From NCBI GenBank assembly GCA_903840355.1, contig CAIMFJ010000005.1, positions 248,001 to 312,000 of the forward strand: a stretch of DNA of 64,000 bases, in the 5' to 3' direction. This stretch comes from an uncultured Opitutia bacterium. GTDB taxonomy: Bacteria; Verrucomicrobiota; Verrucomicrobiia; Opitutales; UBA953. The notes below the pieces were generated by a model that was given only the letters and a program-made list of their open reading frames with translations, was not told the DNA's origin and did no database searches. Positions within the stretch are counted from its first letter, which is position 1; each line of letters starts with the position of its first letter. Of this stretch, positions 1 through 64,000 are shown one piece after another. The position numbers and the translations under genes are program-made.

Positions 1-341
1 TAAGCGTCGATCATCTCGGGAGTAATCCAAGTGCCATCTTGACCGGGCCGAGGGGAGTCGGCGCAGGCCTGCATGACCGTTTTAAATGCTTGGTCATAGG
101 TTACTTTCCAGCCCGTATTTCGGAGTACTTTGGCTAGACTATCCGTGACGCGCAAATTCGCCGGAAGCAGTACAAAGCGCGGGTCTGGACACCACCATTG
201 CACGGGTTCACCAGGGGAGTACCACGGAAAAAACCCCGAGCGGTAGGCTTGGAGGAGGGTAGCCGCATCGAGCGGACCACCCACGGCTAAAGGAGCCCGT
301 GCTGGAGCCTGATTTGGATTACCGAATGACCACGCAGGCAT
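1..341 (-). CDS. aat: Leucyl/phenylalanyl-tRNA--protein transferase, C-terminus cut by the window edge
   Basis: Reading the minus strand from an ATG at 341 gives an open frame of 113 codons that runs off the left edge. It contains the family hallmark FPWYSPGEPVQWWCPDPR at about residues 40-57, followed by the conserved segment with DGTWIT near the edge. Aat transfers Leu or Phe from tRNA to the N-terminus of proteins with basic N-terminal residues, marking them for ClpS/ClpAP in the cytoplasm. It lies 36 bp after the small HTH gene on the same strand. Only the N-terminal half is visible, so intactness cannot be judged. Identification is firm from the motif. Confidence 0.93.
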   Translation of the reverse strand, partial: MPAWSFGNPNQAPARAPLAVGGPLDAATLLQAYRSGFFPWYSPGEPVQWWCPDPRFVLLPANLRVTDSLAKVLRNTGWKVTYDQAFKTVMQACADSPRPGQDGTWITPEMIDA

Positions 342-377
342 CCCGCCATCTCAAGCAGGACGTCTCGTTTGGCAAGG

Positions 378-713
378 TTAGTCCTTGGCGATGTTGTAGA
401 CCGAAGGAATCGAAATGCCTAATTCGGCTGCGATTTCTCGGACGGGAACGCCTTTTTTGCGCATCGCTTTAGCCTTGTTGCGCATCCCTTCAGAAATTTG
501 GGCGCGTGCCCGGTTGGGGCGAGAGAGCAATTTTACCAAGCGACGAGAGAGCTCGTTTTTCGACAATTCCGAGACCTCGCGTTCGATGAGCGATTGTCTC
601 TCGGAATGTTCATCTTCCCAAGTTTGCACAGCCAGGTCTCGAGCTTTCGCCAAAGCGGCGCGTACGAACGCATCCTTGGAACTGAAATTAGAAGGCTGGA
701 GATCGAGTTTCAT
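378..713 (-). CDS. Small protein with C-terminal helix-turn-helix (resolvase-type HTH)
   Basis: This is a 111-residue cytoplasmic protein, starting at the ATG at 713 rather than at an in-frame ATG at 776 that would add a hydrophobic, non-conserved lead. The N-terminal half is charged and probably helical. Residues ~76-108 are basic and include VPVREIAAELGISIPSVYNI, a good helix-turn-helix like that of Hin/resolvase DNA-binding domains. There is no recombinase catalytic domain, so a DNA-binding regulator or accessory role is inferred. It lies between nadA and aat, all on the minus strand. The upstream leader is AT-rich with no Shine-Dalgarno. Confidence 0.7.
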   Translation of the reverse strand: MKLDLQPSNFSSKDAFVRAALAKARDLAVQTWEDEHSERQSLIEREVSELSKNELSRRLVKLLSRPNRARAQISEGMRNKAKAMRKKGVPVREIAAELGISIPSVYNIAKD

Positions 714-837
714 AAAAGTTGGGTTAATTGATAGGTGTCTTAAACAGATAACAACATAAAAATCAATTACGTGCAATTAAAGTTTAGTCAAATAGGACCC
801 CGATAATTTAAGCACATTTTCACCCTAGTCAACTCAC

Positions 838-1818
838 CTATTTACTCCATTCCAGCATGCGTTGTAGCGGAATCTCGGCAGCTCGTCTCACCGTTTCAGG
901 CAACGTAATTTCGGGGGACTGACGGATTAAGCACTGACGTACTTTTTCGAGTGTGTTCATTTTCATGAAGCGACACTCGTTGCAGGCACAACGGTCGGTG
1001 GGTGCTGCGACAAAAGTTTTTTCGGGTACTTCGCGTTGCAAGCGGTGAATCATTCCCGCTTCGGTGGTAACAATAATCTTCGAGGCCTTTTGTTGCCGAC
1101 ACCAGCCCACCATGAGTTCGGTGGAGCATACCATATCAGCCATCTCTCGCACGGCTTCGGTGCACTCGGGGTGGGCGACAATGGGAGCGTCGGGGTGGGC
1201 AGCCTTAGTACGTAAGAGGGCGTTGGGAGTGAATTGTACGTGGGCGTAGCAATTGCCTGGCCAGAGTTGCATGGCGCGTCCGGTTTTGCGCGAAACCCAA
1301 TTGCCGAGGTTTTGGTCGGGGACAAACAAGATGGGACGATCGGCGGGAACTTTTTGGACAATCTTGCTGGCGTTGCCACTGGTGCAGATGACATCACTCA
1401 GGGCTTTCACCGCCGCACTGCAATTGATGTAAGCCACAACGTAAAGTTCGGGGTGAGCCGCTTTGATGGCCGCAAGTTTTTCGGCTGAGCAAGAATCGGC
1501 AAGCGAGCAACCCGCTTCCAAATCAGGTAAGAGAACCTTGCGTGTTGGGTTCACAATCTTGGCGGTTTCCGCCATGAAATGCACGCCACAGAACACAATC
1601 GTCGACGCTTTGGCTTGGGCGGCTTGATAAGCTAAACCGAGGGAATCGCCGACGTAATCGGCAATGCCTTGAATATCTTCGCACTGATAGTTGTGAGCGA
1701 GGATGATCGCATCGTGCTGCTTTTTCAGAGTGATAACTTCTTGCTGTAAAGCTGAGAGGGCACGCTCCTTCTCGAGAAGCGGTGGATAGACTGCGGCGAC
1801 GGGAAAGGGAGGGGTCAT
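838..1818 (-). CDS. nadA: Quinolinate synthase
   Basis: A 326-residue cytoplasmic enzyme that condenses iminoaspartate with dihydroxyacetone phosphate to quinolinate for NAD synthesis, using a [4Fe-4S] cluster. Cluster-type cysteines are visible in FCGVHFMAETAKI, VCTSGNAS and the C-terminal CACNECRFMKMNT, and the family phrase LAHNYQCEDIQGIADYVGDS is present in slightly split form near the N-terminus. The start chosen is the ATG at 1818, whose A and TG overlap the TGA stop of the Fur-family gene (ATGA). An ATG nine codons upstream at 1845 is possible but would overlap Fur by 31 bp. No nadB or nadC is seen nearby. Confidence 0.96.
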   Translation of the reverse strand: MTPPFPVAAVYPPLLEKERALSALQQEVITLKKQHDAIILAHNYQCEDIQGIADYVGDSLGLAYQAAQAKASTIVFCGVHFMAETAKIVNPTRKVLLPDLEAGCSLADSCSAEKLAAIKAAHPELYVVAYINCSAAVKALSDVICTSGNASKIVQKVPADRPILFVPDQNLGNWVSRKTGRAMQLWPGNCYAHVQFTPNALLRTKAAHPDAPIVAHPECTEAVREMADMVCSTELMVGWCRQQKASKIIVTTEAGMIHRLQREVPEKTFVAAPTDRCACNECRFMKMNTLEKVRQCLIRQSPEITLPETVRRAAEIPLQRMLEWSK

Positions 1819-2288
1819 GGGCGCAAAGGTTTCCTTTTTTGGCAACGTTCACAAATGGCGGTGACTTGGAGTTTTTGCGAGATGGGTCGCATGCCGTGTT
1901 TAGCTGCCACGGCTTTGCCGTACCACTCCATGAAAGGAGCGTCCACTTCAATAATCTCCTCGCAACTTTCACAAATCAGTTGGGCACGGAAAGTGGCGAT
2001 GCCCGATTCCGTTAAATAATATTTGTGATCGCGACCGACATCGACTTCGCGAATAATCCCGCTGCCTTTGAGTAAGGGCAGGGCACGGTAAATCGTGGCC
2101 CGGGAAACGGTGCGATCGAGGCCTTTGGCTTTTTTCAATAAATCTTCGGCCGTGTAGTGCCCCGTCAGTCCCTGAGCGGCTTCAAACACGGCCATACGCT
2201 GGCGGGTTGCTCGGAGCCCCTTTTCTGCAATGAAGGAACGAAAAGCACTTGATTGCTCGTTTGAATCTTGCGTGGCGGGTTTAGGCAT
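1815..2288 (-). CDS. Fur-family metal-responsive transcriptional regulator
   Basis: A 157-residue Fur/Zur/PerR-type repressor. Residues ~20-85 form the winged helix (GLRATRQRMAVFEAAQ, SRATIYRALPLL). The C-terminal dimerisation domain has HKYYLTESG and two CxxC pairs, CESC and CERC, which in this family bind a structural zinc. Which metal it senses cannot be read from the sequence. The stop overlaps the nadA start by ATGA, so the two are translated from one message. It diverges from the DAHP synthase gene; the 120 bp between them hold both promoters, but I see no clear Fur box there. Confidence 0.93.
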   Translation of the reverse strand: MPKPATQDSNEQSSAFRSFIAEKGLRATRQRMAVFEAAQGLTGHYTAEDLLKKAKGLDRTVSRATIYRALPLLKGSGIIREVDVGRDHKYYLTESGIATFRAQLICESCEEIIEVDAPFMEWYGKAVAAKHGMRPISQKLQVTAICERCQKRKPLRP

Positions 2289-2408
2289 GCTTCTGTTGAG
2301 ACAGTTTTGATACTAAAAATCTTGGCGTCAACTCGGGACGTGACATTGACACCGGAGCGTGGGTAGCCTTGATTCAGCCACTTTTCCCTGCAGAAATAGC
2401 CTTTTACT

Positions 2409-3479
2409 ATGTACCACAATACGGACGATCTTCGCATTCGCAGTCAGCACCCGTTGCTGACGCCCGCATTGGTCTTGCAGGATTTGAAGCCCTCTGAGGC
2501 CGTCACGGAAACCGTTTCGGCCGCCCGGAAAGCGATTGCACAGGTGATTACGGGATTGGACGACCGTTTAGTGGTCATTGTGGGACCCTGTTCGGTGCAT
2601 GATCCGAAGGCTGCGATGGAGTATGCCCAAAAGTTGCTTCCGTATGCTAAAAAGTACGCACACGATTTGATTATCGTGATGCGGGTTTATTTTGAAAAGC
2701 CTCGGACCACGGTTGGTTGGAAAGGTCTGATTAACGACCCGCAAGTAGATGGTTCGTTTCGCATCAATGATGGCCTGCGCTTAGCCCGCGGGCTTTTGAT
2801 GGACATTGCAAAGTTGGGTTTGCCAGCGGCCACGGAATTCCTGGATCCCATCACGCCTCAGTACTTAGCTGATTTAGTTTCGTACGGTGCCATCGGTGCC
2901 CGCACCACGGAAAGCCAAATTCACCGCGAATTGGCGTCCGGTCTTTCGATGCCAGTAGGTTTCAAGAATGGCACGGATGGTTCGGTGCAAGTTGCCGTCG
3001 ATGCTTGTTTATCAGCTCGCTCCTCGCACTGGTTTCCTTCGGTGACGAAGGAAGGCGTGGTCGCGATTTTCCAAACTTCCGGTAATCCTGAAACCCACGT
3101 GATTTTACGCGGGGGTTCTCGTACGGGTCCTAATTATGGTGCCGAATTCGTGACGGATGCCGTAGCTCGCCAGCAAAAGGCGGGATTGAGTTCGCGCTTA
3201 GTCATCGATTGCTCGCACGGCAATAGTTCGAAAGATCACCGCCGTCAGCCTTTAGTGGCAGAGGATATTGCCGCCCAAATTTCCAAAGGTTCGTCTATGA
3301 TTGGCGGCGTGATGATTGAGAGTAATTTAGTCGAAGGCCGTCAGGATTGGAAGGGCCACCAGGATTCGGCCTACGGTTGCAGTATTACTGACGCCTGCAT
3401 TTCGCTCGACCAAACATTGCCTGTCCTGGCCCATTTAGCCGCCGCCGTTCAAGCACGTCGTGCCCTTCACCAAGTTTAA
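2409..3479 (+). CDS. 3-deoxy-7-phosphoheptulonate synthase (DAHP synthase, AroFGH class)
   Basis: A 356-residue cytoplasmic enzyme condensing phosphoenolpyruvate and erythrose 4-phosphate, the entry step of the shikimate pathway. The family motifs are plain: VVIVGPCSVHDPKAAMEYA, RVYFEKPRTTVGWKGLINDP, PAATEFLDPITPQY, GARTTESQIHRELASGLS, and VIDCSHGNSSKDHRRQP. Length matches the E. coli AroF/G/H type, and the N-terminal feedback-inhibition extension (DDLRIRSQHPLLTP) is present. Which paralogue it corresponds to is not decidable. It begins a three-gene run with an Lrp-type regulator and an aminotransferase, 9 and 11 bp apart. Confidence 0.97.
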   Translation: MYHNTDDLRIRSQHPLLTPALVLQDLKPSEAVTETVSAARKAIAQVITGLDDRLVVIVGPCSVHDPKAAMEYAQKLLPYAKKYAHDLIIVMRVYFEKPRTTVGWKGLINDPQVDGSFRINDGLRLARGLLMDIAKLGLPAATEFLDPITPQYLADLVSYGAIGARTTESQIHRELASGLSMPVGFKNGTDGSVQVAVDACLSARSSHWFPSVTKEGVVAIFQTSGNPETHVILRGGSRTGPNYGAEFVTDAVARQQKAGLSSRLVIDCSHGNSSKDHRRQPLVAEDIAAQISKGSSMIGGVMIESNLVEGRQDWKGHQDSAYGCSITDACISLDQTLPVLAHLAAAVQARRALHQV

Positions 3480-3488
3480 CCTTTCCCC

Positions 3489-3971
3489 ATGAACTCCGTC
3501 CTAAAGTTACTCCTCGAAGGAGAAGCACTTGATACTCAGCAAATCGGTAAAATCCTCGGACTCGGGGCCGATGCTGTGGAGCGTGAATTGGCAGCCTTGC
3601 GTCAACAGGGCGTCCTGCTCGGGATGCGTCCAGTCTTGAATCCTAGTTTTGAAGCCGAACGTCGCGTGCGGGCGGTGATTGAAATTAAAATTCGCCCCGA
3701 AGGTATTGGCGGCTTTGACGGGATTGCGGAGCGCATTAGTTCTTTTGAGCAAGTGGAGAGCTGCTACTTGATGTCGGGTGGCTACGATTTACTTGTCGTG
3801 GTGACGGCGGATAATCTTTATAAGGTAGCTGGTTTCGTACACGAGCGTTTGGCACGTATCGATGGTGTTCAAGGCACGTCCACGCATTTCTTTTTACGCG
3901 CTTATAAGAAAGATGGCTTCATCGTGACCGCCGAAGGCCTGCGTCGCGACCAACCCTCCGTTAGCCCATAA
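3489..3971 (+). CDS. Lrp/AsnC-family transcriptional regulator
   Basis: A 160-residue DNA-binding protein. The N-terminal ~55 residues make a winged helix (IGKILGLGADAVERELAALRQQGVL), followed by the RAM/AsnC ligand-binding domain with VESCYLMSGGYDLLVVVTA, which normally binds an amino acid and drives oligomerisation. It is 9 bp after the DAHP synthase gene and 11 bp before the aminotransferase. An adjacent Lrp-type gene and aminotransferase also occur in Bacillus subtilis (alaR-alaT), so control of this aminotransferase by its amino acid is a reasonable inference. The start is preceded by a C-rich leader without a Shine-Dalgarno. Confidence 0.9.
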   Translation: MNSVLKLLLEGEALDTQQIGKILGLGADAVERELAALRQQGVLLGMRPVLNPSFEAERRVRAVIEIKIRPEGIGGFDGIAERISSFEQVESCYLMSGGYDLLVVVTADNLYKVAGFVHERLARIDGVQGTSTHFFLRAYKKDGFIVTAEGLRRDQPSVSP

Positions 3972-3982
3972 TTTTCCTCTTC

Positions 3983-5158
3983 ATGGACGATTCTGGTCGA
4001 TTTGTGGCGCGCCACGTTGCGACGTTACCTAAATCAGGTATTCGCGATTTCTTTGCAATTGTCTCGAAGATGAAGGACGCCGTGTCGTTGGGCATTGGCG
4101 AGCCAGACTTTGTGACGCCTTACCATATTCGGGAAGCCGCGATGACGGCCCTCGAGAAGGGACGTACCTCGTATACGGACAATCGGGGCACCCAGCAATT
4201 ACGGGATGAGATTTCGCGTTATGTGGCCAAGAACTATGGTCCGGAATATAATCCTGAAAACGAAATCCTCGTGACGATTGGGGTTTCGGAAGCGTTGGAT
4301 ATTCTGCTGCGTGCGGTTTTAAATCCTGGAGACAAGGTTTTGTACCATGAGCCTTGCTACGTTTCCTACGCCCCAAGTGTGGCGTTGTGCCATGCCGAAG
4401 CGGTACCCGTGAATACGATTTCGGCAGATCAATTTGCACTCGATCCCGCGGCCCTACGTGCGGCGTGGAAGCCCGGCTGCAAAGTGCTCGTGCTTAATTT
4501 CCCCACGAACCCTACGGGCGGTACAGCCAATCGGGCGAAGTTGTTGGAGATTGCAAAATTCGCGATCGAGAAAGATTTGCTCGTCGCGTCGGATGAAATT
4601 TATTCGGAACTCACGTTTGAAGGTGACCACGTGTCGATTGCCTCGTTGCCAGGCATGCGTGAGCGTACGGTGTTTTTACATGGTTTCTCCAAGGCTTACG
4701 CGATGACTGGTTTTCGCATCGGTTACGCCTGTGGTCCTGCGGCGGTGATTGATGGCATGTTAAAGGTGCACCAATACGGCATCATGTGTGCTTCCATTAT
4801 CAGCCAAGAAGCCGCCGTGGAAGCGTTGCGTCATGGTCATGATTCCATGATGCACATGCGCGAAAAGTATCGTGAGCGTCGGGACTTTATTGTGCGTCGC
4901 TTTAACGAGCTGGGTCTATCCTGCCACTCGCCTCGCGGAGCCTTTTACGCTTTCCCAGACATCACGAGCACGAGCTTGGATTCGATGAGTTTTGCCCAAA
5001 AATTGCTCGAAGATCAGAAAGTGGCCATGGTGCCGGGAACGGCGTTTGGCCGAGCGGGCGCGGGTTTTTGCCGTGCTTCGTTCTCGACCAGTTACGAGCG
5101 CATTCACGAAGCTTGTGAACGTATCGGCCGTTTCCTTGATAAAGTCCGTCACGGTTAA
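3983..5158 (+). CDS. PLP-dependent class I/II aminotransferase
   Basis: A 391-residue fold-type I aminotransferase. The PLP lysine lies in HGFSKAYAMTGFRIGY; the substrate-carboxylate and cofactor motifs NFPTNPTGG and SDEIYSELTF are intact, and the C-terminal FCRASFSTSYE carries the usual arginine. It resembles the alanine/aromatic aminotransferases of the PatA/AlaT group. With DAHP synthase upstream, an aromatic amino acid role is possible; with the Lrp gene between, an alanine role as in alaR-alaT is equally possible. The substrate is therefore left open. The gene is followed by a 337-bp non-coding stretch rich in hairpins. Confidence 0.92.
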   Translation: MDDSGRFVARHVATLPKSGIRDFFAIVSKMKDAVSLGIGEPDFVTPYHIREAAMTALEKGRTSYTDNRGTQQLRDEISRYVAKNYGPEYNPENEILVTIGVSEALDILLRAVLNPGDKVLYHEPCYVSYAPSVALCHAEAVPVNTISADQFALDPAALRAAWKPGCKVLVLNFPTNPTGGTANRAKLLEIAKFAIEKDLLVASDEIYSELTFEGDHVSIASLPGMRERTVFLHGFSKAYAMTGFRIGYACGPAAVIDGMLKVHQYGIMCASIISQEAAVEALRHGHDSMMHMREKYRERRDFIVRRFNELGLSCHSPRGAFYAFPDITSTSLDSMSFAQKLLEDQKVAMVPGTAFGRAGAGFCRASFSTSYERIHEACERIGRFLDKVRHG

Positions 5159-5168
5159 GGGTCTGAAC

Positions 5169-5187
5169 GAGGCTGCTGGGCAGCCTC
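5169..5187. repeat. Hairpin repeat A1
   Basis: Arms GAGGCTGC and GCAGCCTC (8 bp, perfect) enclose the loop TGG, followed closely by CTCAGCCTTTT. It lies 11 bp after the aminotransferase stop and could terminate that transcript. The stem word GAGGCTG recurs in the hairpins at 5403, 50078 and 52458. Confidence 0.75.
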
Positions 5188-5261
5188 CTCAGCCTTTTGC
5201 GGCGTAGCGGATTGATGGGTGAGAGCGGACGATATCGTTATGTACGAAAGTCGTTGGGTAG

Positions 5262-5283
5262 GGACGTGATTACCATCACGTCC
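5262..5283. repeat. Hairpin repeat A2
   Basis: Arms GGACGTGAT and ATCACGTCC (9 bp, perfect) flank the loop TACC. It is preceded by TTGGGTAG and followed by GCTG. The 34-base block around it is repeated without change at 34419-34452. Confidence 0.85.
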
Positions 5284-5352
5284 GCTGACAGAATCCGATT
5301 TATAAGTCGCTCGATTCCGAAAGGCACCAAGGTGCGTGTCGTTTTATAAAAT

Positions 5353-5374
5353 GGACGATGACGCAGCATCGTCC
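5353..5374. repeat. Hairpin repeat A3
   Basis: Arms GGACGATG and CATCGTCC (8 bp, perfect) flank the loop ACGCAG, followed by CTACC. Near-identical copies occur at 34512-34535 and 52489-52510, and a degraded one at 50192-50213. Confidence 0.85.
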
Positions 5375-5402
5375 CTACCTGATGCCTATCTAAATGTCGT
5401 GG

Positions 5403-5422
5403 GAGGCTGCTGAGGTAGCCTC
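5403..5422. repeat. Hairpin repeat A4, shortened stem
   Basis: Arms GAGGCT and AGCCTC (6 bp) flank an eight-base interior. It looks like a decayed relative of the GGAGGCTG hairpins at 50078 and 52458. Confidence 0.6.
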
Positions 5423-5495
5423 ATCGGGTCATAATGAGTGGGCGGGGGTGAATCCTGCTTGCTAGTCGGGCAGGGAGGGGAGAGTCTTAGGTTTT

Positions 5496-7082
5496 ATGGA
5501 TCGCCAGACCGAAATCAGCCGTGCCGTTGCCATCGTGGGTCGCCCCAATGTTGGCAAGAGTCGGCTGTTTAACCGCCTTGTCGGTCGGCGTATCTCGATT
5601 GTTCATGACCAGCCAGGGGTAACGCGTGACCTAATCACGTCCGAAATCTTCGATGGCCACTACACCTTGATGGATACAGGTGGTATTGGCCTTTTTCGTT
5701 CCGATTTGACGCCTAAAATCGTTGCCGAGGCGGTGGAAGAGCAGGTCGACTTCGCTCTGGCCGCTGCGAGCTTAGTTTTACTCGTTGTGGATGCCTCTGA
5801 GGGCTGTGTAGCCTTGGATTTAGAAGTCGGTGCTAAATTACGCCAAGCCGGCAAAAGGGTGATCGTCGTGGCTAATAAAGCCGATACCGAGGAGCGCGAT
5901 GGGCTCTTGGGCGAATTCTTTGCCTTGGGTTTCGGCGAGCCGCTATTGATTTCGGCTGAGCACGGTCGCGGTATTCCTGCTCTGCAAGCGAAGATTCTAT
6001 CCATTTTAGGGCCAGTTGAAGTCGCACCTCCGCTCACCACCCCTCGCCCGATTCGCTTGGCCTTAGCGGGTCGCCCGAACGTCGGTAAGTCCTCTCTGGG
6101 GAATCGTTTATTGGGTAGTTCACGCTTAATTGTGAGTGAAGTTGCAGGTACGACTCGTGACCCTGTGCGGTCGAAACTAAGTCGTAAAAAGTCGGATGGT
6201 TCGGAGGTAACGTTCTCGTTGGTCGATACGGCAGGTCGCCGTACTGCCAATCAGCGCGATACTTTAGATTTCTTTTCACAAATCCGAGCCGATGAGATTT
6301 TAGCCGAGACTGATGTGGTTTTCTTAGTACTCGATGCGGGTCAAGGGGTCACGCGGATTGATAAGCAACTGGCGGGCGAACTCGCCACGCAGGGTTGTGG
6401 TTTAGTCGTGGTGATTAATAAGTGGGATTTAGCTAAAGAAGCGTTTCGGGCTAAGAACATTGATGGCTTTGACGATGAAGAGGAGTTTCGCGCCAAATTC
6501 CGGGCGGCAGTACGACGTGAACTTTTCTTCTTACCCAATCCACCCTTAGTCTTCGTCTCGGCTCGCACGGGCCTACGGGCCGAAGACATGTTGGATGCCG
6601 CTGAAGGCGTTTACCAACGTGCGGGGACGACGATTTCAACGGGACGGATTAATAAGATTATTCAGGATTTAATGATTAAACGTCCGCCCCGCATGGTGTC
6701 CGGGAAACGTTTTAAGTGTTATTACGTCACCCAAGTTTCCAAACGCCCGATTCGCTTCCGTCTCTTCTGTAACTCAGAAGAACGTCTTGAAGATGCTTAT
6801 CAGCGTTACCTGGTGAAGGGGATTCACGAGAGCTTTGATTTAGATGGTGTGCCCGTTTACCTTGATGTGGTGGGCAAGCCAAAGCAAGAAGGCCCTCGCC
6901 CTGGAGGCAGTGCGAAGAAGGCTGCCCGTCCTGTAGCTGAAGGCGAAGTTCGGGAGCCAGGGGTGGTGCGTCGTCCGCAAGAGCATCGGAAGAAGTCGAC
7001 CGCTGGTCGCAAGAAGCTTTCACGTCAGCGCACCAAGCCACGTTCCCTGAAGGGACGGGCCGCGCGCCAAGCCCGTAAGTAA
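5496..7082 (+). CDS. der: Ribosome-assembly GTPase Der (EngA) with long basic tail
   Basis: A 528-residue double-GTPase for 50S subunit assembly. G domain 1 has GRPNVGKS (15-22), DTGG and NKAD (127-130); G domain 2 has GRPNVGKSS (192-200), DTAG and NKWD (308-311); a KH-like domain follows to about residue 445. Typical Der proteins are about 440-490 residues; here the last ~70 residues are a lysine/arginine-rich tail of low complexity, probably for rRNA contact (inference). It opens a same-strand run der-fmt-lptA-lptB-hprK with gaps of 3-20 bp. A GGGAGGGGAGAG stretch lies 9-20 bp upstream of the ATG, one of the few purine-rich leaders here. Confidence 0.96.
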   Translation: MDRQTEISRAVAIVGRPNVGKSRLFNRLVGRRISIVHDQPGVTRDLITSEIFDGHYTLMDTGGIGLFRSDLTPKIVAEAVEEQVDFALAAASLVLLVVDASEGCVALDLEVGAKLRQAGKRVIVVANKADTEERDGLLGEFFALGFGEPLLISAEHGRGIPALQAKILSILGPVEVAPPLTTPRPIRLALAGRPNVGKSSLGNRLLGSSRLIVSEVAGTTRDPVRSKLSRKKSDGSEVTFSLVDTAGRRTANQRDTLDFFSQIRADEILAETDVVFLVLDAGQGVTRIDKQLAGELATQGCGLVVVINKWDLAKEAFRAKNIDGFDDEEEFRAKFRAAVRRELFFLPNPPLVFVSARTGLRAEDMLDAAEGVYQRAGTTISTGRINKIIQDLMIKRPPRMVSGKRFKCYYVTQVSKRPIRFRLFCNSEERLEDAYQRYLVKGIHESFDLDGVPVYLDVVGKPKQEGPRPGGSAKKAARPVAEGEVREPGVVRRPQEHRKKSTAGRKKLSRQRTKPRSLKGRAARQARK

Positions 7083-7085
7083 ACG

Positions 7086-8075
7086 ATGCGGCATCGCGTG
7101 GTTTTACTAGGCTCTGACGAGATTGCGTTACCCGCTTTCGAAGTCGTGCGCAGTAATCCTAGCGTCACCTTAGTAGCGGTTTATTCGCAGCCCGATCGTC
7201 CGAGCGGACGCGGGCAAGAAGTGCAGTCAAACCCCGTCGCCGCCTGGGCAAAGTCTCACGGGATTCCGTTGCGGCAGCCTGAAAAATTGACGTCTGCCGA
7301 CGCCGTGCAATTGCAGTCGGACGAGGTCGCATTAGGGGTGGTGATGGCTTACGGACAGATTCTTAAAGAAGATTTTTTGGCCGCTCCGGCCTTAGGGCTC
7401 ATTAATTTGCACGGCTCGCTCTTACCCCAACTCCGTGGGGCAACCCCCGTGGAAGGTGCCCTAGCGTTGGGCTATACCACCACGGGTGTTTCGTTGCAGC
7501 AGATTGTGCGTCAACTGGATGCGGGTCCGTTACATGGATCGGCTTCTTTGACCATTGAGTCCCAGGATACGCGCATTCCCTTGCGACAGCGCTTGGGCGT
7601 TTTGGCAGGCGAGTTGTTGCAGCACACCTTACCTCAAATTTTAGCCCAAGCTTCGGTCCCCATACCGCAGGAGCATGCTCAAGCCACGTTCACGCGTCGT
7701 TTGTTACGTACAGATGCACCCTTGGATTTTAAGGCCGCCGCCGTCGTTTTAGCGCAGCGGATTAAAGCCTTAGCAGGGTGGCCGGGGTCGACGTTTGAGC
7801 ACCAAGGGGTCTTGTTAAAAGTTGGGGCGGCGTATGCGGTGGCAGGCACCGCAGCGACACCGGGAGAAATTTTAGCCCAAGGGCGTGAGGGTGTGCGGAT
7901 TGCCTGTGGTCAAGGTCACCTCGTGTGCACCCATTTGCAACGACCTGGTGGCAAGATGTTGCCCGCCGCCGAGTTCTTGGCGGGATACCGCTTAGAGGTG
8001 GGGACGGTATTAGCCTCAGGTGTGATGCCGGAATTAGTTTCGGCTCAGCCATTTTCCTCTCGAAAAACGAGTTAA
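7086..8075 (+). CDS. fmt: Methionyl-tRNA formyltransferase
   Basis: A 329-residue cytoplasmic enzyme that formylates the initiator Met-tRNA. The N-terminal formyltransferase fold includes VVMAYGQIL and the catalytic stretch NLHGSLLPQLRGATPVEGAL with Asn, His and, further on, QLDAGP; the C-terminal OB-like domain starts near residue 205 with IKALAGWPGSTFE. Length is typical. It starts three bases after the der stop, so it is almost certainly co-transcribed. No deformylase gene is adjacent, unlike the common def-fmt pair. Confidence 0.96.
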   Translation: MRHRVVLLGSDEIALPAFEVVRSNPSVTLVAVYSQPDRPSGRGQEVQSNPVAAWAKSHGIPLRQPEKLTSADAVQLQSDEVALGVVMAYGQILKEDFLAAPALGLINLHGSLLPQLRGATPVEGALALGYTTTGVSLQQIVRQLDAGPLHGSASLTIESQDTRIPLRQRLGVLAGELLQHTLPQILAQASVPIPQEHAQATFTRRLLRTDAPLDFKAAAVVLAQRIKALAGWPGSTFEHQGVLLKVGAAYAVAGTAATPGEILAQGREGVRIACGQGHLVCTHLQRPGGKMLPAAEFLAGYRLEVGTVLASGVMPELVSAQPFSSRKTS

Positions 8076-8095
8076 TCTTCTGATGCTAAGGCTGC

Positions 8096-10183
8096 GTGAA
8101 TTGCCCAGCTTTCATCCGACTTTGCTTGTTGAGTTTGCTTTGTGTTCCGGGGTTATGGGCCCAGCCGAAGGATATTAAATTCCAAGAAGTCGGTGAGGGT
8201 TCGTTTGCCGGTTTTACGCAAGATGAAAAGGCCGAGCGAGCTTGGGAAGCCAAGGCCAAGGTGATGAAGCCAACGGCGGAGCCCAATGTATGGGATGTTA
8301 CGCAACTTCGGGTGCAGTCCTATCGCGCGGGACAACCTTACTCGGTTTTTGAAAGTCCCTTTGGATTTATTAATCCTGAAAAGAAAACCGCCCACGGGAT
8401 GTCGCCGGTCACGGTCAGTTCGCCCTTGTTTAAGGTGCAAGGACAGGGCTGGGATTGGACTTCGACGGGGCAGGGCGAAGTGTTTGCGATTTATGCCGAC
8501 GTGAAGACCGAACTAGACCTCGCCAAGCCGATTACGCGTCGTTTGCACATTCGGGCTAACCGGCTCGATGCTACGCCCGCCGAAGCCGCCACGTTGCTGG
8601 TTTACACTGGGGCCGTGGTTTTAGAACGCTTTGGTGAGCGAATGACTTGCGATCGCTTAGAATGCTTGGTGGAAAGTACCGCTGGTAATGAAAACAGCTA
8701 CCGTTATATTCGTGCGATTGGTAAAGTCGTTCACACCACCGAAAAACAAACGCTGAAAGGCGATACCGCACTGTTCACAAATAAGGAACAGACCGTAGAG
8801 GTTAAAGGCCAAGTCGAATTGATTGAGCCCACCTATCGGGGGGTGGCGCATTACCTCTTTCACGAAATTCGTTTGAATCAGACCCGCCTAGAGGGCGTGG
8901 ATGGCTTGCCGGTGCAGATGCACGTGGTGACGTCTAATGGCGACACTTCCGATATCACCGGCGATCATGTCCTGGTAAAGCGTAATCCGGATACGGGTAT
9001 TTCGAATGTAAAAGTAGACGGCCATGCTACCTATACCTCGGATCGGGGTCGCCTCACTGCCCAGAAACTTAATGCGGTGGAAGTGAAAGATAAAGAAGGC
9101 CTGCTGGAAGCCGATGGCTTCGTTAAAGGCCAAGTTGAGGGGGCAACGTTTGAGTCTGGTCACGCGGTTTGGAACCGAGTTTCGAATGAATTAGAACTCA
9201 CGAACCAGCCACAGCTCAAGGACACGCGGGGTATTACGGTGACCGGTTACAAAATCTGGTCCGACTTGAATCATCGCCGGATGGTGGTGGATTCTTTGGC
9301 GGAACATTTGGCTACGATTCACTTACCCGCGGGTGAGGATGGTGCCCCTGGCTTGGCTCAAGCCCGTAAGATTTATGTGACCGATGAGGGTACCTCGACC
9401 GAGATGGATTTAGTCGGAGCCGTGCACTATGAATCGGGCGATAAAACTTCTGACTCCGATCGCTTGGTTGCTTTTGGGACTCCTGCAGGACGCCAACGTC
9501 GGGATTTGATTTTACGTAAAGCCATCCTCACCGGTCAGGTGCGCTATGCTCAAGTCGGTTTACGGGCTGAAGCGGAGCGCATTGATTACGTCCCCGCCGT
9601 GCATATCCAGGAAGTTCTCAAGCAGGATAACCTCACGGGGCATCCTGATTTATTAACCCTTTCGGGGGGCGAGGATACTACGCGCCCCAAACTATTCATC
9701 ACCTTCAGCAATGGACAGAAAGTGCGTTTCATTGCCGATGTCCATGAAATTTTATCCACGCCGCAGATGACGAAGTTCTTCCTCCGTGGCAAAGTGGGTA
9801 TGAATTCGGACGAGGCTTCCTCGACCTGTGACCTACTCGAAGGCCTCTTGGAATCGGATGGTGCCCATGCGCAATCGGCTCGTGAAGTGATTGGGCGGGG
9901 TAATGTTACCATGCTCACGGGCAGCTCTACGGCTCAAGGGCAGACGTTGGAGTATCATCCGAAAGACGGAGAGGTGCGTCTTTATGGCGACGCTCGGATT
10001 CGGGATCAATCGGGCAAGGAAGGTGTCCCCGCCAAAGAGTTAATTTATAATATGAAGGAGAAAGTCTGGCACATGAACTCGGCACCTTCAACCACCACGC
10101 CGGGGCAGGTAGTGCGTCCCAAAATCTTTTTGGGCGAAGACTTCACGCTGCCGGGTGCCAAAAACCTCGACAATGGTCGCTAG
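8096..10183 (+). CDS. Large periplasmic LPS-transport protein, LptA/OstA type with possible LptC-like N-terminus
   Basis: A 695-residue exported protein starting at GTG with a signal peptide (CLLSLLCVPGLWA, cleavage after about residue 22). Residues ~40-140 (AKAKVMKP, YSVFESPFGFIN, LFKVQGQGWDWTSTGQGEVF) read like LptC-type beta-strand repeats. The rest has several OstA-like segments (MTCDRLECLVE, GDTALFTNKEQTVEVKGQVEL, a late QGQTLEYHPKDGEVRLYGDA). E. coli LptA is about 185 residues, so this is several times larger. Position immediately before lptB supports a role in moving LPS across the periplasm. The LptC-LptA fusion reading is inference from pattern, not alignment. Confidence 0.8.
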   Translation: MNCPAFIRLCLLSLLCVPGLWAQPKDIKFQEVGEGSFAGFTQDEKAERAWEAKAKVMKPTAEPNVWDVTQLRVQSYRAGQPYSVFESPFGFINPEKKTAHGMSPVTVSSPLFKVQGQGWDWTSTGQGEVFAIYADVKTELDLAKPITRRLHIRANRLDATPAEAATLLVYTGAVVLERFGERMTCDRLECLVESTAGNENSYRYIRAIGKVVHTTEKQTLKGDTALFTNKEQTVEVKGQVELIEPTYRGVAHYLFHEIRLNQTRLEGVDGLPVQMHVVTSNGDTSDITGDHVLVKRNPDTGISNVKVDGHATYTSDRGRLTAQKLNAVEVKDKEGLLEADGFVKGQVEGATFESGHAVWNRVSNELELTNQPQLKDTRGITVTGYKIWSDLNHRRMVVDSLAEHLATIHLPAGEDGAPGLAQARKIYVTDEGTSTEMDLVGAVHYESGDKTSDSDRLVAFGTPAGRQRRDLILRKAILTGQVRYAQVGLRAEAERIDYVPAVHIQEVLKQDNLTGHPDLLTLSGGEDTTRPKLFITFSNGQKVRFIADVHEILSTPQMTKFFLRGKVGMNSDEASSTCDLLEGLLESDGAHAQSAREVIGRGNVTMLTGSSTAQGQTLEYHPKDGEVRLYGDARIRDQSGKEGVPAKELIYNMKEKVWHMNSAPSTTTPGQVVRPKIFLGEDFTLPGAKNLDNGR

Positions 10184-10191
10184 GGGCTTTC

Positions 10192-10944
10192 ATGTTTAAG
10201 GCCATGGCTCCAACCAATGAGAAGGGTGTTATTCGGGTCGAGGCCCTGGCCAAGCATTATGGCCCTAAAGTTGCAGTCTTTGATGTTAGCCTGACGTTAA
10301 AAGCCGGCGAGATTGTGGGCCTCTTAGGCCCCAATGGGGCGGGTAAGACGACGACGTTTTACATGGTGGTAGGTCTCGTGCCCGAGACCAGTGGGCGCGT
10401 CTTTTTGGACGGCAAAAATATTACCAGCATGCCCATGTGGCAACGTGCCCGCAGTGGCTTGGGTTACCTGCCTCAGGAGGCTTCTATTTTCCGTAAATTG
10501 ACCGTTTGGGAGAATGTCATGGCGGTCGTCGAAACTTTGAATTTAAACGCCGCCCAGCGCCATGAGCGTACGGCGAAACAATTAGTCGATTTGGGCTTAG
10601 AGAAGTTAGCTAAACAACCTGCCTTCACGCTTTCGGGCGGGGAACGTCGCCGGTTAGAAATCGCACGCGCCTTGGCTACTGGTCCGCGCTTTTTGCTGAT
10701 GGATGAGCCCTTTAGCGGCGTGGATCCTATTTCGGTGGCTGAAGTGCAAGCCATTGTGCGCCGCCTTAAGGACCGTGGTATTGGGGTTTTAATTACGGAC
10801 CACAATGTCCGTGAAACGCTTTCGATTGTCGACCGGGCTTATTTGATTCACCAAGGGCGGGTTTTAGTATCCGGCACGCCACAAGAAATCGTCAATAATC
10901 CCGAAAGTCGTCGACACTACTTGGGCGAAGGTTTTAAACTCTAA
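10192..10944 (+). CDS. lptB: LPS export ABC transporter ATP-binding protein
   Basis: A 250-residue ATPase that powers LPS extraction from the inner membrane with LptF/LptG, neither of which is in the window. Walker A GPNGAGKTT, Q-loop LPQEASIFRKLTVWENV, signature LSGGERRRLEIARAL, Walker B FLLMDEPFSGVDP and the H-loop TDHNVRETL are all intact. The LSGGERRR signature and DHNVRETL are typical of LptB. The start may be ATG 10192 or the in-frame ATG 10204. It is eight bases after the LptA-like gene and six bases before hprK. Confidence 0.96.
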   Translation: MFKAMAPTNEKGVIRVEALAKHYGPKVAVFDVSLTLKAGEIVGLLGPNGAGKTTTFYMVVGLVPETSGRVFLDGKNITSMPMWQRARSGLGYLPQEASIFRKLTVWENVMAVVETLNLNAAQRHERTAKQLVDLGLEKLAKQPAFTLSGGERRRLEIARALATGPRFLLMDEPFSGVDPISVAEVQAIVRRLKDRGIGVLITDHNVRETLSIVDRAYLIHQGRVLVSGTPQEIVNNPESRRHYLGEGFKL

Positions 10945-10950
10945 TTCCAG

Positions 10951-11925
10951 ATGGCTTCTCATGCTCCAGAGACTCGCCCGGAGTCTGTTTCGGTCCGGGA
11001 ATTTTTTGATTCCTTCCGTCAGATGCTCCAGATGGAGCTCTTAGCGGGTGAAGCCGGTTTAGATAATATTATTTCGGAGAAGTCTTTGAATCGCCCCGCT
11101 TTAGCGGTTACAGGGTATTTTAAAGAATTTGCTTACCGCCGCCTCCAGTTGTTTGGTGCGGGGGAAATGGCTTACCTTTCGGATCAGCCACCTGAGTTGC
11201 GGGAGAAACTTTTATCGGATGTATTTGCGAAGAAGATTCCGGCGGTGGTGATTTCGCGCGGCTTGCCCGTGGATGAGATTTTGGTGCGTTTGGCAGACCA
11301 TCATCGCGTGCCGCTGATTCGCACACAATTGAAGTCGAAAGATTTTTCCGCCGAAGCGACCGTTTTACTCGAAGAGAAATTTGCGCCCCGTACCAACCTG
11401 CACGCTACCTTGGTGGATATCAAAGGGGTCGGGGTGTTGCTCCGCGGGGCCTCCGGGGTTGGTAAGAGCGAATGTGCCTTAGCCTTAATTGAACGCGGTC
11501 ATTCCTTAGTAGCGGATGATTTTGTGATCGTGACGTTGATTGGCGATCGCGAGTTACAAGGCACTTCAAAGGAACTCAATCGTGGCTACATGGAATGTCG
11601 CGGCATTGGCATTATCAATGTCGTCTCGATTTTTGGGGTTCGTTCCGTACGTCGCGAAAAACGCGTCGACCTCGTGGTGACCTTTGTTTTGTGGCAACCA
11701 GGTATGGACGAAGAGCGCTCGGGCTTAGAGGTTGAGACTTTTGAGATCCTAGGACGCAAGGTGCCGCACATGACGATTCCCGTGCGTCCGGGTCGAGACA
11801 TGGCTCGCTTGGTTGAAGTCGCTGCGATGGTGCAAGCGTTGCGTGCGATGGGGCATGACTCTGCGAAAGAGTTTAGTGATAAACTCATTCAGCACATGGA
11901 GCGAGGCGACGACCGTAAGGCTTAA
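10951..11925 (+). CDS. hprK: HPr kinase/phosphorylase
   Basis: A 324-residue bifunctional enzyme that phosphorylates and dephosphorylates HPr on a serine. The N-terminal DRTGG-like domain covers ~1-135; the C-terminal kinase domain has the P-loop GASGVGKS (166-173), the LVADD stretch after it, and the family signature [11 protein letters not shown]. In Gram-negative bacteria without a full sugar PTS this kinase usually regulates other functions; no ptsH or ptsI is seen here. The linkage lptB-hprK also occurs in proteobacteria. Its TAA overlaps, by bases, the stop of the convergent unknown gene. Confidence 0.95.
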
Positions 11926-12578
11926 CCGCGCGAGCCATCCCACCGACAGTCGGCCATCACGCGCAAGCAGACTTCGCGTAAATCAAACAAGATGGCCTCG
12001 ATTTCTTGGATGGTGGCCAAGGAGGTTGGCTTGACGACTTCTGGCAGTTGGGTCGCGAGACCGATGGAGAAGTTAATCGATACCAAGGCACGCTTCATGT
12101 GCACCAAGGCGAGGGGCAGGTCGCCCGTGTCCGTCGCATTGATAGCCATGATCATCTGATGTTGGGTATCGCTGAGTCCCAGCATCATGTCCGCTGCCAC
12201 GGGTGCGGGAATCTCTACGAGGTTATCGCGACAAATTTTTTGGAAGGAGCGACTCAGTTGCACACTCAACGCCCGGCAAACGATGTACACCGGGTGTTGG
12301 TGGATGCAGTAGGGTAGGTCCGGTTTATCTTCTGCTTCCTCGGCGGCCTCCTCGGCACCATCACCTGGAACCCAGTCAGCATTTTCCCAGCCCATGTTGC
12401 GGGCGGCAACGTCGAGACGGTCGGGCTGAGCTTGGGCTTCTTGGTAGCACGCTAAAAAGCGGGCGATTTCTTGGTCATTACGCTGTAAGTACCCCGTCCA
12501 ATCCTTTTCACCCCAAGAGGCATTACCCGAACCATCGAACTCGCCATGTGGCATATCGCCGTCGTGCATACCACTCAA
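11922..12578 (-). CDS. Unknown acidic soluble protein
   Basis: I do not recognise this 218-residue protein. It has no signal peptide or membrane segment. Residues ~1-85 are rich in Asp/Glu/Trp with an acidic patch ([13 protein letters not shown]); residues ~85-215 look all-helical with conserved-looking Cys, His and Met ([25 protein letters not shown]-like helices). It converges on hprK, with the two stop codons interleaved over four bases, so there is no room for a terminator between them. Codon use resembles its neighbours. Confidence 0.7.
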
Positions 12579-12666
12579 CCTAAGCGGAAACCGTGGGGAT
12601 GCAAACCCCTTGTGAGGAAATTCCCCTTGTCCCCTTGTCCCACTCTGTGGCTAATAGTGGGTAGAG

Positions 12667-13704
12667 ATGGACTTCGCCAAACTCATCCAAGACCTCCAAG
12701 CCTCGCGTTCTTTGCCAGTCTCCGAGGCCGCTTGGGCGGCTAAAGCTTTGGTAGGCACAGACGTAAGCGATGCGGACAAGGAGACCTTTTTATTAGCTCT
12801 CGCTCGCAAGGGTGAAACCGCCGAAGAAGTTTTGGGCTTTGCCCAAACTTATCGAAGTTTGGCCCGTCAAGTCGCCTGGGGTGATTGGCCGCAACGGGGG
12901 ATTGATATTGTGGGTACGGGGGGTGATCGCTCGGGCAGTTTTAACATTTCATCGGTCAGCGGCTTGATTGTCGCTGCCGCGGGGGTGCCCGTGCTCAAGC
13001 ATGGCAATCGCTCTATCACTTCGAAGTCGGGCAGTGCTGATTTCTTGGCTGGCTTAGGGGTGCAACTGGAGGCCACGGACGCTCAGATGCTCCAAGCCTT
13101 GGCTCGTGCTAATTTCTGCTACCTCTTTGCTCCGGCCTTTCACCCTGCCTTTCGCGCGATTGGTCCAGTGCGTAAAAAACTCGGTGAGCAGGGTATCAAA
13201 ACTGTTTTCAATGTTCTCGGCCCGTTGATCAATCCCGCACAGCCGGCGCACATGATGGTCGGGGTTTACGATGAACGCTGGGTCGAGCCCTTAGCCAAAA
13301 CCTTACATGAGTTAGGCGTGAAGCGGGGCTTAGTCACTCACTCGCGTGCCGGCGGCGGTATGGATGAAATCACCACGGCAGGAGAAGTTCGGGTCAAAGG
13401 TTGCGGCGAATTAGCCGCCATCGACGCGGTGTGGTTGCCGGGAGATTTTGGTTTCAATACCTGCACCGTGGCGGATTTGCGTGGAGGCTCCCCAGAAGAA
13501 AACCTAGCGATGTTTAGCGACTTACTCGTCGGCGGCGTTTCCGAAGGTTTACTCGATACGATTTGTTTGAGTGCGGGCGCGGCGCTTTGGATCGCCCAAA
13601 AAGCGGCGAATCCCGAAGCCGGAGCCCAACTCGCCCGTTCGATTATTTTAGGTGGAGCCTTGCGCGAGGAAGTGCGGACGCTGAGGGATGTCTATCGCGG
13701 TTAA
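12667..13704 (+). CDS. trpD: Anthranilate phosphoribosyltransferase
   Basis: A 345-residue cytoplasmic enzyme that joins anthranilate to PRPP, the second step of tryptophan synthesis. The PRPP/anthranilate-binding motifs are intact: GTGGDRSGSFNISS, KHGNRSITSKSGSADFLAGLG, NVLGPLINPA, and RAGGGMDEI. Length is typical. It is alone on its strand; the only other possible trp-type gene in the window is the amidotransferase at 59326. The ATG has the short purine run GTAGAG just before it. Confidence 0.96.
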   Translation: MDFAKLIQDLQASRSLPVSEAAWAAKALVGTDVSDADKETFLLALARKGETAEEVLGFAQTYRSLARQVAWGDWPQRGIDIVGTGGDRSGSFNISSVSGLIVAAAGVPVLKHGNRSITSKSGSADFLAGLGVQLEATDAQMLQALARANFCYLFAPAFHPAFRAIGPVRKKLGEQGIKTVFNVLGPLINPAQPAHMMVGVYDERWVEPLAKTLHELGVKRGLVTHSRAGGGMDEITTAGEVRVKGCGELAAIDAVWLPGDFGFNTCTVADLRGGSPEENLAMFSDLLVGGVSEGLLDTICLSAGAALWIAQKAANPEAGAQLARSIILGGALREEVRTLRDVYRG

Positions 13705-13824
13705 GCCCCAAAGCCTTTGGTGTAGCCAACGGTTGAAGGGTCTTAGCTTTCCCATCTGGTGGTTTGTTAAGTTGCCTCGTAATTTTCCTTAGGTATACCT
13801 TTGTAGCCCCTTCCAAGCCTCGCC

Positions 13825-14880
13825 ATGAGCGTTTTAAGCCGTATTCTTTTGGTTCTCGTGGTCGTTAGCCTTTCGGCTACCGAGCCTGCGAAGCCGGTGG
13901 ATTTAACGAAGCCCGTGCAGGTCTTCATCCTCCTAGGGCAGTCGAACATGCTCGGATTGGGTAAGGTTACGGGGCCCGATGGTTCGTTGGAGTTTGCGGT
14001 GAAGACCAAGAAAAAATATTCCTACCTCGTGGATGCTGATGGTAATTGGCGGGAGCGGGGGACGGTGCGCTATGTTCGGGTTATGGATGGTCGCAACGGG
14101 GCGATGCAGATTTTTAACGATGAATTTCTAAAGGCAGGTAATGGCAAGACGATGGGGCCTGAGTATGGTATCGGTAATCCTCTCGGCGATGCGCTGGAGC
14201 AACCCGTGATGTTGCTCAAAAGCTGCATCGGTAATCGCAGTCTGGGGTGGGATTTACTGCCACCAGGAAGTGGTCGCACCCTGTTTGAGGGCAAGGTCTA
14301 TGCTGGTTATAAGGACCGCCCTGATTCCTGGACTGCCGATGCTGCGAAGGGCACTTCAACGGAGCCACCGCCTTGGGTCGACAAGAGTGGCAAGCCGATA
14401 GAGTGGTATGCTGGCAAGCAGTATGATGATGACGTTGCCAATGCGAAAAAGATTTTAGCGGAATTGCCCAAGCATTATCCTGGAGCTTCAAAGTATGTCG
14501 TAGTCGGATTCTTTTTCTGGCAGGGAGAGAAAGATGCGGGCAATGCGGGGCACGCAGCCATGTATGAGTCGAATCTTGTGCGTTTCATTAAGCAGGTACG
14601 TCAAGATTTTGCGGCACCAGATGCTAAGTTCGTTTTAGCCACGCAAGGTGAGGCCGTTAAAGGTGCCGCGGGTAATCTCGGTAAAATCCTTGAAGCTCAA
14701 TTAGCGGTCGACGGTGCCACCGGTAAATACCCTGAATTTAAGGGGAGCGTCGCCACGGTTTATGCCCACCCGCTCTCCAAGGGTGGCAGTGGGAATAGCC
14801 ACTACAATGGTAATGCCGAGACCTACATGGACGTTGGCGAAGCCATGGGCAAAGCCATGGTCAATCTGCTCAAGCAGTAA
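13825..14880 (+). CDS. Secreted sialate O-acetylesterase-like (SGNH/DUF303) hydrolase
   Basis: A 351-residue exported protein with an N-terminal hydrophobic signal (ILLVLVVVSLSA). The SGNH block I serine motif FILLGQSNMLGLG is at about residues 34-46, typical of carbohydrate esterase 6 / sialate O-acetylesterase-like proteins; FFWQGEKDAG provides the expected WQGE motif, and a late NSHYN supplies a candidate catalytic His. Such enzymes remove acetyl groups from polysaccharide decorations and are abundant in Verrucomicrobiota and Planctomycetota. The true substrate is unknown. No sulfatase or other glycan gene is adjacent. Confidence 0.85.
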   Translation: MSVLSRILLVLVVVSLSATEPAKPVDLTKPVQVFILLGQSNMLGLGKVTGPDGSLEFAVKTKKKYSYLVDADGNWRERGTVRYVRVMDGRNGAMQIFNDEFLKAGNGKTMGPEYGIGNPLGDALEQPVMLLKSCIGNRSLGWDLLPPGSGRTLFEGKVYAGYKDRPDSWTADAAKGTSTEPPPWVDKSGKPIEWYAGKQYDDDVANAKKILAELPKHYPGASKYVVVGFFFWQGEKDAGNAGHAAMYESNLVRFIKQVRQDFAAPDAKFVLATQGEAVKGAAGNLGKILEAQLAVDGATGKYPEFKGSVATVYAHPLSKGGSGNSHYNGNAETYMDVGEAMGKAMVNLLKQ

Positions 14881-14894
14881 TCGCCTCGATTGTT

Positions 14895-15353
14895 TTACTG
14901 AGGGTCGCGGCTGATACGGGTAATCTTTGTGAAAGGAATGTTTTTGGTAAAAAGTTTGCCGAGCTTGTTGCCGCCAAAGCGTGTGCCCGCCCGGAGGCCG
15001 ACGCGCTCAATCATGTCCGAGGCTACAAGTCGGGCCTTTGCGAGTTTGGAATCTTTCATGCCCCTAGCTTCGCCTTCGAGGATGCGGACAATCAGGGAGC
15101 ATAGGAGGTCATGTTCGTTGCCACCATGTTTCGCGACGTTGTAACCCTCGAGCAGGGCTTGTTTGGCCTGATGCAGGGCAGCATCGGCGTCATCACTCTG
15201 CTCTGGAGTACGAGGAGTTTCGGGCTTGGAGACTTGCACAGCCGCAGCCTCATGTTCCGTTATCATAGCCTTTAAATCTTGGAGGTCGCGCCCCAGCGTC
15301 TGATGCAGGGCCTCCAATTGTTCCAATCGCTTGCGTAGTTCGTTTACGTCCAT
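14895..15353 (-). CDS. Unknown protein with N-terminal coiled coil
   Basis: I do not recognise this 152-residue protein. Residues 1-35 form a heptad-rich helix (LRKRLEQLEALHQTLGRDL), residues ~36-60 are a Pro/Glu/Asp linker, and residues 60-150 are helical then basic (GTRFGGNKLGKLFTKN). There is no signal peptide. Its leader is strongly AT-rich (about 15367-15400), a plausible promoter zone, and lies just after waaA on the same strand. The convergent esterase gene ends 14 bp from its stop. Confidence 0.65.
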   Translation of the reverse strand: MDVNELRKRLEQLEALHQTLGRDLQDLKAMITEHEAAAVQVSKPETPRTPEQSDDADAALHQAKQALLEGYNVAKHGGNEHDLLCSLIVRILEGEARGMKDSKLAKARLVASDMIERVGLRAGTRFGGNKLGKLFTKNIPFTKITRISRDPQ

Positions 15354-15408
15354 GGCGAACTCAGTTTTATCTAATGAAATTATATAATAAATATAATTTA
15401 GACGCTTT

Positions 15409-15429
15409 AGGCTGATTTAACTTCAGCCT
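15409..15429 (-). terminator. Weak hairpin after waaA
   Basis: Arms AGGCTGA and TCAGCCT (7 bp) flank a seven-base loop, 12 bp downstream of the waaA stop on the minus strand. There is no good T-run after it, so termination is only a possibility. Confidence 0.35.
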
Positions 15430-15440
15430 CAGTAAGAACC

Positions 15441-16718
15441 TTACTTCCCTAAAATTAACTCGAGGGTGCGGTGGGTGGCGCCGCGGTTTTGTTGGTGCCA
15501 GGTGAGGGCACGTTGGCCAGCGGCAAGGCGTTGGTCGGCGTGGACGACGAGTTCCGTAAGGGCGGTGATGGCTTCCTGCCCGTTGGTAACCTTGCGGGCC
15601 GCCTGGGCGTTTTCGAGCCCTTTGCAGGCATCACGGAAATTTGTCATGCGCGGGCCATAGACCATGGCGACGCCTGCCGCGGCGACTTCAATCGGAGTCT
15701 GCCCGCCTTCATGCGGTGCTAAGCTTTTACCAATGTAAGCGACATCCGCTGCACGTGTTAAATCGCGTAACTCTCCCGTGGTGTCGGCCAAATGAATGAG
15801 GGTGTCGGCTGGGGCTGCTGTCCCGGTGGAACGTTGATGCCATGCAAGCCCGCTGGCTTTGAGCTCTGCGATGATCTCGCCACGTCGTTCGGAGTGACGG
15901 GGTACTAAGAGCAAGCGCGCGTCGATGTGGTTCGCTCGCAGTTTCTGCAACGCTTCAATCAGTAAGCTTTCTTCACCGCTCCAAGTTGAGGATCCTAAAA
16001 TGACCACGGTGTTCGCATTGGTGCCAAAACCGAGGCTTTGCCGTAACGCCAGTTTGGCTGACATTTCGAGCGGCCCAGTTGTGGCGACGTCGAATTTTAA
16101 ATTTCCCGTGACGATAGGCTCGAGTCCTAACGTGCGAAAGCGACGTGCATCTTCTTCGCTGCTGGCGGCGATGAGATGAAAGCGACGGAATAAGGCGTTC
16201 GAGAATTTAGACCACGCTTGGTGACGTGCAAACGAGCGATCGGAGAGTCGCCCATTAATTAAGTAAGCGGGCACGTGATGGGCGCGCGCTTGCTGTAAGT
16301 GTTCCGGCCAGAGTTCGCCTTCGACGAGTACGATTTTGTCGGGTTGAATCCGACTCCAAGCCGTTGCACTGCAGAGCCAGAAGTCGATGGGGAAGATGCC
16401 AATCGCGAGCGTCACGTCGCTGTAGCGCTGACGAGCTAGGGCGTAGCCAGTGCTCGTGGTGGTGGTAAGGACGAGTTCGACCTGACCTGAGGCGGCGAGT
16501 TGTTTAAGTAGGGGACCGATGGCTTCGATTTCGCCGACCGATACCGCTTGGACCCAGATTCGCGACTTCGCTGGGTTTTTGGCCGGTAAGCGGGGGAAAA
16601 AGCCTAAACGTTGCCCAAATCCCTGTCCATAACCGCCCCGTCGCAACATTCTCCAAGCATAATAAGGGGAGGCCAGGAGGAGCAGAGGGAGGAAAAAAAT
16701 GCGGTAGAACCAGAGCAT
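15441..16718 (-). CDS. waaA: 3-deoxy-D-manno-octulosonic acid (Kdo) transferase
   Basis: A 425-residue inner-membrane-associated glycosyltransferase that adds Kdo to lipid A precursors. An N-terminal hydrophobic anchor (FYRIFFLPLLLLASPYYA) is followed by the acceptor domain with VQAVSVGEIEAIGPLL, the family phrase LVEGELWPEHLQQA and INGRLSDRSF, and a C-terminal GT-B donor domain containing HEGGQTPIEVAAAGVAM. Whether it adds one or more Kdo residues cannot be told. It diverges from rpsB, sharing a 226-bp promoter region. Confidence 0.95.
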   Translation of the reverse strand: MLWFYRIFFLPLLLLASPYYAWRMLRRGGYGQGFGQRLGFFPRLPAKNPAKSRIWVQAVSVGEIEAIGPLLKQLAASGQVELVLTTTTSTGYALARQRYSDVTLAIGIFPIDFWLCSATAWSRIQPDKIVLVEGELWPEHLQQARAHHVPAYLINGRLSDRSFARHQAWSKFSNALFRRFHLIAASSEEDARRFRTLGLEPIVTGNLKFDVATTGPLEMSAKLALRQSLGFGTNANTVVILGSSTWSGEESLLIEALQKLRANHIDARLLLVPRHSERRGEIIAELKASGLAWHQRSTGTAAPADTLIHLADTTGELRDLTRAADVAYIGKSLAPHEGGQTPIEVAAAGVAMVYGPRMTNFRDACKGLENAQAARKVTNGQEAITALTELVVHADQRLAAGQRALTWHQQNRGATHRTLELILGK

Positions 16719-16809
16719 TTCGAAAGGCCAACCTGCGGGTATTTAGGCTTCCTGTCAGTCTGAAAGGTGGGGTAGGGGGTTGATTTTCCCGCTTGCACAT
16801 TGTCAGGGG

Positions 16810-16825
16810 ACTTGTTTGAACAAGT
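16810..16825. promoter_or_regulatory. Short palindrome in the waaA-rpsB divergent region
   Basis: ACTTGTT and AACAAGT face each other around TG (7-bp arms), 120 bp upstream of the rpsB start. It could be an operator or part of the rpsB leader; S2 is commonly autoregulated through its leader, but nothing here proves that. Confidence 0.3.
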
Positions 16826-16944
16826 TTTCCTTTGTTTGAAGCGACCGCCGATTGCCTCAAACTTCCAACCCAAAACCAGTAAACCTTTTTGATCCAATGT
16901 CCCCTCCTTCGGCAGGAAACGGGATACGGAGCCAAGTTTTTCCC

Positions 16945-17799
16945 ATGAACATCACCGTAAAAGACCTCCTCGACGCTGGCGTCCACTTCGGACACCAGAC
17001 CCGCCGCTGGAATCCCAAATCCCGTCCGTTTATTTTCGACCACCGCAATGGTGTTTCGATTATCGACTTGGAAAAGACCCACAAGTGTCTCGCTGACAGT
17101 GTGGCTTTCCTTGAAGATGTAGCCTCCAAGGGCAAAGAAATCCTCTTTGTCTCTACCAAGCCTCAAGCGCAAGAGGTCGTCCGCCAAGCCGCTAAGTCGA
17201 CTGGCATGCCTTTCGCCGTGAACCGCTGGCTCGGTGGCACGTTGACTAACTTTGCAACGCTCAAGCGTTCGCTCGATAAATACCGCACCTACTTGCGCAT
17301 GGAACAAGATGGTTCCTTGGCCAAGATGCACAAAAAAGAAGGTGCCGCGGTCCGTCGCGAGATGGCTCGTATGCAACGCAACTTTGAAGGTCTCCTCGAG
17401 TACCGCGAATTACCCGCGGCGATGATTGTCATCGACACCAAGCTCGAAGAGATTGCCGTGAACGAAGCCAATCGCCTTGGTATCCCCGTGATTGGTCTCT
17501 GCGATAGCAATTCCGACCCAACGTTGTTGAAGTTCCCGATTCCGGGCAATGACGACGCCACGAAGTCGATTCGCATCGTGATCGAAGTTTTAACGCAAGC
17601 CGTCCAAAATGGTTTGGCACGTCGTAAGGTTGAGAACCAACCTCGCAAGACGATTATCCCCATTGAGCGTAATAACAATGGTGACGTCGCTCAGCCTAAG
17701 GTCGAACTCTCTGCTGAACTCACCAAGGCCAGCGAGAAGGACGAAGAGGGCGAAGGTTCCGCTGCTAAGCCTTCCCGTGGTCGGAAGTCTTCGAAGTAA
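16945..17799 (+). CDS. rpsB: 30S ribosomal protein S2
   Basis: A 284-residue ribosomal protein. The start is the ATG at 16945 (MNITVKDLLDAGVHFGHQT); an upstream in-frame extension of 31 codons has no family counterpart. Hallmarks include FGHQTRRWNPKSRPFIF, RWLGGTLTNFATLK, and IGLCDSNSDP. After residue ~235 there is a non-conserved charged tail (lysine, glutamate, serine) longer than in E. coli S2 (241 residues). It is 18 bp upstream of tsf, the usual rpsB-tsf pair. The leader GTTTTTCCC has no Shine-Dalgarno. Confidence 0.97.
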   Translation: MNITVKDLLDAGVHFGHQTRRWNPKSRPFIFDHRNGVSIIDLEKTHKCLADSVAFLEDVASKGKEILFVSTKPQAQEVVRQAAKSTGMPFAVNRWLGGTLTNFATLKRSLDKYRTYLRMEQDGSLAKMHKKEGAAVRREMARMQRNFEGLLEYRELPAAMIVIDTKLEEIAVNEANRLGIPVIGLCDSNSDPTLLKFPIPGNDDATKSIRIVIEVLTQAVQNGLARRKVENQPRKTIIPIERNNNGDVAQPKVELSAELTKASEKDEEGEGSAAKPSRGRKSSK

Positions 17800-17817
17800 T
17801 CTCTAATATTTTTTACT

Positions 17818-18858
17818 ATGTCTGCGATTACAGCTCAAACTGTCAATGAACTGCGCCATCGTACTGGCGCAGGTTTGATGGATTGTAAGAAAGCCCTGAC
17901 GGAAGCCGCCGGGGACATGGAAAAAGCGGTTGAAATTTTACGCATCAAAGGCGTCGCCACGCGCAATAAGAAGGCCGATCGTAAGGCCTCCGAAGGTATC
18001 TTGGCGGTGCAAGTTTCGACGGACGGTCGTTCGGCCGTACTCGTGGAACTGAATTGCGAAACCGACTTCGTCGCCAAAAACGAAGCCTTTGTGGCTTTGG
18101 CAAAAGACCTCGTGAGCCAAGCTGCGGCTAAGGGCGTGGATAACCTCTTGGAGCAACCTTACCACGCTGATGCTTCGCGTAAGGTGAACGATTACTTGAA
18201 TGATCAAGTTTTGAAGATTGGTGAGAACTTAAAAGTCTCCCGCGCTTTGAAGTTTGAAGCCTCGGGCGTGGGCCGCGTGTCGGCTTACGTACACACCGGT
18301 GCCAAGATTGCCGTCTTGCTCGAATTAGGCTTGAAGACCCAAGCGGCCGCGGGCCATGCCGATGTGGCTGACCTGGCGCGTCAATTGGCGATGCAAGTCG
18401 TCGCGAATAACGCCCGCTTTGTTCGTCGCGAAGATGTTTCGGCCGACGTGGTGGCTAAGGAGCGCGAAATCGCCGCAGAGTTCACGAAGTCGGAAGCCGA
18501 TAAAGCGATCGACGAAGCCAAGCGTGTGGTCGAAGACTACAAGGCTCAATTAGTTGAACAAAAGGCTGCGAATAACGCCGAAGCCATTGCTGAATTAGAA
18601 AAGCGCATTGCGACTTCTGAGAAGCAAGTGATTGCGGCAGAAACGCGCAAGAAGGGTCAATTGGCTAACCTCGAGAAGATCGTCTCGGGTCGCGTTGATA
18701 AGTTCTTTGCTGAGGCCTGCTTGTTAGAGCAGTCGTTCTTCCGTGATCCCGAGAAGAAGATTCAGCAATTGCTCGTCGAAGCGAAGGGTAAAGTCGGCGA
18801 AGAAGTCTCCGTGGTACGCTTTGTGCGTTTTCAAGTAGGCGAAACCGCTGCCGAGTAA
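17818..18858 (+). CDS. tsf: Elongation factor Ts with an extra helical insertion
   Basis: A 346-residue guanine-nucleotide exchange factor for EF-Tu. The N-terminal UBA-like domain has RHRTGAGLMDCKKALTEA, and the EF-Tu contact TDFVAKNEAF is intact (residues 82-91). Most EF-Ts proteins are about 280-300 residues; here residues ~222-282 (EADKAIDEAKRVVEDYKAQ and following) are a long charged alpha-helical segment inserted before the conserved EKIVSGRVDKFFAEACLLEQ. The insertion falls in the coiled-coil region. The start follows a T-rich leader with no Shine-Dalgarno. A strong terminator follows. Confidence 0.96.
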   Translation: MSAITAQTVNELRHRTGAGLMDCKKALTEAAGDMEKAVEILRIKGVATRNKKADRKASEGILAVQVSTDGRSAVLVELNCETDFVAKNEAFVALAKDLVSQAAAKGVDNLLEQPYHADASRKVNDYLNDQVLKIGENLKVSRALKFEASGVGRVSAYVHTGAKIAVLLELGLKTQAAAGHADVADLARQLAMQVVANNARFVRREDVSADVVAKEREIAAEFTKSEADKAIDEAKRVVEDYKAQLVEQKAANNAEAIAELEKRIATSEKQVIAAETRKKGQLANLEKIVSGRVDKFFAEACLLEQSFFRDPEKKIQQLLVEAKGKVGEEVSVVRFVRFQVGETAAE

Positions 18859-18881
18859 ACTTCTGCTTAAGTTTGATGGAC

Positions 18882-18916
18882 CAAGGGCTAACCCAAGCGG
18901 GTTAGCCCTTGTCTTT
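18882..18916 (+). terminator. Rho-independent terminator of rpsB-tsf
   Basis: A perfect 13-bp stem (CAAGGGCTAACCC with GGGTTAGCCCTTG) has a four-base loop AAGC and is followed by TCTTT. It lies 24 bp after the tsf stop. Confidence 0.9.
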
Positions 18917-18948
18917 ACAGGGATGCAAAACCTGCTAGGTTCTAACTT

Positions 18949-19347
18949 ATGCAGTTCCGCCGCGATATTTTTTGGCGTTCATTTTGGGGTCGTTGTGTGA
19001 ATTGCGATCAAATGCTGCGGACCGAGACTGGCTTCAAGGGGCTTCAGTTGATGAATATCCCTGATGACTGCCCACATTGCCACATGGTCTTGCGACGTCG
19101 CGACGGATTTTTCCTCGGAGCCATTGTTTGGAATTATGGCCTGATTGTTTTTGGGGTCTTACCTTTAATCCTGCTCGGCTATCATTGGGATTGGTATACT
19201 GGCAAGACGGCGGTGACGCTGAGTGTCGGGGCCGCTCTGATTTTACCCTTCCTCATCCACAACTTAGCCTGGCGGATTTGGATTGGGCTTTATTACGCCT
19301 TCTTGCCTGAACAATTACCTAAGTTGTGCCGGCGCACGGACGACTAA
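18949..19347 (+). CDS. DUF983-like small membrane protein
   Basis: A 132-residue inner-membrane protein. Two CxxC pairs, CVNC and CPHC, flank a phenylalanine/leucine-rich stretch near the N-terminus, then two transmembrane helices follow (YGLIVFGVLPLILLGY and VTLSVGAALILPFLIHNLAW). This layout of zinc-ribbon-like cysteines plus two helices is that of the DUF983 family, of unknown function. It sits between the tsf terminator and the convergent ispA gene, one base from its stop, so a bidirectional termination zone is absent. Confidence 0.75.
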   Translation: MQFRRDIFWRSFWGRCVNCDQMLRTETGFKGLQLMNIPDDCPHCHMVLRRRDGFFLGAIVWNYGLIVFGVLPLILLGYHWDWYTGKTAVTLSVGAALILPFLIHNLAWRIWIGLYYAFLPEQLPKLCRRTDD

Positions 19348-20235
19348 TTATTTAGAGCGGTCGGCCATTTGAAGCACCAAGGTGGTCAAAAAATCTACTT
19401 CACCGGAAGTACCAGCTAAGTGAGCTAGGGCTTCGGTGGTGAGCGTTTGGATACGCGCTTTTGTAGCAGGCACACCGTGCAAGGAAGTATAAGTGAATTT
19501 TTGATTTTGGGCATCAGCTCCCACCGGTTTACCCAACGTGGCAGCATCGGCGGAAAGGTCCAAAAGGTCGTCAACTAATTGAAATGCAATGCCGGCTGCT
19601 TGCCCTGCTTGACGAAAGGCTGCGATGTCAGCTTTCGATGCCCCACCTACCATGGCACCCATGGAGAACGAGGCACTCAGCATGGCGGCGGTTTTGCCCA
19701 GCAGGATGAATTCTAAACGATCTGGGTGACGGTCTGCCGTCAAGCCACCCATGTCTTCGGTTTGTCCCCCCACGAGTAAAGTGGACCCAGCGGCGTGGGC
19801 TAGTTCATCAATCAGGCTGGTGGCCAAAGCGGGTTGCGTAGCGTAGCCTTGGGTCAGAACCTGAAAAGCAAGTGGCAGGAGGGCATCGCCAGCGAGCAAC
19901 GCCGTCGCTTCATCAAACGCTTTATGGCAAGAAGGTCGCCCGCGTCGTAGGTCCGAATTATCCATGCAGGGGAGGTCGTCATGGATGAGCGAGTACGTGT
20001 GAATGCACTCTAAGGCCACCGCGGCGGGCTCGGCGGACGTATTGGATTTAAAGGCGGCAGCAGCGGCGAGGCAGATGACCGGGCGTAGGCGTTTGCCACC
20101 TGCTTCTAAGGAATAGCGCATCGCCTCGTGGAGGCGGGCGGGTCGCGTGGTCGCCGCAGGCGTTAGGGTGCGCAGGGCCGTTTCAACCCTTTCCAAATAA
20201 CCAACATTTAAAGCTTGGAAGCGGGCGGAGTCCAT
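19348..20235 (-). CDS. ispA: Polyprenyl (geranyl/farnesyl) diphosphate synthase
   Basis: A 295-residue cytoplasmic prenyltransferase that chains isopentenyl diphosphate onto allylic diphosphates to make GPP/FPP for quinones and undecaprenyl carriers. The first aspartate-rich motif is DDLPCMDNSDLRRG, preceded by the GGKRLRP motif; the second is VDDLLDL. The residues before the first motif (HTYSLIHDDLPCMD) match short-chain synthases. The start chosen is ATG 20235, seven bases after the yhbY stop; an upstream ATG at 20301 would overlap yhbY. Confidence 0.93.
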   Translation of the reverse strand: MDSARFQALNVGYLERVETALRTLTPAATTRPARLHEAMRYSLEAGGKRLRPVICLAAAAAFKSNTSAEPAAVALECIHTYSLIHDDLPCMDNSDLRRGRPSCHKAFDEATALLAGDALLPLAFQVLTQGYATQPALATSLIDELAHAAGSTLLVGGQTEDMGGLTADRHPDRLEFILLGKTAAMLSASFSMGAMVGGASKADIAAFRQAGQAAGIAFQLVDDLLDLSADAATLGKPVGADAQNQKFTYTSLHGVPATKARIQTLTTEALAHLAGTSGEVDFLTTLVLQMADRSK

Positions 20236-20242
20236 CGGACGG

Positions 20243-20539
20243 CTAGTGTTTTCCGAGTTTAAAGAAAGTGGCCGTACGTCCGACGCTGCCGATGACTTCA
20301 CTCTGCGTTAACTTGGCTAATTCTTGGGCTTGGAGGGCCATTGTATCGCGATCGGCGGTAAAGCGTACTTTGATTAAGTCCGCTTTCTTGAAAGCTTCTT
20401 CTAGCAATTTCGCGATGCTGGGGTTGACGCCGCCTTTGCCCACAAAGACCTTGGGATCCAGGTTTTGGGCTAGGCTCCGTAATTTACTACGCTCGGCACC
20501 GGTTAAGTGCGGTTGATCGGCTGAGCCAAGGTTATCCAT
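20243..20539 (-). CDS. YhbY-family (CRM domain) RNA-binding protein
   Basis: A 98-residue protein made of a single CRM domain: LTGAERSKLRSLAQNLDP, the GxxG loop VGKGGVN, and VKVRF-type strand IKVRFTADRD. YhbY binds pre-50S particles and helps ribosome assembly. The start at 20539 is preferred to 20575 because the added 12 residues are not family-like. It is upstream of ispA in the same direction, probably one transcript. Confidence 0.88.
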   Translation of the reverse strand: MDNLGSADQPHLTGAERSKLRSLAQNLDPKVFVGKGGVNPSIAKLLEEAFKKADLIKVRFTADRDTMALQAQELAKLTQSEVIGSVGRTATFFKLGKH

Positions 20540-20875
20540 GCCCCTACTATCACTTTCGCCCCAGCTGTAAGTCAATGGACTACTCTGGACTTATCGCCTG
20601 CGTGCCAGTGCGGGGAGGCGTGGGTAGGGGATAGCCTTTCTTAAAGATTTAAGTAAAAAGACCGTGCGTTGGGTCCTATCTTTCCGGCTTGCTATGTCGG
20701 GGGGAGTTGGTCATTTCCAAAGGTCAACTTCGTTAGGGAGAGGGGCGGAGCCCTTCTCACGCTGGTCGGCAAGTGCAAGCTTGTTACAGACGGAGAGCCT
20801 GGCCTTCCGGCGGGGCTTTCGGGAACAATTCCCAAGTCGACCCCCTCCAAAAACCCAAACTCACCACACACAGTT

Positions 20876-21136
20876 ATGTCTATCGACAAGTCGGATATCA
20901 TTAAGACTCACCAAAAGGGTGCCAAAGACACCGGCTCCCCTGAAGTGCAAGTCGCCCTCATCACCGCTCGCGTGAATCACCTCACGGAACACTTGCGCTC
21001 ACACCGCAAGGACTTCCACTCGCGTCGTGGTCTGATCATGCTGACGAACCGTCGTCGCAAGTTGCTCAATTACCTCAAGGCGACTGACCTCGACCGGTAC
21101 AACGCCCTGATTGGTAAACTCAATCTTCGTAAGTAA
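20876..21136 (+). CDS. rpsO: 30S ribosomal protein S15
   Basis: An 86-residue protein, start ATG 20876 ([13 protein letters not shown]); a longer in-frame reading from 20669 has no S15 counterpart. The family core is obvious: [44 protein letters not shown]15 binds 16S rRNA early in 30S assembly. The roughly 330 bp between it and the divergent yhbY hold the promoter and a GC-rich leader that could fold; S15 leaders are often regulatory. Two hairpins separate it from pnp. Confidence 0.97.
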
Positions 21137-21166
21137 ACCCTCCGCCCCTACAGGGTGAAGGTTTAC
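21133..21166 (+). promoter_or_regulatory. First hairpin in the rpsO-pnp gap
   Basis: Arms GTAAACC and GGTTTAC (7 bp) enclose an interior in which CCC and GGG can also pair. It begins at the rpsO stop codon. There is no T-run, so it is more likely an RNA-processing or stability element than a terminator. Confidence 0.55.
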
Positions 21167-21170
21167 GATG

Positions 21171-21193
21171 CGTCCCAGCCCAGTGCTGGGACG
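21171..21193 (+). promoter_or_regulatory. Second hairpin in the rpsO-pnp gap
   Basis: A perfect 9-bp stem (CGTCCCAGC with GCTGGGACG) has loop CCAGT and is followed by TCCCTTTTCC. It may act as a partial terminator for rpsO or as a processing hairpin in the pnp leader. Confidence 0.65.
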
Positions 21194-21257
21194 TCCCTTT
21201 TCCACCATAACCCAAAAATCGCTGAGCAATTCCGCTTAGCACAATCCAAAAAACAAC

Positions 21258-23480
21258 ATGAAACAACAACACTCGGTGACCATCGACGAACTCGGTATCA
21301 CCATCAGCACGGGATCGTTGGCACGTCTGGCCAATGGTTCGGTAACTATCAGCAAGGGCGAAACGACGCTCTTCGTCTCCGCGACGGCAGCCGAAGATTT
21401 ACGTTCGCCTGACCAAGACTTCTTCCCCCTCACGGTGGATTACCGCGAGAAGTTTGCGGCCGCAGGTCGCTTCCCCGGCGGTTATTTCCGTCGCGAAGGT
21501 AAGCCCACGGATAAAGAAATCCTGACGTCGCGTTTGTGCGATCGTCCGTTGCGCCCGCTCTTCCCTGAAGGTTTCTTAAATGAAGTCCAGGTGATCGGTT
21601 TGCTGCTCTCGGCTGACCAAATCAATGACCCCGATATCTTGATGGTGAACGGCGCTTCGGCTGCCTTGCTCTGCTCGGACATTCCTTGGAATGGCCCGAT
21701 TGCAGGCGTGCGCGTTGGTCGCATCAACGGTCAATTCGTCGTCAATCCGACGCACGAAGAACAATACAACTCGGACCTCGATTTAATCTACGTCGGTAAT
21801 GAAAACGACATGATGATGATCGAAGGTTCGGCTGACCAAATTTCGGATGCTGACTTCATTGCGGCTCTCGAGTTTGCCCATCGTGCCATCCAGCCTATCA
21901 TCGCGGCCCAACGTCGTTTGGCGGCTCTCTGTGCCAAGGCTAAGCGTCAATTCCCCCTCGTGGTGTGTGAGCCTCGTGCCTTAGCCATTTGCGAACGAGT
22001 GGCGGCCGAAGGTGCACAACTCCAGAAGGCGATTTTCTTGGCTTCGAAGAAAGAACGTGGCGACGCCGTCAAGGCCGTGGTCGAGAAGGCCAAAGCCGCT
22101 TGCCAAGCCGAGCTCGGTGAGGCTTTCGATGGCCGTCAAATCAAGATGGCTTTCGAAAAGTTACAAGAGAAGGTCTATCGCAATGCTATCATTGAAAAAG
22201 GCCAACGCGCCGATGGTCGTGGCACCAAGGACCTCCGTCCGATCTCCTGCCAAGTCGATGTCTTACCTCGCGTTCACGGTTCGGCCATCTTCCAACGTGG
22301 CGAAACTCAAGGCCTCGTGTTGGCCACGCTCGGTACGTCGAAAGACGCTCAAGAAGTGGACGCCATCACCGGCGGTCCGAAAACGAAGTCCTTTATCTTG
22401 CACTACAACTTCCCGCCGTTCTCCGTAGGTGAGACGGGTCGTTTCGGGATGACCAGCCGTCGCGAGACAGGTCACGGTAATTTGGCAGAGCGTGCGTTGC
22501 TCTCCATTCTGCCTTCCGAGCAAGACTTCCCTTATTCCATCCGCTTGGTTTCGGAAATCATGGAGTCGAATGGTTCGACTTCTATGGCTTCGGTTTGCGG
22601 TGGTACCTTGGCCTTGTTAGACGCCGGTGTGCCCATCAAGGCTCCCGTCGCTGGCATCTCCTGCGGCTTAGTCACCGAAGAGCAGTCCGGTAAGATTGTA
22701 CGTCACCGCGTGTTGACGGATATTATCGGGGCGGAAGACCACTACGGCGACATGGACTTCAAAGTCTGTGGTACGCGCGAAGGCATCACGGCTTTCCAAC
22801 TCGACTTAAAGATCCACGGTCTGCCGATTGAAATCGCCAAGGAAGCGATTTATCAAAACAAGACCACCCGCGACCAGATTTTGGACGTCATGTCCAAGAC
22901 CATGCCAAGCACGCGTCCAGAATTGAAGTCCTGTGCCCCTCGCACGCACCGCATGAAGATTCCTTCGGACAAAATCGGTGCCTTGATTGGTCCTGGCGGC
23001 AAAAATATCAAGCGCATCACCGAGTATACCGGTTGCCAAATTGATATCGACCAAGACGACTCTGGTTGGGTCACGATCTTTGCCACCGATGGCGAAGCTT
23101 TGGCTCGTGCCGTCAATGAAGTTAACCTCATCTCCGCCCAAATCGAAATCAACAAGACCTATAAAGGCATTGTGCGTTCGGTGAAGGAGTTTGGTGCCTT
23201 CGTGGAATGCTTACCTGGTCAAGAAGGTCTCGTGCACGTTTCGGAATTAGCTGATCAGCGCGTTGATCGCGTTGAAGACGTGGTGAAGTTGGGCGACGAA
23301 ATTATCGTGAAGTGCGTTGGCATCGACGATAAGGGTCGCGTCCGTCTCTCCCGTCGTGCGGCGATTGCCGAAAAAGAAGGTCGCGAGTATACGCCCAGCA
23401 CTAAGCCCATGGATCGCCCTCGTCCTGAGCGCCGTCCGTTCCGCGAGCGCGGTGGCGACAGCGAAGGCGGCCAAGGTTAA
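21258..23480 (+). CDS. pnp: Polyribonucleotide nucleotidyltransferase (PNPase)
   Basis: A 740-residue phosphorolytic 3'-5' exoribonuclease. It has two RNase PH cores (first with [21 protein letters not shown], second from ~310 with [14 protein letters not shown] and the active-site [16 protein letters not shown]), a KH domain with GxxG in [15 protein letters not shown], and an S1 domain ([19 protein letters not shown]). A charged C-terminal tail rich in Arg, Pro and Gly follows. Gene order rpsO-pnp is widespread. The start has an A-rich leader without Shine-Dalgarno. Confidence 0.97.
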
Positions 23481-23495
23481 GTCGCCCTTCATGAC

Positions 23496-23523
23496 AAAGC
23501 CCCGGTAAACCCGGGGCTTTTTT
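23496..23523 (+). terminator. Rho-independent terminator after pnp
   Basis: Stem AAAGCCCCGG with CCGGGGCTTT (10 bp), loop TAAAC, running into a T6 tract. It lies 15 bp after the pnp stop and could also stop transcripts from the convergent gene. Confidence 0.9.
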
Positions 23524-23546
23524 GTGCCTAAAACTAAAGCGTAGGC

Positions 23547-24140
23547 TTAGCTTTCGACTACGACTTGGGTCTTGCTCCAAAGGTCGTGCCACGTGCGGCC
23601 GTCGCGCCTAAAGAGGGGTAAGTGAAAATTAATAATACCGAGCACAATCGTGATCGGGTTAGGTAGGGTGAAGAAAGCTGCTTTCCAAGCGGAGCGTAAG
23701 AGGCACCCGACGAAGGTTGGTGGGTTTTGGAAAATGACATCCACGGTGCGGATGTGCAGGATGCGTTTGCCCAAAGACTGGCCTTGCATGAGCCACTCTT
23801 GAAACGTCAGCCCTAAGAGCATGACAAAGAAAGAGACGGTGCCTTGGAATTCGCCCCAAAGTGCGATGGCTTCGATGTCTTTTTCTTGGGGATGCATCGC
23901 CATGTCCATAACGGCTTGTAAATCGCGCGGGGAGTTGCCTTGGAGTGCCCGGAGGTACTGATCGATGAAGTGGTGCATCCATTCATCGGAGCGTTTCAGG
24001 GCCGCCAGTTCTTCTGGCCCTGCGAGCCATTTAGCCGCCACCCAGCCTAAAATCATCAACGGGATGATGTCGGCTAAACACGCAAAGGTGCGACGCCAGT
24101 AGCCGGCAGGCGCGGCGGGAATGGGAGGGGGGTTAGGCAC
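23547..24140 (-). CDS. RDD-family integral membrane protein
   Basis: A 197-residue membrane protein with three to four hydrophobic helices. The RDD hallmarks are recognisable: [14 protein letters not shown] near the N-terminus, [16 protein letters not shown] after the second helix, and [17 protein letters not shown] at the C-terminus. Function of the family is poorly defined; some members are transporters. An unusually long loop (~residues 45-95) separates helices 1 and 2. It overlaps the end of folD by eight bases, so the two are coupled. Confidence 0.82.
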
Positions 24141-25005
24141 GAGGCTGAGCGCGTTCGCAGGCTTCCAAGGTGTTTTTCATTAACATCGCCACCGTCATCG
24201 GGCCCACGCCGCCAGGGACAGGGGTGATGGCTTCGCATTTAGGCGCGACCGCTTCGAAATCGACATCCCCAACAATGCGGTAACCTGTTTTCTTGGTGGC
24301 ATCAGGAATACGATTGATGCCGACGTCGATGACCACCGCTCCGTCTTTAACCATGTCGGCTTTGATGAAATGGGGTTTGCCGATGGCAGCGACGATGATG
24401 TCCGCTTGGCGTACCAAGGCGGCGAGGTTTTGCGTGCGAGAGTGTGCCACAGTCACCGTGCAATCACACCCTTTGGCGAGCAGCAGGGCTGCCGCGGGTT
24501 TACCTACGATGAGTGAACGACCCACGACCACCGCGTGTTTGCCCGCCGTGGCAACGCCAGAGCGACGAAGCAGTTCAATGACACCCGCAGGGGTGCAAGC
24601 AGCGAACGCTCCGGGGATTTCTTGAATTAAGCGACCGATACTTTGGGTGCTAAAGCCGTCGACATCTTTTGAGGGGTGGACGCGATTAAAGACGTCGGTC
24701 TCAGATAAATGTTTGGGGAGGGGGGCTTGAATTAAAATCCCGTGTACGTTCTTGTCCGCATTTAAGGCATCGAGGTGGGCGTAGAGCTCGGCTTGCGTGA
24801 CGGTTTCGGGAAAGACTTTTAACGTCGCTTGAATGCCAACTTCGGCCGCGGTTTTCTGTTTCTTAGTTACATAAGAGACCGAGGCGGGGTCTTCGCCGAT
24901 GCGGACGAAGGCTACTTGTGGGACCGTGGGAGCAAGCTGGCTCACGCGGGCTTTGACTTCGTTGAGGACCTGTTGGGCAATCGCATTACCATCGATGAGT
25001 CGCAT
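24133..25005 (-). CDS. folD: Methylenetetrahydrofolate dehydrogenase/cyclohydrolase
   Basis: A 290-residue bifunctional enzyme interconverting 5,10-methylene-, methenyl- and 10-formyl-tetrahydrofolate with NADP. The start is ATG 25005 ([17 protein letters not shown]). Motifs: [15 protein letters not shown] with the catalytic Lys, [25 protein letters not shown], and the NADP-binding [15 protein letters not shown], plus [15 protein letters not shown] at the end. It provides formyl donor for the fmt reaction elsewhere in the window. Confidence 0.96.
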
Positions 25006-25133
25006 AAGAGTGGATTGGGGTGTAAACGAGTCCTTGCCCGAGGGCGAGAAAAGTTCTTCGCGTCGGATGTATTGATTATCTCGCCCTCGGACCAAAAAGA
25101 CTCCAAGGGTAGGGTGTGTCTGAAGAAGGTCCC

Positions 25134-25838
25134 ATGCGCATCCATAAGTTCCTCGCTTCAGCGGGGGTGTGTTCCCGTCGTGAAGCTGAACGACTGGTGG
25201 CTGAAGGGGTAGTGACGATTAATGGCAAAGTCGCGGCGGTTGGGCAGCCCGTAGACCCGGCTAGCGATGCAGTGCGTTGCCGTGGTCAATTGATCAAGCC
25301 TCTGGATCGCACGGTCGTTTTGATGATGAATAAGCCACGGGGTTTTTTGTGCACCAATGACGATAGCCATGGTGGACAAACCGTGTTCGACATGGTGCCT
25401 CCCGAGTACGGTCACTTGCGCCTCTTTTGCGTCGGTCGTTTAGATAAAGACTCAGAAGGTTTATTGCTCCTGACGAATGATGGAGATTTAGCGAATCGGG
25501 TCATGCACCCGTCGCATGGCGTCATGAAGCGCTACGAGGTCATTTTAAATCGAGCTTACGACCCTACGTTAACCCCACGGTTGCTGAAGGGGGCGATGGA
25601 GGAAGGAGAGAAACTTCGTTTCCGCAAAGTCATCCGTTTGCCCGACGACCCTGCCCATTTAGAGGTTCACTTAGATCAAGGTCGGAAGCGCGAAATCCGC
25701 CGCTTGTTTGAGATTTTCGGTTTCCACGTCAAAATGCTCCGGCGTTTTCAAATTGGGGCTCTCGTTTTACGTAAGATGCCGGTCGGTGATTGCCGCCCCC
25801 TTTCCCGCAAGGAAATCGACCTTATTTTCGAAAATTAA
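25134..25838 (+). CDS. rluB: 23S/16S rRNA pseudouridine synthase, RluB/RsuA family
   Basis: A 234-residue enzyme. The S4 RNA-binding domain ([23 protein letters not shown]) is followed by the catalytic domain with the Asp in [19 protein letters not shown] and the motif [15 protein letters not shown]. The RluB/RsuA/RluE/RluF group is clear; RluB is favoured by resemblance, not proven. The start is ATG 25134, which has GAAGAAGG eight bases upstream, one of the rare clear Shine-Dalgarno sequences here; a GTG at 25116 is less likely. Confidence 0.88.
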
Positions 25839-25862
25839 GCACCTCCCGAGTGCTTGATTTTT
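25837..25862 (+). terminator. Probable terminator after rluB
   Basis: An AAGCAC/GTGCTT stem with an extra TC/GA pairing across a single bulged base is followed by GATTTTT, starting at the rluB stop. Confidence 0.6.
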
Positions 25863-25934
25863 AGGTTTGGTCACTTAGTCTCAGCAGAGTGTCACCCCGC
25901 ACTTTTCGTTGAGCTATAAATTCACTCACTCCCC

Positions 25935-26621
25935 ATGCGTGCTTTATTATTATCATTTTTAACGGTCACCGCGGCAGTCTGGGCCAACCCTCCTTCGTCC
26001 GCGATGAAGGTCGTGTTCAGCGATGATTTCAACGGGGACACGCTCGACGAAACGAAATGGACTTATGAAGGTAATAAAGAACCGATTACGCTGAAAGGGG
26101 GTAAATTGGTCATCAGTTTAAAACAACGCCCTGATGGTTGGCAGGGTTCGGGTTTAAGTACTCGCGATAAGTTTAGCCAAGTGCAGGGCTACTTTGAAGC
26201 CTCGGTGCGGTTCAATGGTACGAAAGGCCACCACGGGGCTTTTGTGGTAAAGAATTTAGATAAAACTCCAGCTCCTGCCGCCGCGCTTTATTACGAGTGC
26301 TTTGGGGAGGACCGTGTCAGCGCTTGGGCCAAGATTGCGGATAGTCATGGCGTCCGTGAATTGCGTCCACCGAAAACGGGTTTGAGTCTGACGCCTGGGC
26401 AAACGACGAAGAAGTTTAACACCTACGGTATGCTGTGGAATGAGCGCAGTGTGGTTTGGTATTTTAACGACCGCGTCATTCATAAGATGGATAAAATTGA
26501 GGCGAAGGAGCCTATGGTTGTGACGCTGGGGCATTGGGTTTCGGACTTTGAATCCAAAGACTTAGTCCCCGCCAAATTGCCCGATGATTTTGAGGTGGAT
26601 TGGGTTAAAGTTTGGAAGTGA
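25935..26621 (+). CDS. Secreted GH16-like jellyroll protein
   Basis: A 228-residue exported protein (signal peptide MRALLLSFLTVTAAVWA). The fold signature of glycoside hydrolase family 16 is present: VFSDDFNGDTLDETKW at the start, QGYFEASVRFNG mid-protein, and FEVDWVKVWK at the end. The catalytic region, where ExDx(x)E is expected, reads ECFGE (121-125), with Phe in place of the Asp, and the usual WPAFWM strand is GAFVV. It may be a binding protein or an altered hydrolase acting on beta-glucan-like polymers. Confidence 0.75.
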   Translation: MRALLLSFLTVTAAVWANPPSSAMKVVFSDDFNGDTLDETKWTYEGNKEPITLKGGKLVISLKQRPDGWQGSGLSTRDKFSQVQGYFEASVRFNGTKGHHGAFVVKNLDKTPAPAAALYYECFGEDRVSAWAKIADSHGVRELRPPKTGLSLTPGQTTKKFNTYGMLWNERSVVWYFNDRVIHKMDKIEAKEPMVVTLGHWVSDFESKDLVPAKLPDDFEVDWVKVWK

Positions 26622-26676
26622 TTTAAAAATACCCTTGTTGCCTGCGGGCGAAATTAGTCATTGTTAGGGGCTTCCT

Positions 26677-27825
26677 ATGACCGCTCCTTACGATAAGAAT
26701 AACCCGTTCTTGGCTGCTTTGGTGGACCGTCGTCGCTTGAGTTCTCCGCAAAGCCAAAAGGACACGCAGCACTTTGCAGTGTCGTTGCAAGGGAGTGGTC
26801 TCACTTACGAATGCGGTGATTCGCTTGGCGTATTTCCGACAAACAATCCCAAGGAAGTCCAAGCCCTCTTGTCCGCCGCTGGCTTCACCGGCGAAGAGTC
26901 CATTTTAATTCCCAAGGACCCGGCCCCCATCACGCTCCGTGCCGCCCTGAATCAACGCCTCGCGTTGAACGGTCCGACTTATAAATTCGTACAGCTACTT
27001 CATGACCGGGCGACGAATGCCGACGAGAAGGCTCTCTTGGCAGCACGCCTTGCTGAGGCTGATCCTGAAAAGAAAAAAGCCTGGTTAGAAGAACGCGCCT
27101 TCATTGATTTGTTCGTCGAGTTCCCCTCGGCCCGCGTGAGTGCCCAAGAACTCATCGAGGTTCAACGTCGCCTCATGCCACGTCTGTACTCGATTGCTTC
27201 CTCGCCCGCCAAATATCCCGACGAAATTCATCTCACGGTCGCGGTGGTGCGTTACGAGACCAATGGACGTCAACGCGAGGGCGTGTGCTCGACTTTCATG
27301 GCTGACCGGGCGCCCTTACAGCAGCCGGCGTTGCCCGTCTTTGTGACGAGCTCGCACTTCCGTTTACCTACGGATGACACGATGCCTGTTATCATGGTTG
27401 GGCCTGGTACAGGCGTGGCTCCATTTCGGAGTTTTGTGATGGATCGCGCTACTCGTGGGGCGAAGGGCGACAATTGGTTGTTCTTTGGCGATCAACGTCA
27501 GGAACACGATTTCCTGTATGCTTCGGAATGGGCTGACTATCAAAAGCAGGGTATCTTAACGCGTCTCGATATCGCTTTCTCACGCGATCAAGCGGCGAAG
27601 GTATACGTCCAAGATCGCATGTTGGAGCAGGCCGTCGAATTGTGGCGCTGGTTGCAACGCGGGGCCTATTTCTATGTTTGCGGTGATGCCAAGCGCATGG
27701 CCAAGGATGTTGATGCGATGTTGCACCGGATCGTCGCCGAGCAGGGGAGTATGACGCCTGAGGCCGCGGTGGCGTGGGTGAAACAGCTAAAGCAAGACGG
27801 CCGTTATCAGCGCGACGTTTACTGA
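26677..27825 (+). CDS. CysJ-like NADPH-dependent FAD reductase lacking a flavodoxin domain
   Basis: A 382-residue protein matching the FAD/NADP half of sulfite reductase flavoprotein and cytochrome P450 reductase. It has the FAD-binding PRLYSIASSP, GVCSTFMAD, the NADP-binding MVGPGTGVAPFRSFV, FFGDQRQEHDFLY, and YFYVCGDAKRMAKDVD, and ends in the expected aromatic Tyr. The N-terminal FMN/flavodoxin domain of CysJ is absent. The partner that receives electrons is not in the window; sulfite reductase hemoprotein or another acceptor are options. Confidence 0.88.
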   Translation: MTAPYDKNNPFLAALVDRRRLSSPQSQKDTQHFAVSLQGSGLTYECGDSLGVFPTNNPKEVQALLSAAGFTGEESILIPKDPAPITLRAALNQRLALNGPTYKFVQLLHDRATNADEKALLAARLAEADPEKKKAWLEERAFIDLFVEFPSARVSAQELIEVQRRLMPRLYSIASSPAKYPDEIHLTVAVVRYETNGRQREGVCSTFMADRAPLQQPALPVFVTSSHFRLPTDDTMPVIMVGPGTGVAPFRSFVMDRATRGAKGDNWLFFGDQRQEHDFLYASEWADYQKQGILTRLDIAFSRDQAAKVYVQDRMLEQAVELWRWLQRGAYFYVCGDAKRMAKDVDAMLHRIVAEQGSMTPEAAVAWVKQLKQDGRYQRDVY

Positions 27826-27881
27826 GTGCCCTTATTTTCGCCACTTGCCACTTTAAGGTTTTTCTCCCACATCATTCCACA

Positions 27882-28625
27882 ATGCACCTTACGCATCAAC
27901 CGCGCGTTGCTTTAGTCACCGGAGCCGGCCGTGGCATTGGTAAAGCGATTGCCGAACGCTTAGCCGCTCATGGCCATACGGTCTTGTGCGTGTCGAAGTC
28001 TGACACCTGTGTCGCCGTGGCCCAAGGGATTTTAGATAAGGGTCAAAAGGCCAAGGCTTACCAAGTGGACGTCGCCGACCCCGTGGCCGTCGCTAAAGCC
28101 TGCGAACAAATCATTGCCGAGTACGGTGCGGTCGAAATTTTGGTGAACAACGCAGGGATCACCCGGGATAAACTCGTGATGGCTATGTCCGAGACGGAGT
28201 GGAATGAAGTCCTCTCGACGAACCTTTCTTCCGCTTTCTATTGGGTTAAAGGATTGGTCCGCCCTATGACTCGCAAGCGCTGGGGTCGGATTATCAGCAT
28301 TTCCTCGGTCACCGGGGTGCAAGGTAATGCGGGTCAAGCTAACTACGCCGCCGCCAAGGCTGGTTTACATGGCTTGACGATGACGTTGGCACGCGAGCTC
28401 TCAGGCCGCGCTATCACGGCTAATGCCGTCGCCCCTGGTTTCATCACCACGGACATGACGGCCGAGCTTTCGGACGAGATTAAGCAAAAAATCCTCAGTT
28501 TTATCCCACTAGGTCGTTTTGGCTCAGTGACCGATATTGCTGCTATGGTGGATTATTTAGCCTCTGAAGAGGGGGGATATATCACCGGGCAGGTCTTTTC
28601 GGTTGACGGTGGGATGGCTATCTGA
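27882..28625 (+). CDS. fabG: 3-oxoacyl-[acyl-carrier-protein] reductase
   Basis: A 247-residue short-chain dehydrogenase for the first reduction in fatty-acid elongation. The NADP motif is TGAGRGIGKA, NNAGITRD follows, the Ser-Tyr-Lys catalytic set is in SSVTGVQGNAGQANYAAAKAG, and AVAPGFITTDM is typical of FabG. The start is ATG 27882; a longer reading from 27774 overlaps the previous gene and is rejected. It heads the run fabG-acpP-fabF. Confidence 0.94.
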   Translation: MHLTHQPRVALVTGAGRGIGKAIAERLAAHGHTVLCVSKSDTCVAVAQGILDKGQKAKAYQVDVADPVAVAKACEQIIAEYGAVEILVNNAGITRDKLVMAMSETEWNEVLSTNLSSAFYWVKGLVRPMTRKRWGRIISISSVTGVQGNAGQANYAAAKAGLHGLTMTLARELSGRAITANAVAPGFITTDMTAELSDEIKQKILSFIPLGRFGSVTDIAAMVDYLASEEGGYITGQVFSVDGGMAI

Positions 28626-28655
28626 CACCGAGAAAACACTCAAAAACCCTTTCCT

Positions 28656-28901
28656 ATGCCTGAAAATATCGAAAAACGCGTCAAGGACATCATCGAAAAG
28701 CAACTGGGTGCTAGCCAAGACCAGTTGACCGACAGCGCCACCTTCCAAGGTGACCTGAAGGCCGATTCCCTTGACTTGGTGGAAATGATCATGGCCTTCG
28801 AAGACGAATTCGGCATCCCGTCGATTCCCGAAGACAAGGCAGCCTCGATGAAGACGGTCGGTGATGCGATCTCCTACATCAAGGCCAACGCCACGAAGTA
28901 A
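28656..28901 (+). CDS. acpP: Acyl carrier protein
   Basis: An 81-residue acidic helical protein. The phosphopantetheine-attachment serine is in ADSLDLVEMIMAFEDEF, and the C-terminal GDAISYIKAN helix is typical. It carries growing acyl chains for fatty-acid and lipid A synthesis. It lies between fabG (30 bp) and fabF (27 bp), the common arrangement. The leader is A/C-rich with no Shine-Dalgarno. Confidence 0.97.
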   Translation: MPENIEKRVKDIIEKQLGASQDQLTDSATFQGDLKADSLDLVEMIMAFEDEFGIPSIPEDKAASMKTVGDAISYIKANATK

Positions 28902-28928
28902 TTTTGTGGGTCCAAGTGACCCTCATCT

Positions 28929-30182
28929 GTGAGTACTGAAAATAAAAAACGTCGCGTCGTCGTCACGGGTATTGGCACTCTGACCTCTTTAGGTCAGGAC
29001 GCGGCGACTTTTTGGGATTCCCTCACCAAGGGGCGCTCCGGCATTAGCCGCCTGACGCGTTTTGATCCCACGGACTTCCCCTCCAAGGTCGGTGCTGAAA
29101 TCAAAGATTTCGACCCTGCCAAGTTCATGGATCCGAAGGAAGCCAAGCGCAATGACCGCTACACTCAAATGGCGGTCGCAGCGTCGCGTTTAGCTGTCGA
29201 GGATGCCAAACTAGATGTGACTAAGGTCGACTCTGAACGTTTCGGAGTCATCATTGGTTCTGGTATTGGTGGGATGGAAACCATCGAGAACCAAGCACGT
29301 ATCCTCGTGGAGCGTGGCCCTTCGCGGGTTTCGCCTTTCACGATTCCCTCTTTAATTGCGAATATCGCTTCTGGCGTTGTGGCCATCGAGTTCCAGGCGA
29401 AGTCAGTTAATTTCGGCGTAGTCTCGGCCTGTGCCTCGGGCTCGCATGCCCTCGGTGAAGCCTTGCGCCACATCCGCGATGGTCATGCGGATATTATGCT
29501 TTCGGGTGGTTCGGAAGCCGCCATCACGCGTCTCGGTTACGCTGGTTTTTGTAACATGAAGGCGATGTCGACGGATTTCAACGACACGCCTGAAAAGGCT
29601 TCGCGTCCTTTTGATAAACTGCGTGACGGTTTCGTGATGGGTGAGGGTGCAGGCGTTCTCGTGATTGAGACGCTGGAGCATGCTCAAGCTCGCGGTGCCA
29701 AGATTTACTGTGAACTCGCTGGCTACGGTGCCACCTGCGATGCTTACCACATCACGGGCCAAGACCAAGAAGGCAAAGGCCTTGCCTTGTGCTTGAATCG
29801 TGCCTTGGCAGAGTCCGGCATCGATAAATCTGAAGTGGATTATATCAACGCCCACGGCACCTCCACGCCGATTAATGATCGCTGTGAGACGTTGGCGATT
29901 AAGCGTTCCTTTGGGGAAGCAGCGACCAAGCTCTCGATTTCTTCGACGAAGTCCATGACCGGCCACCTCCTCGGGGCGGCGGGTGGTATCGAGGCCGCAG
30001 TTTGCTGCCTGGCGATCCATCATGGCGTCATTCCGCCGACGATTAATTACGAAAACCCGGACCCTGATTGTGACCTCGATTACACCCCGAATGTGGCTAA
30101 AAAGCGCCAAGTTCGGGTGGCTATTTCGAATAACTTAGGCTTTGGCGGGCATAATGCCTCGTTGATTTTCCGTAAGCTCTAA
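28929..30182 (+). CDS. fabF: 3-oxoacyl-[acyl-carrier-protein] synthase II
   Basis: A 417-residue condensing enzyme starting at GTG (MSTENKKRRVVVTGIGTLTSLG). The catalytic Cys is in VVSACASGSHALGEALR, and the two His in INAHGTSTPINDRCE and SMTGHLLGAAGG. The C-terminal ISNNLGFGGHNASLIF is classical. It elongates acyl-ACP. fabD and fabH are not in the window; the FabZ dehydratase is fused to LpxC at 57630. Confidence 0.96.
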   Translation: MSTENKKRRVVVTGIGTLTSLGQDAATFWDSLTKGRSGISRLTRFDPTDFPSKVGAEIKDFDPAKFMDPKEAKRNDRYTQMAVAASRLAVEDAKLDVTKVDSERFGVIIGSGIGGMETIENQARILVERGPSRVSPFTIPSLIANIASGVVAIEFQAKSVNFGVVSACASGSHALGEALRHIRDGHADIMLSGGSEAAITRLGYAGFCNMKAMSTDFNDTPEKASRPFDKLRDGFVMGEGAGVLVIETLEHAQARGAKIYCELAGYGATCDAYHITGQDQEGKGLALCLNRALAESGIDKSEVDYINAHGTSTPINDRCETLAIKRSFGEAATKLSISSTKSMTGHLLGAAGGIEAAVCCLAIHHGVIPPTINYENPDPDCDLDYTPNVAKKRQVRVAISNNLGFGGHNASLIFRKL

Positions 30183-30239
30183 GGACTTTTTAGGAACTTC
30201 CGGGTTCACTTGGGGTTTTAATTTGCATACCCCTTCATC

Positions 30240-31046
30240 ATGATTGTCCGAGGTCTTCTTCTACACGGTCTCGCCCTGAGTCTCTTGGCGCAAGAAGCCC
30301 CGCCTCCAGCTGAAGCCTCTGCACCCGTTCCTCAAGCGGTCACGTCGGCCCAGCCCGTGCCTCCGCCTTCGAATTTGCCCGTAAGAATCCGTGCGGTTTT
30401 CACGAAGCAGGATGAGAATGGTAAAAGCGAAGTCCTCAGTGCACCCATGGTGACGGTTCCTTCTGGAGCTGAAGGTAGAGTCCAGATTCAAGGCAAGCCT
30501 GATGCTTCTGGTAAACCGAGTGAATCCATTGACTTAACTTTTTCGCCGACGATTGGTGCCGACGGCGTTGTGAACTTAGCGTTTCACTCCTTACAAAACT
30601 CCAAAGCGCCTGATCCTAAGGCTGATGATAAAACGGACGGCAAAGCAGCCGCTGGAGGAGATAATAAATCCGAGCGTCGTCGTTTTAAAGGCGGTTGGAA
30701 TCGTGATGATGTTGTGAGCACGGGGAGTCGTGAGGGTTTACCTGTTTTCCATTCCTTTTCTCCTTCGGATGGTTTGTTCTCGCTCGAAGATGCCCATGGT
30801 AATCGCCAATGGGTCACGATTGGGCGCACGTTTGACGGGTGGAAAATCGAAGCGTTTAATCAGTCGCGGCAGGTCCTCTTAATTTCGCAAGGTAAGTTCC
30901 GCCAGGAGTTGCCCCTTTACAAGGCCGTCGTCGAAGCCACGGCGAGTGAGATTAGCACCGTGGTGAGTTTGCGCTCTGGAGAGACGAAACATATCGCGGG
31001 CGTGAATGGCGTCGACGTCGCCATCACCGTGCAAGTCGGTCCTTAA
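30240..31046 (+). CDS. Unknown secreted protein
   Basis: I do not recognise this 268-residue protein. It begins with a short hydrophobic signal (GLLLHGLALSLLAQ), then a Pro/Ala-rich linker (~20-50), a beta-rich domain (~50-120), a low-complexity Asp/Lys/Gly stretch (~122-155), and a second domain with GLPVFHSFSPSDGLFSL and FDGWKIEAFNQSRQVLLI. The last part recalls proteins in which a short 'how the value is shown' beta domain follows a linker, but no family can be named. It stands alone after fabF and converges with the next gene, overlapping by four bases. Confidence 0.65.
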   Translation: MIVRGLLLHGLALSLLAQEAPPPAEASAPVPQAVTSAQPVPPPSNLPVRIRAVFTKQDENGKSEVLSAPMVTVPSGAEGRVQIQGKPDASGKPSESIDLTFSPTIGADGVVNLAFHSLQNSKAPDPKADDKTDGKAAAGGDNKSERRRFKGGWNRDDVVSTGSREGLPVFHSFSPSDGLFSLEDAHGNRQWVTIGRTFDGWKIEAFNQSRQVLLISQGKFRQELPLYKAVVEATASEISTVVSLRSGETKHIAGVNGVDVAITVQVGP

Positions 31047-31561
31047 AGTTTCCCGAGCACTTGTTGCCACTGACTAGCTTCTGACGGGTGTCCGTGTTGA
31101 GCGAGTCCGTGGGCGATGTCTTCTACGCTGGGTTCACGGACGAGGTGTCGTTCGTCGCGATCTAACTTGGAGTTAGCCTTACACACCACGGCCCAAGCGG
31201 CCCAAGCTCGCCAGCGGATAAGACCTGCCTGGGGTCCGCGGACGCGGTCGGCGAGGTGCTGATAATGCACGCGGGCGTTGCCAGTAAAATGCTCGGTGGG
31301 CTGTTGCACCATCCAGGCAATCGTGGCGTAGGGAAGCGGGTAATCCTTGAGACAGGGGGCCGAGGCAGGGACGTTGGAAAAGAGAGCCCGGTCGACCGCT
31401 AAGAGGGCCCGGGCGGGGAGGTTTTTAAGCCATAGCTGTTGTCCATAGGTCAGACAATTCAGGTAGAAGGTCTCACCTTGGTCCTCTCGCCAAGCAGCCA
31501 AATCTCGCCAAGACAGCGCCACATCGCCCGCAGGCGGCAACCAAGGGCAGGGCGCAGTCAC
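31043..31561 (-). CDS. Unknown Trp-rich soluble protein
   Basis: I do not recognise this 172-residue protein, which starts at GTG 31561, abutting the stop of the metallo-hydrolase gene. It is all-helical in appearance, rich in Trp and Ala (LSWRDLAAWRED, RWRAWAAWAVVCKA), with no signal peptide. It is the last gene of a thioesterase/hydrolase/unknown operon, so a link to their substrate is possible. Confidence 0.65.
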   Translation of the reverse strand: MTAPCPWLPPAGDVALSWRDLAAWREDQGETFYLNCLTYGQQLWLKNLPARALLAVDRALFSNVPASAPCLKDYPLPYATIAWMVQQPTEHFTGNARVHYQHLADRVRGPQAGLIRWRAWAAWAVVCKANSKLDRDERHLVREPSVEDIAHGLAQHGHPSEASQWQQVLGKL

Positions 31562-32212
31562 TTAAGGTCGGGCGTAGGGGTTGGTTTGTTTCTCTTGCCC
31601 CACGCTCGTGCTGCCGCCGTGTCCGGGGAGTAACACCGTATCGTCTGGCAGGGTGTAAATTTGTTCGCGAATGGATTTTAGCAACTGCGGCCAATTGCCG
31701 TTGGGTAAGTCGGTGCGTCCGACGGAACCTTCGAAAATGGCATCTCCTGTAAAAGCGATTTTGGCCTCGGCCACGTAAAGTAAGATGCTGCCAGGGCAGT
31801 GACCGGGCACGTGACGCACCTCGAAGTGATAACCTGCGGCGTCGACCGAGTCGCCCGTGTCTACCCACTGGGTGACTTTGACAGCCCGGAAATCATCGTC
31901 TGTTAGCATGGGCAGGAAGGATTGGTAGCGGGCTCGAAATTTCTCGATCTGCTCAATCAGCACTTCGTCATCGCGGTGTGCAATCACGGATGCCCCCGCT
32001 TGGGCAAAGTGGTAGGCGTCGCAGGTGTGATCCCAGTGACCATGGGTGATGAGGAGGTGGGTCAGTTTGAGACCACGCTGTTGAATGATGGGGAGCAGCG
32101 CGGCGGCGGCACCTTTGGGAGCGTCGATGACTACACAGGTTTTACCATCGGGCGAAGTGACCAAGTAGGTGTTGGTCGCGACGGGGCCGAGGGCCATGGA
32201 TTCGATTTTCAT
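31562..32212 (-). CDS. Metallo-beta-lactamase-fold hydrolase, glyoxalase II-like
   Basis: A 216-residue dinuclear metal hydrolase. Metal ligands are visible in THGHWDH (56-62), HVPGHCPG, FTGDAIF, and LLPGHGGS. It resembles hydroxyacylglutathione hydrolase-like proteins without the C-terminal substrate domain, so the substrate is not assigned. Its ATG overlaps the thioesterase stop (ATGA at 32209-32212). Confidence 0.88.
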   Translation of the reverse strand: MKIESMALGPVATNTYLVTSPDGKTCVVIDAPKGAAAALLPIIQQRGLKLTHLLITHGHWDHTCDAYHFAQAGASVIAHRDDEVLIEQIEKFRARYQSFLPMLTDDDFRAVKVTQWVDTGDSVDAAGYHFEVRHVPGHCPGSILLYVAEAKIAFTGDAIFEGSVGRTDLPNGNWPQLLKSIREQIYTLPDDTVLLPGHGGSTSVGQEKQTNPYARP

Positions 32213-32610
32213 GAGAAGTAACGTTGGAAGGCTTGAGTCAGGTTTTCGGGCGGACGCTGGGCTTTGAAGGCACGATTGACAAAAGCGTGTACCGTAAACC
32301 CATCGACGATTAAATCTGTCCCGCGATGTACTTGGTAGTGTAAGCGTAGACGTGCACTGGGCTTTTCGCGCAGCTCGACGGTGATTTGGAGGCGGTCGTC
32401 AAAATGTGAGGGCAGGTGATAACTCAGACCCGTTTCGAGCACGGGGAGCAGGTAGCCTTCCTTTTCGAGTTCGCGGTAGGGGCAACCGACTTGGTCGAGC
32501 AAGGCGACGCGTGCCATTTCAAACCAAGGCAGGTAATTACCATGGTAGGTGACTCCCATAGCATCTGTTTCAGCAAAGCGAACCCGAGTTTCTACCTTGG
32601 CGGTAATCAT
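32209..32610 (-). CDS. Acyl-CoA thioesterase of the 4HBT/YbgC hot-dog family
   Basis: A 133-residue hot-dog fold protein. The family signature RFAETDAMGVTYHGNYLPWFEMAR contains the catalytic Asp and the NY pair, followed by LPVLETGLSYHLPSHFDD. YbgC-type enzymes hydrolyse short acyl-CoA or acyl-ACP thioesters and, in many Gram-negatives, sit near the tol-pal genes; here it leads a small operon with a metallo-hydrolase instead. Confidence 0.88.
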   Translation of the reverse strand: MITAKVETRVRFAETDAMGVTYHGNYLPWFEMARVALLDQVGCPYRELEKEGYLLPVLETGLSYHLPSHFDDRLQITVELREKPSARLRLHYQVHRGTDLIVDGFTVHAFVNRAFKAQRPPENLTQAFQRYFS

Positions 32611-32708
32611 AGCCTAGTTTTGGCCTAGGTTGCCTGCTTTTCCAATGACAAATCGACCTTAAAAAGGCTTCTCCTTGCGCTATCAGGATTCTTTGTCAGA
32701 TAAGTGAC

Positions 32709-33359
32709 ATGGGTCAGCGTGAACGATTTGTCGTTTTTTTAGTCGGGGCGATGATGGGTGTCGGCATCCTCCTCGCAGGTCGTTCTTGCGGTCATGAAAA
32801 GCAAGACCAGCTTCGCCAGGTGCGCACGGCCTTGCACCTGCCTCCGATGATGTATGACTATGCGGTGACCCATAAAGGTTTCTACGGTCATTATGTTTTA
32901 TTTGCGAAGGTGACGACTACGCCGACGGCGCAAATCCGCGAAGTGGTCACGGGCGGCTCACGCCATTACGATGCCCAGGGTCGCGAATTGCCGGAGGAGT
33001 ATTTGTGGATTACGGAGACGTATGACCTGGGAACGCCGCTTGCTGAAGCGGGTCCCGTGAAGTCCTATTTGTTTGCCTACGCCGATCGCGTGCAGTTGAC
33101 CCTACGGCCTGGGCATAAGGCCACCGAAGTGACGTCGCCTGGCGGCGAAGCCGCTCAGGAGGTCTCGGGCCATCCCGAGCAAGCCCTGCTTTCGCTCCGT
33201 TCATGGCTGAAGCAATCTGGAAGTGCTCCCTGGGCAAACGTCCCTGGGTTTATCACTTCCTTGTCGCAGAATCCTGCTGTAGCTTCGGCGCAATGGGTTA
33301 AAATCGATTGGGAAGCCGATGCGGACCTGATTCGGGCCAACACGGGTAAAGTACGATGA
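32709..33359 (+). CDS. Unknown membrane-anchored protein upstream of a cation transporter
   Basis: I do not recognise this 216-residue protein. A single N-terminal hydrophobic helix (FVVFLVGAMMGVGILLAG) ends in a Cys (RSCGHEK), then a periplasmic-looking domain follows with YAVTHKGFYGHYVLF and a C-terminal WVKIDWEAD. Its stop overlaps the transporter start by ATGA, so the two are translationally coupled and may work together. Confidence 0.68.
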   Translation: MGQRERFVVFLVGAMMGVGILLAGRSCGHEKQDQLRQVRTALHLPPMMYDYAVTHKGFYGHYVLFAKVTTTPTAQIREVVTGGSRHYDAQGRELPEEYLWITETYDLGTPLAEAGPVKSYLFAYADRVQLTLRPGHKATEVTSPGGEAAQEVSGHPEQALLSLRSWLKQSGSAPWANVPGFITSLSQNPAVASAQWVKIDWEADADLIRANTGKVR

Positions 33360-34282
33360 GTGAACTCCAGCAAAGAGGCGTCCGGATCACGGTCTGGAGT
33401 TTTGCACTCAATGCCGTTTTGGCGGCAATTAAACTGGCGGTGGCCCTGATGGCTTCTTCGCAAGCCTTGTTGGCGGATGGAATTCATTCTTTGGTCGATA
33501 TTGCTGGCGACCTTGCGGTTTTAATTGGCTTAAATTTTGCCCACATTCCCAAGGATGATGATCATCCTTATGGTCACCATCGTTTCTCGACTTTGGCCAC
33601 GTGTTTGATTTCGGGGTTGGTGATTTTGTTTTGCGTGGGTTTGGCTTGGACGTCGCTTACGGGCTTAATGAACGGCACGGCCACCACCGTACCCGGCATT
33701 GCCGCCGCGTGGGTGGCAGGCGTTGCATTGGTGCTTAAAGAAACCTTTTACCAATACGCTCAACGCCAAGCCAAGCAGCTGGGCTCGAGTCTTTTGATGG
33801 CCAGTGCGACGGATCACCGGGCCGATGCGGTGGGTTCATTGTTAGCGCTGATTGCGGTGTTATTAGCTCACTACTCGCCCTCGCTGGTGCTATTAGATAA
33901 AGTCGTCGGATTGGTGCTCGCGGGTTGGTTGGGGGCCGAGGGGATTCGGTTGTTTAAAGGGGCCTGCGAAGACTTGATGGATACGGCTCCTGCACAAGGG
34001 GTCTTAAAGGATTTGAGTGAGCATATTTTTGAAGTTCCGGGAGCGAAGGGGTTTCACGCCTTTCGGGCTCGTCGTTTAGGCGATCGGTATGAAGTAGATT
34101 TTCACTTACAGGTAGAACCCACTGCCACCGTGGCCGAAGGGCATGCCATCGCCTCGCAGATTAAAGCGACTATCTTGCGGTTACACCCTGAAGTCATTGC
34201 CGTCTTGGTACACATTGAGCCCGATCATCCCGAGCATCATAAGGCAGAAGGTCACCACGGCCGCCCGACTCATTCTGGGTAG
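33356..34282 (+). CDS. Cation diffusion facilitator family transporter
   Basis: A 308-residue inner-membrane efflux protein. TM2 has the metal site LLADGIHSLVDIAGD (HxxxD), TM5 has TDHRADAVGSLLAL (HxxxD), and the histidine-rich cytoplasmic start DDDHPYGHHRFSTL is typical. Six TM helices are visible and a C-terminal ferredoxin-like cytosolic domain follows (~210-290) with a His-rich tail. The metal (Zn, Fe, Co, Mn) cannot be read. It ends immediately before a hairpin-repeat region. Confidence 0.92.
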   Translation: MSELQQRGVRITVWSFALNAVLAAIKLAVALMASSQALLADGIHSLVDIAGDLAVLIGLNFAHIPKDDDHPYGHHRFSTLATCLISGLVILFCVGLAWTSLTGLMNGTATTVPGIAAAWVAGVALVLKETFYQYAQRQAKQLGSSLLMASATDHRADAVGSLLALIAVLLAHYSPSLVLLDKVVGLVLAGWLGAEGIRLFKGACEDLMDTAPAQGVLKDLSEHIFEVPGAKGFHAFRARRLGDRYEVDFHLQVEPTATVAEGHAIASQIKATILRLHPEVIAVLVHIEPDHPEHHKAEGHHGRPTHSG

Positions 34283-34285
34283 GTC

Positions 34286-34301
34286 GGCTGCTGCGTCAGC
34301 C
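34286..34301. repeat. Hairpin repeat B1
   Basis: Arms GGCTG and CAGCC around the loop CTGCGT, just after the transporter stop. The outer bases (GGTC, CTCC) no longer pair fully, so this is a decayed copy of the GGAGGCTG hairpin. Its loop is the reverse complement of the ACGCAG loop in copies A3, B4 and D3. Confidence 0.65.
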
Positions 34302-34357
34302 TCCTTGGAGTGCGTTGCGCAGGGTGTGGATGTGCAGCCGACATCGCTTGGCGAAGC

Positions 34358-34379
34358 GGATGGCATGGTAATGCCATCC
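34358..34379. repeat. Hairpin repeat B2
   Basis: Arms GGATGGCAT and ATGCCATCC (9 bp, perfect) around GGTA, followed by CTACCC. The stem is unlike the other copies, but the loop and right flank match the family. Confidence 0.85.
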
Positions 34380-34424
34380 CTACCCGATACCCTAGCGTAT
34401 TAACCTGGGTGAGGTTTTGGGTAG

Positions 34425-34446
34425 GGACGTGATTACCATCACGTCC
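34425..34446. repeat. Hairpin repeat B3, copy of A2
   Basis: Arms GGACGTGAT and ATCACGTCC (9 bp, perfect) around TACC. The surrounding 34 bases equal those around 5262-5283. Confidence 0.88.
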
Positions 34447-34511
34447 GCTGGCAAAGTCCTACGTGAGTATTGTGAAATCCTGAAAGGTGTTTTTACGCGT
34501 AACGGTAAAAA

Positions 34512-34535
34512 GGGACGATGACGCAGCATCGTCCC
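34512..34535. repeat. Hairpin repeat B4, copy of A3
   Basis: Arms GGGACGATG and CATCGTCCC (9 bp) around ACGCAG. It lies 14 bp from the rluD stop and might end that transcript on the minus strand. Confidence 0.85.
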
Positions 34536-34549
34536 TGCCCAGACATCCT

Positions 34550-35647
34550 TTAGTTCGTTGAGGAATAAACTTTCTTGGTATACTTCTGCGTCAGCCAAGT
34601 TTGCAGGGCTTTAAAATCAGCGGGTGGCTCGACCGAAATCACCAAGGGCTTACCGGTATGAGGGTGCGTGAGCGTGAGGCGATGAGCGTGCAGCATCACG
34701 CGAGGCATGGGCCACTCGGTGTAAAATGGCGTATCAAATTTACCGTAAGTGCGGTCGCCTAAAATCGGGTGACCTAGGTGAGCTAAGTGCACGCGGATTT
34801 GGTGCGTACGTCCCGTATGGGGGAAGGCCCGCACTAAGGCAGCTTGCGCTCCATATTTTTCTTCCACGCGCCACTCGGTACTAGCGTCCCGTCCATCTTC
34901 ACGCACGGCCATGCGCACGCGGACCGTGCGGTGACGATCAATCTTCGCTTCGCACAAGCCAGAGAGGAGGCGAGGGGTCTTGTCTACTAACGCTAAATAT
35001 TCCTTTTGCGCCACGCGTTCGGCGAATTGGCTCACGAGGGCATGGTAGGCCTTGTCGGTCTTAGCTAAGACAATCACGCCCGACGTTTCCCGGTCCAGTC
35101 GGTGTACTACCCCTGGACGTGGAGCACCGCCAGCAGGAGCCAGCTTGCCCTTGGTGTAGTGGAGAAGTCCGTGTACGACCGAGACCTCATCCGAACCCTG
35201 TACGGGGTGGGTGAGTAGGCCGGCGGGTTTATTGATGGCAATCAGATGGGCGTCTTCAAAGAGTACCTCGATTGGCATTTTAATCGCCCGTGCCGTCGGC
35301 TCTTCTTGTTCAGGTAAACTGAGCGAAATCGCATCACCAATTTGCACGACGGTGCGGCGATCCGCGACCACGCCGTTGACCTTGACTAAGTGTAAATCCA
35401 AAGCCTTTTGCACCCGCGAGCGGCTGACGCCTTCAAGCAGTTGGGCTAAGACTTTGTCGACGCGCCCAGCTTCTAAAGTGTCGGGTACGCGCGTGGAGAT
35501 CACTTCCGCGGGAGCCGTGGCAACGACTGCGGGTAGTTTCGTCGGTTTGAATTTGGCGGGAGCCTTGGCTTTCCGCGGGGCGGCTTTTTTAGGAAGACGA
35601 GAACGCGTCGACTTCGTTGGCTTACGTGCCTTTTTAGGAGCAGCCAT
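34550..35647 (-). CDS. rluD: 23S rRNA pseudouridine synthase, RluA/RluD family
   Basis: A 365-residue enzyme. After a basic, Lys/Pro/Ala-rich N-terminal extension (~1-45, not in E. coli RluD), an S4 domain (GRVDKVLAQLLEGVSRSRVQKAL) and the catalytic domain follow, with the Asp in GVVHRLDRETSGVIVLAKT and LAHLGHPILGDRTYG. RluD is favoured by the S4 domain. It starts one base after the stop of the M29 aminopeptidase, so it is part of that operon. Confidence 0.9.
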   Translation of the reverse strand: MAAPKKARKPTKSTRSRLPKKAAPRKAKAPAKFKPTKLPAVVATAPAEVISTRVPDTLEAGRVDKVLAQLLEGVSRSRVQKALDLHLVKVNGVVADRRTVVQIGDAISLSLPEQEEPTARAIKMPIEVLFEDAHLIAINKPAGLLTHPVQGSDEVSVVHGLLHYTKGKLAPAGGAPRPGVVHRLDRETSGVIVLAKTDKAYHALVSQFAERVAQKEYLALVDKTPRLLSGLCEAKIDRHRTVRVRMAVREDGRDASTEWRVEEKYGAQAALVRAFPHTGRTHQIRVHLAHLGHPILGDRTYGKFDTPFYTEWPMPRVMLHAHRLTLTHPHTGKPLVISVEPPADFKALQTWLTQKYTKKVYSSTN

Positions 35648-35648
35648 T

Positions 35649-36776
35649 TTAGCGCGCTTTTTGGTTGAGCAAGTAATCCGGATTCAGTTTTTGCAAAGCC
35701 TTCGGCACGAACAAGCCATCGCGGCGAATCACCTTACCGTCGAAACGAATTTCGCCGCCTCCATATTCAGGACGTTGGATGCACACCATGTCCCAGTGAA
35801 TCGACGACGCGTTGCCGTTGTCGGTGGTTTCATAGCACTTACCTGGCGTGAAGTGGAAGGACCCCGCAATCTTCTCGTCGAAGAGAATGTCTTGCATCGG
35901 GTTGAGGATGTGGGGGTTGAAGCCAATGGCGAATTCCCCGATAAAACGAGCCCCACCGTCGGTATCGAGGATTTCGTTGAGGCGCTTGGTGTTGTTGGCA
36001 GTCGCTTCCACAATCTTACCTTTGCGGAACACGAGGCGGATGTTTTCAAACGAGACACCTTGGTAAATCGTTGGGCAGTTATACTGCAGCACGCCGTTGA
36101 CGGAATCTTTGATGGGGGCCGTGAAAACTTCGCCGTCGGGGATGTTGTATTCGCCGCCGCAAGGGATGGCGTTCATACCCTTAATGTTAAACTTTAAATC
36201 AGTGCCCGGGCCGGTGATGTGCACTTCGTCGGTGGCCATCATGGCTTCGCTCAGTGCTTTCATGCCAGGAATCATGCGGGAGTAATCGAGCGTGCAGACG
36301 CGGAAGTAAAAGTCCGTAAACGCTTCGGTGCTCATCTTGGCCTGTTGGGCCATGGAAGCCGTGGGCCAGCGCACGACGACCCACTTGGTCTTGTTCACAC
36401 GCCAATCTAAAACCGGGCGCATGATTTCGCCTACCAGTTTGGCTTGGGCTCCAGGGACATCGCTCGATTCAAAAATATTATCCGCCCCGCGCACGGCGAT
36501 ATACGCCTGCATTTTCTTCATGCGGGTTAACTCGTGGTCGCTCGCGAGTTTAAACTGTTCGGCATGGCCGCCCTTGACCATCTCACGACCAATGCGAGCA
36601 CGCTGCACGTTGACCATTGGGATGGCCCCTTGGTCGCGGGCGGCTCGAATCAAAGCGATGACGAAATCATCGGGGATGTCGAAAGCGTCGATTAAGACTT
36701 TTTCGCCCTTTTTGAGGCGAGTTGAAAAACCGCAGAGAACTTGCGCGAGTTGGCCGTAGCGTGGATCCATTTGCAT
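35649..36776 (-). CDS. M29-family metallo-aminopeptidase (aminopeptidase T-like)
   Basis: A 375-residue cytoplasmic metallopeptidase. The typical metal and catalytic residues appear in order: [16 protein letters not shown] (Glu), [12 protein letters not shown] (Glu), [14 protein letters not shown] (His), CYETTDNGN, and SIHWDMV (His, Asp). Start ATG 36776 is chosen; a longer reading to 36980 runs into the divergent TPR gene and lacks family similarity. It releases N-terminal residues from peptides. Confidence 0.9.
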
Positions 36777-36855
36777 GGAAGTTGCGAAGCTTGAGAGGCT
36801 TTCCAAGCGGAAAGGAGCGCTTGCGTGCTTTCGGTCATGAAGGTAGGTTGGAGCG

Positions 36856-37236
36856 ATGGACGGCCTTTCACCTCTTGCCCAAGCCCAAGCCCTCGCAGAT
36901 GAAGCTTCATTTGATTTTGCCATGGGCGATGAAGCTTTGGCTTTGCAGAAGCTCGCCCAAGCAGTCGCGTTGGATCCCACGAATTTTGCCGCTTGGTTAG
37001 CTAAAGCCGAGGTGCACTTTGCGTTACGTCAATGGGACGAAGCGTTGCGTGCCGGCGAAATGGCCCTGAGTTTACAACCGAAAGACATTCACGTGCACAC
37101 CTCGCTTTCGCGCATTTGGATGGAGCGCGGCGATAAGACTAAGGCCGAACACCACGGGGCGCAGGCACGGATTCTAGGTTGGGGGCAACAACTGAAAGAA
37201 CCTGAGGGTAAGCAACCAGGCGAGATTGCAGGGTAG
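36856..37236 (+). CDS. TPR-repeat protein
   Basis: A 126-residue helical protein with about two and a half tetratricopeptide repeats ([30 protein letters not shown], seen as AWLAKAEV...WDEAL...AL.LQP). TPR domains mediate protein contacts. There is no signal peptide. It is divergent from the M29 aminopeptidase and upstream of groES; a GGTTGGAG stretch precedes its ATG. Confidence 0.78.
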
Positions 37237-37263
37237 TGGGCCCGTTGGGATGAGGGCTTAACC

Positions 37264-37324
37264 GGCTGACAACCCTGTCCCAAGCGTGCCAAGACTGTGC
37301 CAAGGGCTGTGTCAGCCTGTCACC
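37264..37324 (+). promoter_or_regulatory. Imperfect repeats and inverted repeat upstream of groES
   Basis: GGCTGACA (37264-37271) and TGTCAGCC (37310-37317) are inverted repeats around imperfect tandem words of the type GTGCCAAG. Possible regulatory role about 170-220 bp upstream of groES; no known motif. Confidence 0.3.
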
Positions 37325-37355
37325 CTGAATTACCCACTTTTTAGACCTCCAACCC

Positions 37356-37384
37356 TTGAACTCCGAGTTTTTCGGGCAAAATAC
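37356..37384 (+). promoter_or_regulatory. Candidate groES promoter
   Basis: TTGAAC, a 17-base spacer, then AAATAC make a plausible -35/-10 pair about 100 bp upstream of groES. No CIRCE inverted repeat (TTAGCACTC type) is present in this region, so HrcA control is not supported. Confidence 0.35.
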
Positions 37385-37481
37385 CCTAAATCATTTGCTA
37401 ATTTCGCCCAAAGCGGTTTTGGCATTTGTTCTGCTACCCCACCCACGTCATTCCTGACAACCATCTCCTAACTACATAACT

Positions 37482-37787
37482 ATGGCAAAATCCAATAAAC
37501 CCTCCGTTAAGCCTCTCGCTGATCGTGTGCTCCTGCAACGCATCGAAGAAGCTGAAGAAATCAAAGGCGGGATTATCATCCCTGATTCCGCTAAGGAAAA
37601 ACCCCAAGAAGCCAAAGTCATCGCCCTGGGTACTGGTGCGGTCGACAAGGACGGTAAGAAGATTCCTTTCTCCGTCAAAGTCGGCGATAAGGTGCTCATC
37701 GGCAAGTACGCTGGCACGGAAGTGAAGTTAGAAGACGACACTTACTTGCTCTTGCGCGAAGAAGAAATCCTCGCGGTCGTCGAATAA
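37482..37787 (+). CDS. groES: Co-chaperonin GroES
   Basis: A 101-residue protein. The mobile loop region is KLKP-like ([26 protein letters not shown]), the conserved [14 protein letters not shown] follows, and the C-terminal [12 protein letters not shown] is classical. It caps GroEL during protein folding. It is 31 bp upstream of groEL. The leader CTACATAACT lacks a Shine-Dalgarno. Confidence 0.97.
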
Positions 37788-37818
37788 TTTTTCCGTCACC
37801 CTCTAAACCCAAAATACT

Positions 37819-39444
37819 ATGTCTAAGAAACAAATCCTGTTTGATGAAGCCGCTCGCCGCAAGGTGCTGAACGGTGTTTCCACCTTGGCTCGTGCGGTTA
37901 AAGTCACCTTGGGGCCTAAAGGTCGCAATGTGATGATCGATAAGAAGTTTGGCGCTCCTAAGGTCACCAAGGACGGTGTCACGGTCGCTAAGGAAATCGA
38001 ATTGGACGATCCCTATGAAAACATGGGCGCCCAAATGGTGCGTGAAGTGGCCTCGAAGACGGCTGATAAAGCTGGCGACGGTACCACGACCGCTACGGTC
38101 TTAGCTGAAGCCATCTACAAAGAAGGCCTCCGCTTCGTCGCCGCCGGTGCGAATCCCATCTTCGTCAAGCGTGGCGTCGATAAGGCTTCGGAAGCCATCG
38201 TGAAGGAGCTCGCTAACATCTCGAAGAAGATCAAGACCCGCGAAGAAATTAAGCAGGTCGCCACGGTCTCTGCTAACTGGGATGCTTCCATCGGTGACAT
38301 CATCGCCGAAGCCATGGATCGCGTGGGTAAGGACGGCACCATCACCGTGGAAGAAGCCAAGACCATCGAAACCACCCTCGACGTCGTCGAAGGTATGCAG
38401 TTCGACAAGGGCTACCTCTCGCCTTACTTCGCAACGAATGCGGAAACCCTCGAAGCGATTTTAGAAGACGCTTACATTCTCCTCTACGAGAAGAAGGTCA
38501 GCGCCATGAAAGATTTGCTGCCCTTGCTCCAAGAAGTGGCCAAGACCAGCAAGCCTCTCTTAATCATCGCCGAAGAAATCGAAGGCGAAGCTTTAGCAAC
38601 CCTCGTGGTTAACCGCCTCCGCGGTACCATCAACGTTTGCGCCGTCAAAGCCCCTGGCTTTGGTGATCGTCGTAAAGCGATGATGGAAGACATCGCCGTC
38701 TTGACCGGTGGTCGCTTCATCACCGAAGACCTCGGTATCAAACTCGAATCCGTTAAGGTCGCTGACCTCGGTCGTGCTAAGCGCATCGTCGCTGACAAGG
38801 AAAACACCACCATCATTCAAGGTGCTGGTAAGTCCGCTGATATCCAAGGCCGCGTGAAGTTAATCCGTCGTCAAATCGAAGAAACCTCTTCGGATTACGA
38901 TAAGGAAAAACTCCAAGAGCGCTTGGCGAAGCTCGCCGGTGGCGTCGCCGTCATTCACGTGGGTGCCGCAACGGAAACCGAATTGAAGGAGAAGAAAGAT
39001 CGCGTTGACGACGCCTTGCACGCCACGCGTGCGGCCGTTGAAGAAGGTATTGTCCCAGGTGGTGGCGTTGCCTTGCTCCGCACGGTCAAAGCCATTGACG
39101 CCGTGATCAATCACCTCGAAGGCGACGAAAAGATTGGCGCCCAAATCGTCCGTAAGGCGATTGAAGAGCCTCTCCGCACGCTTTGTTTCAACGCGGGCGT
39201 CGAAGGTTCCTTGATTGTTCAAGAAGTCTTGTTGAAGCACAAAGCTGGCAACGGTTACAACGTGGCCACGGGTGAATACCAAGACCTCATCGCCGCTGGC
39301 GTGGTAGATCCTACCAAGGTAACCCGCACGGCGATTATCAACGCCGCTTCGGTAGCTGGTCTCTTGCTCACGACCGAGTGCCTCATCACCGACTTGCCCG
39401 AGGAAACCAAGCCTGCGGCCGGCGGTGACCACCACGACCACTGA
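37819..39444 (+). CDS. groEL: Chaperonin GroEL with His-rich tail
   Basis: A 541-residue chaperonin. Family motifs: [43 protein letters not shown], and [15 protein letters not shown]. The usual Gly-Gly-Met C-terminal tail is missing; instead it ends GGDHHDH. The tail lines the cavity in other species, so this could alter it or bind metal; that is inference. A clear terminator follows. Confidence 0.97.
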
Positions 39445-39466
39445 GCCTAGTCTCCATGGTTGAAGC

Positions 39467-39494
39467 ACGGCACCCTTACGGGTGCCGTTTTTTT
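39467..39494 (+). terminator. Rho-independent terminator after groEL
   Basis: Perfect 9-bp stem ACGGCACCC with GGGTGCCGT, loop TTAC, followed by T6, 22 bp after the groEL stop. Confidence 0.93.
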
Positions 39495-39622
39495 GCCCCG
39501 ATGGGAAGTTTATGACGATTTTGCCATCCGAGGGGTTCGAATGGCGAATTAGTCTCAAAAATATGTTTTCTGTGTATTGCCTTTCTTGAAGGGAGAAGTG
39601 TGCTGAATCTTACCCTGACCCC

Positions 39623-42541
39623 ATGCGTACCTTCTTGAATGGTCTTCTCTTTTTGTGCCTGGCACTCGTGGCTACGGCCGCGACGGGCCCGCTTCGCGTG
39701 CTTTACGTCGATGTCGACGGCACCGAGCAAACGGCAGTGGGGCCTTTGCACCCCCTGATGGCTGCGCTGGGTCGCGATGCCATTTGGTTTGATTACCGTG
39801 CAGGCAATTTGCCCGATGCCGACACCTTGGCGCTCTATGACGTTGTCGCCATTAAGCCCAAGTCTGATGGTGCCGTAGCAGCGCTCCCCGCCGGGGTTGC
39901 CTTGCCCGTTATCGTGATCAAGGGCGAGATTGCTCCCGATGCCTTTAGTAAAGATCTCCAAGAAAAACTCTCGGCAGCTCGTTTGACCGATTGGAAAAAC
40001 TTTTTAGCGCAACGCGAACCCGAGCAACGGGAAGAAAATCCCAATGTCGCCAATTACGAAAAGCGTCCGAAGACCCTAACGCTGCAACTTCCGTTTTCGG
40101 TGAAGGGCAGTATGGAGCGCACGCAAGTTCCTGCGGATATGAAGTTGGAGCTCTTTGCGGCTGAACCCGACATTATGAAGCCCATTGCTTTCGCTTGGGA
40201 TAATCGCGGTCGCCTCTGGGTAGCGGAAACGGCGGACTACCCCCACGGCCTGGTCAACGACCAACAAGGCCATGATAAGATTGTGATTTGTGAAGACACG
40301 AAGGGCACCGGTCGCGCCGATAAGTTCACGACCTTTGCGGACCATTTGAACATTCCAACGAGTTTCACCTTTGCCAACGGCGGGATTATTATTTCGCAGC
40401 CTCCTAATTTTCTCTTCCTGAAAGACAGCCATGGCGGCGATCATGCCGACATCCGCGAAGTCATCATGACGGGTTGGGGTGTCCGTGATACCCACGCGCA
40501 AGCGAGCAATTTATCGTATGGTTATGATAACTGGCTCTACGGTGCCGTGGGCTACAGTGGTTTTAGCGGCGACATCGGCGGCGAAAAATTAAACTTCGCT
40601 CAAGGTAGCTACCGTTTCAAAGCCGATGGCTCGAAATTGCAGTTCTTGCACCAGTTTACCAATAATACCTGGGGTCAAAGTGCCAATGCTGCTGGGGATG
40701 ACTTTGGGGGCACGGCCAATAATGCCCCGATTTTCTACGGTGGCATTCCGCAATCCATCGTGCCTCCAGGTGTGCGGGCGATGACGGCGAAGAAGATTAA
40801 TGTCGTCGATAAAGCTCACACCATCACGCCGAACTTCCGTCAGGTCGACGTCATGGGCGGTTACACCGCCGCGGCCGGAAGTAATTTCATTTATTCGAAA
40901 CAATTACCTCCACGGATACAGGGCATGGCGATGGTCTGCGAACCCACCATGAAAATCATCTCGCTCATGAACGTGCAGCCTGACGGCGCCGGTTATGTCG
41001 CCAAGGATGGTTACAACCTCGTGGCGAGTTCGGATGAATGGATGTCGCCCGTCTATGCTCGGGTAGGTCCTGATGGCGCTATCTGGTTCGCAGATTGGCA
41101 GAACTTTATCATTCAACATAACCCCACTCCGAGCGTCGATCGCGGTGGCTATAATGCTAAGACAGGCGTTGGTGGGGCACACGAAAACCCCTTGCGTGAC
41201 CATAGCCGTGGCCGGATTTACCGCGTGGTTTGGAATCATGCTGGGGCGACGACGAATCCCGCCCAGGAGACTTCGGATCAAGCCCTCTTGGAAGGTTTGG
41301 CCGGTAGTACGCAGTATGGCCGTCTCCGAGCCCAACAAATCATTGTAGAAGGCAAGAAGACTAATCTGGTTGCGGGCCTAGTAAAGATGGTGACGCAAAG
41401 CCCCGTGGACGTGGGTGCGATTCATGCTCTTTGGGCTTTGCAAGGCTTGGGTGCATTAGATGCTGAGACCCACAAGAAGGCTTTATTAAGCTCGGATGCT
41501 GCTTTGCGTCGTAATGCCATTCGGGCCTTGGGCACGGATGAAGCCTCGCAGAAGCTTTTCTTCGGTTCGGGCGTGGTGGCGGATAAAAATCCCACGACGC
41601 GTTTAGCCGCTTTGGTTAAACTCACGGAATTTAAGACCACCCCGGAAATCCAAACCCTCACGCGCCAATTGGCCTCAGATCGGGCCCTGCAGGGCGACGA
41701 GTGGTTGAAGGAAGCGGTTAAAGTTTTGGCGAAGAAGCACAAGACGCAGGTCTATGTGGAAGGCCCGAACCTGCTGCCTAATCCCGGTTTGGAAACCATC
41801 GGCGAAGATAAATTGCCAGTGGGTTGGAAGCGTCGGGATTATAACAACAGCCCCGTTACCGTGGGCGCGAAGTGGGAAGTCGTGTCTGGTCCTGGTCAAA
41901 CGCACAGCGGCCAACATGCCTTGCGCTGTATCACCTTAGGCAAAAAGGGTAGTGAAGGTAATGGCGATACCAGTTTCTATGCGGATGTTAACTTGAAGCC
42001 CGATACGGAATACCGTCTCAGCGCTTGGGTGAAGACCCATGCCTTGCGCGGTAAGGCTAGCTTGAATGATCATATCGGACGGGCCGAAACAAACACCCTC
42101 ACCCGCGATGCGGATTGGTCGGAAGTGGAAGTGACGTTTAACTCAGGCAAGAATCCGAAGGCATCCATCAACCTCCTTCACGTTGGCGTGGGTGATTCGT
42201 ACTTTGATGACGTCAAACTTTGCGAACTCACGGTTGCCAGTGAAGCCCCGGTCGTGGCGGGCGTCGCGGCTCGTGGAGAAGAAATCTTCTGGAAGCATCC
42301 CGTGGCCGCTTGTGTCAATTGCCACATGCTTAAAGGCAAGGGTAGTACTGTCGGCCCGGCCTTAGATGGCATCGCCACGCGTGCCACTCCGGCCTACATC
42401 GAGGAGTCGCTCTTGGAGCCCAATAAGGTTTTAGCCAAGGGCTATGAATACCTAGGTGTTTCTCCCATGCCCCCCATGGGATTGATTCTCAAGCCTCAGG
42501 AGTTAGAAGACGTCAAAGCGTTCTTACAGACTCTTAAATAA
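39623..42541 (+). CDS. Large secreted PVC-type dehydrogenase with C-terminal cytochrome c domain
   Basis: A 972-residue exported protein (signal peptide to ~20). Residues ~22-110 form a short Rossmann-like domain resembling part of ThuA; ~160-535 is the beta-propeller dehydrogenase-like domain of the PVC family (LWVAETADYPHG, FTFANGGIIISQPP, GQSANAAGDDFGG, GPDGAIWFADWQNFIIQHN); ~550-705 are HEAT-like helices; ~710-870 is a jellyroll carbohydrate-binding-like domain; and 880-972 is a cytochrome c with heme motif CVNCH (897-901) and a likely axial Met in SPMPPMG. Substrate unknown, probably a sugar or sugar alcohol. Such architecture is frequent in Planctomycetota and Verrucomicrobiota. Confidence 0.85.
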   Translation: MRTFLNGLLFLCLALVATAATGPLRVLYVDVDGTEQTAVGPLHPLMAALGRDAIWFDYRAGNLPDADTLALYDVVAIKPKSDGAVAALPAGVALPVIVIKGEIAPDAFSKDLQEKLSAARLTDWKNFLAQREPEQREENPNVANYEKRPKTLTLQLPFSVKGSMERTQVPADMKLELFAAEPDIMKPIAFAWDNRGRLWVAETADYPHGLVNDQQGHDKIVICEDTKGTGRADKFTTFADHLNIPTSFTFANGGIIISQPPNFLFLKDSHGGDHADIREVIMTGWGVRDTHAQASNLSYGYDNWLYGAVGYSGFSGDIGGEKLNFAQGSYRFKADGSKLQFLHQFTNNTWGQSANAAGDDFGGTANNAPIFYGGIPQSIVPPGVRAMTAKKINVVDKAHTITPNFRQVDVMGGYTAAAGSNFIYSKQLPPRIQGMAMVCEPTMKIISLMNVQPDGAGYVAKDGYNLVASSDEWMSPVYARVGPDGAIWFADWQNFIIQHNPTPSVDRGGYNAKTGVGGAHENPLRDHSRGRIYRVVWNHAGATTNPAQETSDQALLEGLAGSTQYGRLRAQQIIVEGKKTNLVAGLVKMVTQSPVDVGAIHALWALQGLGALDAETHKKALLSSDAALRRNAIRALGTDEASQKLFFGSGVVADKNPTTRLAALVKLTEFKTTPEIQTLTRQLASDRALQGDEWLKEAVKVLAKKHKTQVYVEGPNLLPNPGLETIGEDKLPVGWKRRDYNNSPVTVGAKWEVVSGPGQTHSGQHALRCITLGKKGSEGNGDTSFYADVNLKPDTEYRLSAWVKTHALRGKASLNDHIGRAETNTLTRDADWSEVEVTFNSGKNPKASINLLHVGVGDSYFDDVKLCELTVASEAPVVAGVAARGEEIFWKHPVAACVNCHMLKGKGSTVGPALDGIATRATPAYIEESLLEPNKVLAKGYEYLGVSPMPPMGLILKPQELEDVKAFLQTLK

Positions 42542-42596
42542 GTGCGGCGGTGGCTCTAGGGTTGCCTGGCAGCCCTAGAAAGCTTCATTGGTGAGC

Positions 42597-43091
42597 ATGG
42601 CTGTCAAACTCCAGTCCGAAACCAACCCCATTGTGACGTTACTTTGGTTGCTCGTGATTAGTTTCGCGACCTTCATCGTGATGTACATGGGCGTGCCAGG
42701 CACAGGCTTTAATGGTCTGCGAGCGGGGGTATTCTTCGATATGGAGACGGGCTTTGAAGACGCTCGCTTCATGGATAATCGCATCGTCTGCGACAGTAAG
42801 GAAGCCCTGCACAACATTCAGGCAGAGTTATTAAAAATTAAACCAGATTATCCCATCGAACGAGTTACGTTGCATTTTGATAACTACGCTGCCGGCTATA
42901 AATATCAGGTGCGTTACGTGACGTATTACGCCCAAGCGATTAATTTTGGCGGCGAAGGGCGTTTCTTCCGTCGTGGGGCCCAAGTGGGCGATCCAGATTT
43001 AGACAAAGAAGTGAAGGCTAAGGATGAGGCTTTGGAAAAAGCCATTCGCGGTACTTTAGAACGGTATTTTAAGTCCAAGGGCGCCCAGTAA
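42597..43091 (+). CDS. Unknown single-pass membrane protein
   Basis: I do not recognise this 164-residue protein. One N-terminal transmembrane helix (IVTLLWLLVISFATFIVMYM) is followed by a soluble domain with KPDYPIERVTLHFDNYAAGYKYQVRYVTYYA and a charged helical end. The ATG 42597 is chosen; TTG 42588 and GTG 42591 are also in frame. It stands between two large secreted protein genes and may be unrelated to them. Confidence 0.65.
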   Translation: MAVKLQSETNPIVTLLWLLVISFATFIVMYMGVPGTGFNGLRAGVFFDMETGFEDARFMDNRIVCDSKEALHNIQAELLKIKPDYPIERVTLHFDNYAAGYKYQVRYVTYYAQAINFGGEGRFFRRGAQVGDPDLDKEVKAKDEALEKAIRGTLERYFKSKGAQ

Positions 43092-43150
43092 TGTTCGCTT
43101 AGTCGTGGCTTTCGGGTTGGCAGCACGCTGAGGTTCTTTAGGACAGAGGG

Positions 43151-45958
43151 ATGCTGCGTTGTCTCTGTTCGGGGCTGGTAACTTTTCTGCTCGGAGCAGT
43201 CGCCCTGCTTGCGGCGGTGCAAGATACCGAGGCCTTGCGTTTGGCCGAGGGACACCGCTTGGCCGCTGGACGCGAAATGCGGACTTGGAAATTCACCGCG
43301 ATGCCGGAGTCGGTGGCGACTTGGCCGACTGAGGTGAAAGGTGCGTTTATGGAATTGCGCTGCGAAGATCATGAATTTTCGGCCGCTACGCTGATTTTAT
43401 TACGTGATGACTATCGGCTGCGGAGTTACCCCGCCAAACTTTTGACCCCAGCAGATCGGGCCTTGGCGGAGAAGTTAGAACAAGCCCGTCGGCAGGCACT
43501 CAGTCCTAAACTGGCTACGGAGTATCCACTCGTCATGAAGTCCTATACTCCGGCCACCGCAGACGTTACGAGCAGTCCGCACTTTGCGTTTTATACTGGG
43601 CATGACCAGACCGGCTCGGGCCAAAAAGCCTTTACGCCGGGTTTTCTCGATCGGCAAAAAGACTGGTTTGAAAAAGTCTGGACGCACCTCGACCACTTGG
43701 GAGCTCCGATGCCCATGGCACATGACCCTGCTCCTCATAAGATTAATATTTATATCACAGGTACCGGGCTCAAGCAGCACCCCGACGGTTTTGCTTTTGG
43801 CGGGGCAGATGTCATCATGCACCCGAATGCCTTAGGCGACGGCAGTAGTGTGGTGATTCATGAGTTTACGCATTCGGTGCAGTTTTATTCTAAAGGGTTT
43901 CGCGATTCTCCGCTCGTGGGATGGTTCTGGGAGTGTCACGCCAACTGGAGCACGCAGCAGTTTATGCCGGCTTACCCGCCCGTGTTAGTGCATTATACGG
44001 AACGTGCTCATTATGAATTAAACTCTAGCCGCCATAACTACGGCTCATGGCCCTTTCTGCAGGTCTTGGCTGAAGACCCACGGTTTGGTTGGTCTTTCCC
44101 TTACGACATTTGGCCCGCCTGCAAGCGCAACAGCCACGATGGTGCACTGGAAGATCCATTCCAGACCATCATGCGTTTAGGCGTAGAGCGTAAAATTTGG
44201 AAAGACGGGGTGGAGGGTTTTGGCGATACCATCGGTGAGTTAGCGGCGCGGATGGTAGGCTGGGATTTTCAAAACCAAATCTTTTACCTGCGTGATCTTC
44301 GGGGGCATGAAACCCATGCAGATTATGTGACGAGTCTGGCGACGGTTTTAGAGCAAGGTTACGACCAACGCTGGTATCCTTTGCATTCACAGGCGCCTAA
44401 ACAGTATGGCGTGAATATCGTACGGTTAGAACCCGAGGCGGGGGCTGCGAAGGTGGAGGTGGATTTTGCGGGGATTGCTGACCCCACTGAATTTGGCGAT
44501 TGGCGGGTGACCCTTGTTGCGGTGGATGCCCAAGGGCACTGCCGTTATAGCCCGACGGTGCATGGTGGTAAGGTGGCTTTAGACCTTCACCCCCAAGAAC
44601 AAGTGGCGTTGGCGGTGGCGGCGACTCCGACCAAATATATCCCACAGGAATTCCGACCAGGTTTTGCCGTCAAACGCCGCTTTCCTTATGCGGTGAGCAT
44701 CGTGGGAGCCGTCCCCGCCGCTCCGTATCGGAACTTAGCTAACCCCAAGGGCGCAGGTCATCATCATGCCAATGGGGGAGGCTGGGTCGCGGTTTCGGCT
44801 CAAGTTGACGACACCGCTTATGTCGGACCTGATGCGATGGTTTTAGAGGCGGCACACGTCAAAGGTTATGCGCGGATTGTCGGTAAAGCGGTCGTTCGTC
44901 AAAGTGCACAAGTCAGTGACCATGCGGTAATCTCGGGGTATGCCCGGGTGGGGGAGCAGGCTCAAGTCAGCGGCAAAGCCCAAGTGGGCGGTTATGCGAA
45001 GCTAGCGGGTAAAGCCAAACTGACCGGCAATGCACGCTTGATGGAGTATGCCACGGTCGATGGGGACGGCATGGTGTCTGGTGATGTGATGATTCGCGGT
45101 TTTGGCGAAGTACATTTAACGCCCACGGTTGCGGTGACGGGTACGGCACAATTTGGGGAAGACCTCGAGGTGCATTTTACGGGCTGCAAGGTCGCAACGT
45201 TTGACCATGGTCTTTTTTATGGTTTTTTAAGTGCAGACTTATTGAGCAAGCCCAAGGAAGTGGCCGATGATCATGGTCTGTATGCGTACTGGAAATTTGA
45301 AGACACTCATGCACCCGTGGTGCGTGACTTAGTCGGTGATGCGGATGGGATGCTGAGCGCGGGCGATAGTAAGGCGCTGGTCCAAGAGTCGGCCGCTGGA
45401 ACTCACCTTAAGTCTTGGGGGACTAAGGCCTCCTTTAGCAAAGAGGGCAAAGTAGCTTGCTATAAACCTTTAAGCCCTGGTTGCGAAGTGGAGGGACATG
45501 TTTTAGCCACGCAGAACTTAGGCTTTGAGGCTTGGGTGAATTTAACTACTCGTGCCGCACCGGGTTCGCTTTTAAGTGCACATGCTCCAGGTGCGGATCT
45601 GGACTTTTCGCTGAATAACAACCGTTTGGTTTTAAAACACCGCTCGGGGTCGAATCCTGTCGTGGCTGTGGATGCTCCAATCACTTCGCTCCCGGGAACT
45701 TGGGTGCGATTGGGTTTCACGATTAAAGAGGGCGAAGTCACTTTGTATGTTGATGGCAATAAAGTCGCGGCGCAAACCGTGCCCCTTGCGTTAACGGATT
45801 ATTTCTCTCAGGGCACTACCCGTAATCCCGCGGCGGGTCCTCGGGTGCTTTTGCTGGCGGGCTTCCCAGGTAAAGTCGCCGAAGTTAAAATTACCCATAC
45901 GGGCCTCTTGCCGAGTAAACTTACTCCTACGGCTAAGAGCCCCGCGGTGGGCAATTAA
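43151..45958 (+). CDS. Secreted multidomain protein: HExxH metallopeptidase-like, hexapeptide-like repeats, LamG
   Basis: A 935-residue exported protein (signal peptide ~1-22). Residues ~140-410 match DUF6055-like metallopeptidases: NIYITGTGLKQ, the zinc motif HEFTH (237-241) and a candidate third ligand Glu in WECHANW (261). Residues ~545-680 are about 20 short repeats such as AQVSDHAVISGYARVGEQAQ, of the kind that form a left-handed beta-helix. Residues ~710-915 are a LamG/concanavalin-like domain (YWKFEDTHAPVVRDLVGDADG, WVRLGFTIKEGEVTLYVDG). It probably binds and cleaves an extracellular glycoprotein or polymer; that is inference. The substrate is unknown. Confidence 0.75.
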   Translation: MLRCLCSGLVTFLLGAVALLAAVQDTEALRLAEGHRLAAGREMRTWKFTAMPESVATWPTEVKGAFMELRCEDHEFSAATLILLRDDYRLRSYPAKLLTPADRALAEKLEQARRQALSPKLATEYPLVMKSYTPATADVTSSPHFAFYTGHDQTGSGQKAFTPGFLDRQKDWFEKVWTHLDHLGAPMPMAHDPAPHKINIYITGTGLKQHPDGFAFGGADVIMHPNALGDGSSVVIHEFTHSVQFYSKGFRDSPLVGWFWECHANWSTQQFMPAYPPVLVHYTERAHYELNSSRHNYGSWPFLQVLAEDPRFGWSFPYDIWPACKRNSHDGALEDPFQTIMRLGVERKIWKDGVEGFGDTIGELAARMVGWDFQNQIFYLRDLRGHETHADYVTSLATVLEQGYDQRWYPLHSQAPKQYGVNIVRLEPEAGAAKVEVDFAGIADPTEFGDWRVTLVAVDAQGHCRYSPTVHGGKVALDLHPQEQVALAVAATPTKYIPQEFRPGFAVKRRFPYAVSIVGAVPAAPYRNLANPKGAGHHHANGGGWVAVSAQVDDTAYVGPDAMVLEAAHVKGYARIVGKAVVRQSAQVSDHAVISGYARVGEQAQVSGKAQVGGYAKLAGKAKLTGNARLMEYATVDGDGMVSGDVMIRGFGEVHLTPTVAVTGTAQFGEDLEVHFTGCKVATFDHGLFYGFLSADLLSKPKEVADDHGLYAYWKFEDTHAPVVRDLVGDADGMLSAGDSKALVQESAAGTHLKSWGTKASFSKEGKVACYKPLSPGCEVEGHVLATQNLGFEAWVNLTTRAAPGSLLSAHAPGADLDFSLNNNRLVLKHRSGSNPVVAVDAPITSLPGTWVRLGFTIKEGEVTLYVDGNKVAAQTVPLALTDYFSQGTTRNPAAGPRVLLLAGFPGKVAEVKITHTGLLPSKLTPTAKSPAVGN

Positions 45959-45972
45959 TTGCCGTAAAAGGG

Positions 45973-46000
45973 GAGAGCCGCAGCGTTAACTGCGGCTCTC
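45973..46000. terminator. Bidirectional terminator between 43151 gene and tRNA-His
   Basis: Perfect 11-bp stem GAGAGCCGCAG with CTGCGGCTCTC, loop CGTTAA. A T-run follows on the plus strand (GGTTTT) and on the minus strand (CCCCTTTT), so it can serve both the secreted-protein gene and the tRNA. Confidence 0.85.
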
Positions 46001-46010
46001 AGGTTTTAAG

Positions 46011-46088
46011 TGGGGTGATTGAGGGGACTTGAACCCCCGACCCTCGGTACCACAAACCGATGCTCTAACCAACTGAGCTACAACCACC
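46011..46088 (-). tRNA. tRNA-His (anticodon GTG)
   Basis: On the minus strand the full cloverleaf folds: acceptor GTGGTTG with CAATCAC, D-arm GCTCAGTTGGTTAGAGC, anticodon loop TTGTGGT with anticodon GTG, and T-loop TTCAAGT. An extra G at -1 (46088) pairs with C73 (46014), the identity mark of tRNA-His, and CCA is encoded (46011-46013). It is the only tRNA gene I find in the window. Confidence 0.97.
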
Positions 46089-46263
46089 GTAAAGAGGTTT
46101 TCCTCAAAGGAAGGTCTCTAATGCAGTTAAACTCTCCCGATTTGTCAAACCCGGACCCAAAGGAGCCTCCGAAAACCGGCGAGATGCTAATCTTGCCACC
46201 GCGGCGAAGATTCTTTCGTTTATCCTTCGCTTTTAGACAGTTTATCGCCTCTTCTCTTTTAAC

Positions 46264-47451
46264 ATGACGACTTTTACTGAACTCGGTTTGCCAGAGCCGG
46301 TCCTCCGCACCTTAGCGGAGCATGGCTATGTCCAGCCTACGCCGATTCAGGCTCAAGCGATTCCGGTGATTGTCAGCGGACGAGATATCATCGGCGCTGC
46401 CCAAACTGGCACTGGTAAAACCGCCGCCTTTGCCTTGCCCACCTTGGCGTTGCTAGGGCCAGCAGCGGGCAAGCCGCGTTGCTTAGTTCTCGTGCCAACG
46501 CGGGAGTTGGCCGTGCAGGTCGATGAGAATTTTCAAAAATACGGAAAGTATTTAGGTACGAAAACGGCTTTGCTTTACGGCGGGGTCGGTTACGGCGCCC
46601 AAACGAAAGCTTTAGATGACGGCGTTGATGTAGTTATCGCGACGCCGGGCCGGTTACTCGATTTATACGAGCAGAAGATTTTAAACCTGAGTTCGATTCA
46701 GATGCTCATCCTCGATGAAGTGGATCGGATGTTGGACATGGGGTTTATCGAAGACGTTACGCGCATTATCAATTACTGCCCCAAGCAGCGGCAGACCTTG
46801 TTGTTCTCGGCGACCATCAGCGACACCATTGGTCGCATCGCTGGTTGGGCGTTACAAAACCCTGTGACGGTCGATGTGCGCACGGGTTTAGGCGCCGCGG
46901 ACACGGTCGATCACGCGATTTACCCGGTGGATGTTTTTCAGAAATACGACCTGTTGTTGGCATTGCTACAACGTAGCGGCTACAAGTCGGTCATCGTGTT
47001 TACCCGGACCAAGCGTGATGCCGATCGCATCACGGAGTGGATTGAGGGACACGGCATTCCGGTGGCGACCATGCACGCCGACCGTTCGCAGAGCGAACGC
47101 ACGGCTGCCTTGGCGGGTTTTAAATCCGGCAAATTTGCGGTGATGGTGGCGACCGATATTGCGTCGCGTGGCTTGGATATTCGTGGGGTTACACACGTGA
47201 TTAATTACAACGTCCCAGAACATGCCGAGGACTACGTACACCGCATTGGTCGTACCGGGCGTGCCTCGGCTGAAGGCGAAGCGTTTACGCTCTATTCGCC
47301 CGATGAAATGCACCACTTGCAACAGATAGAACTTTTGTTAGGTCGGCCCATTGAGCGCCGGAAATTAGAATCCTTCCGTTATTATTCTGAACCGCAGTTG
47401 CAACCTGGCGGACCCAAGGCGGCAAACGTCTCACGTAAACGTAATCGTTAA
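46264..47451 (+). CDS. DEAD-box ATP-dependent RNA helicase
   Basis: A 395-residue RNA helicase core with little extension. Motifs in order: Q motif YVQPTPIQAQAIP, AQTGTGKTAA, PTRELAVQ, TPGRLLDLYE, LILDEVDRMLDMGF (DEVD instead of DEAD), LLFSATIS, VATDIASRGLDI, and HRIGRTGRAS. The DEVD variant still has the catalytic D and E. RhlE-like by overall pattern. It probably remodels RNA in ribosome assembly or decay. It is followed by ribD seven bases later. Confidence 0.93.
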   Translation: MTTFTELGLPEPVLRTLAEHGYVQPTPIQAQAIPVIVSGRDIIGAAQTGTGKTAAFALPTLALLGPAAGKPRCLVLVPTRELAVQVDENFQKYGKYLGTKTALLYGGVGYGAQTKALDDGVDVVIATPGRLLDLYEQKILNLSSIQMLILDEVDRMLDMGFIEDVTRIINYCPKQRQTLLFSATISDTIGRIAGWALQNPVTVDVRTGLGAADTVDHAIYPVDVFQKYDLLLALLQRSGYKSVIVFTRTKRDADRITEWIEGHGIPVATMHADRSQSERTAALAGFKSGKFAVMVATDIASRGLDIRGVTHVINYNVPEHAEDYVHRIGRTGRASAEGEAFTLYSPDEMHHLQQIELLLGRPIERRKLESFRYYSEPQLQPGGPKAANVSRKRNR

Positions 47452-47457
47452 GCCTTC

Positions 47458-48537
47458 ATGAATCCTGCCGAGCCACCGATGCGCCGGGCTTTGGAGCTCG
47501 CTCGTCAGGCTTGGGGGCAAACCCACCCCAACCCCATGGTCGGGGCCGTGATTACCGAGCAGGGAAAAATCGTCGCCGAGGGTTTCCACGCCAAAGCAGG
47601 GGAGCCTCATGCCGAAGTGATGGCTTTGCGTGCTTTAGGACGTCGTCCTTCCGCTGACGCTATCTTGCACGTCACCCTGGAGCCTTGTTGCACGCATGGC
47701 CGCACGCCGCCCTGTGTTGAAGCCATTATTCAAGCCGGCTTACGCACGGTCGTAGTGGGGGCGTTGGATCCCAATCCGTTGCATCGCGGCAAGGGGATTG
47801 ATTTGTTACGCGCTAAAGGGATTCAGGTAGTTACCGGAATCTTGGCCGAGGAGTGCGCGGAACTTAATTTAATTTTTAATCATTGGATCACGGAGCGCCG
47901 TCCCTTGGTGGCGTTGAAAGTAGCTAGCACTTTGGATGGTAAATTAGTGCTGCCCTTCGGGCAGGGGAAACGCATCACCTCGGCCGCTGCGGATATCGAA
48001 GTGCACCGTTTGCGTAAACTTTATCCGGCGATAGCGGTCAGTGCAGCGACGGTTTTAAAAGACAATCCACGGCTCACGGCTCGATTGCCTGAGGGGGGAT
48101 CTTGTGGTCGACGCTTTATTCTCGATCGCCATTTCCGCACCGCAGGTCAGCGCGGGTTGAATCTCTTTCAGGATCCTTACGCGAATCGGACTATCGTGGT
48201 CGGTTTAGCATCGAACCTCTCTTCCGCGAATCGACATTGGTATGAAGCCGAAGGCGTGACGGTGTGGGAGTTGCCTGGTGATGCAGACAGTTTCTGGGCC
48301 GCTTGGCTGACTCAAGTCGCCAGCGCGGGTCTTACGGGGGTTTTAGTCGAGGCGGGTCCAAGACTTGCGGGCACGGTCTTGCGTGAGGGGTTGGCCGATT
48401 ACCTCTACGCCTTTGTCGCCCCTCGTTTAAGCGGTGTAACTGACAGCCCGGCGTGGTTCGAGGGCTTCGAAGCCTCTTGGCAGGGCAGAAGTACCGCCTA
48501 CGGTGTGGATACCTGTTTTGAAGGCTTTTTGCCGTAG
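47458..48537 (+). CDS. ribD: Bifunctional riboflavin deaminase/reductase
   Basis: A 359-residue enzyme catalysing the second and third steps of riboflavin synthesis. The deaminase zinc site is in EPHAEVMALRALG and VTLEPCCTHGRTPPCVEAI; the C-terminal reductase domain has VALKVASTLDGKLVLP, DNPRLTARLP and VEAGPRLAGTVLREG. No other rib genes and no FMN riboswitch are nearby; it starts seven bases after the helicase gene. Confidence 0.94.
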   Translation: MNPAEPPMRRALELARQAWGQTHPNPMVGAVITEQGKIVAEGFHAKAGEPHAEVMALRALGRRPSADAILHVTLEPCCTHGRTPPCVEAIIQAGLRTVVVGALDPNPLHRGKGIDLLRAKGIQVVTGILAEECAELNLIFNHWITERRPLVALKVASTLDGKLVLPFGQGKRITSAAADIEVHRLRKLYPAIAVSAATVLKDNPRLTARLPEGGSCGRRFILDRHFRTAGQRGLNLFQDPYANRTIVVGLASNLSSANRHWYEAEGVTVWELPGDADSFWAAWLTQVASAGLTGVLVEAGPRLAGTVLREGLADYLYAFVAPRLSGVTDSPAWFEGFEASWQGRSTAYGVDTCFEGFLP

Positions 48538-48718
48538 TTCGGCGTCAGGGTTGGGAGTCGTTTTAAGGCCCTAATTTGCGATAAAATCGGCAGATTTGCC
48601 TCAAAATCGGGCCTCTTGGACTTTTTGGCTCGACTTTTCAAGAAAATCTTTCATTAAACGGACTACGCCTCCGTGCCTTAAAAGCACAAGTGGCTAACCT
48701 TCTAAACCCCAACAATTT

Positions 48719-50053
48719 ATGTCAGACTCAATCGCAGAATTCAAACGGAAGGACAAGCCCTCATTCACTGCTCTGATTGAAAAGAAGCGGGATGGTGGCG
48801 AGTTTACAGCTGAAGAGATCCGTTACATTGTTGATTCGATCATGGATGCGGAAATGCCGGAGGCGCAGCAAGCGGCTCTCGCGATGGCGATTTATTTCAA
48901 GCAGATGTCTGCCCAGGAAACGGCGATGTTAGCCGAAGAGCTGAGACTCTCGGGTGAAGTTATCGACCTCGATCGTTTAACGCAGCCTAAAATCGCGAAG
49001 GTTTCGACGGGTGGTGTCGGTGATAAGACTTCGATGGTCCTCGGGCCACTCGGCGCTGCGGCAGGCGTTATCATGCCCGGGATGAATGGTAAGGACGAAG
49101 AGTTCTGCATTTCTTCGGTTGAAAAACTTTCTTCGATTCCAGGCTTCAAGGGCAAGATTACCCTCGATCAATTCCGTCAGCAGTTAGAACGCGTAGGCTG
49201 TGCGGTGACCGAGCAGTGCAGTGAAATTGCCCCCGCCGATGATATCCTTTATTCCCTGCGTCAAAAGACCGGCACGATTCCTTCGCTGCCCTTAATCACT
49301 GGTAGTATTTTATCAAAGAAACTCGCCGAAGGTTGCGAGGGCTTGGTTATCGACGTTAAGTGGGGGAATGGCTCCTTTATTCGCGACCTCGAGCAAGCCA
49401 AGCAGCTCGCTCGTATCGTGACGCGCGTGGCTCGTTCGCTGAACCGCAAGTGTGTGGCATTAGTTACGGACATTAATCAGCCTCTGGGTGACTCGGTGGG
49501 TACGGGCCTCGAAGTCCTTGAAGCCGTGCGTCTCTTGAAGGGTGAAGGACCTGAAGACTTGCAAGACCTCGTGCTCAAACTCGGTATGGAAGTCGTTCGT
49601 TTGGCCGGCGTGGCGGGTTCGACGCTTTCGGCGAAGCAGACCGTGGAGAAGCATTTGAAGGACGGTTCGGCTCTGGAGAAATTTAAAGCCATGGTGCGAG
49701 CTCAAGGTGGTAAGACCGATTGGATTGATGATCCCTCGAAGTTCCCCAAGGCGAAGTTCATTCGTAAATTACCCGCTCCGAAGCGTGGTTATGTGCACAC
49801 CATTGATGCCGGAAAGATTGCTCAAGGCGTGCGTATGCTCGCGACCTTAAAGGATGGCACTTTAGACCCATCCGTGGGTGTTACCGAGATTCGCAAGGTG
49901 GGTACGCAAGTGAAGCAAGGTGAGCCCCTCATCATGATTCACTATAATGACGAAGCGAAGGTAGATCATGCTTTGCCTTACTTCCGTGATGCTTACCGCT
50001 TGGCTCCCAAGCGCCCGAATATCCCGCCGCTCGTCGTCGAACGCGTCGCTTAA
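48719..50053 (+). CDS. Thymidine/pyrimidine-nucleoside phosphorylase
   Basis: A 444-residue enzyme of the nucleoside phosphorylase II family. The signature is clear: VSTGGVGDKTSMVLGPL, the phosphate-site KLSSIPGF(KG) region, SRKLA-like SILSKKLAEGCEGLVIDVKWG, and the C-terminal PALADEA-like lobe. It cleaves thymidine or other pyrimidine nucleosides to base and sugar 1-phosphate. DeoA versus Pdp is not decided. A 180-bp leader precedes it; a hairpin with T-run follows the stop. Confidence 0.92.
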   Translation: MSDSIAEFKRKDKPSFTALIEKKRDGGEFTAEEIRYIVDSIMDAEMPEAQQAALAMAIYFKQMSAQETAMLAEELRLSGEVIDLDRLTQPKIAKVSTGGVGDKTSMVLGPLGAAAGVIMPGMNGKDEEFCISSVEKLSSIPGFKGKITLDQFRQQLERVGCAVTEQCSEIAPADDILYSLRQKTGTIPSLPLITGSILSKKLAEGCEGLVIDVKWGNGSFIRDLEQAKQLARIVTRVARSLNRKCVALVTDINQPLGDSVGTGLEVLEAVRLLKGEGPEDLQDLVLKLGMEVVRLAGVAGSTLSAKQTVEKHLKDGSALEKFKAMVRAQGGKTDWIDDPSKFPKAKFIRKLPAPKRGYVHTIDAGKIAQGVRMLATLKDGTLDPSVGVTEIRKVGTQVKQGEPLIMIHYNDEAKVDHALPYFRDAYRLAPKRPNIPPLVVERVA

Positions 50054-50077
50054 GCTTAGGTTCGTTGTGGGTGGAAG

Positions 50078-50105
50078 GGAGGCTGCTATGTCAGCCTCCT
50101 TTTTC
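50078..50105 (+). terminator. Hairpin repeat C1, acting as terminator of the phosphorylase gene
   Basis: Arms GGAGGCTG and CAGCCTCC (8 bp, perfect) around CTATGT, immediately followed by T6 starting at base 50100. It belongs to the dispersed hairpin family but has the form of a rho-independent terminator 24 bp after the stop. Confidence 0.85.
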
Positions 50106-50153
50106 TTTGGTGCGTATGAGATGGTTGTAACGGCAAAGCTCTTCTGGCGAAAC

Positions 50154-50175
50154 GGACGACCTGGTCATGTCGTCC
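50154..50175. repeat. Hairpin repeat C2
   Basis: Arms GGACGAC and GTCGTCC (7 bp) around CTGGTCAT, then CTACC. The copy at 52411 has the same stem and a perfect centre; here one central pair is lost. Confidence 0.75.
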
Positions 50176-50191
50176 CTACCAGATGAGCCAA

Positions 50192-50213
50192 GGACGATGA
50201 CGCAGCTTCGGCC
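50192..50213. repeat. Hairpin repeat C3, degraded copy of A3
   Basis: GGACGATG and ACGCAG are intact, but the right arm reads CTTCGGCC rather than CATCGTCC, so two or three pairs are lost. CTACCC still follows. Confidence 0.65.
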
Positions 50214-50223
50214 CTACCCAACG

Positions 50224-52287
50224 TTAAAAACGACCGGTAATCGCAAGGCGGAATTGGCGCGGCTCGACAGGGTGAACGTGTACCTGGTTGGCAGGCGCAG
50301 CCGTGGGGGAAACCTGTGAGGTGTAATAATAGGCGATGTCTTGCGACTGACTATTGAGTAAATTTAAAACTTGTACCGAAGCATGCCACGTGGGATTAAT
50401 CTGGTAGCCGATCTCCGCATTCAGAATGGTGGTCGGATTTGAAGTAACCGCACCGGTTGAAATTAAATCGCGTGGTCCGAAATAGCGAAGCCGTAACGAG
50501 CCGCTCCAGCCAGAACTGTCGTGTACCGTGACTCCTGCGGATACGACTTGGTTAATCGCTTCTGGAACTGAGCGACCGCCGTCGGAATCCGCATAGAGGA
50601 AGATGGCTTGGGAGGCTGCAAAATCGAGGTCAAACGTCACCCAGCGATTAAGTGTGTAATAGTTGGCCCATTCGATGCCGTAACGTTGACTTGGACCCTC
50701 GGCACTCAAAGTCCCCGTATCGCCGTCTAAAACTAATTCTGAATTGTTATGGAGGTACCAGAACGAGAGGGTGCTTTGGAGATTATTGATGACGGAGGTA
50801 CGAAGACCTACTTCAGCACCTCGGGCGGCGACTAGACCTTGCAGCGGGGTGCTGCCACCGCTGGTAAGCGTGGTCCCGCGAGCATCATTACTGTGAAAAC
50901 CGTAACCTGCTTGGAAGTAATATTCAGTCTGATTCCAGGGACCCCAAACCAGCGTGAATTTGGGGCTGGGAAGTGTTGAAGTGGCACGACCGCTGTCCGC
51001 TGCGCTCAGGGCAGTAACGGCGGTAAACTGTTCATCGACTCGAAGTCCGACGATGCTTTTAAAGGTCGGCGACCATTGGGTTTTGTTTTCAACATAGGCA
51101 CCAACTTCGCCAACGCTGAAAGTGTCTTGAACCACGGTTGCATAACGGCCCCGGTTTACCGTATCGTAGATGCCGTTGTTCACCCAATCATTGCGAACCT
51201 GTAAGCCGAAAGTGGTTTCTGATTTATGGCCGGAAAAATTACCGAAGATGGCATGCGAAAGGTTTAAGCCGGCTCCCGTTCGACTATCGGCTTGTTCGAA
51301 TTGATCGCCTAAAGTCGGGTTGTTCAGGTAATAAGTAAAATCTGAAAACAGGTCTAAGTCATAATGGTAAACATAGACTTGGGCCTTATCGATGGTGCCC
51401 GCGCCTTGAGCATGCCATTCGCTGGAAAGGGAGAAGTAGTGCGATAAGCCACCATCCGTGGGATTCATCGTGCCATAGGGCGAAAGCGTGCCATCGGCTA
51501 CTAGGGACGTCGGGATTTGGTCGCTGGAATTCCAGGTACCTTGGTAGCCCCGGAATGTAATGCTCTGGCCATTCTTGGCGTCGCCTTGGGACCAACTGAT
51601 TTGTTGGTTATATTTCCGGTAATCATCAGGACGCAGCCAGGGGCCGTCATCATGTTCTACTTGGATGCCGTAGAGGAGCGTTCCATTGCCGACTTTGGAG
51701 GAGTTCGCTAAGACCAAGCGTTCGTAACCATCCCCTCCGACTTCAAAAGTCGCTAAGCCTTGGGGGAGTGACTTGTAGAAATTTAAATAGGCGGCGCCGG
51801 CGGTTCCGAAATCGCCCGTCGCGGCGTAGTAAGGACCCTTTTGGTAGTTAATCGTCTCAATCAACTCTGGAATCACCACGTTCATGTCCGCATAGCCTTG
51901 GCCGTGGGCATGCGAGGGCATGTTGAGGGGGACGCCATCGAGGAAGGTCGCAAAGTCCGTCCCGTGATCGAGGTTAAAGCCGCGTAAGAAATATTGGTTA
52001 GCTTTACCGCCGCCTGCGTGCTGGGTGATAATCAGACCGGGCACCGTTTCGAGTAATTCACCGACGCGGAGCAGGGGGCGTTCGGCCATTTGTTCGGCCC
52101 CAGTGACCCCTTGAGTCGCAGATTCCGCAATCCCGATGAGGTTATCTTGTCGTCCCGTGACAACGACTGGGGGAAGGACTTCCTGTGATGAACTGGCCGG
52201 TGAGACAGGAGTGGTTGGCGAGCTGGAATCTGCCGCACCCAGAGTCGCTGCTGCCAGCAGTAAATTTAATGAGATTCTAAAAGTCAT
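50224..52287 (-). CDS. TonB-dependent outer-membrane receptor
   Basis: A 687-residue beta-barrel receptor with signal peptide (start ATG 52287, MTFRISLNLLLAAATLGAA; the longer reading adds a non-signal lead). The plug domain spans ~45-170 with LPPVVVTGRQDNLIG and LLETVPGLIITQHAGGGKANQYFLRG; the barrel follows and ends in the usual aromatic F (FRLAITGRF). The NQYFLRGFNLDHGTDFATFLDG stretch is typical of the family. It is not in an operon with the TonB genes at 52529-56751, though it lies just beside them. The substrate is not known. Confidence 0.92.
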   Translation of the reverse strand: MTFRISLNLLLAAATLGAADSSSPTTPVSPASSSQEVLPPVVVTGRQDNLIGIAESATQGVTGAEQMAERPLLRVGELLETVPGLIITQHAGGGKANQYFLRGFNLDHGTDFATFLDGVPLNMPSHAHGQGYADMNVVIPELIETINYQKGPYYAATGDFGTAGAAYLNFYKSLPQGLATFEVGGDGYERLVLANSSKVGNGTLLYGIQVEHDDGPWLRPDDYRKYNQQISWSQGDAKNGQSITFRGYQGTWNSSDQIPTSLVADGTLSPYGTMNPTDGGLSHYFSLSSEWHAQGAGTIDKAQVYVYHYDLDLFSDFTYYLNNPTLGDQFEQADSRTGAGLNLSHAIFGNFSGHKSETTFGLQVRNDWVNNGIYDTVNRGRYATVVQDTFSVGEVGAYVENKTQWSPTFKSIVGLRVDEQFTAVTALSAADSGRATSTLPSPKFTLVWGPWNQTEYYFQAGYGFHSNDARGTTLTSGGSTPLQGLVAARGAEVGLRTSVINNLQSTLSFWYLHNNSELVLDGDTGTLSAEGPSQRYGIEWANYYTLNRWVTFDLDFAASQAIFLYADSDGGRSVPEAINQVVSAGVTVHDSSGWSGSLRLRYFGPRDLISTGAVTSNPTTILNAEIGYQINPTWHASVQVLNLLNSQSQDIAYYYTSQVSPTAAPANQVHVHPVEPRQFRLAITGRF

Positions 52288-52410
52288 TATGGTGAAGAAA
52301 TGGCAGGCAGGGGAGTTTGAGATGTAAGGTAACCTGCACCTTTTAGGCAAGTTTTACTAAGGTCTGCGGGTAGGGACATAAGGAGCCAAGCAGCGCTATA
52401 CGGCACGAGC

Positions 52411-52432
52411 GGACGACATGGTCATGTCGTCC
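52411..52432. repeat. Hairpin repeat D1
   Basis: Arms GGACGACATG and CATGTCGTCC (10 bp, perfect) around GT, followed by CTACCC. Best-paired member of the family. Confidence 0.85.
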
Positions 52433-52457
52433 CTACCCGATACAATGCCTTGGGTAG

Positions 52458-52479
52458 GGAGGCTGCAGCGTCAGCCTCC
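52458..52479. repeat. Hairpin repeat D2
   Basis: Arms GGAGGCTG and CAGCCTCC (8 bp, perfect) around CAGCGT, with GGGTA just before. Same stem as C1. Confidence 0.85.
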
Positions 52480-52488
52480 TTGTTTGTA

Positions 52489-52510
52489 GGACGATGACGC
52501 AGTATCGTCC
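52489..52510. repeat. Hairpin repeat D3, copy of A3
   Basis: GGACGATG and TATCGTCC (one mismatch) around ACGCAG, followed by CTACC. It lies 18 bp from the stop of the 52529 gene. Confidence 0.8.
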
Positions 52511-52528
52511 CTACCTGATTCCTTAGCT

Positions 52529-53068
52529 CTATTTGGCCGCGTTTTCTTGATTTAACTTATTCAACATCTCGGTCCGCTCGTTGAGCAATTTTACGACCTC
52601 ATTACGATCTTCGACGATTTTCTTATAAGCTTCGTTTTGCTTTACGATGATTTCATTCTGTTTTTTGACCGCGTTGTTCAGTTCGTTGATGACGCTGTTT
52701 TGGCGTCGAATGCCATCGTTTTGTTTTTCGATACCTTGCAAGGCAGCATTCAAATTGGCTTTGGTTTGGAGTAACTCCGCTGCTGTTTTGCGTAATTCGG
52801 TATTGGCCTTGGCGACTTCGGTTTTGAGATTGGACTCACTTTGTTTGAGTTCAGCCTGACGCTTTTCGAGTTGGCCGATTTCCGTGGCGTAGGTCTCGGC
52901 TAGGCGACTTGCTTCCAGGGCATCCTTTTCTTTCTTTACTAAGGCAAGGTTGGTGGTGACCAAAAGTTGGCGTAATTCCGCTTCACGTTGCCATTGGACG
53001 ATACAAGCCATCGCAAGTAAGATTCCTAAACCCGCTAAACCCCAAGCCCAGCGTGCGGAAACGTTCAT
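52529..53068 (-). CDS. Unknown membrane-anchored coiled-coil protein of the TonB operon
   Basis: A 179-residue protein I cannot name. One N-terminal transmembrane helix (WAWGLAGLGILLAMACIV) is followed by an almost continuous coiled coil (~28-178) with repeats of K, Q, N, E. The last third contains the repeated pattern KQN/RQN (EKQNDGIRRQN, KKQNEIIVKQNEAYKK). Its ATG overlaps the ExbD stop (ATGA). No known TonB-system partner of this form is familiar; a periplasmic spacer is a guess. Confidence 0.72.
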   Translation of the reverse strand: MNVSARWAWGLAGLGILLAMACIVQWQREAELRQLLVTTNLALVKKEKDALEASRLAETYATEIGQLEKRQAELKQSESNLKTEVAKANTELRKTAAELLQTKANLNAALQGIEKQNDGIRRQNSVINELNNAVKKQNEIIVKQNEAYKKIVEDRNEVVKLLNERTEMLNKLNQENAAK

Positions 53069-53481
53069 TGGGAAGCGCCGTTTTTAACGGTGAAGGCAAC
53101 TTTTTGGACCCCGGCCCCGCGGACGAAGTCGAGGACGTTAATCATTTTGCCATGCGGGGTTTCGCGATCACCTGCGATGTATACCGTCATGCCACTATTG
53201 GTCTTGAGACGGGCGAGTAAGGTCTCGCGTAGTTCAGGGAGCGTCACCGCATTGTGTTCGATAAAAACTTTGCCTTCCCGGTCGACGGAGAGCGTGAGGG
53301 CGTCAGGTTTGAAATCCGACTTCGCATGGGCCGCACCCTCCAAGTTCACGGGCATGTTGCGGTTTTTATGCATCGTTAGGCTAACCATCATAAACGAAGC
53401 CAAGAGGAAGAACATGATGTCGATGAGCGGGATGATTTCCAACCGCGGTCGACGGTGCCCAATCGGAGAAATAATTTTCAT
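53065..53481 (-). CDS. Biopolymer transport protein ExbD/TolR family
   Basis: A 138-residue protein with one TM helix. The proton-path Asp is in LEIIPLIDIMFFLLASFMM, and the periplasmic domain has VYIAGDRETPHGKMINVLDF. With ExbB it forms the proton-driven motor that energises TonB. It starts eight bases after the ExbB stop and its own stop is overlapped by the coiled-coil gene. Confidence 0.93.
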   Translation of the reverse strand: MKIISPIGHRRPRLEIIPLIDIMFFLLASFMMVSLTMHKNRNMPVNLEGAAHAKSDFKPDALTLSVDREGKVFIEHNAVTLPELRETLLARLKTNSGMTVYIAGDRETPHGKMINVLDFVRGAGVQKVAFTVKNGASQ

Positions 53482-53488
53482 AACTTAA

Positions 53489-54121
53489 TTATTTTTGACG
53501 TGCTTCGTGCTTATGAGCGGCCACTTGCAGGGTGGTTGCCGCCGCTTCAATGTCCGATTGCAAGCCCGCTAAACGCGTGGAAAGGGTGTTGAGGGGGATT
53601 AAAGTCGTAATCGCAATCCCGAGACCTGCCGCGGTAGCAATCAGCGCTTCGCCGATACCCCCCGTGACGTGTACCACGGAGAGCTCGTCATTACCGATGG
53701 AGTTAAAGGACGACATAATACCCGTCACGGTACCTAGTAAGCCCAGCAAGGGCGCTAAGGTGACCAAGGTGTCCAGGGTGGGGATGAAGCGAGCAGCTTC
53801 ACGTAACTCTCGGCCTGAGGCCACTTGGATGGCACCCTCTAAAGAGGTTTCGCGATGTTCTAAGCCGGCCGCTAAGACTTTGGCCACGGGGTCTTCGGAC
53901 GTCGCCGCTAGTTTAGAGGCTTCAGCCCAAGCCCCGCGCTCCGCGGCTTCCAAAATTTTGCTGACGGTTTTAGCATCGCGACGGGCCGTGTGGCGCAACC
54001 ACCAGAGCACCCGCTCACCCACGACCGCAAGGGCGATCAAGGCGGCGACGAGTAAAGGATACATGATCGGGCCGCCTTTGAGGAAAAGGTCGACGATCAC
54101 ATTGGCGAGGACAGGAGTCAT
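53489..54121 (-). CDS. ExbB/TolQ/MotA-family proton channel protein
   Basis: A 210-residue inner-membrane protein. Three TM helices are visible, with the conserved LGLLGTVTGIMSSF and GIGEALIATAAGLGIAITTLIP of the MotA/TolQ/ExbB fold. It lies between tonB and exbD, one base after the TonB stop. Confidence 0.93.
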   Translation of the reverse strand: MTPVLANVIVDLFLKGGPIMYPLLVAALIALAVVGERVLWWLRHTARRDAKTVSKILEAAERGAWAEASKLAATSEDPVAKVLAAGLEHRETSLEGAIQVASGRELREAARFIPTLDTLVTLAPLLGLLGTVTGIMSSFNSIGNDELSVVHVTGGIGEALIATAAGLGIAITTLIPLNTLSTRLAGLQSDIEAAATTLQVAAHKHEARQK

Positions 54122-54122
54122 G

Positions 54123-54764
54123 TTATTGTAATTCGAAAATAAAAGGGATGACGTAGACGCGGTGAGAGCCAGGTACCCAGCTCCAATGGTTTTTCACCCA
54201 GTCTAGGACATGTTGATCAAGTAAGGTGAAGCCCGAGGTTTCTTTGATTTTAATCTCGGTGATCGTGCCGTTGCTGGCGATATCGACCTGCAGTTTAATC
54301 TGCCCCTGCATGCTTTGTTGTCGTGCCCAGCGCGGGTACGGCGGGGCGGGGAAGGTGCCAGCGTTGGCGTTGGGCGTAAAAGCCGTAGGCTTGAGGGTTG
54401 TCGCGGTCGATGGCCCAGGGGCTTGAAAGGGCTTTAAGTTGACCAAAGTTGGCAGGGTGGGTAGGGTCACCGCCGGTACGGCATCAGCAATCGCAGGTAA
54501 AGCGGGCATCACGGCGGGGGGACTCGGCGCGGCAGGTTCTGGGGTCGCCTCCGTGGGTGGGGGTGTGGGAGGGGCTTCGCTCTCGGGTGGCGGGATAAAG
54601 ACTTCGACAGGTGTAGTAGGCTCCTGCGATTTACGGTCAAAATGTGATAAGGTGACCGTTGGCGAAAAGTAGCCCCAGACCGCGACAAGCAAAATTCCAA
54701 CCAAGCAGGAACTGATCCAAGCTAGCCAGCGTTCTGGGTTCTTATTTTCGTAGACCACCAGCAC
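54123..54764 (-). CDS. TonB-family energy transducer
   Basis: A 213-residue protein with an N-terminal TM helix (ISSCLVGILLVAVWGYF), a long Pro/Glu/Ala-rich periplasm-spanning region (~50-110), and a C-terminal TonB domain (YPRWARQQSMQGQIKLQVDIASNG, EIKIKETSGFTLLDQHVLDWVKNHWSW). It starts one base after the stop of the receptor gene at 54766. Confidence 0.92.
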   Translation of the reverse strand: MLVVYENKNPERWLAWISSCLVGILLVAVWGYFSPTVTLSHFDRKSQEPTTPVEVFIPPPESEAPPTPPPTEATPEPAAPSPPAVMPALPAIADAVPAVTLPTLPTLVNLKPFQAPGPSTATTLKPTAFTPNANAGTFPAPPYPRWARQQSMQGQIKLQVDIASNGTITEIKIKETSGFTLLDQHVLDWVKNHWSWVPGSHRVYVIPFIFELQ

Positions 54765-54765
54765 G

Positions 54766-56751
54766 TTAGAAGGTCAGTTTGAGCGAAGCTTCGATGCCCC
54801 GGCCTGGTAGGGGTAAGATGTCCTTGAGGAAGGAGGAGGCATCTTGTCCGTAGCGGTTCAGTAAATTCGTAAGTTTCAAATTAAACGTCCCATTGGCGTC
54901 GGAGATTTTTACCGGGTGCGAAAAATTAGCACCCAACATGGCAAAACCAGGCGTAGGCGTTTCGCCAGCCGCTAAGTTGTATTGACCAAGGTGATACGTG
55001 AGGTCGACGCGCCACGTCCAGTCTGCCAGCAAACCATTGATGGCCGTGCCAAGGCGCCCTGGGGAGATTCGGGGGATAGCTTCACCCGTGTCGGCATTGC
55101 GTGCCCGTAGGTAATCACCGAAAAATTCTAACTGAAGTTTTTCGGTTTTGGTATTGGTTAGGTCGACTTGAGTTTTTACTTCTGCCCCATAAAAATCCGC
55201 CGGAATGGCTGCGTAATCATAACGTGGAATTGTACTGTAATCCGCATAACCTAAATTTGGACCGTAACCATTCTGCAGCTGGGCAATGAAAGAGTAGAAG
55301 TGATTATAGTAGATGGAGGCGCTTCCCGTGACCATTCCCTGATTCTTGTTGAGGGCCATTTCCAGACCAATCGCCCGCTCAATGCCCAAGGAACTATTGC
55401 CCACTTCATAGGCATTCGTTCCGAGGTGAGGTCCATCGGCGTACAGTTCTTGAAAGTTAGGCGCCCGTTCGGTGTGAGATAAGGTCAGGCTGCTTTGCCA
55501 AGTCTGGCTCCAGTCTTTAACCAAGCCGACTGAGAGCGCGAGGGGGATGAAGGAGCGATTGTCGGGTGGGTGGGATGCTAAGATGCCTACGTGATTCCAG
55601 TCATCTGCGGCCACACGATCATTTTCGAGGCGGAATCCGTAACGCAGTTTCCAAGATTTATCGCCTAAGAGATTGGTGAAGGAGCCGAAGAGGGCTTCAT
55701 TACTTGAATGGGTGACGGGAAGAAAAGCTTCGTCGCCCGTGACGGTGAAATCTGACTTTCCGGCCGCGATACCGAAGATTCCTTCTAGCCCACCGTGTTT
55801 GCCGAGGTCCACGTCCACGCGACTATCCCAGCCTTGGTTTGAAAACACCGTGCCGGGTACGCCGTAGTCGAGTTCCGTATGACCATAATCGGAAATCCCT
55901 AATTTATAATTAATACTTTTAATACCTTCGAAAGGCTTGTCGGTGCCACCCGCTAAATCCCAGCGATGTTGGTGTAGGTCAATCAGTGTTCCGGGTGCAG
56001 CCACGCCATATTGACTGTTGAGGAGTGAATAAGAAATCCCGATGTGGCTATTGGCTCCGATATAAGAAATCCCCAAGCCGGCGCCGGTGGAAACGCTCGA
56101 GGTGTCGGAGATAGTGCCGATGGGCGTATCGAGGTTATCGGTCGTCTTGGTGAAGCCGTCGAGGTGGTAAGCCCATTGTCCAATGGAACCTTGTACCAGC
56201 AGTGAATTGGCTCGCAGGGCGTCGACCGAGCCAAAACGGGTTAGGAAGGTGCCTTGATTCGGCAACAGCTCGTCAGGGATACGATTATCAACTAAGTTGA
56301 TGACGCCGCCAAGAATACTACCGGAGTAAAGTAAGCCCGCTGGCCCGCGGAGTACGTCAATTTGACGGATGGTCAGTGGGTCAGCGCTGACAGCGTGATC
56401 GGGACTCACACTAGAAGCGTCCAAGGTGTTGGTGCCGTTTTGGGTGATTTTGACGCGATCACCTTCGAGTCCGCGGACAATGGGTCGTCCTGCATTTGGT
56501 CCGAAGTAACTTGAACTGATACCCGGTAAATCTGAGAGTAAATCTCCGACATCGGCTTGTGCCAGCGATTCTAGTTTGAGCGAACTCATCACCATCGTGG
56601 GGGCATCCGGTGTGGATTCGGGTGCAATGGAAGTGTCTTTAATGACGACTGGCTTGAGCTCCTGAGCGGTTTCTTCTGCCTGGAGCAAGAGGCCTGCTGA
56701 CAATAACAGAAGCAAAGAAACGAACGGTTTTCTGGCGCAGGCAGGAGTCAT
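54766..56751 (-). CDS. TonB-dependent receptor leading the TonB-ExbB-ExbD operon
   Basis: A 661-residue outer-membrane receptor. The signal peptide (FVSLLLLLSAGLLLQA) is followed by a plug with DLLSDLPGISSSYFGPNAGRP and VRGLEGDRVKITQNG, then a barrel ending LKLTF. The conserved RPIVRGLEGDRVKI resembles receptors for metal complexes such as zinc (ZnuD-like), a suggestion only. A 12-bp-arm palindrome lies 10 bp before the ATG. It heads the operon of four further genes. Confidence 0.92.
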   Translation of the reverse strand: MTPACARKPFVSLLLLLSAGLLLQAEETAQELKPVVIKDTSIAPESTPDAPTMVMSSLKLESLAQADVGDLLSDLPGISSSYFGPNAGRPIVRGLEGDRVKITQNGTNTLDASSVSPDHAVSADPLTIRQIDVLRGPAGLLYSGSILGGVINLVDNRIPDELLPNQGTFLTRFGSVDALRANSLLVQGSIGQWAYHLDGFTKTTDNLDTPIGTISDTSSVSTGAGLGISYIGANSHIGISYSLLNSQYGVAAPGTLIDLHQHRWDLAGGTDKPFEGIKSINYKLGISDYGHTELDYGVPGTVFSNQGWDSRVDVDLGKHGGLEGIFGIAAGKSDFTVTGDEAFLPVTHSSNEALFGSFTNLLGDKSWKLRYGFRLENDRVAADDWNHVGILASHPPDNRSFIPLALSVGLVKDWSQTWQSSLTLSHTERAPNFQELYADGPHLGTNAYEVGNSSLGIERAIGLEMALNKNQGMVTGSASIYYNHFYSFIAQLQNGYGPNLGYADYSTIPRYDYAAIPADFYGAEVKTQVDLTNTKTEKLQLEFFGDYLRARNADTGEAIPRISPGRLGTAINGLLADWTWRVDLTYHLGQYNLAAGETPTPGFAMLGANFSHPVKISDANGTFNLKLTNLLNRYGQDASSFLKDILPLPGRGIEASLKLTF

Positions 56752-56761
56752 GCAGGTACCC

Positions 56762-56788
56762 CCCTAATGCAAACTTTTTGCATTAGGG
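56762..56788 (-). promoter_or_regulatory. Palindrome overlapping the receptor translation start
   Basis: Perfect arms CCCTAATGCAAA and TTTGCATTAGGG (12 bp) around three bases. On the minus-strand mRNA it sits just upstream of the ATG, and its right arm runs into a G6 stretch that could serve as Shine-Dalgarno. It could be a repressor operator (Fur/Zur type) or an RNA hairpin that hides the ribosome site. Confidence 0.6.
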
Positions 56789-56848
56789 AATCAAGGGGTA
56801 TTTTATTAAATAATCGTAAAGGGGCAGCCTAAGTCGCCCGCCAACGAC

Positions 56849-57625
56849 TTACGCTAGGCCTCGCTTGGATTCTTGAACGAACTTCACGAAAGCCTGCACC
56901 ATGCGCGAATTCGCCTCGGGCAAGGCCAAGGCTTTTTCCAGTGCCTGGGTGGTGTTCAACTGGCTACGGTAGAAGAGTTGGTAAAGGGTCTTAGCGGTGG
57001 CAATTTCGACTTCGGAGAAGCCCGCACGTTTTAAGCCCACGATGTTGATCATCTTGGATTCGCAAGGATTGCCGTCGGCGATAACAAAGGGCGGTACATC
57101 TTGGACGCACTTAGAACAGGCGGCGACCATCGCGTAATCGCCCACATTGCAGAATTGATGCACCCCGGCATTCCAGCCGATGTTGACGTGGTTGCCGACG
57201 TGCACGTGGCCAGCGACCGCAGAGTGACTCGAGATGACGAGGTGATTGCCCACGACGCAGTCATGCGCGATGTGTGAGTAGGCAAGCATCACGTTGTCGT
57301 CGCCTAGAATCGTCCATTCACCTTCTTGGGTGCCCGCATGCACACTCACGTATTCCCGAAAGATATTTCGGTTGCCAATTTTAAGGCCAGGTTTTCCGGG
57401 ACGGGCTTTGAGGTCTTGGGTGCGACCGCCAATCACGGCAAACGGAAACACTTCACAGTCTTGGCCGAGTTGCGTAAAACCTTCGACGACCGCGTGGTGT
57501 TGTAAGCGACAGCCATCGGCTAAAGTGACATCGCTCCCCACAAAGGCATAGGCGCCAATTTCGATGTTATGACCTAGCTTGGCGCCAGGCTCGACGATGG
57601 CGGTGGGGTGGATTTTAACGGACAT
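56849..57625 (-). CDS. lpxA: UDP-N-acetylglucosamine acyltransferase
   Basis: A 258-residue cytoplasmic enzyme that starts lipid A synthesis. Hexapeptide repeats (IHPTAIVEPGAKLGHNIEIG, VTLADGCRLQHHAVVEG, VMLAYSHIAHDCVVGNH) form the left-handed beta-helix, with the catalytic His in AYSHIAHDC; the C-terminal helical domain follows (GLKRAGFSEVEIATAKTLYQ). Start ATG 57625 is four bases after the lpxC-fabZ stop at 57630. Confidence 0.96.
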   Translation of the reverse strand: MSVKIHPTAIVEPGAKLGHNIEIGAYAFVGSDVTLADGCRLQHHAVVEGFTQLGQDCEVFPFAVIGGRTQDLKARPGKPGLKIGNRNIFREYVSVHAGTQEGEWTILGDDNVMLAYSHIAHDCVVGNHLVISSHSAVAGHVHVGNHVNIGWNAGVHQFCNVGDYAMVAACSKCVQDVPPFVIADGNPCESKMINIVGLKRAGFSEVEIATAKTLYQLFYRSQLNTTQALEKALALPEANSRMVQAFVKFVQESKRGLA

Positions 57626-57629
57626 AAAA

Positions 57630-58967
57630 TTAATTAACCGAGTCCGCGACGGTGAAGAGTAATTCCGCCGAGGAAACCACTTCGCCATTCACCAAGCATT
57701 CGCACTCAGCGGCAGCGACTCGACCGCGTATCTTAGTTAACTTGGCCCGGATCTCTAACGTATCGCCCGGTACAACCGCCTTACGGAATTTAACTTTATC
57801 GGCGCTCATGAAGAAGACCACTTTAGGGGCTTCATCGGCTCCACTGCGGCGCAACATGATTAAGCCAGAAGCTTGGGCCATGGCTTCAATTTGCAGAACC
57901 CCTGGCATCACCGGTTGGCCGGGGAAGTGTCCTTGGAAGAAGGGCTCGTTGATGGTGACGTTCTTAATCGCCGTCAGCGCTTCATCGCTGATTTCAACCA
58001 CGCGGTCTACCATCACGAAGGGATAGCGGTGCGGTAGCGCATTGAGGATTTGACGAATGTCGAGAGCGTTGCCTTTGGGGGCAGTGGGGGCTTCGACTTT
58101 AGCGAGGGAGTCTTTGGGCTTGGTCTTCGCGTTCTTCGATTCCTGCCATTGTTTGCGAATCGCCGCTGCTAATCGGGCATTCAGGGCGTGTCCCGGACGG
58201 ACCGCAATGATGTGCGCTTTAACTCGCACGCCGGCCAACACGATGTCGCCGACAATGTCCAAAATCTTGTGACGCACTAACTCGTCATTAAAACGCAGGG
58301 GCTCTTTGCTGACGATTTTGTCGCCTTTAAGGATGATGGCGGAATCGAGCGAACCGCCCTGAATCAGACCTTTCTTTAAGAGTGCTTCAATGTCTTCGTA
58401 AATCGTGAAGGTGCGGGCGGGGGCAATCATCGCCGCATACGAGTCGTCTTCGATATCAATCGTCAGGTGTTGCGTGTGGATGCCACGGTCATCGGCCGAG
58501 GTGCAAGTGATGCGTAAACCATCAAAGGGCAGCGCAATAATGGAGCGGCTACCTTCGTTGATGGTGATGGGGTGGGTGAGGGTGAAGACTTCGCGCTCGG
58601 CGTCTTGTTCTACAATCCCAGCTTGGTGCACTAAAGTCGTGAACGGACGAGCCGAGCCGTCAACGATGGGTGGTTCGGACGCATTGAGTTCGACGATGGC
58701 GTTATCAACGCCCATGCCACTTAAGGCTGAGAGCACGTGTTCGATGGTGTGAAGTTTAACTGCGTCCGAAGATACGGTCGTTTTACGTTCCAGATCGGTG
58801 ACCATTTCCGAAACTGGGCGCACTTCAGGTTTGCCGACTAAATCAATGCGACGAAAAACAAGGCCAGTATTGGGAGCACCGGGTTTGAGGGTCAAGGTGA
58901 CCTCTTGACCAGTGTGCAGTGCCTTACCCTTAACGGAGGCTTCTTTTCCAATCGTGCGCTGTTTCAT
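57630..58967 (-). CDS. lpxC-fabZ: LpxC-FabZ bifunctional fusion: deacetylase plus dehydratase
   Basis: A 445-residue fusion. Residues 1-~280 are LpxC, the zinc deacetylase committing lipid A synthesis: [19 protein letters not shown] (His 77 region), [15 protein letters not shown] (H233, D237) and RPGHALNA. After a charged linker (~275-300) comes FabZ (~302-445): [36 protein letters not shown] with His 347 and Glu 361. Both halves look intact. The same fusion is known in Bacteroidota and some other phyla. It is followed directly by lpxA. Confidence 0.95.
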
Positions 58968-59325
58968 GCCTTCACAAGTTATTCACAGTGAAGTCCATCT
59001 GTAAAGTCCTACTTTTGAGCACTTTGTGAGGTAATTCACGAAGCAGAAAGGGGGTGGGGGAGGCTCGCTTTTGGGACGTTGGAAGCCTGCCCATTCCCAT
59101 CGGTCAGAGTCGATGCTGTGCCCATAAAACTTAGCTCAAAATCACTTAGGAAACTTTTTAAGGCAAGTCTCTGATTGCGCCCCAAGCGGGTTCAAGTCGG
59201 TCGGCGCGCAGCGAGTTTTTTAGTTCAGGAAAAGTCGCACCACGCGGGCGTTCGCTGAACACTCACTTGTTCACACTTAATCGCCGTTCCTTGACACTCT
59301 GTGGAACACGGCAAATCGTGGCAAC
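58968..59325. other. 358-bp intergenic region between lpxC-fabZ and the amidotransferase gene
   Basis: I see no gene here. It must contain the divergent promoters of lpxC-fabZ and the trpG-type gene. A single DnaA-box-like word TTATTCACA occurs at 58979-58987, and TTGTTCACA-like and TTGACA (59291-59296) words occur near the right end. No repeat or large hairpin is evident. Confidence 0.7.
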
Positions 59326-59889
59326 GTGCTTCTGGTAATCGACAATTACGACTCCTTTACGTACAACCTGGTGCAATACTTTGGTCAGTTGGGCGTGGAG
59401 CAAAAAGTCTTTCGCAACGATCAAATCACGGTCGAGGAAGCCTTAGCGCTGAACCCTGACCGCGTGATGATTTCGCCTGGCCCTTGTTCGCCAGTCGAAG
59501 CGGGAGTCTCGTGTCCCATGATTCAGGCCTTTGCAGGCAAGAAGCCCTTGCTGGGTGTCTGCCTCGGTCACCAAGCCATCGGGCACGTCTTCGGCGGTAA
59601 GGTCGTGCGGGCTCCCAATCTGATGCATGGGAAGACCTCTCCAGTTTACCACAATAACACCGACGTCTTTAAAGGCATCCCGAGCCCCTTTAACGCGACC
59701 CGTTACCATTCTTTAGTGGTTGAACGCGAATCCTTCCCCGCATGTTTAGAAATCACGGCGTGGACGGAAGATGGCTTAGTGATGGGGTTGCGCCACCGCG
59801 AACTGCCCGTCTGGGGCGTGCAATTTCACCCTGAATCTTACGCTACGGAACACGGTCTCAAGATGTTGGAAAACTTCCTCCACCTCTAA
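59326..59889 (+). CDS. Glutamine amidotransferase subunit of anthranilate/aminodeoxychorismate synthase
   Basis: A 187-residue type I amidotransferase. It starts at GTG ([19 protein letters not shown]). The nucleophile Cys is in [12 protein letters not shown] and the catalytic His-Glu pair in VQFHPES. TrpG supplies ammonia to TrpE, PabA to PabB; many bacteria use one protein for both. The partner synthase is not in the window; trpD is separate at 12667. nrdR follows eight bases later. Confidence 0.94.
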
Positions 59890-59897
59890 TTTCCGAT

Positions 59898-60362
59898 ATG
59901 TTCTGCCCGCGTTGTAATCACGAAGACACCAAGGTGCTAGAAACCCGACTCGGGAAGGGGAATCACTCGATTCGCCGCCGGCGGGAGTGTCTCGCCTGTA
60001 ATCATCGTTTTAGTACCGTAGAAGAAATTGTGCGCGAAGGCTTAGTCGTCGTGAAGCGCGATGGGGCCCGCGAAGATTTTGATATTTCCAAAATTGCTTC
60101 AGGGATTCGTAAGGCCACAGACAAGCGTCCGATTGAGGTCGAACGAATCAATTTACTGATTTCGGAAATCGTCGAAGGCCTCCAAGCTAAGTTTGAAGAT
60201 GAAGTGCCTTCTTCGGCTATCGGCGAAGAAATCATGCAGCGTCTCCAAGCCGTCGACCAGATTGCTTACGTGCGTTTTGCCAGCGTGTACCGCGAGTTTC
60301 GCGATATTGATGAATTGGCTAAAGCGATTGATCAGCTGCGCAAAGGAGGCAAAACGAAATGA
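59898..60362 (+). CDS. nrdR: Transcriptional repressor NrdR
   Basis: A 154-residue ribonucleotide-reductase regulator. The zinc ribbon has CPRC and CLAC (MFCPRCNHEDTKVLETRL, RRRECLACNHRFSTVEEI), and an ATP-cone follows (VVKRDGAREDFDISKIASGI). It senses ATP/dATP and represses nrd operons. No nrd genes are nearby. Its stop overlaps the next gene's start (ATGA). Confidence 0.96.
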   Translation: MFCPRCNHEDTKVLETRLGKGNHSIRRRRECLACNHRFSTVEEIVREGLVVVKRDGAREDFDISKIASGIRKATDKRPIEVERINLLISEIVEGLQAKFEDEVPSSAIGEEIMQRLQAVDQIAYVRFASVYREFRDIDELAKAIDQLRKGGKTK

Positions 60363-60832
60363 CCGCAGCGCTACCCAAGTCGATTCGGCTCCGCACTTTG
60401 AACGCTTTAGTGGCTACAATGATTGGCACGTCGCCTAATGTTCGTCGCGATGTTGATGCCATCATCAAAGTTTTTGAGACCGATGAAGAAACTGATCCGG
60501 GTCTCGATGCCTATGGTATGGCTCAAGCGGCTACACAGATGTTAAAAATTCTGTCGCCCGATCTGCCTTTGCCTTCGATTGCCGTTTTGGATCATCGGGA
60601 GGAGCCCTTTGATGCCTTATGGGCAACGAATCGGGTGCAGGATGCCCTCAAGATGGTGGGCGAAGCCAACGATATCCTTTTTTGGGTTGTGGGACTCCAA
60701 GATCAATACCTCGAAGGTACCCGGGCACGTTCCGCACGCTCTCGTCAGGCCTACGCTGAGGCCGTCGAATCGATTCAAACCTTGGTAGCTCACTATGCCG
60801 GCCGCCGCCGGGTGACGGTTGTGGTTTTATAA
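60359..60832 (+). CDS. Unknown small protein coupled to nrdR
   Basis: A 157-residue soluble protein I do not recognise. It appears helical throughout (SIRLRTLNALVATMIGTSP, AYGMAQAATQMLKILSP) with a basic end (YAGRRRVTVVVL). No signal or TM segment. Four-base overlap with nrdR and nine bases to the HIT gene suggest a single transcript of nrdR-unknown-hit-tsaB-alr. Confidence 0.68.
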   Translation: MTAALPKSIRLRTLNALVATMIGTSPNVRRDVDAIIKVFETDEETDPGLDAYGMAQAATQMLKILSPDLPLPSIAVLDHREEPFDALWATNRVQDALKMVGEANDILFWVVGLQDQYLEGTRARSARSRQAYAEAVESIQTLVAHYAGRRRVTVVVL

Positions 60833-60840
60833 AACATCTT

Positions 60841-61188
60841 ATGACATCTCCTAAAACGCTGTTTCAAAAAATCGCGGACCACGAGATTCCTGCGAAGTTA
60901 ATCCATGAAGATGCTTGGTGTGTGGCCTTTTATGATATCGCTCCGCAAGCCCCGGTGCATGTCCTCGTCGTGCCGCGTAAGCCTTTACCGCGCATTGCGG
61001 AAGCCACGGCGGAAGATCAGGTCCTGTTAGGACATTTGCTTTTGGTCGCCCGAGAACTGGCACGTCAATTGCAGCTCGCGAAGGGCTTTCGCCTCGTGAT
61101 CAATAATGGACCCGATGGGGGTGAAAGCGTGCCGCATTTGCATGTCCACTTATTGGGCGGTCGCGCCCTAGCGTGGCCTCCTGGCTAA
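60841..61188 (+). CDS. HIT-family (histidine triad) nucleotide-binding protein
   Basis: A 115-residue HinT-like protein. The histidine triad is in PHLHVHLLGG near the C-terminus, and the N-terminal region has TLFQKIADHEIPAKLIHED and APVHVLVVPRKPL. HinT hydrolyses adenosine phosphoramidates. It is the third gene in the nrdR-alr run. Confidence 0.93.
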   Translation: MTSPKTLFQKIADHEIPAKLIHEDAWCVAFYDIAPQAPVHVLVVPRKPLPRIAEATAEDQVLLGHLLLVARELARQLQLAKGFRLVINNGPDGGESVPHLHVHLLGGRALAWPPG

Positions 61189-61189
61189 G

Positions 61190-61840
61190 ATGTCGTTGGT
61201 CTTGCCTGAACCGTGTTTGGTGCTGGATGGCTCGGCCCGCCAAGGGACCTCTGTCGGTATTCTTCAGGACGGTCGTTGGCTTAGTCAGGTGCAGGTCGAG
61301 CAGGGCGCAATGGAGGCCAGTGTGGATGCCGTCCAAACCGTTTTACAGGCGACAGGCTTATCCCTTGCTGACCTTAAAAGTTTTGCGGTGTGCATCGGGC
61401 CTGGCTCGATTTTAGGCATCCGCTTGACCGCGATGGCCGTTCGCACTTGGGTGGCCCAGACGCCACGGCCCCTTTATACTTGGGATGCATTAACCGTGTT
61501 GGCTAGGGTGGCCCTTCAAGCTAAGCGCCCGCCGCCTTTTCTGGTGGTCTCCGATTCGCGCTTAAAGCGCTGGAATGTTTTAAAGGTCAATGATGCGACG
61601 TCACTGAGTGCCATTGCCGAACTCACCGCTGACGAAGTGAAGGCCCAGGGGTTGCCATTGATTTCGACGAGTGCGAGCAGCCGAGACGTGTTTCCAGAGG
61701 TCGAGGTCGTGCCCTCCGTGTGGACTCATTTACCCGCACTCTTGCCCCTGGTTGCTATTGCGAATTCCAAGCCTGAGGCTCTCAACCCCACAAATGATTT
61801 TGCGCTTTGGTCGGGAGAGCGTCATCGTGGTCCTGCATGA
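61190..61840 (+). CDS. tsaB: TsaB-like protein for tRNA threonylcarbamoyladenosine synthesis
   Basis: A 216-residue protein of the TsaB/YeaZ family. It shows the ASKHA-type start (LVLDGSARQGTSVGIL) and the family phrase CIGPGSILGIRLTAMAVRTWV. TsaB scaffolds TsaD and TsaE in making t6A on tRNA. It starts one base after the HIT stop, and its stop overlaps the alr start. Confidence 0.85.
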   Translation: MSLVLPEPCLVLDGSARQGTSVGILQDGRWLSQVQVEQGAMEASVDAVQTVLQATGLSLADLKSFAVCIGPGSILGIRLTAMAVRTWVAQTPRPLYTWDALTVLARVALQAKRPPPFLVVSDSRLKRWNVLKVNDATSLSAIAELTADEVKAQGLPLISTSASSRDVFPEVEVVPSVWTHLPALLPLVAIANSKPEALNPTNDFALWSGERHRGPA

Positions 61841-62985
61841 AACCTTCACCTGCATCGTCGCCCGACCGTGCTTGGGTGGAAATCGATTTACCGGCGATTG
61901 AGCGTAATGTAGGCCGGATTAAGCAAGCCTTGCCCGCCCACGTTCGATATGTCGCCGTGGTTAAAGCTAATGCTTACGGCCATGGGATGCCGGAAGTTGC
62001 GACCCGATTACTCCAGGCAGGAGTAGATTATTTGGCGGTGGCTAATGTCACCGAAGCCGTTCGCTTGCGTGAAGTCGGACACGATGGAGATATTCTTTTA
62101 TTGAGTCCGACCTTGCCCAACGAATTAGCCCGAGCGGTACAATTGGATCTTAATATTACGGTATCTTCGGTGGAGGAATTGCAGTTGCTGGAGTCCCTCG
62201 CCGTGGCGACGGGTAAGGTAGCCCAAGTACACATCAAGATTGATACGGGGATGGGGCGAGCGGGGGTGTGGTATGAAGAGGCCGAAGCCCTGTTGAAATT
62301 ACTTGGTACTTTAACGAAAGTTCGTTGGCAGGGGCTTTACACGCATTTTTCGTCGGCCGATACGGATGCGGAATTTACCCGACTTCAGCGGCAGCGTTTC
62401 TTAAACATTTTAGCTCAAGTTTCGCCCGAGCAACGGGCTAATCTTCTAGTGCATGCGGATAATAGCGCAGGCCTCGAAAGCTTTTCGCAAAATTCGCCCT
62501 TTAATGCCGTGCGCATTGGTCTGATGCAATATGGCCTGCCACCTTCGGCGGGATCTTTTCTCGAAAGCTTGAAGCCGGAGCCGGTTTTATCGTTCCACGC
62601 TCGCGTAGTTTTAGTCAAAAATTTACCTGCTGGCACGAGCATCAGTTATAATCGGACCAAGACGCTGAGCCGTCCTAGTCGTATTGCCATCGTGGCCGTG
62701 GGCTATGGCGATGGGGTGCCGACCGCAGCCAGCAATCGCGGTTATTTCCTCATTCAAGGGAAGCGCTGTCCGATTTTAGGGCGTGTGACAATGGACCAGA
62801 CAGTCGTCGATGTTTCGGACCTAGCTCACGTTCAGGTGGGGGATTTAGCCACCATCCTTGGTCGACAAGGAAATGATCAAATCACGGTACCTGAATTTTG
62901 TGACTGGTCAGATTGCATTCCTTGGGAGGCGTTGTGTAGTTTAACGCAACGCGTCCAACGTCATTACCGCACCGATCGCACTTAG
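61837..62985 (+). CDS. alr: Alanine racemase
   Basis: A 382-residue PLP enzyme converting L- to D-alanine for peptidoglycan. The PLP Lys is in YVAVVKANAYGHGMPEVA; the catalytic Tyr is in ISYNRTKTLSRPSRIAIVAVGYGDG; VRIGLMQYG also matches. Start ATG 61837 overlaps the TsaB stop (ATGA); an extension to 61807 is out of family. It converges with the next gene, overlapping by four bases. Confidence 0.94.
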   Translation: MKPSPASSPDRAWVEIDLPAIERNVGRIKQALPAHVRYVAVVKANAYGHGMPEVATRLLQAGVDYLAVANVTEAVRLREVGHDGDILLLSPTLPNELARAVQLDLNITVSSVEELQLLESLAVATGKVAQVHIKIDTGMGRAGVWYEEAEALLKLLGTLTKVRWQGLYTHFSSADTDAEFTRLQRQRFLNILAQVSPEQRANLLVHADNSAGLESFSQNSPFNAVRIGLMQYGLPPSAGSFLESLKPEPVLSFHARVVLVKNLPAGTSISYNRTKTLSRPSRIAIVAVGYGDGVPTAASNRGYFLIQGKRCPILGRVTMDQTVVDVSDLAHVQVGDLATILGRQGNDQITVPEFCDWSDCIPWEALCSLTQRVQRHYRTDRT

Positions 62986-63665
62986 TTGCCGTTGTTTAAC
63001 TGTACGGTAGTTCGTGAAGTTTCGCCGAGACTGCCGGGGAAATTGCCGAGTTGAAATTTAATGAGTTCGGGAATGACGTGCCGTTGATTGGAGTCATTGC
63101 TGCTTCCAAAACTTACGGATTCGTAGAGCACTTTGCGTTTTTCCGCTGCTAAGGTGGCAGATAAACTATCTTGGCTCTCACTTAAGGGGAGGGGTTGGTA
63201 GAGTTTTAATTCTAATTCGCTATGATAAACGACGCCATTATCTGCCTGGTGGTTCGTGTTGGTATTACTGTTATTGTCGGAGTTCGAACCGAACCCGAAA
63301 AACTTACGAGAGCGCGACGAGGGGGCTTTAGCCCTGACGTTACTGTTGGAGATTGAATCGGCGTATTTATAAACAGCTTCGAAATCAGGACGCGTTGTCC
63401 GAGATTTCTCGATTTCACGCATCCCGGCCGCTACCAGGAAAGAACTGATTTGTTTCGCATACTCACGGTATTCTGAACTGTTGTTTAAAACCGATTCGGC
63501 GTTTTCGAGGGTAAAGGTCTTACCGCTCAAATCACGGCCTGCGAGCGTGGTGATGATATGGCGTTCGATGTAGAGGTCGTTTTTAGCTGGCTTGCTAGGA
63601 CTAGAACTCGAGCAGCCTAATAAAAACAGCCCGAGCACTAGGTAGGAATAAAAAGGAACTTTCAT
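62982..63665 (-). CDS. Unknown lipoprotein
   Basis: A 227-residue protein. The N-terminus is a lipobox signal (YLVLGLFLLGCSSSS), so the mature protein is membrane-anchored. After it comes a low-complexity Ser/Lys region, then a domain with ITTLAGRDLSGKTFTLENAESVLNN, a central Asn/Ser/Thr-rich stretch (~125-142) and a beta-rich end. Family not recognised. It is five bases from the uxaC stop. Confidence 0.7.
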   Translation of the reverse strand: MKVPFYSYLVLGLFLLGCSSSSPSKPAKNDLYIERHIITTLAGRDLSGKTFTLENAESVLNNSSEYREYAKQISSFLVAAGMREIEKSRTTRPDFEAVYKYADSISNSNVRAKAPSSRSRKFFGFGSNSDNNSNTNTNHQADNGVVYHSELELKLYQPLPLSESQDSLSATLAAEKRKVLYESVSFGSSNDSNQRHVIPELIKFQLGNFPGSLGETSRTTVQLNNGN

Positions 63666-63670
63666 GAACC

Positions 63671-64000
63671 CTAAGCTTTAAACCCAAAGTAGTTACGGGC
63701 ATTTTGGTAGCACACGTCCGCTACTAAGCGTTCATTCCAATGTGGGTAGTCAGGAATTCGACCCGTTTCGACATCAGTACCGATGAGGTCACAGAGGATG
63801 CGGCGGAAGTATTCGTGACGAGGGTACGAAAGGAAGGAACGGGAGTCGGTAACCATGCCCACAAAGCGACTCAAGAGACCCAAGTCCGAGAGGGCGTTCA
63901 TTTGATCACGCATCCCACGTTCTTGGTCGAGGAACCACCAGCCCGAGCCGTATTGAATCTTGCCCGGCGTGACGCCGTCTTGGAACGAACCTGGCAAGCA
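63671..64000 (-). CDS. uxaC: Glucuronate isomerase, C-terminal part cut by window edge
   Basis: The last 109 residues of a uronate isomerase. The C-terminal signatures are strong: GSGWWFLDQERGMRDQMNALSDLG, GMVTDSRSFLSYPRHEYFRRIL, and CYQNARNYFGF. UxaC converts glucuronate or galacturonate to the keto form for catabolism. It lies five bases upstream of the lipoprotein gene on the same strand. The N-terminal part lies outside. Confidence 0.95.
   Translation of the reverse strand, partial: CLPGSFQDGVTPGKIQYGSGWWFLDQERGMRDQMNALSDLGLLSRFVGMVTDSRSFLSYPRHEYFRRILCDLIGTDVETGRIPDYPHWNERLVADVCYQNARNYFGFKA

Follow-up and report, generated by a model that had tools for sequence, protein, structure and literature searches.

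We identified the perfect palindrome close to the start of a TonB-dependent receptor gene as a predicted Zur operator, at which a zinc-sensing repressor very probably switches off a zinc receptor operon under ample zinc. The palindrome lies in a DNA stretch of 64,000 nt that was analysed as a whole (hereafter, the window). It is 10 nt upstream of the receptor start codon (56749-56751, minus strand) and consists of two arms of 12 nt (56762-56773 and 56777-56788) with 3 nt between them, as a previous reading made from the sequence alone (the sequence-only reading) had described it.

Results

The palindrome and the receptor operon

By calculation, chance alone would produce a palindrome with perfect 12-bp arms and a loop no longer than 10 nt approximately 0.04 times per 64 kb. 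The sequence TAATGCAAANNNTTTGCATTA had a single match in the window when up to three mismatches were allowed, and the mean in shuffled sequences was 0.01 (one of 100 shuffles contained a match). Comparison with relatives revealed that the part that is kept is narrower than the full palindrome and corresponds to ATGCAA-N5-TTGCAT with weak flanks. The outer CCC/GGG pairs are the source of the run of six G, and among the znuD loci compared they were present in this genome only. On the minus strand the G-run is situated downstream of the palindrome, with three of its six G within the arm. Shine-Dalgarno-like motifs were nearly absent in the window (1/42 genes, which is below the value of 8% for random 13-nt windows).

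Table 1 Operator region and genes of the window considered in this study
Feature	Position	Strand	Basis or remark
Perfect inverted repeat, 12-bp arms, 3-nt spacer	56762..56788	.	Inverted-repeat search
Predicted Zur operator, 21 bp	56765..56785	.	Own-genome, genus and class comparisons
Conserved operator core	TGCAA 56768-56772, N5 56773-56777, TTGCA 56778-56782		
Run of six G, Shine-Dalgarno candidate of the sequence-only reading	56759..56764	minus	Relatives without G-run
ZnuD-like TonB-dependent receptor, 661 aa, first gene of operon	54766..56751	minus	Pfam Plug and barrel; NCBIfam NF038289
tonB	54123..54764	minus	Pfam
exbB	53489..54121	minus	Pfam
exbD	53065..53481	minus	Pfam
179-aa protein of unknown function	52529..53068	minus	No Pfam match; also found behind exbD in several relatives
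Second TonB-dependent receptor, HAHGQGY type	50224..52350	minus	Pfam; without box of its own
Fur-family protein named by the sequence-only reading	1815..2288	minus	Clade without HHHH cluster; not the preferred regulator

The first receptor had the ZnuD model NF038289 as its top NCBIfam model (281.6 bits, with a cut-off of 950), and the next model scored 89 bits. It is followed by tonB, exbB, exbD, the gene for the 179-aa protein and, after a gap, the second receptor, a gene set most naturally interpreted as a zinc system. Two arrangements were seen in relatives: tonB-exbB-exbD behind znuD, or a homologue of the second receptor immediately behind it, the latter in many of them. The gap before the second receptor (52350-52529) contains two similar imperfect palindromes of the GGTAGGGACGA type, which are REP-like.

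Recurrence of the box in the same genome

Scanning the 2.27 Mb of the genome with up to three mismatches yielded three sites, compared to none for the reversed pattern. Besides the palindrome of the window, a second site is located 34 nt upstream of the start of znuA, which is followed by genes for an ABC ATPase and a permease (znuABC operon). The palindromic site recurs before zinc uptake genes. According to the NCBIfam models, the znuA-like protein also resembles MntC. A relaxed scan based on 14 specified bases and three mismatches was useless, as it returned 71 matches versus 68 for the reversed control.

The third site (C1:21168, contig 1) has unrelated genes as neighbours. We also observed a 136-bp element, perhaps a mobile or recombination element, with 80% identity between L116 4070-4205 (G000:C1:21069-21204) and G004:C59:61869-62004; it was present in only 2 of 57 genomes, carries a box-like palindrome and adjoins non-zinc genes.

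Conservation of the box in the genus and in other relatives

The box (11 or more of the 14 bases matching, no further than 160 nt away) was found upstream of znuD in 14 of 15 genus loci and upstream of znuA in all 30 genus loci examined, which were taken from a larger set of matches; the own genome is included in both counts. As a control, other 160-nt windows from these loci were scored, and the box was present in 0/380 (znuD) and 1/535 (znuA) of them. G002 (L064) is excluded from the 15 znuD loci, because its contig ends, and G004 is the only miss among them. No box precedes znuD in L215 and L216 (the latter being G004), the two genomes whose receptors are most similar to that of the window (63-65% identity). 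The absence of the palindrome before orthologous receptors had been named as the observation that would speak against a regulatory role; the box is present in nearly all of the genus loci.

In a second collection, 21 Verrucomicrobiota loci had usable upstream sequence: the exact core was present in 17 loci, a core with one mismatch in two, and nothing in another two, although many of these loci come from the same genomes as the first collection and are not independent. This collection places the relatives among freshwater Opitutae-type Verrucomicrobiota. An order-level scan of relatives was noisy, with nearly as many matches for the reversed control as for the motif in several genomes. Outside Verrucomicrobiota, the receptor homologues were nearly all from Betaproteobacteria, and the TGCAA-N5-TTGCA core was found upstream in 6 of 56 of them with usable sequence (L235, L236, L237, L241, L244 and L259, mostly betaproteobacterial). 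L227, L228 and L238, which lack upstream sequence, were left out of this comparison.

GCAA-N5-TTGC was invariant in all 29 distinct boxes, whereas the flanks drift and symmetry is often lost. An invariant core with drifting, asymmetric flanks is the mark of a protein site, as opposed to an RNA stem maintained through base pairing. Furthermore, lpxA was found upstream of znuD in no relative's locus examined, and since the box is nevertheless kept there, it belongs to znuD.

The box across the class

The exact 14-base motif occurred at 24 sites in 23 of 384 class genomes, and its reversed control at none. Zinc-linked neighbours were recognised at 14 of these sites: znuA (4), znuD (3), ZigA or a ZigA homologue (2), choice-of-anchor M (4) and ZepA (1). 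Five more sites precede prepilin-like genes with choice-of-anchor M behind (2) or genes for a histidine-rich outer-membrane protein (1), MerC (1) and an OprB porin (1), and another five of the 24 have no recognised zinc neighbour. The neighbours assigned to ZigA and to the Zur-repressed all3515/ZepA family pass the curated cut-offs; the ZepA-family member adjoins the box in G352. Two loci include a Fur-family gene as well: in G047, two boxes are followed by genes for an outer-membrane protein, znuA, an ORF of unknown function, znuC, znuB and the Fur-family gene, and in G414 the box is located between the Fur-family gene and a divergent znuD homologue.

Judging from these neighbours, the chances are about even that the TGCAA-N5-TTGCA box marks a zinc regulon throughout the class (Verrucomicrobiota) which includes members so far not recognised as zinc genes, namely a cassette of genes for a DUF1559/prepilin-like protein and a choice-of-anchor-M surface protein, MerC and histidine-rich outer-membrane proteins. 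When 30 prepilin-like loci, out of 68 genomes with a match, were inspected, choice-of-anchor M was a neighbour in 28, and the box (at least 11 of 14 matches, at most 300 nt upstream) was present in 15, versus 11 of 236 other windows in the control. Loci of this candidate zinc-scavenging cassette are L203, L207, L214, L319, L321 and L336-L365. At E 1e-20, a prepilin-like gene of this kind is absent from the genome of the window.

The candidate regulator

The sequence-only reading had pointed to a Fur-family gene at 1815, which indeed exists, as the possible regulator. The genome contains four Fur-family genes, and another one, C4:557261 on a different contig, fits better. All 30 of its orthologues examined carry HHHH ahead of the first CxxC, versus 0 of 30 for the orthologues of the window gene; our reading of this motif draws on what is generally known of Fur-type sensory sites. 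The C4 gene groups with the Fur-family gene at the end of G047's boxed znu operon and with that divergent from the znuD homologue of G414 in a Zur-like clade, defined here by gene context, with a support of 98/96 in a tree from which three long-branch rows had been dropped and to which one had been added (100/99 with the three included). The top solved structures for the C4 protein include 2o03, named zinc uptake regulator, and 3mwm (Streptomyces Zur). It stayed under every NCBIfam cut-off, Zur included, and the Zur model was its eighth match. Boxes were sought near the Fur-family genes of the genome, C4 included, and none was found. The other two Fur-family genes adjoin suf and katG genes, which were named by eye. 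Taken together, the C4 protein is the likely regulator acting as Zur, in place of the window protein. The window clade without HHHH (orthologues L154-L183) is itself conserved in the order.

Proposed mechanism

In ten relatives the ATG follows the box by 9-14 nt and there is no G-run. By eye, CTTG 12 bp upstream of the box and TATTGC in the right half of the box form a -35/-10-like pair in the relatives, and the window has a weaker match to it; a sigma-70 consensus promoter was not found at the window site. With such a pair the message probably begins after the operator; in the relatives the operator would then overlap the promoter, and the leader would be very short. A zinc-bound Zur dimer on TGCAA-N5-TTGCA would cover the promoter and block transcription of znuD-tonB-exbB-exbD, and the genes behind exbD would probably be repressed as well. 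When zinc is scarce, Zur would leave, and the receptor system would be made together with the products of the znuABC operon bearing the same box. Zinc as the corepressor and repression by promoter occlusion are inferred here; for repression by zinc-bound Zur we rely on what is known of the family, as outlined in the cited part of a review (PMC6103462).

Alternative explanations

The sequence-only reading had also considered a leader RNA hairpin, which would control translation by masking the G-run as the ribosome site. In the predicted fold of the window sequence the entire G-run is indeed paired (-23.1 kcal/mol, z -2.33; 3 of 200 shuffles did equally well), but five other leaders had z from -1.65 to 0.38, and the G-run with its CCC/GGG pairs is confined to this genome among the znuD loci compared. 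The core is invariant without compensatory changes and the outer pairs are often broken, so that no conserved covarying helix masking a used Shine-Dalgarno sequence emerged, nor was there any Rfam match. Moreover, the distance from the box to the start differs between znuD (9-14 nt in the ten relatives) and znuA (mostly 28-30 nt to the likely start), and Shine-Dalgarno-like motifs precede 1/42 window genes versus 1/42 at a control position, with the longest ATG taken as a crude choice of start. We consider translational control by such a hairpin very unlikely. Even more improbable, to the point of being negligible, is a transcription terminator of the upstream lpxC/fabZ-lpxA genes: the palindrome follows lpxA, which is on the same strand, at a distance of 60 nt, but a T-run is absent, no terminator-like site was found, and a box that relatives keep without lpxA upstream is, by synteny, hard to explain in this way.

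The palindrome could also be the operator of another Fur-family regulator, i.e., iron Fur, nickel Nur or manganese Mur, or of the Fur-family protein encoded in the window. The box core is that of the Nur box, given as tTGCaa-N5-ttGCAA in the cited part of PMC3919588, the genome offers four Fur-family genes, and the znuA-like protein also resembles MntC. On the other hand, the neighbours of the box are zinc genes, with ZigA and ZepA at curated cut-offs among them, boxed loci elsewhere bear Zur-clade genes, and the orthologues of the window Fur-family protein lack HHHH in 30/30. Another Fur-family regulator is very improbable. No nickel or SOD target genes were found among the box neighbours, and a Nur operator, like an iron operator, was set aside.

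Discussion

The expectation of a metal uptake operon under a metal-regulator operator was supported and can be sharpened to zinc and Zur, as ZnuD is the top model of the receptor and the box precedes both znuD and znuA. The genomes directly show the motif, its conservation within the genus ahead of these two genes, and its position next to zinc genes across the class.

Judged by its bases, the window operator is of a type already known, as predicted for Zur of Desulfovibrio in 2004: in the part of that study cited here, ATGCAACNNNGTTGCAT was predicted as the Zur site in two Desulfovibrio genomes (PMC545781). The window site shares 12 of the 14 specified bases with it, including ATGCAA-N5-TTGCAT, although it lacks C/G at the ends of N5, belongs to a different phylum and has a receptor operon as its target, whereas the Desulfovibrio sites lie upstream of znuABC-zur operons (PMC545781). 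The Streptomyces Nur box, as described in the cited part of PMC3919588, has the same TGCAA-N5-TTGCA core and spacing; its outer bases are T/A instead of the A/T of the window, and the window box accompanies zinc and not nickel genes.

A Zur site before an outer-membrane zinc receptor is also known from ZnuD of Neisseria. In Caulobacter, Zur likewise represses TonB receptors, but via sites of the TGTTAT and not of the TGCAA type, according to the cited part of PMC4176598. The window site matches neither the Caulobacter nor the enterobacterial Zur-site type. ZepA homologues occur in the PVC superphylum according to the cited part of PMC10957091, and this zinc system (ZepA/all3515) is represented by the family member next to the box in G352; no such member was noticed among the neighbours of the three sites in the genome of the window. 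The result lists of a literature search on Zur and Verrucomicrobia contained no Zur regulon study in Verrucomicrobiota.

With these results the palindrome can be put to the test as an operator through which freshwater Opitutae-like bacteria would respond to zinc, and its likely regulator is named on another contig. The motif can be used to find zinc genes of unknown function across the class. If the class-wide regulon is real, the DUF1559/prepilin-like and choice-of-anchor-M cassette and its companions would be an undescribed surface zinc-scavenging system.
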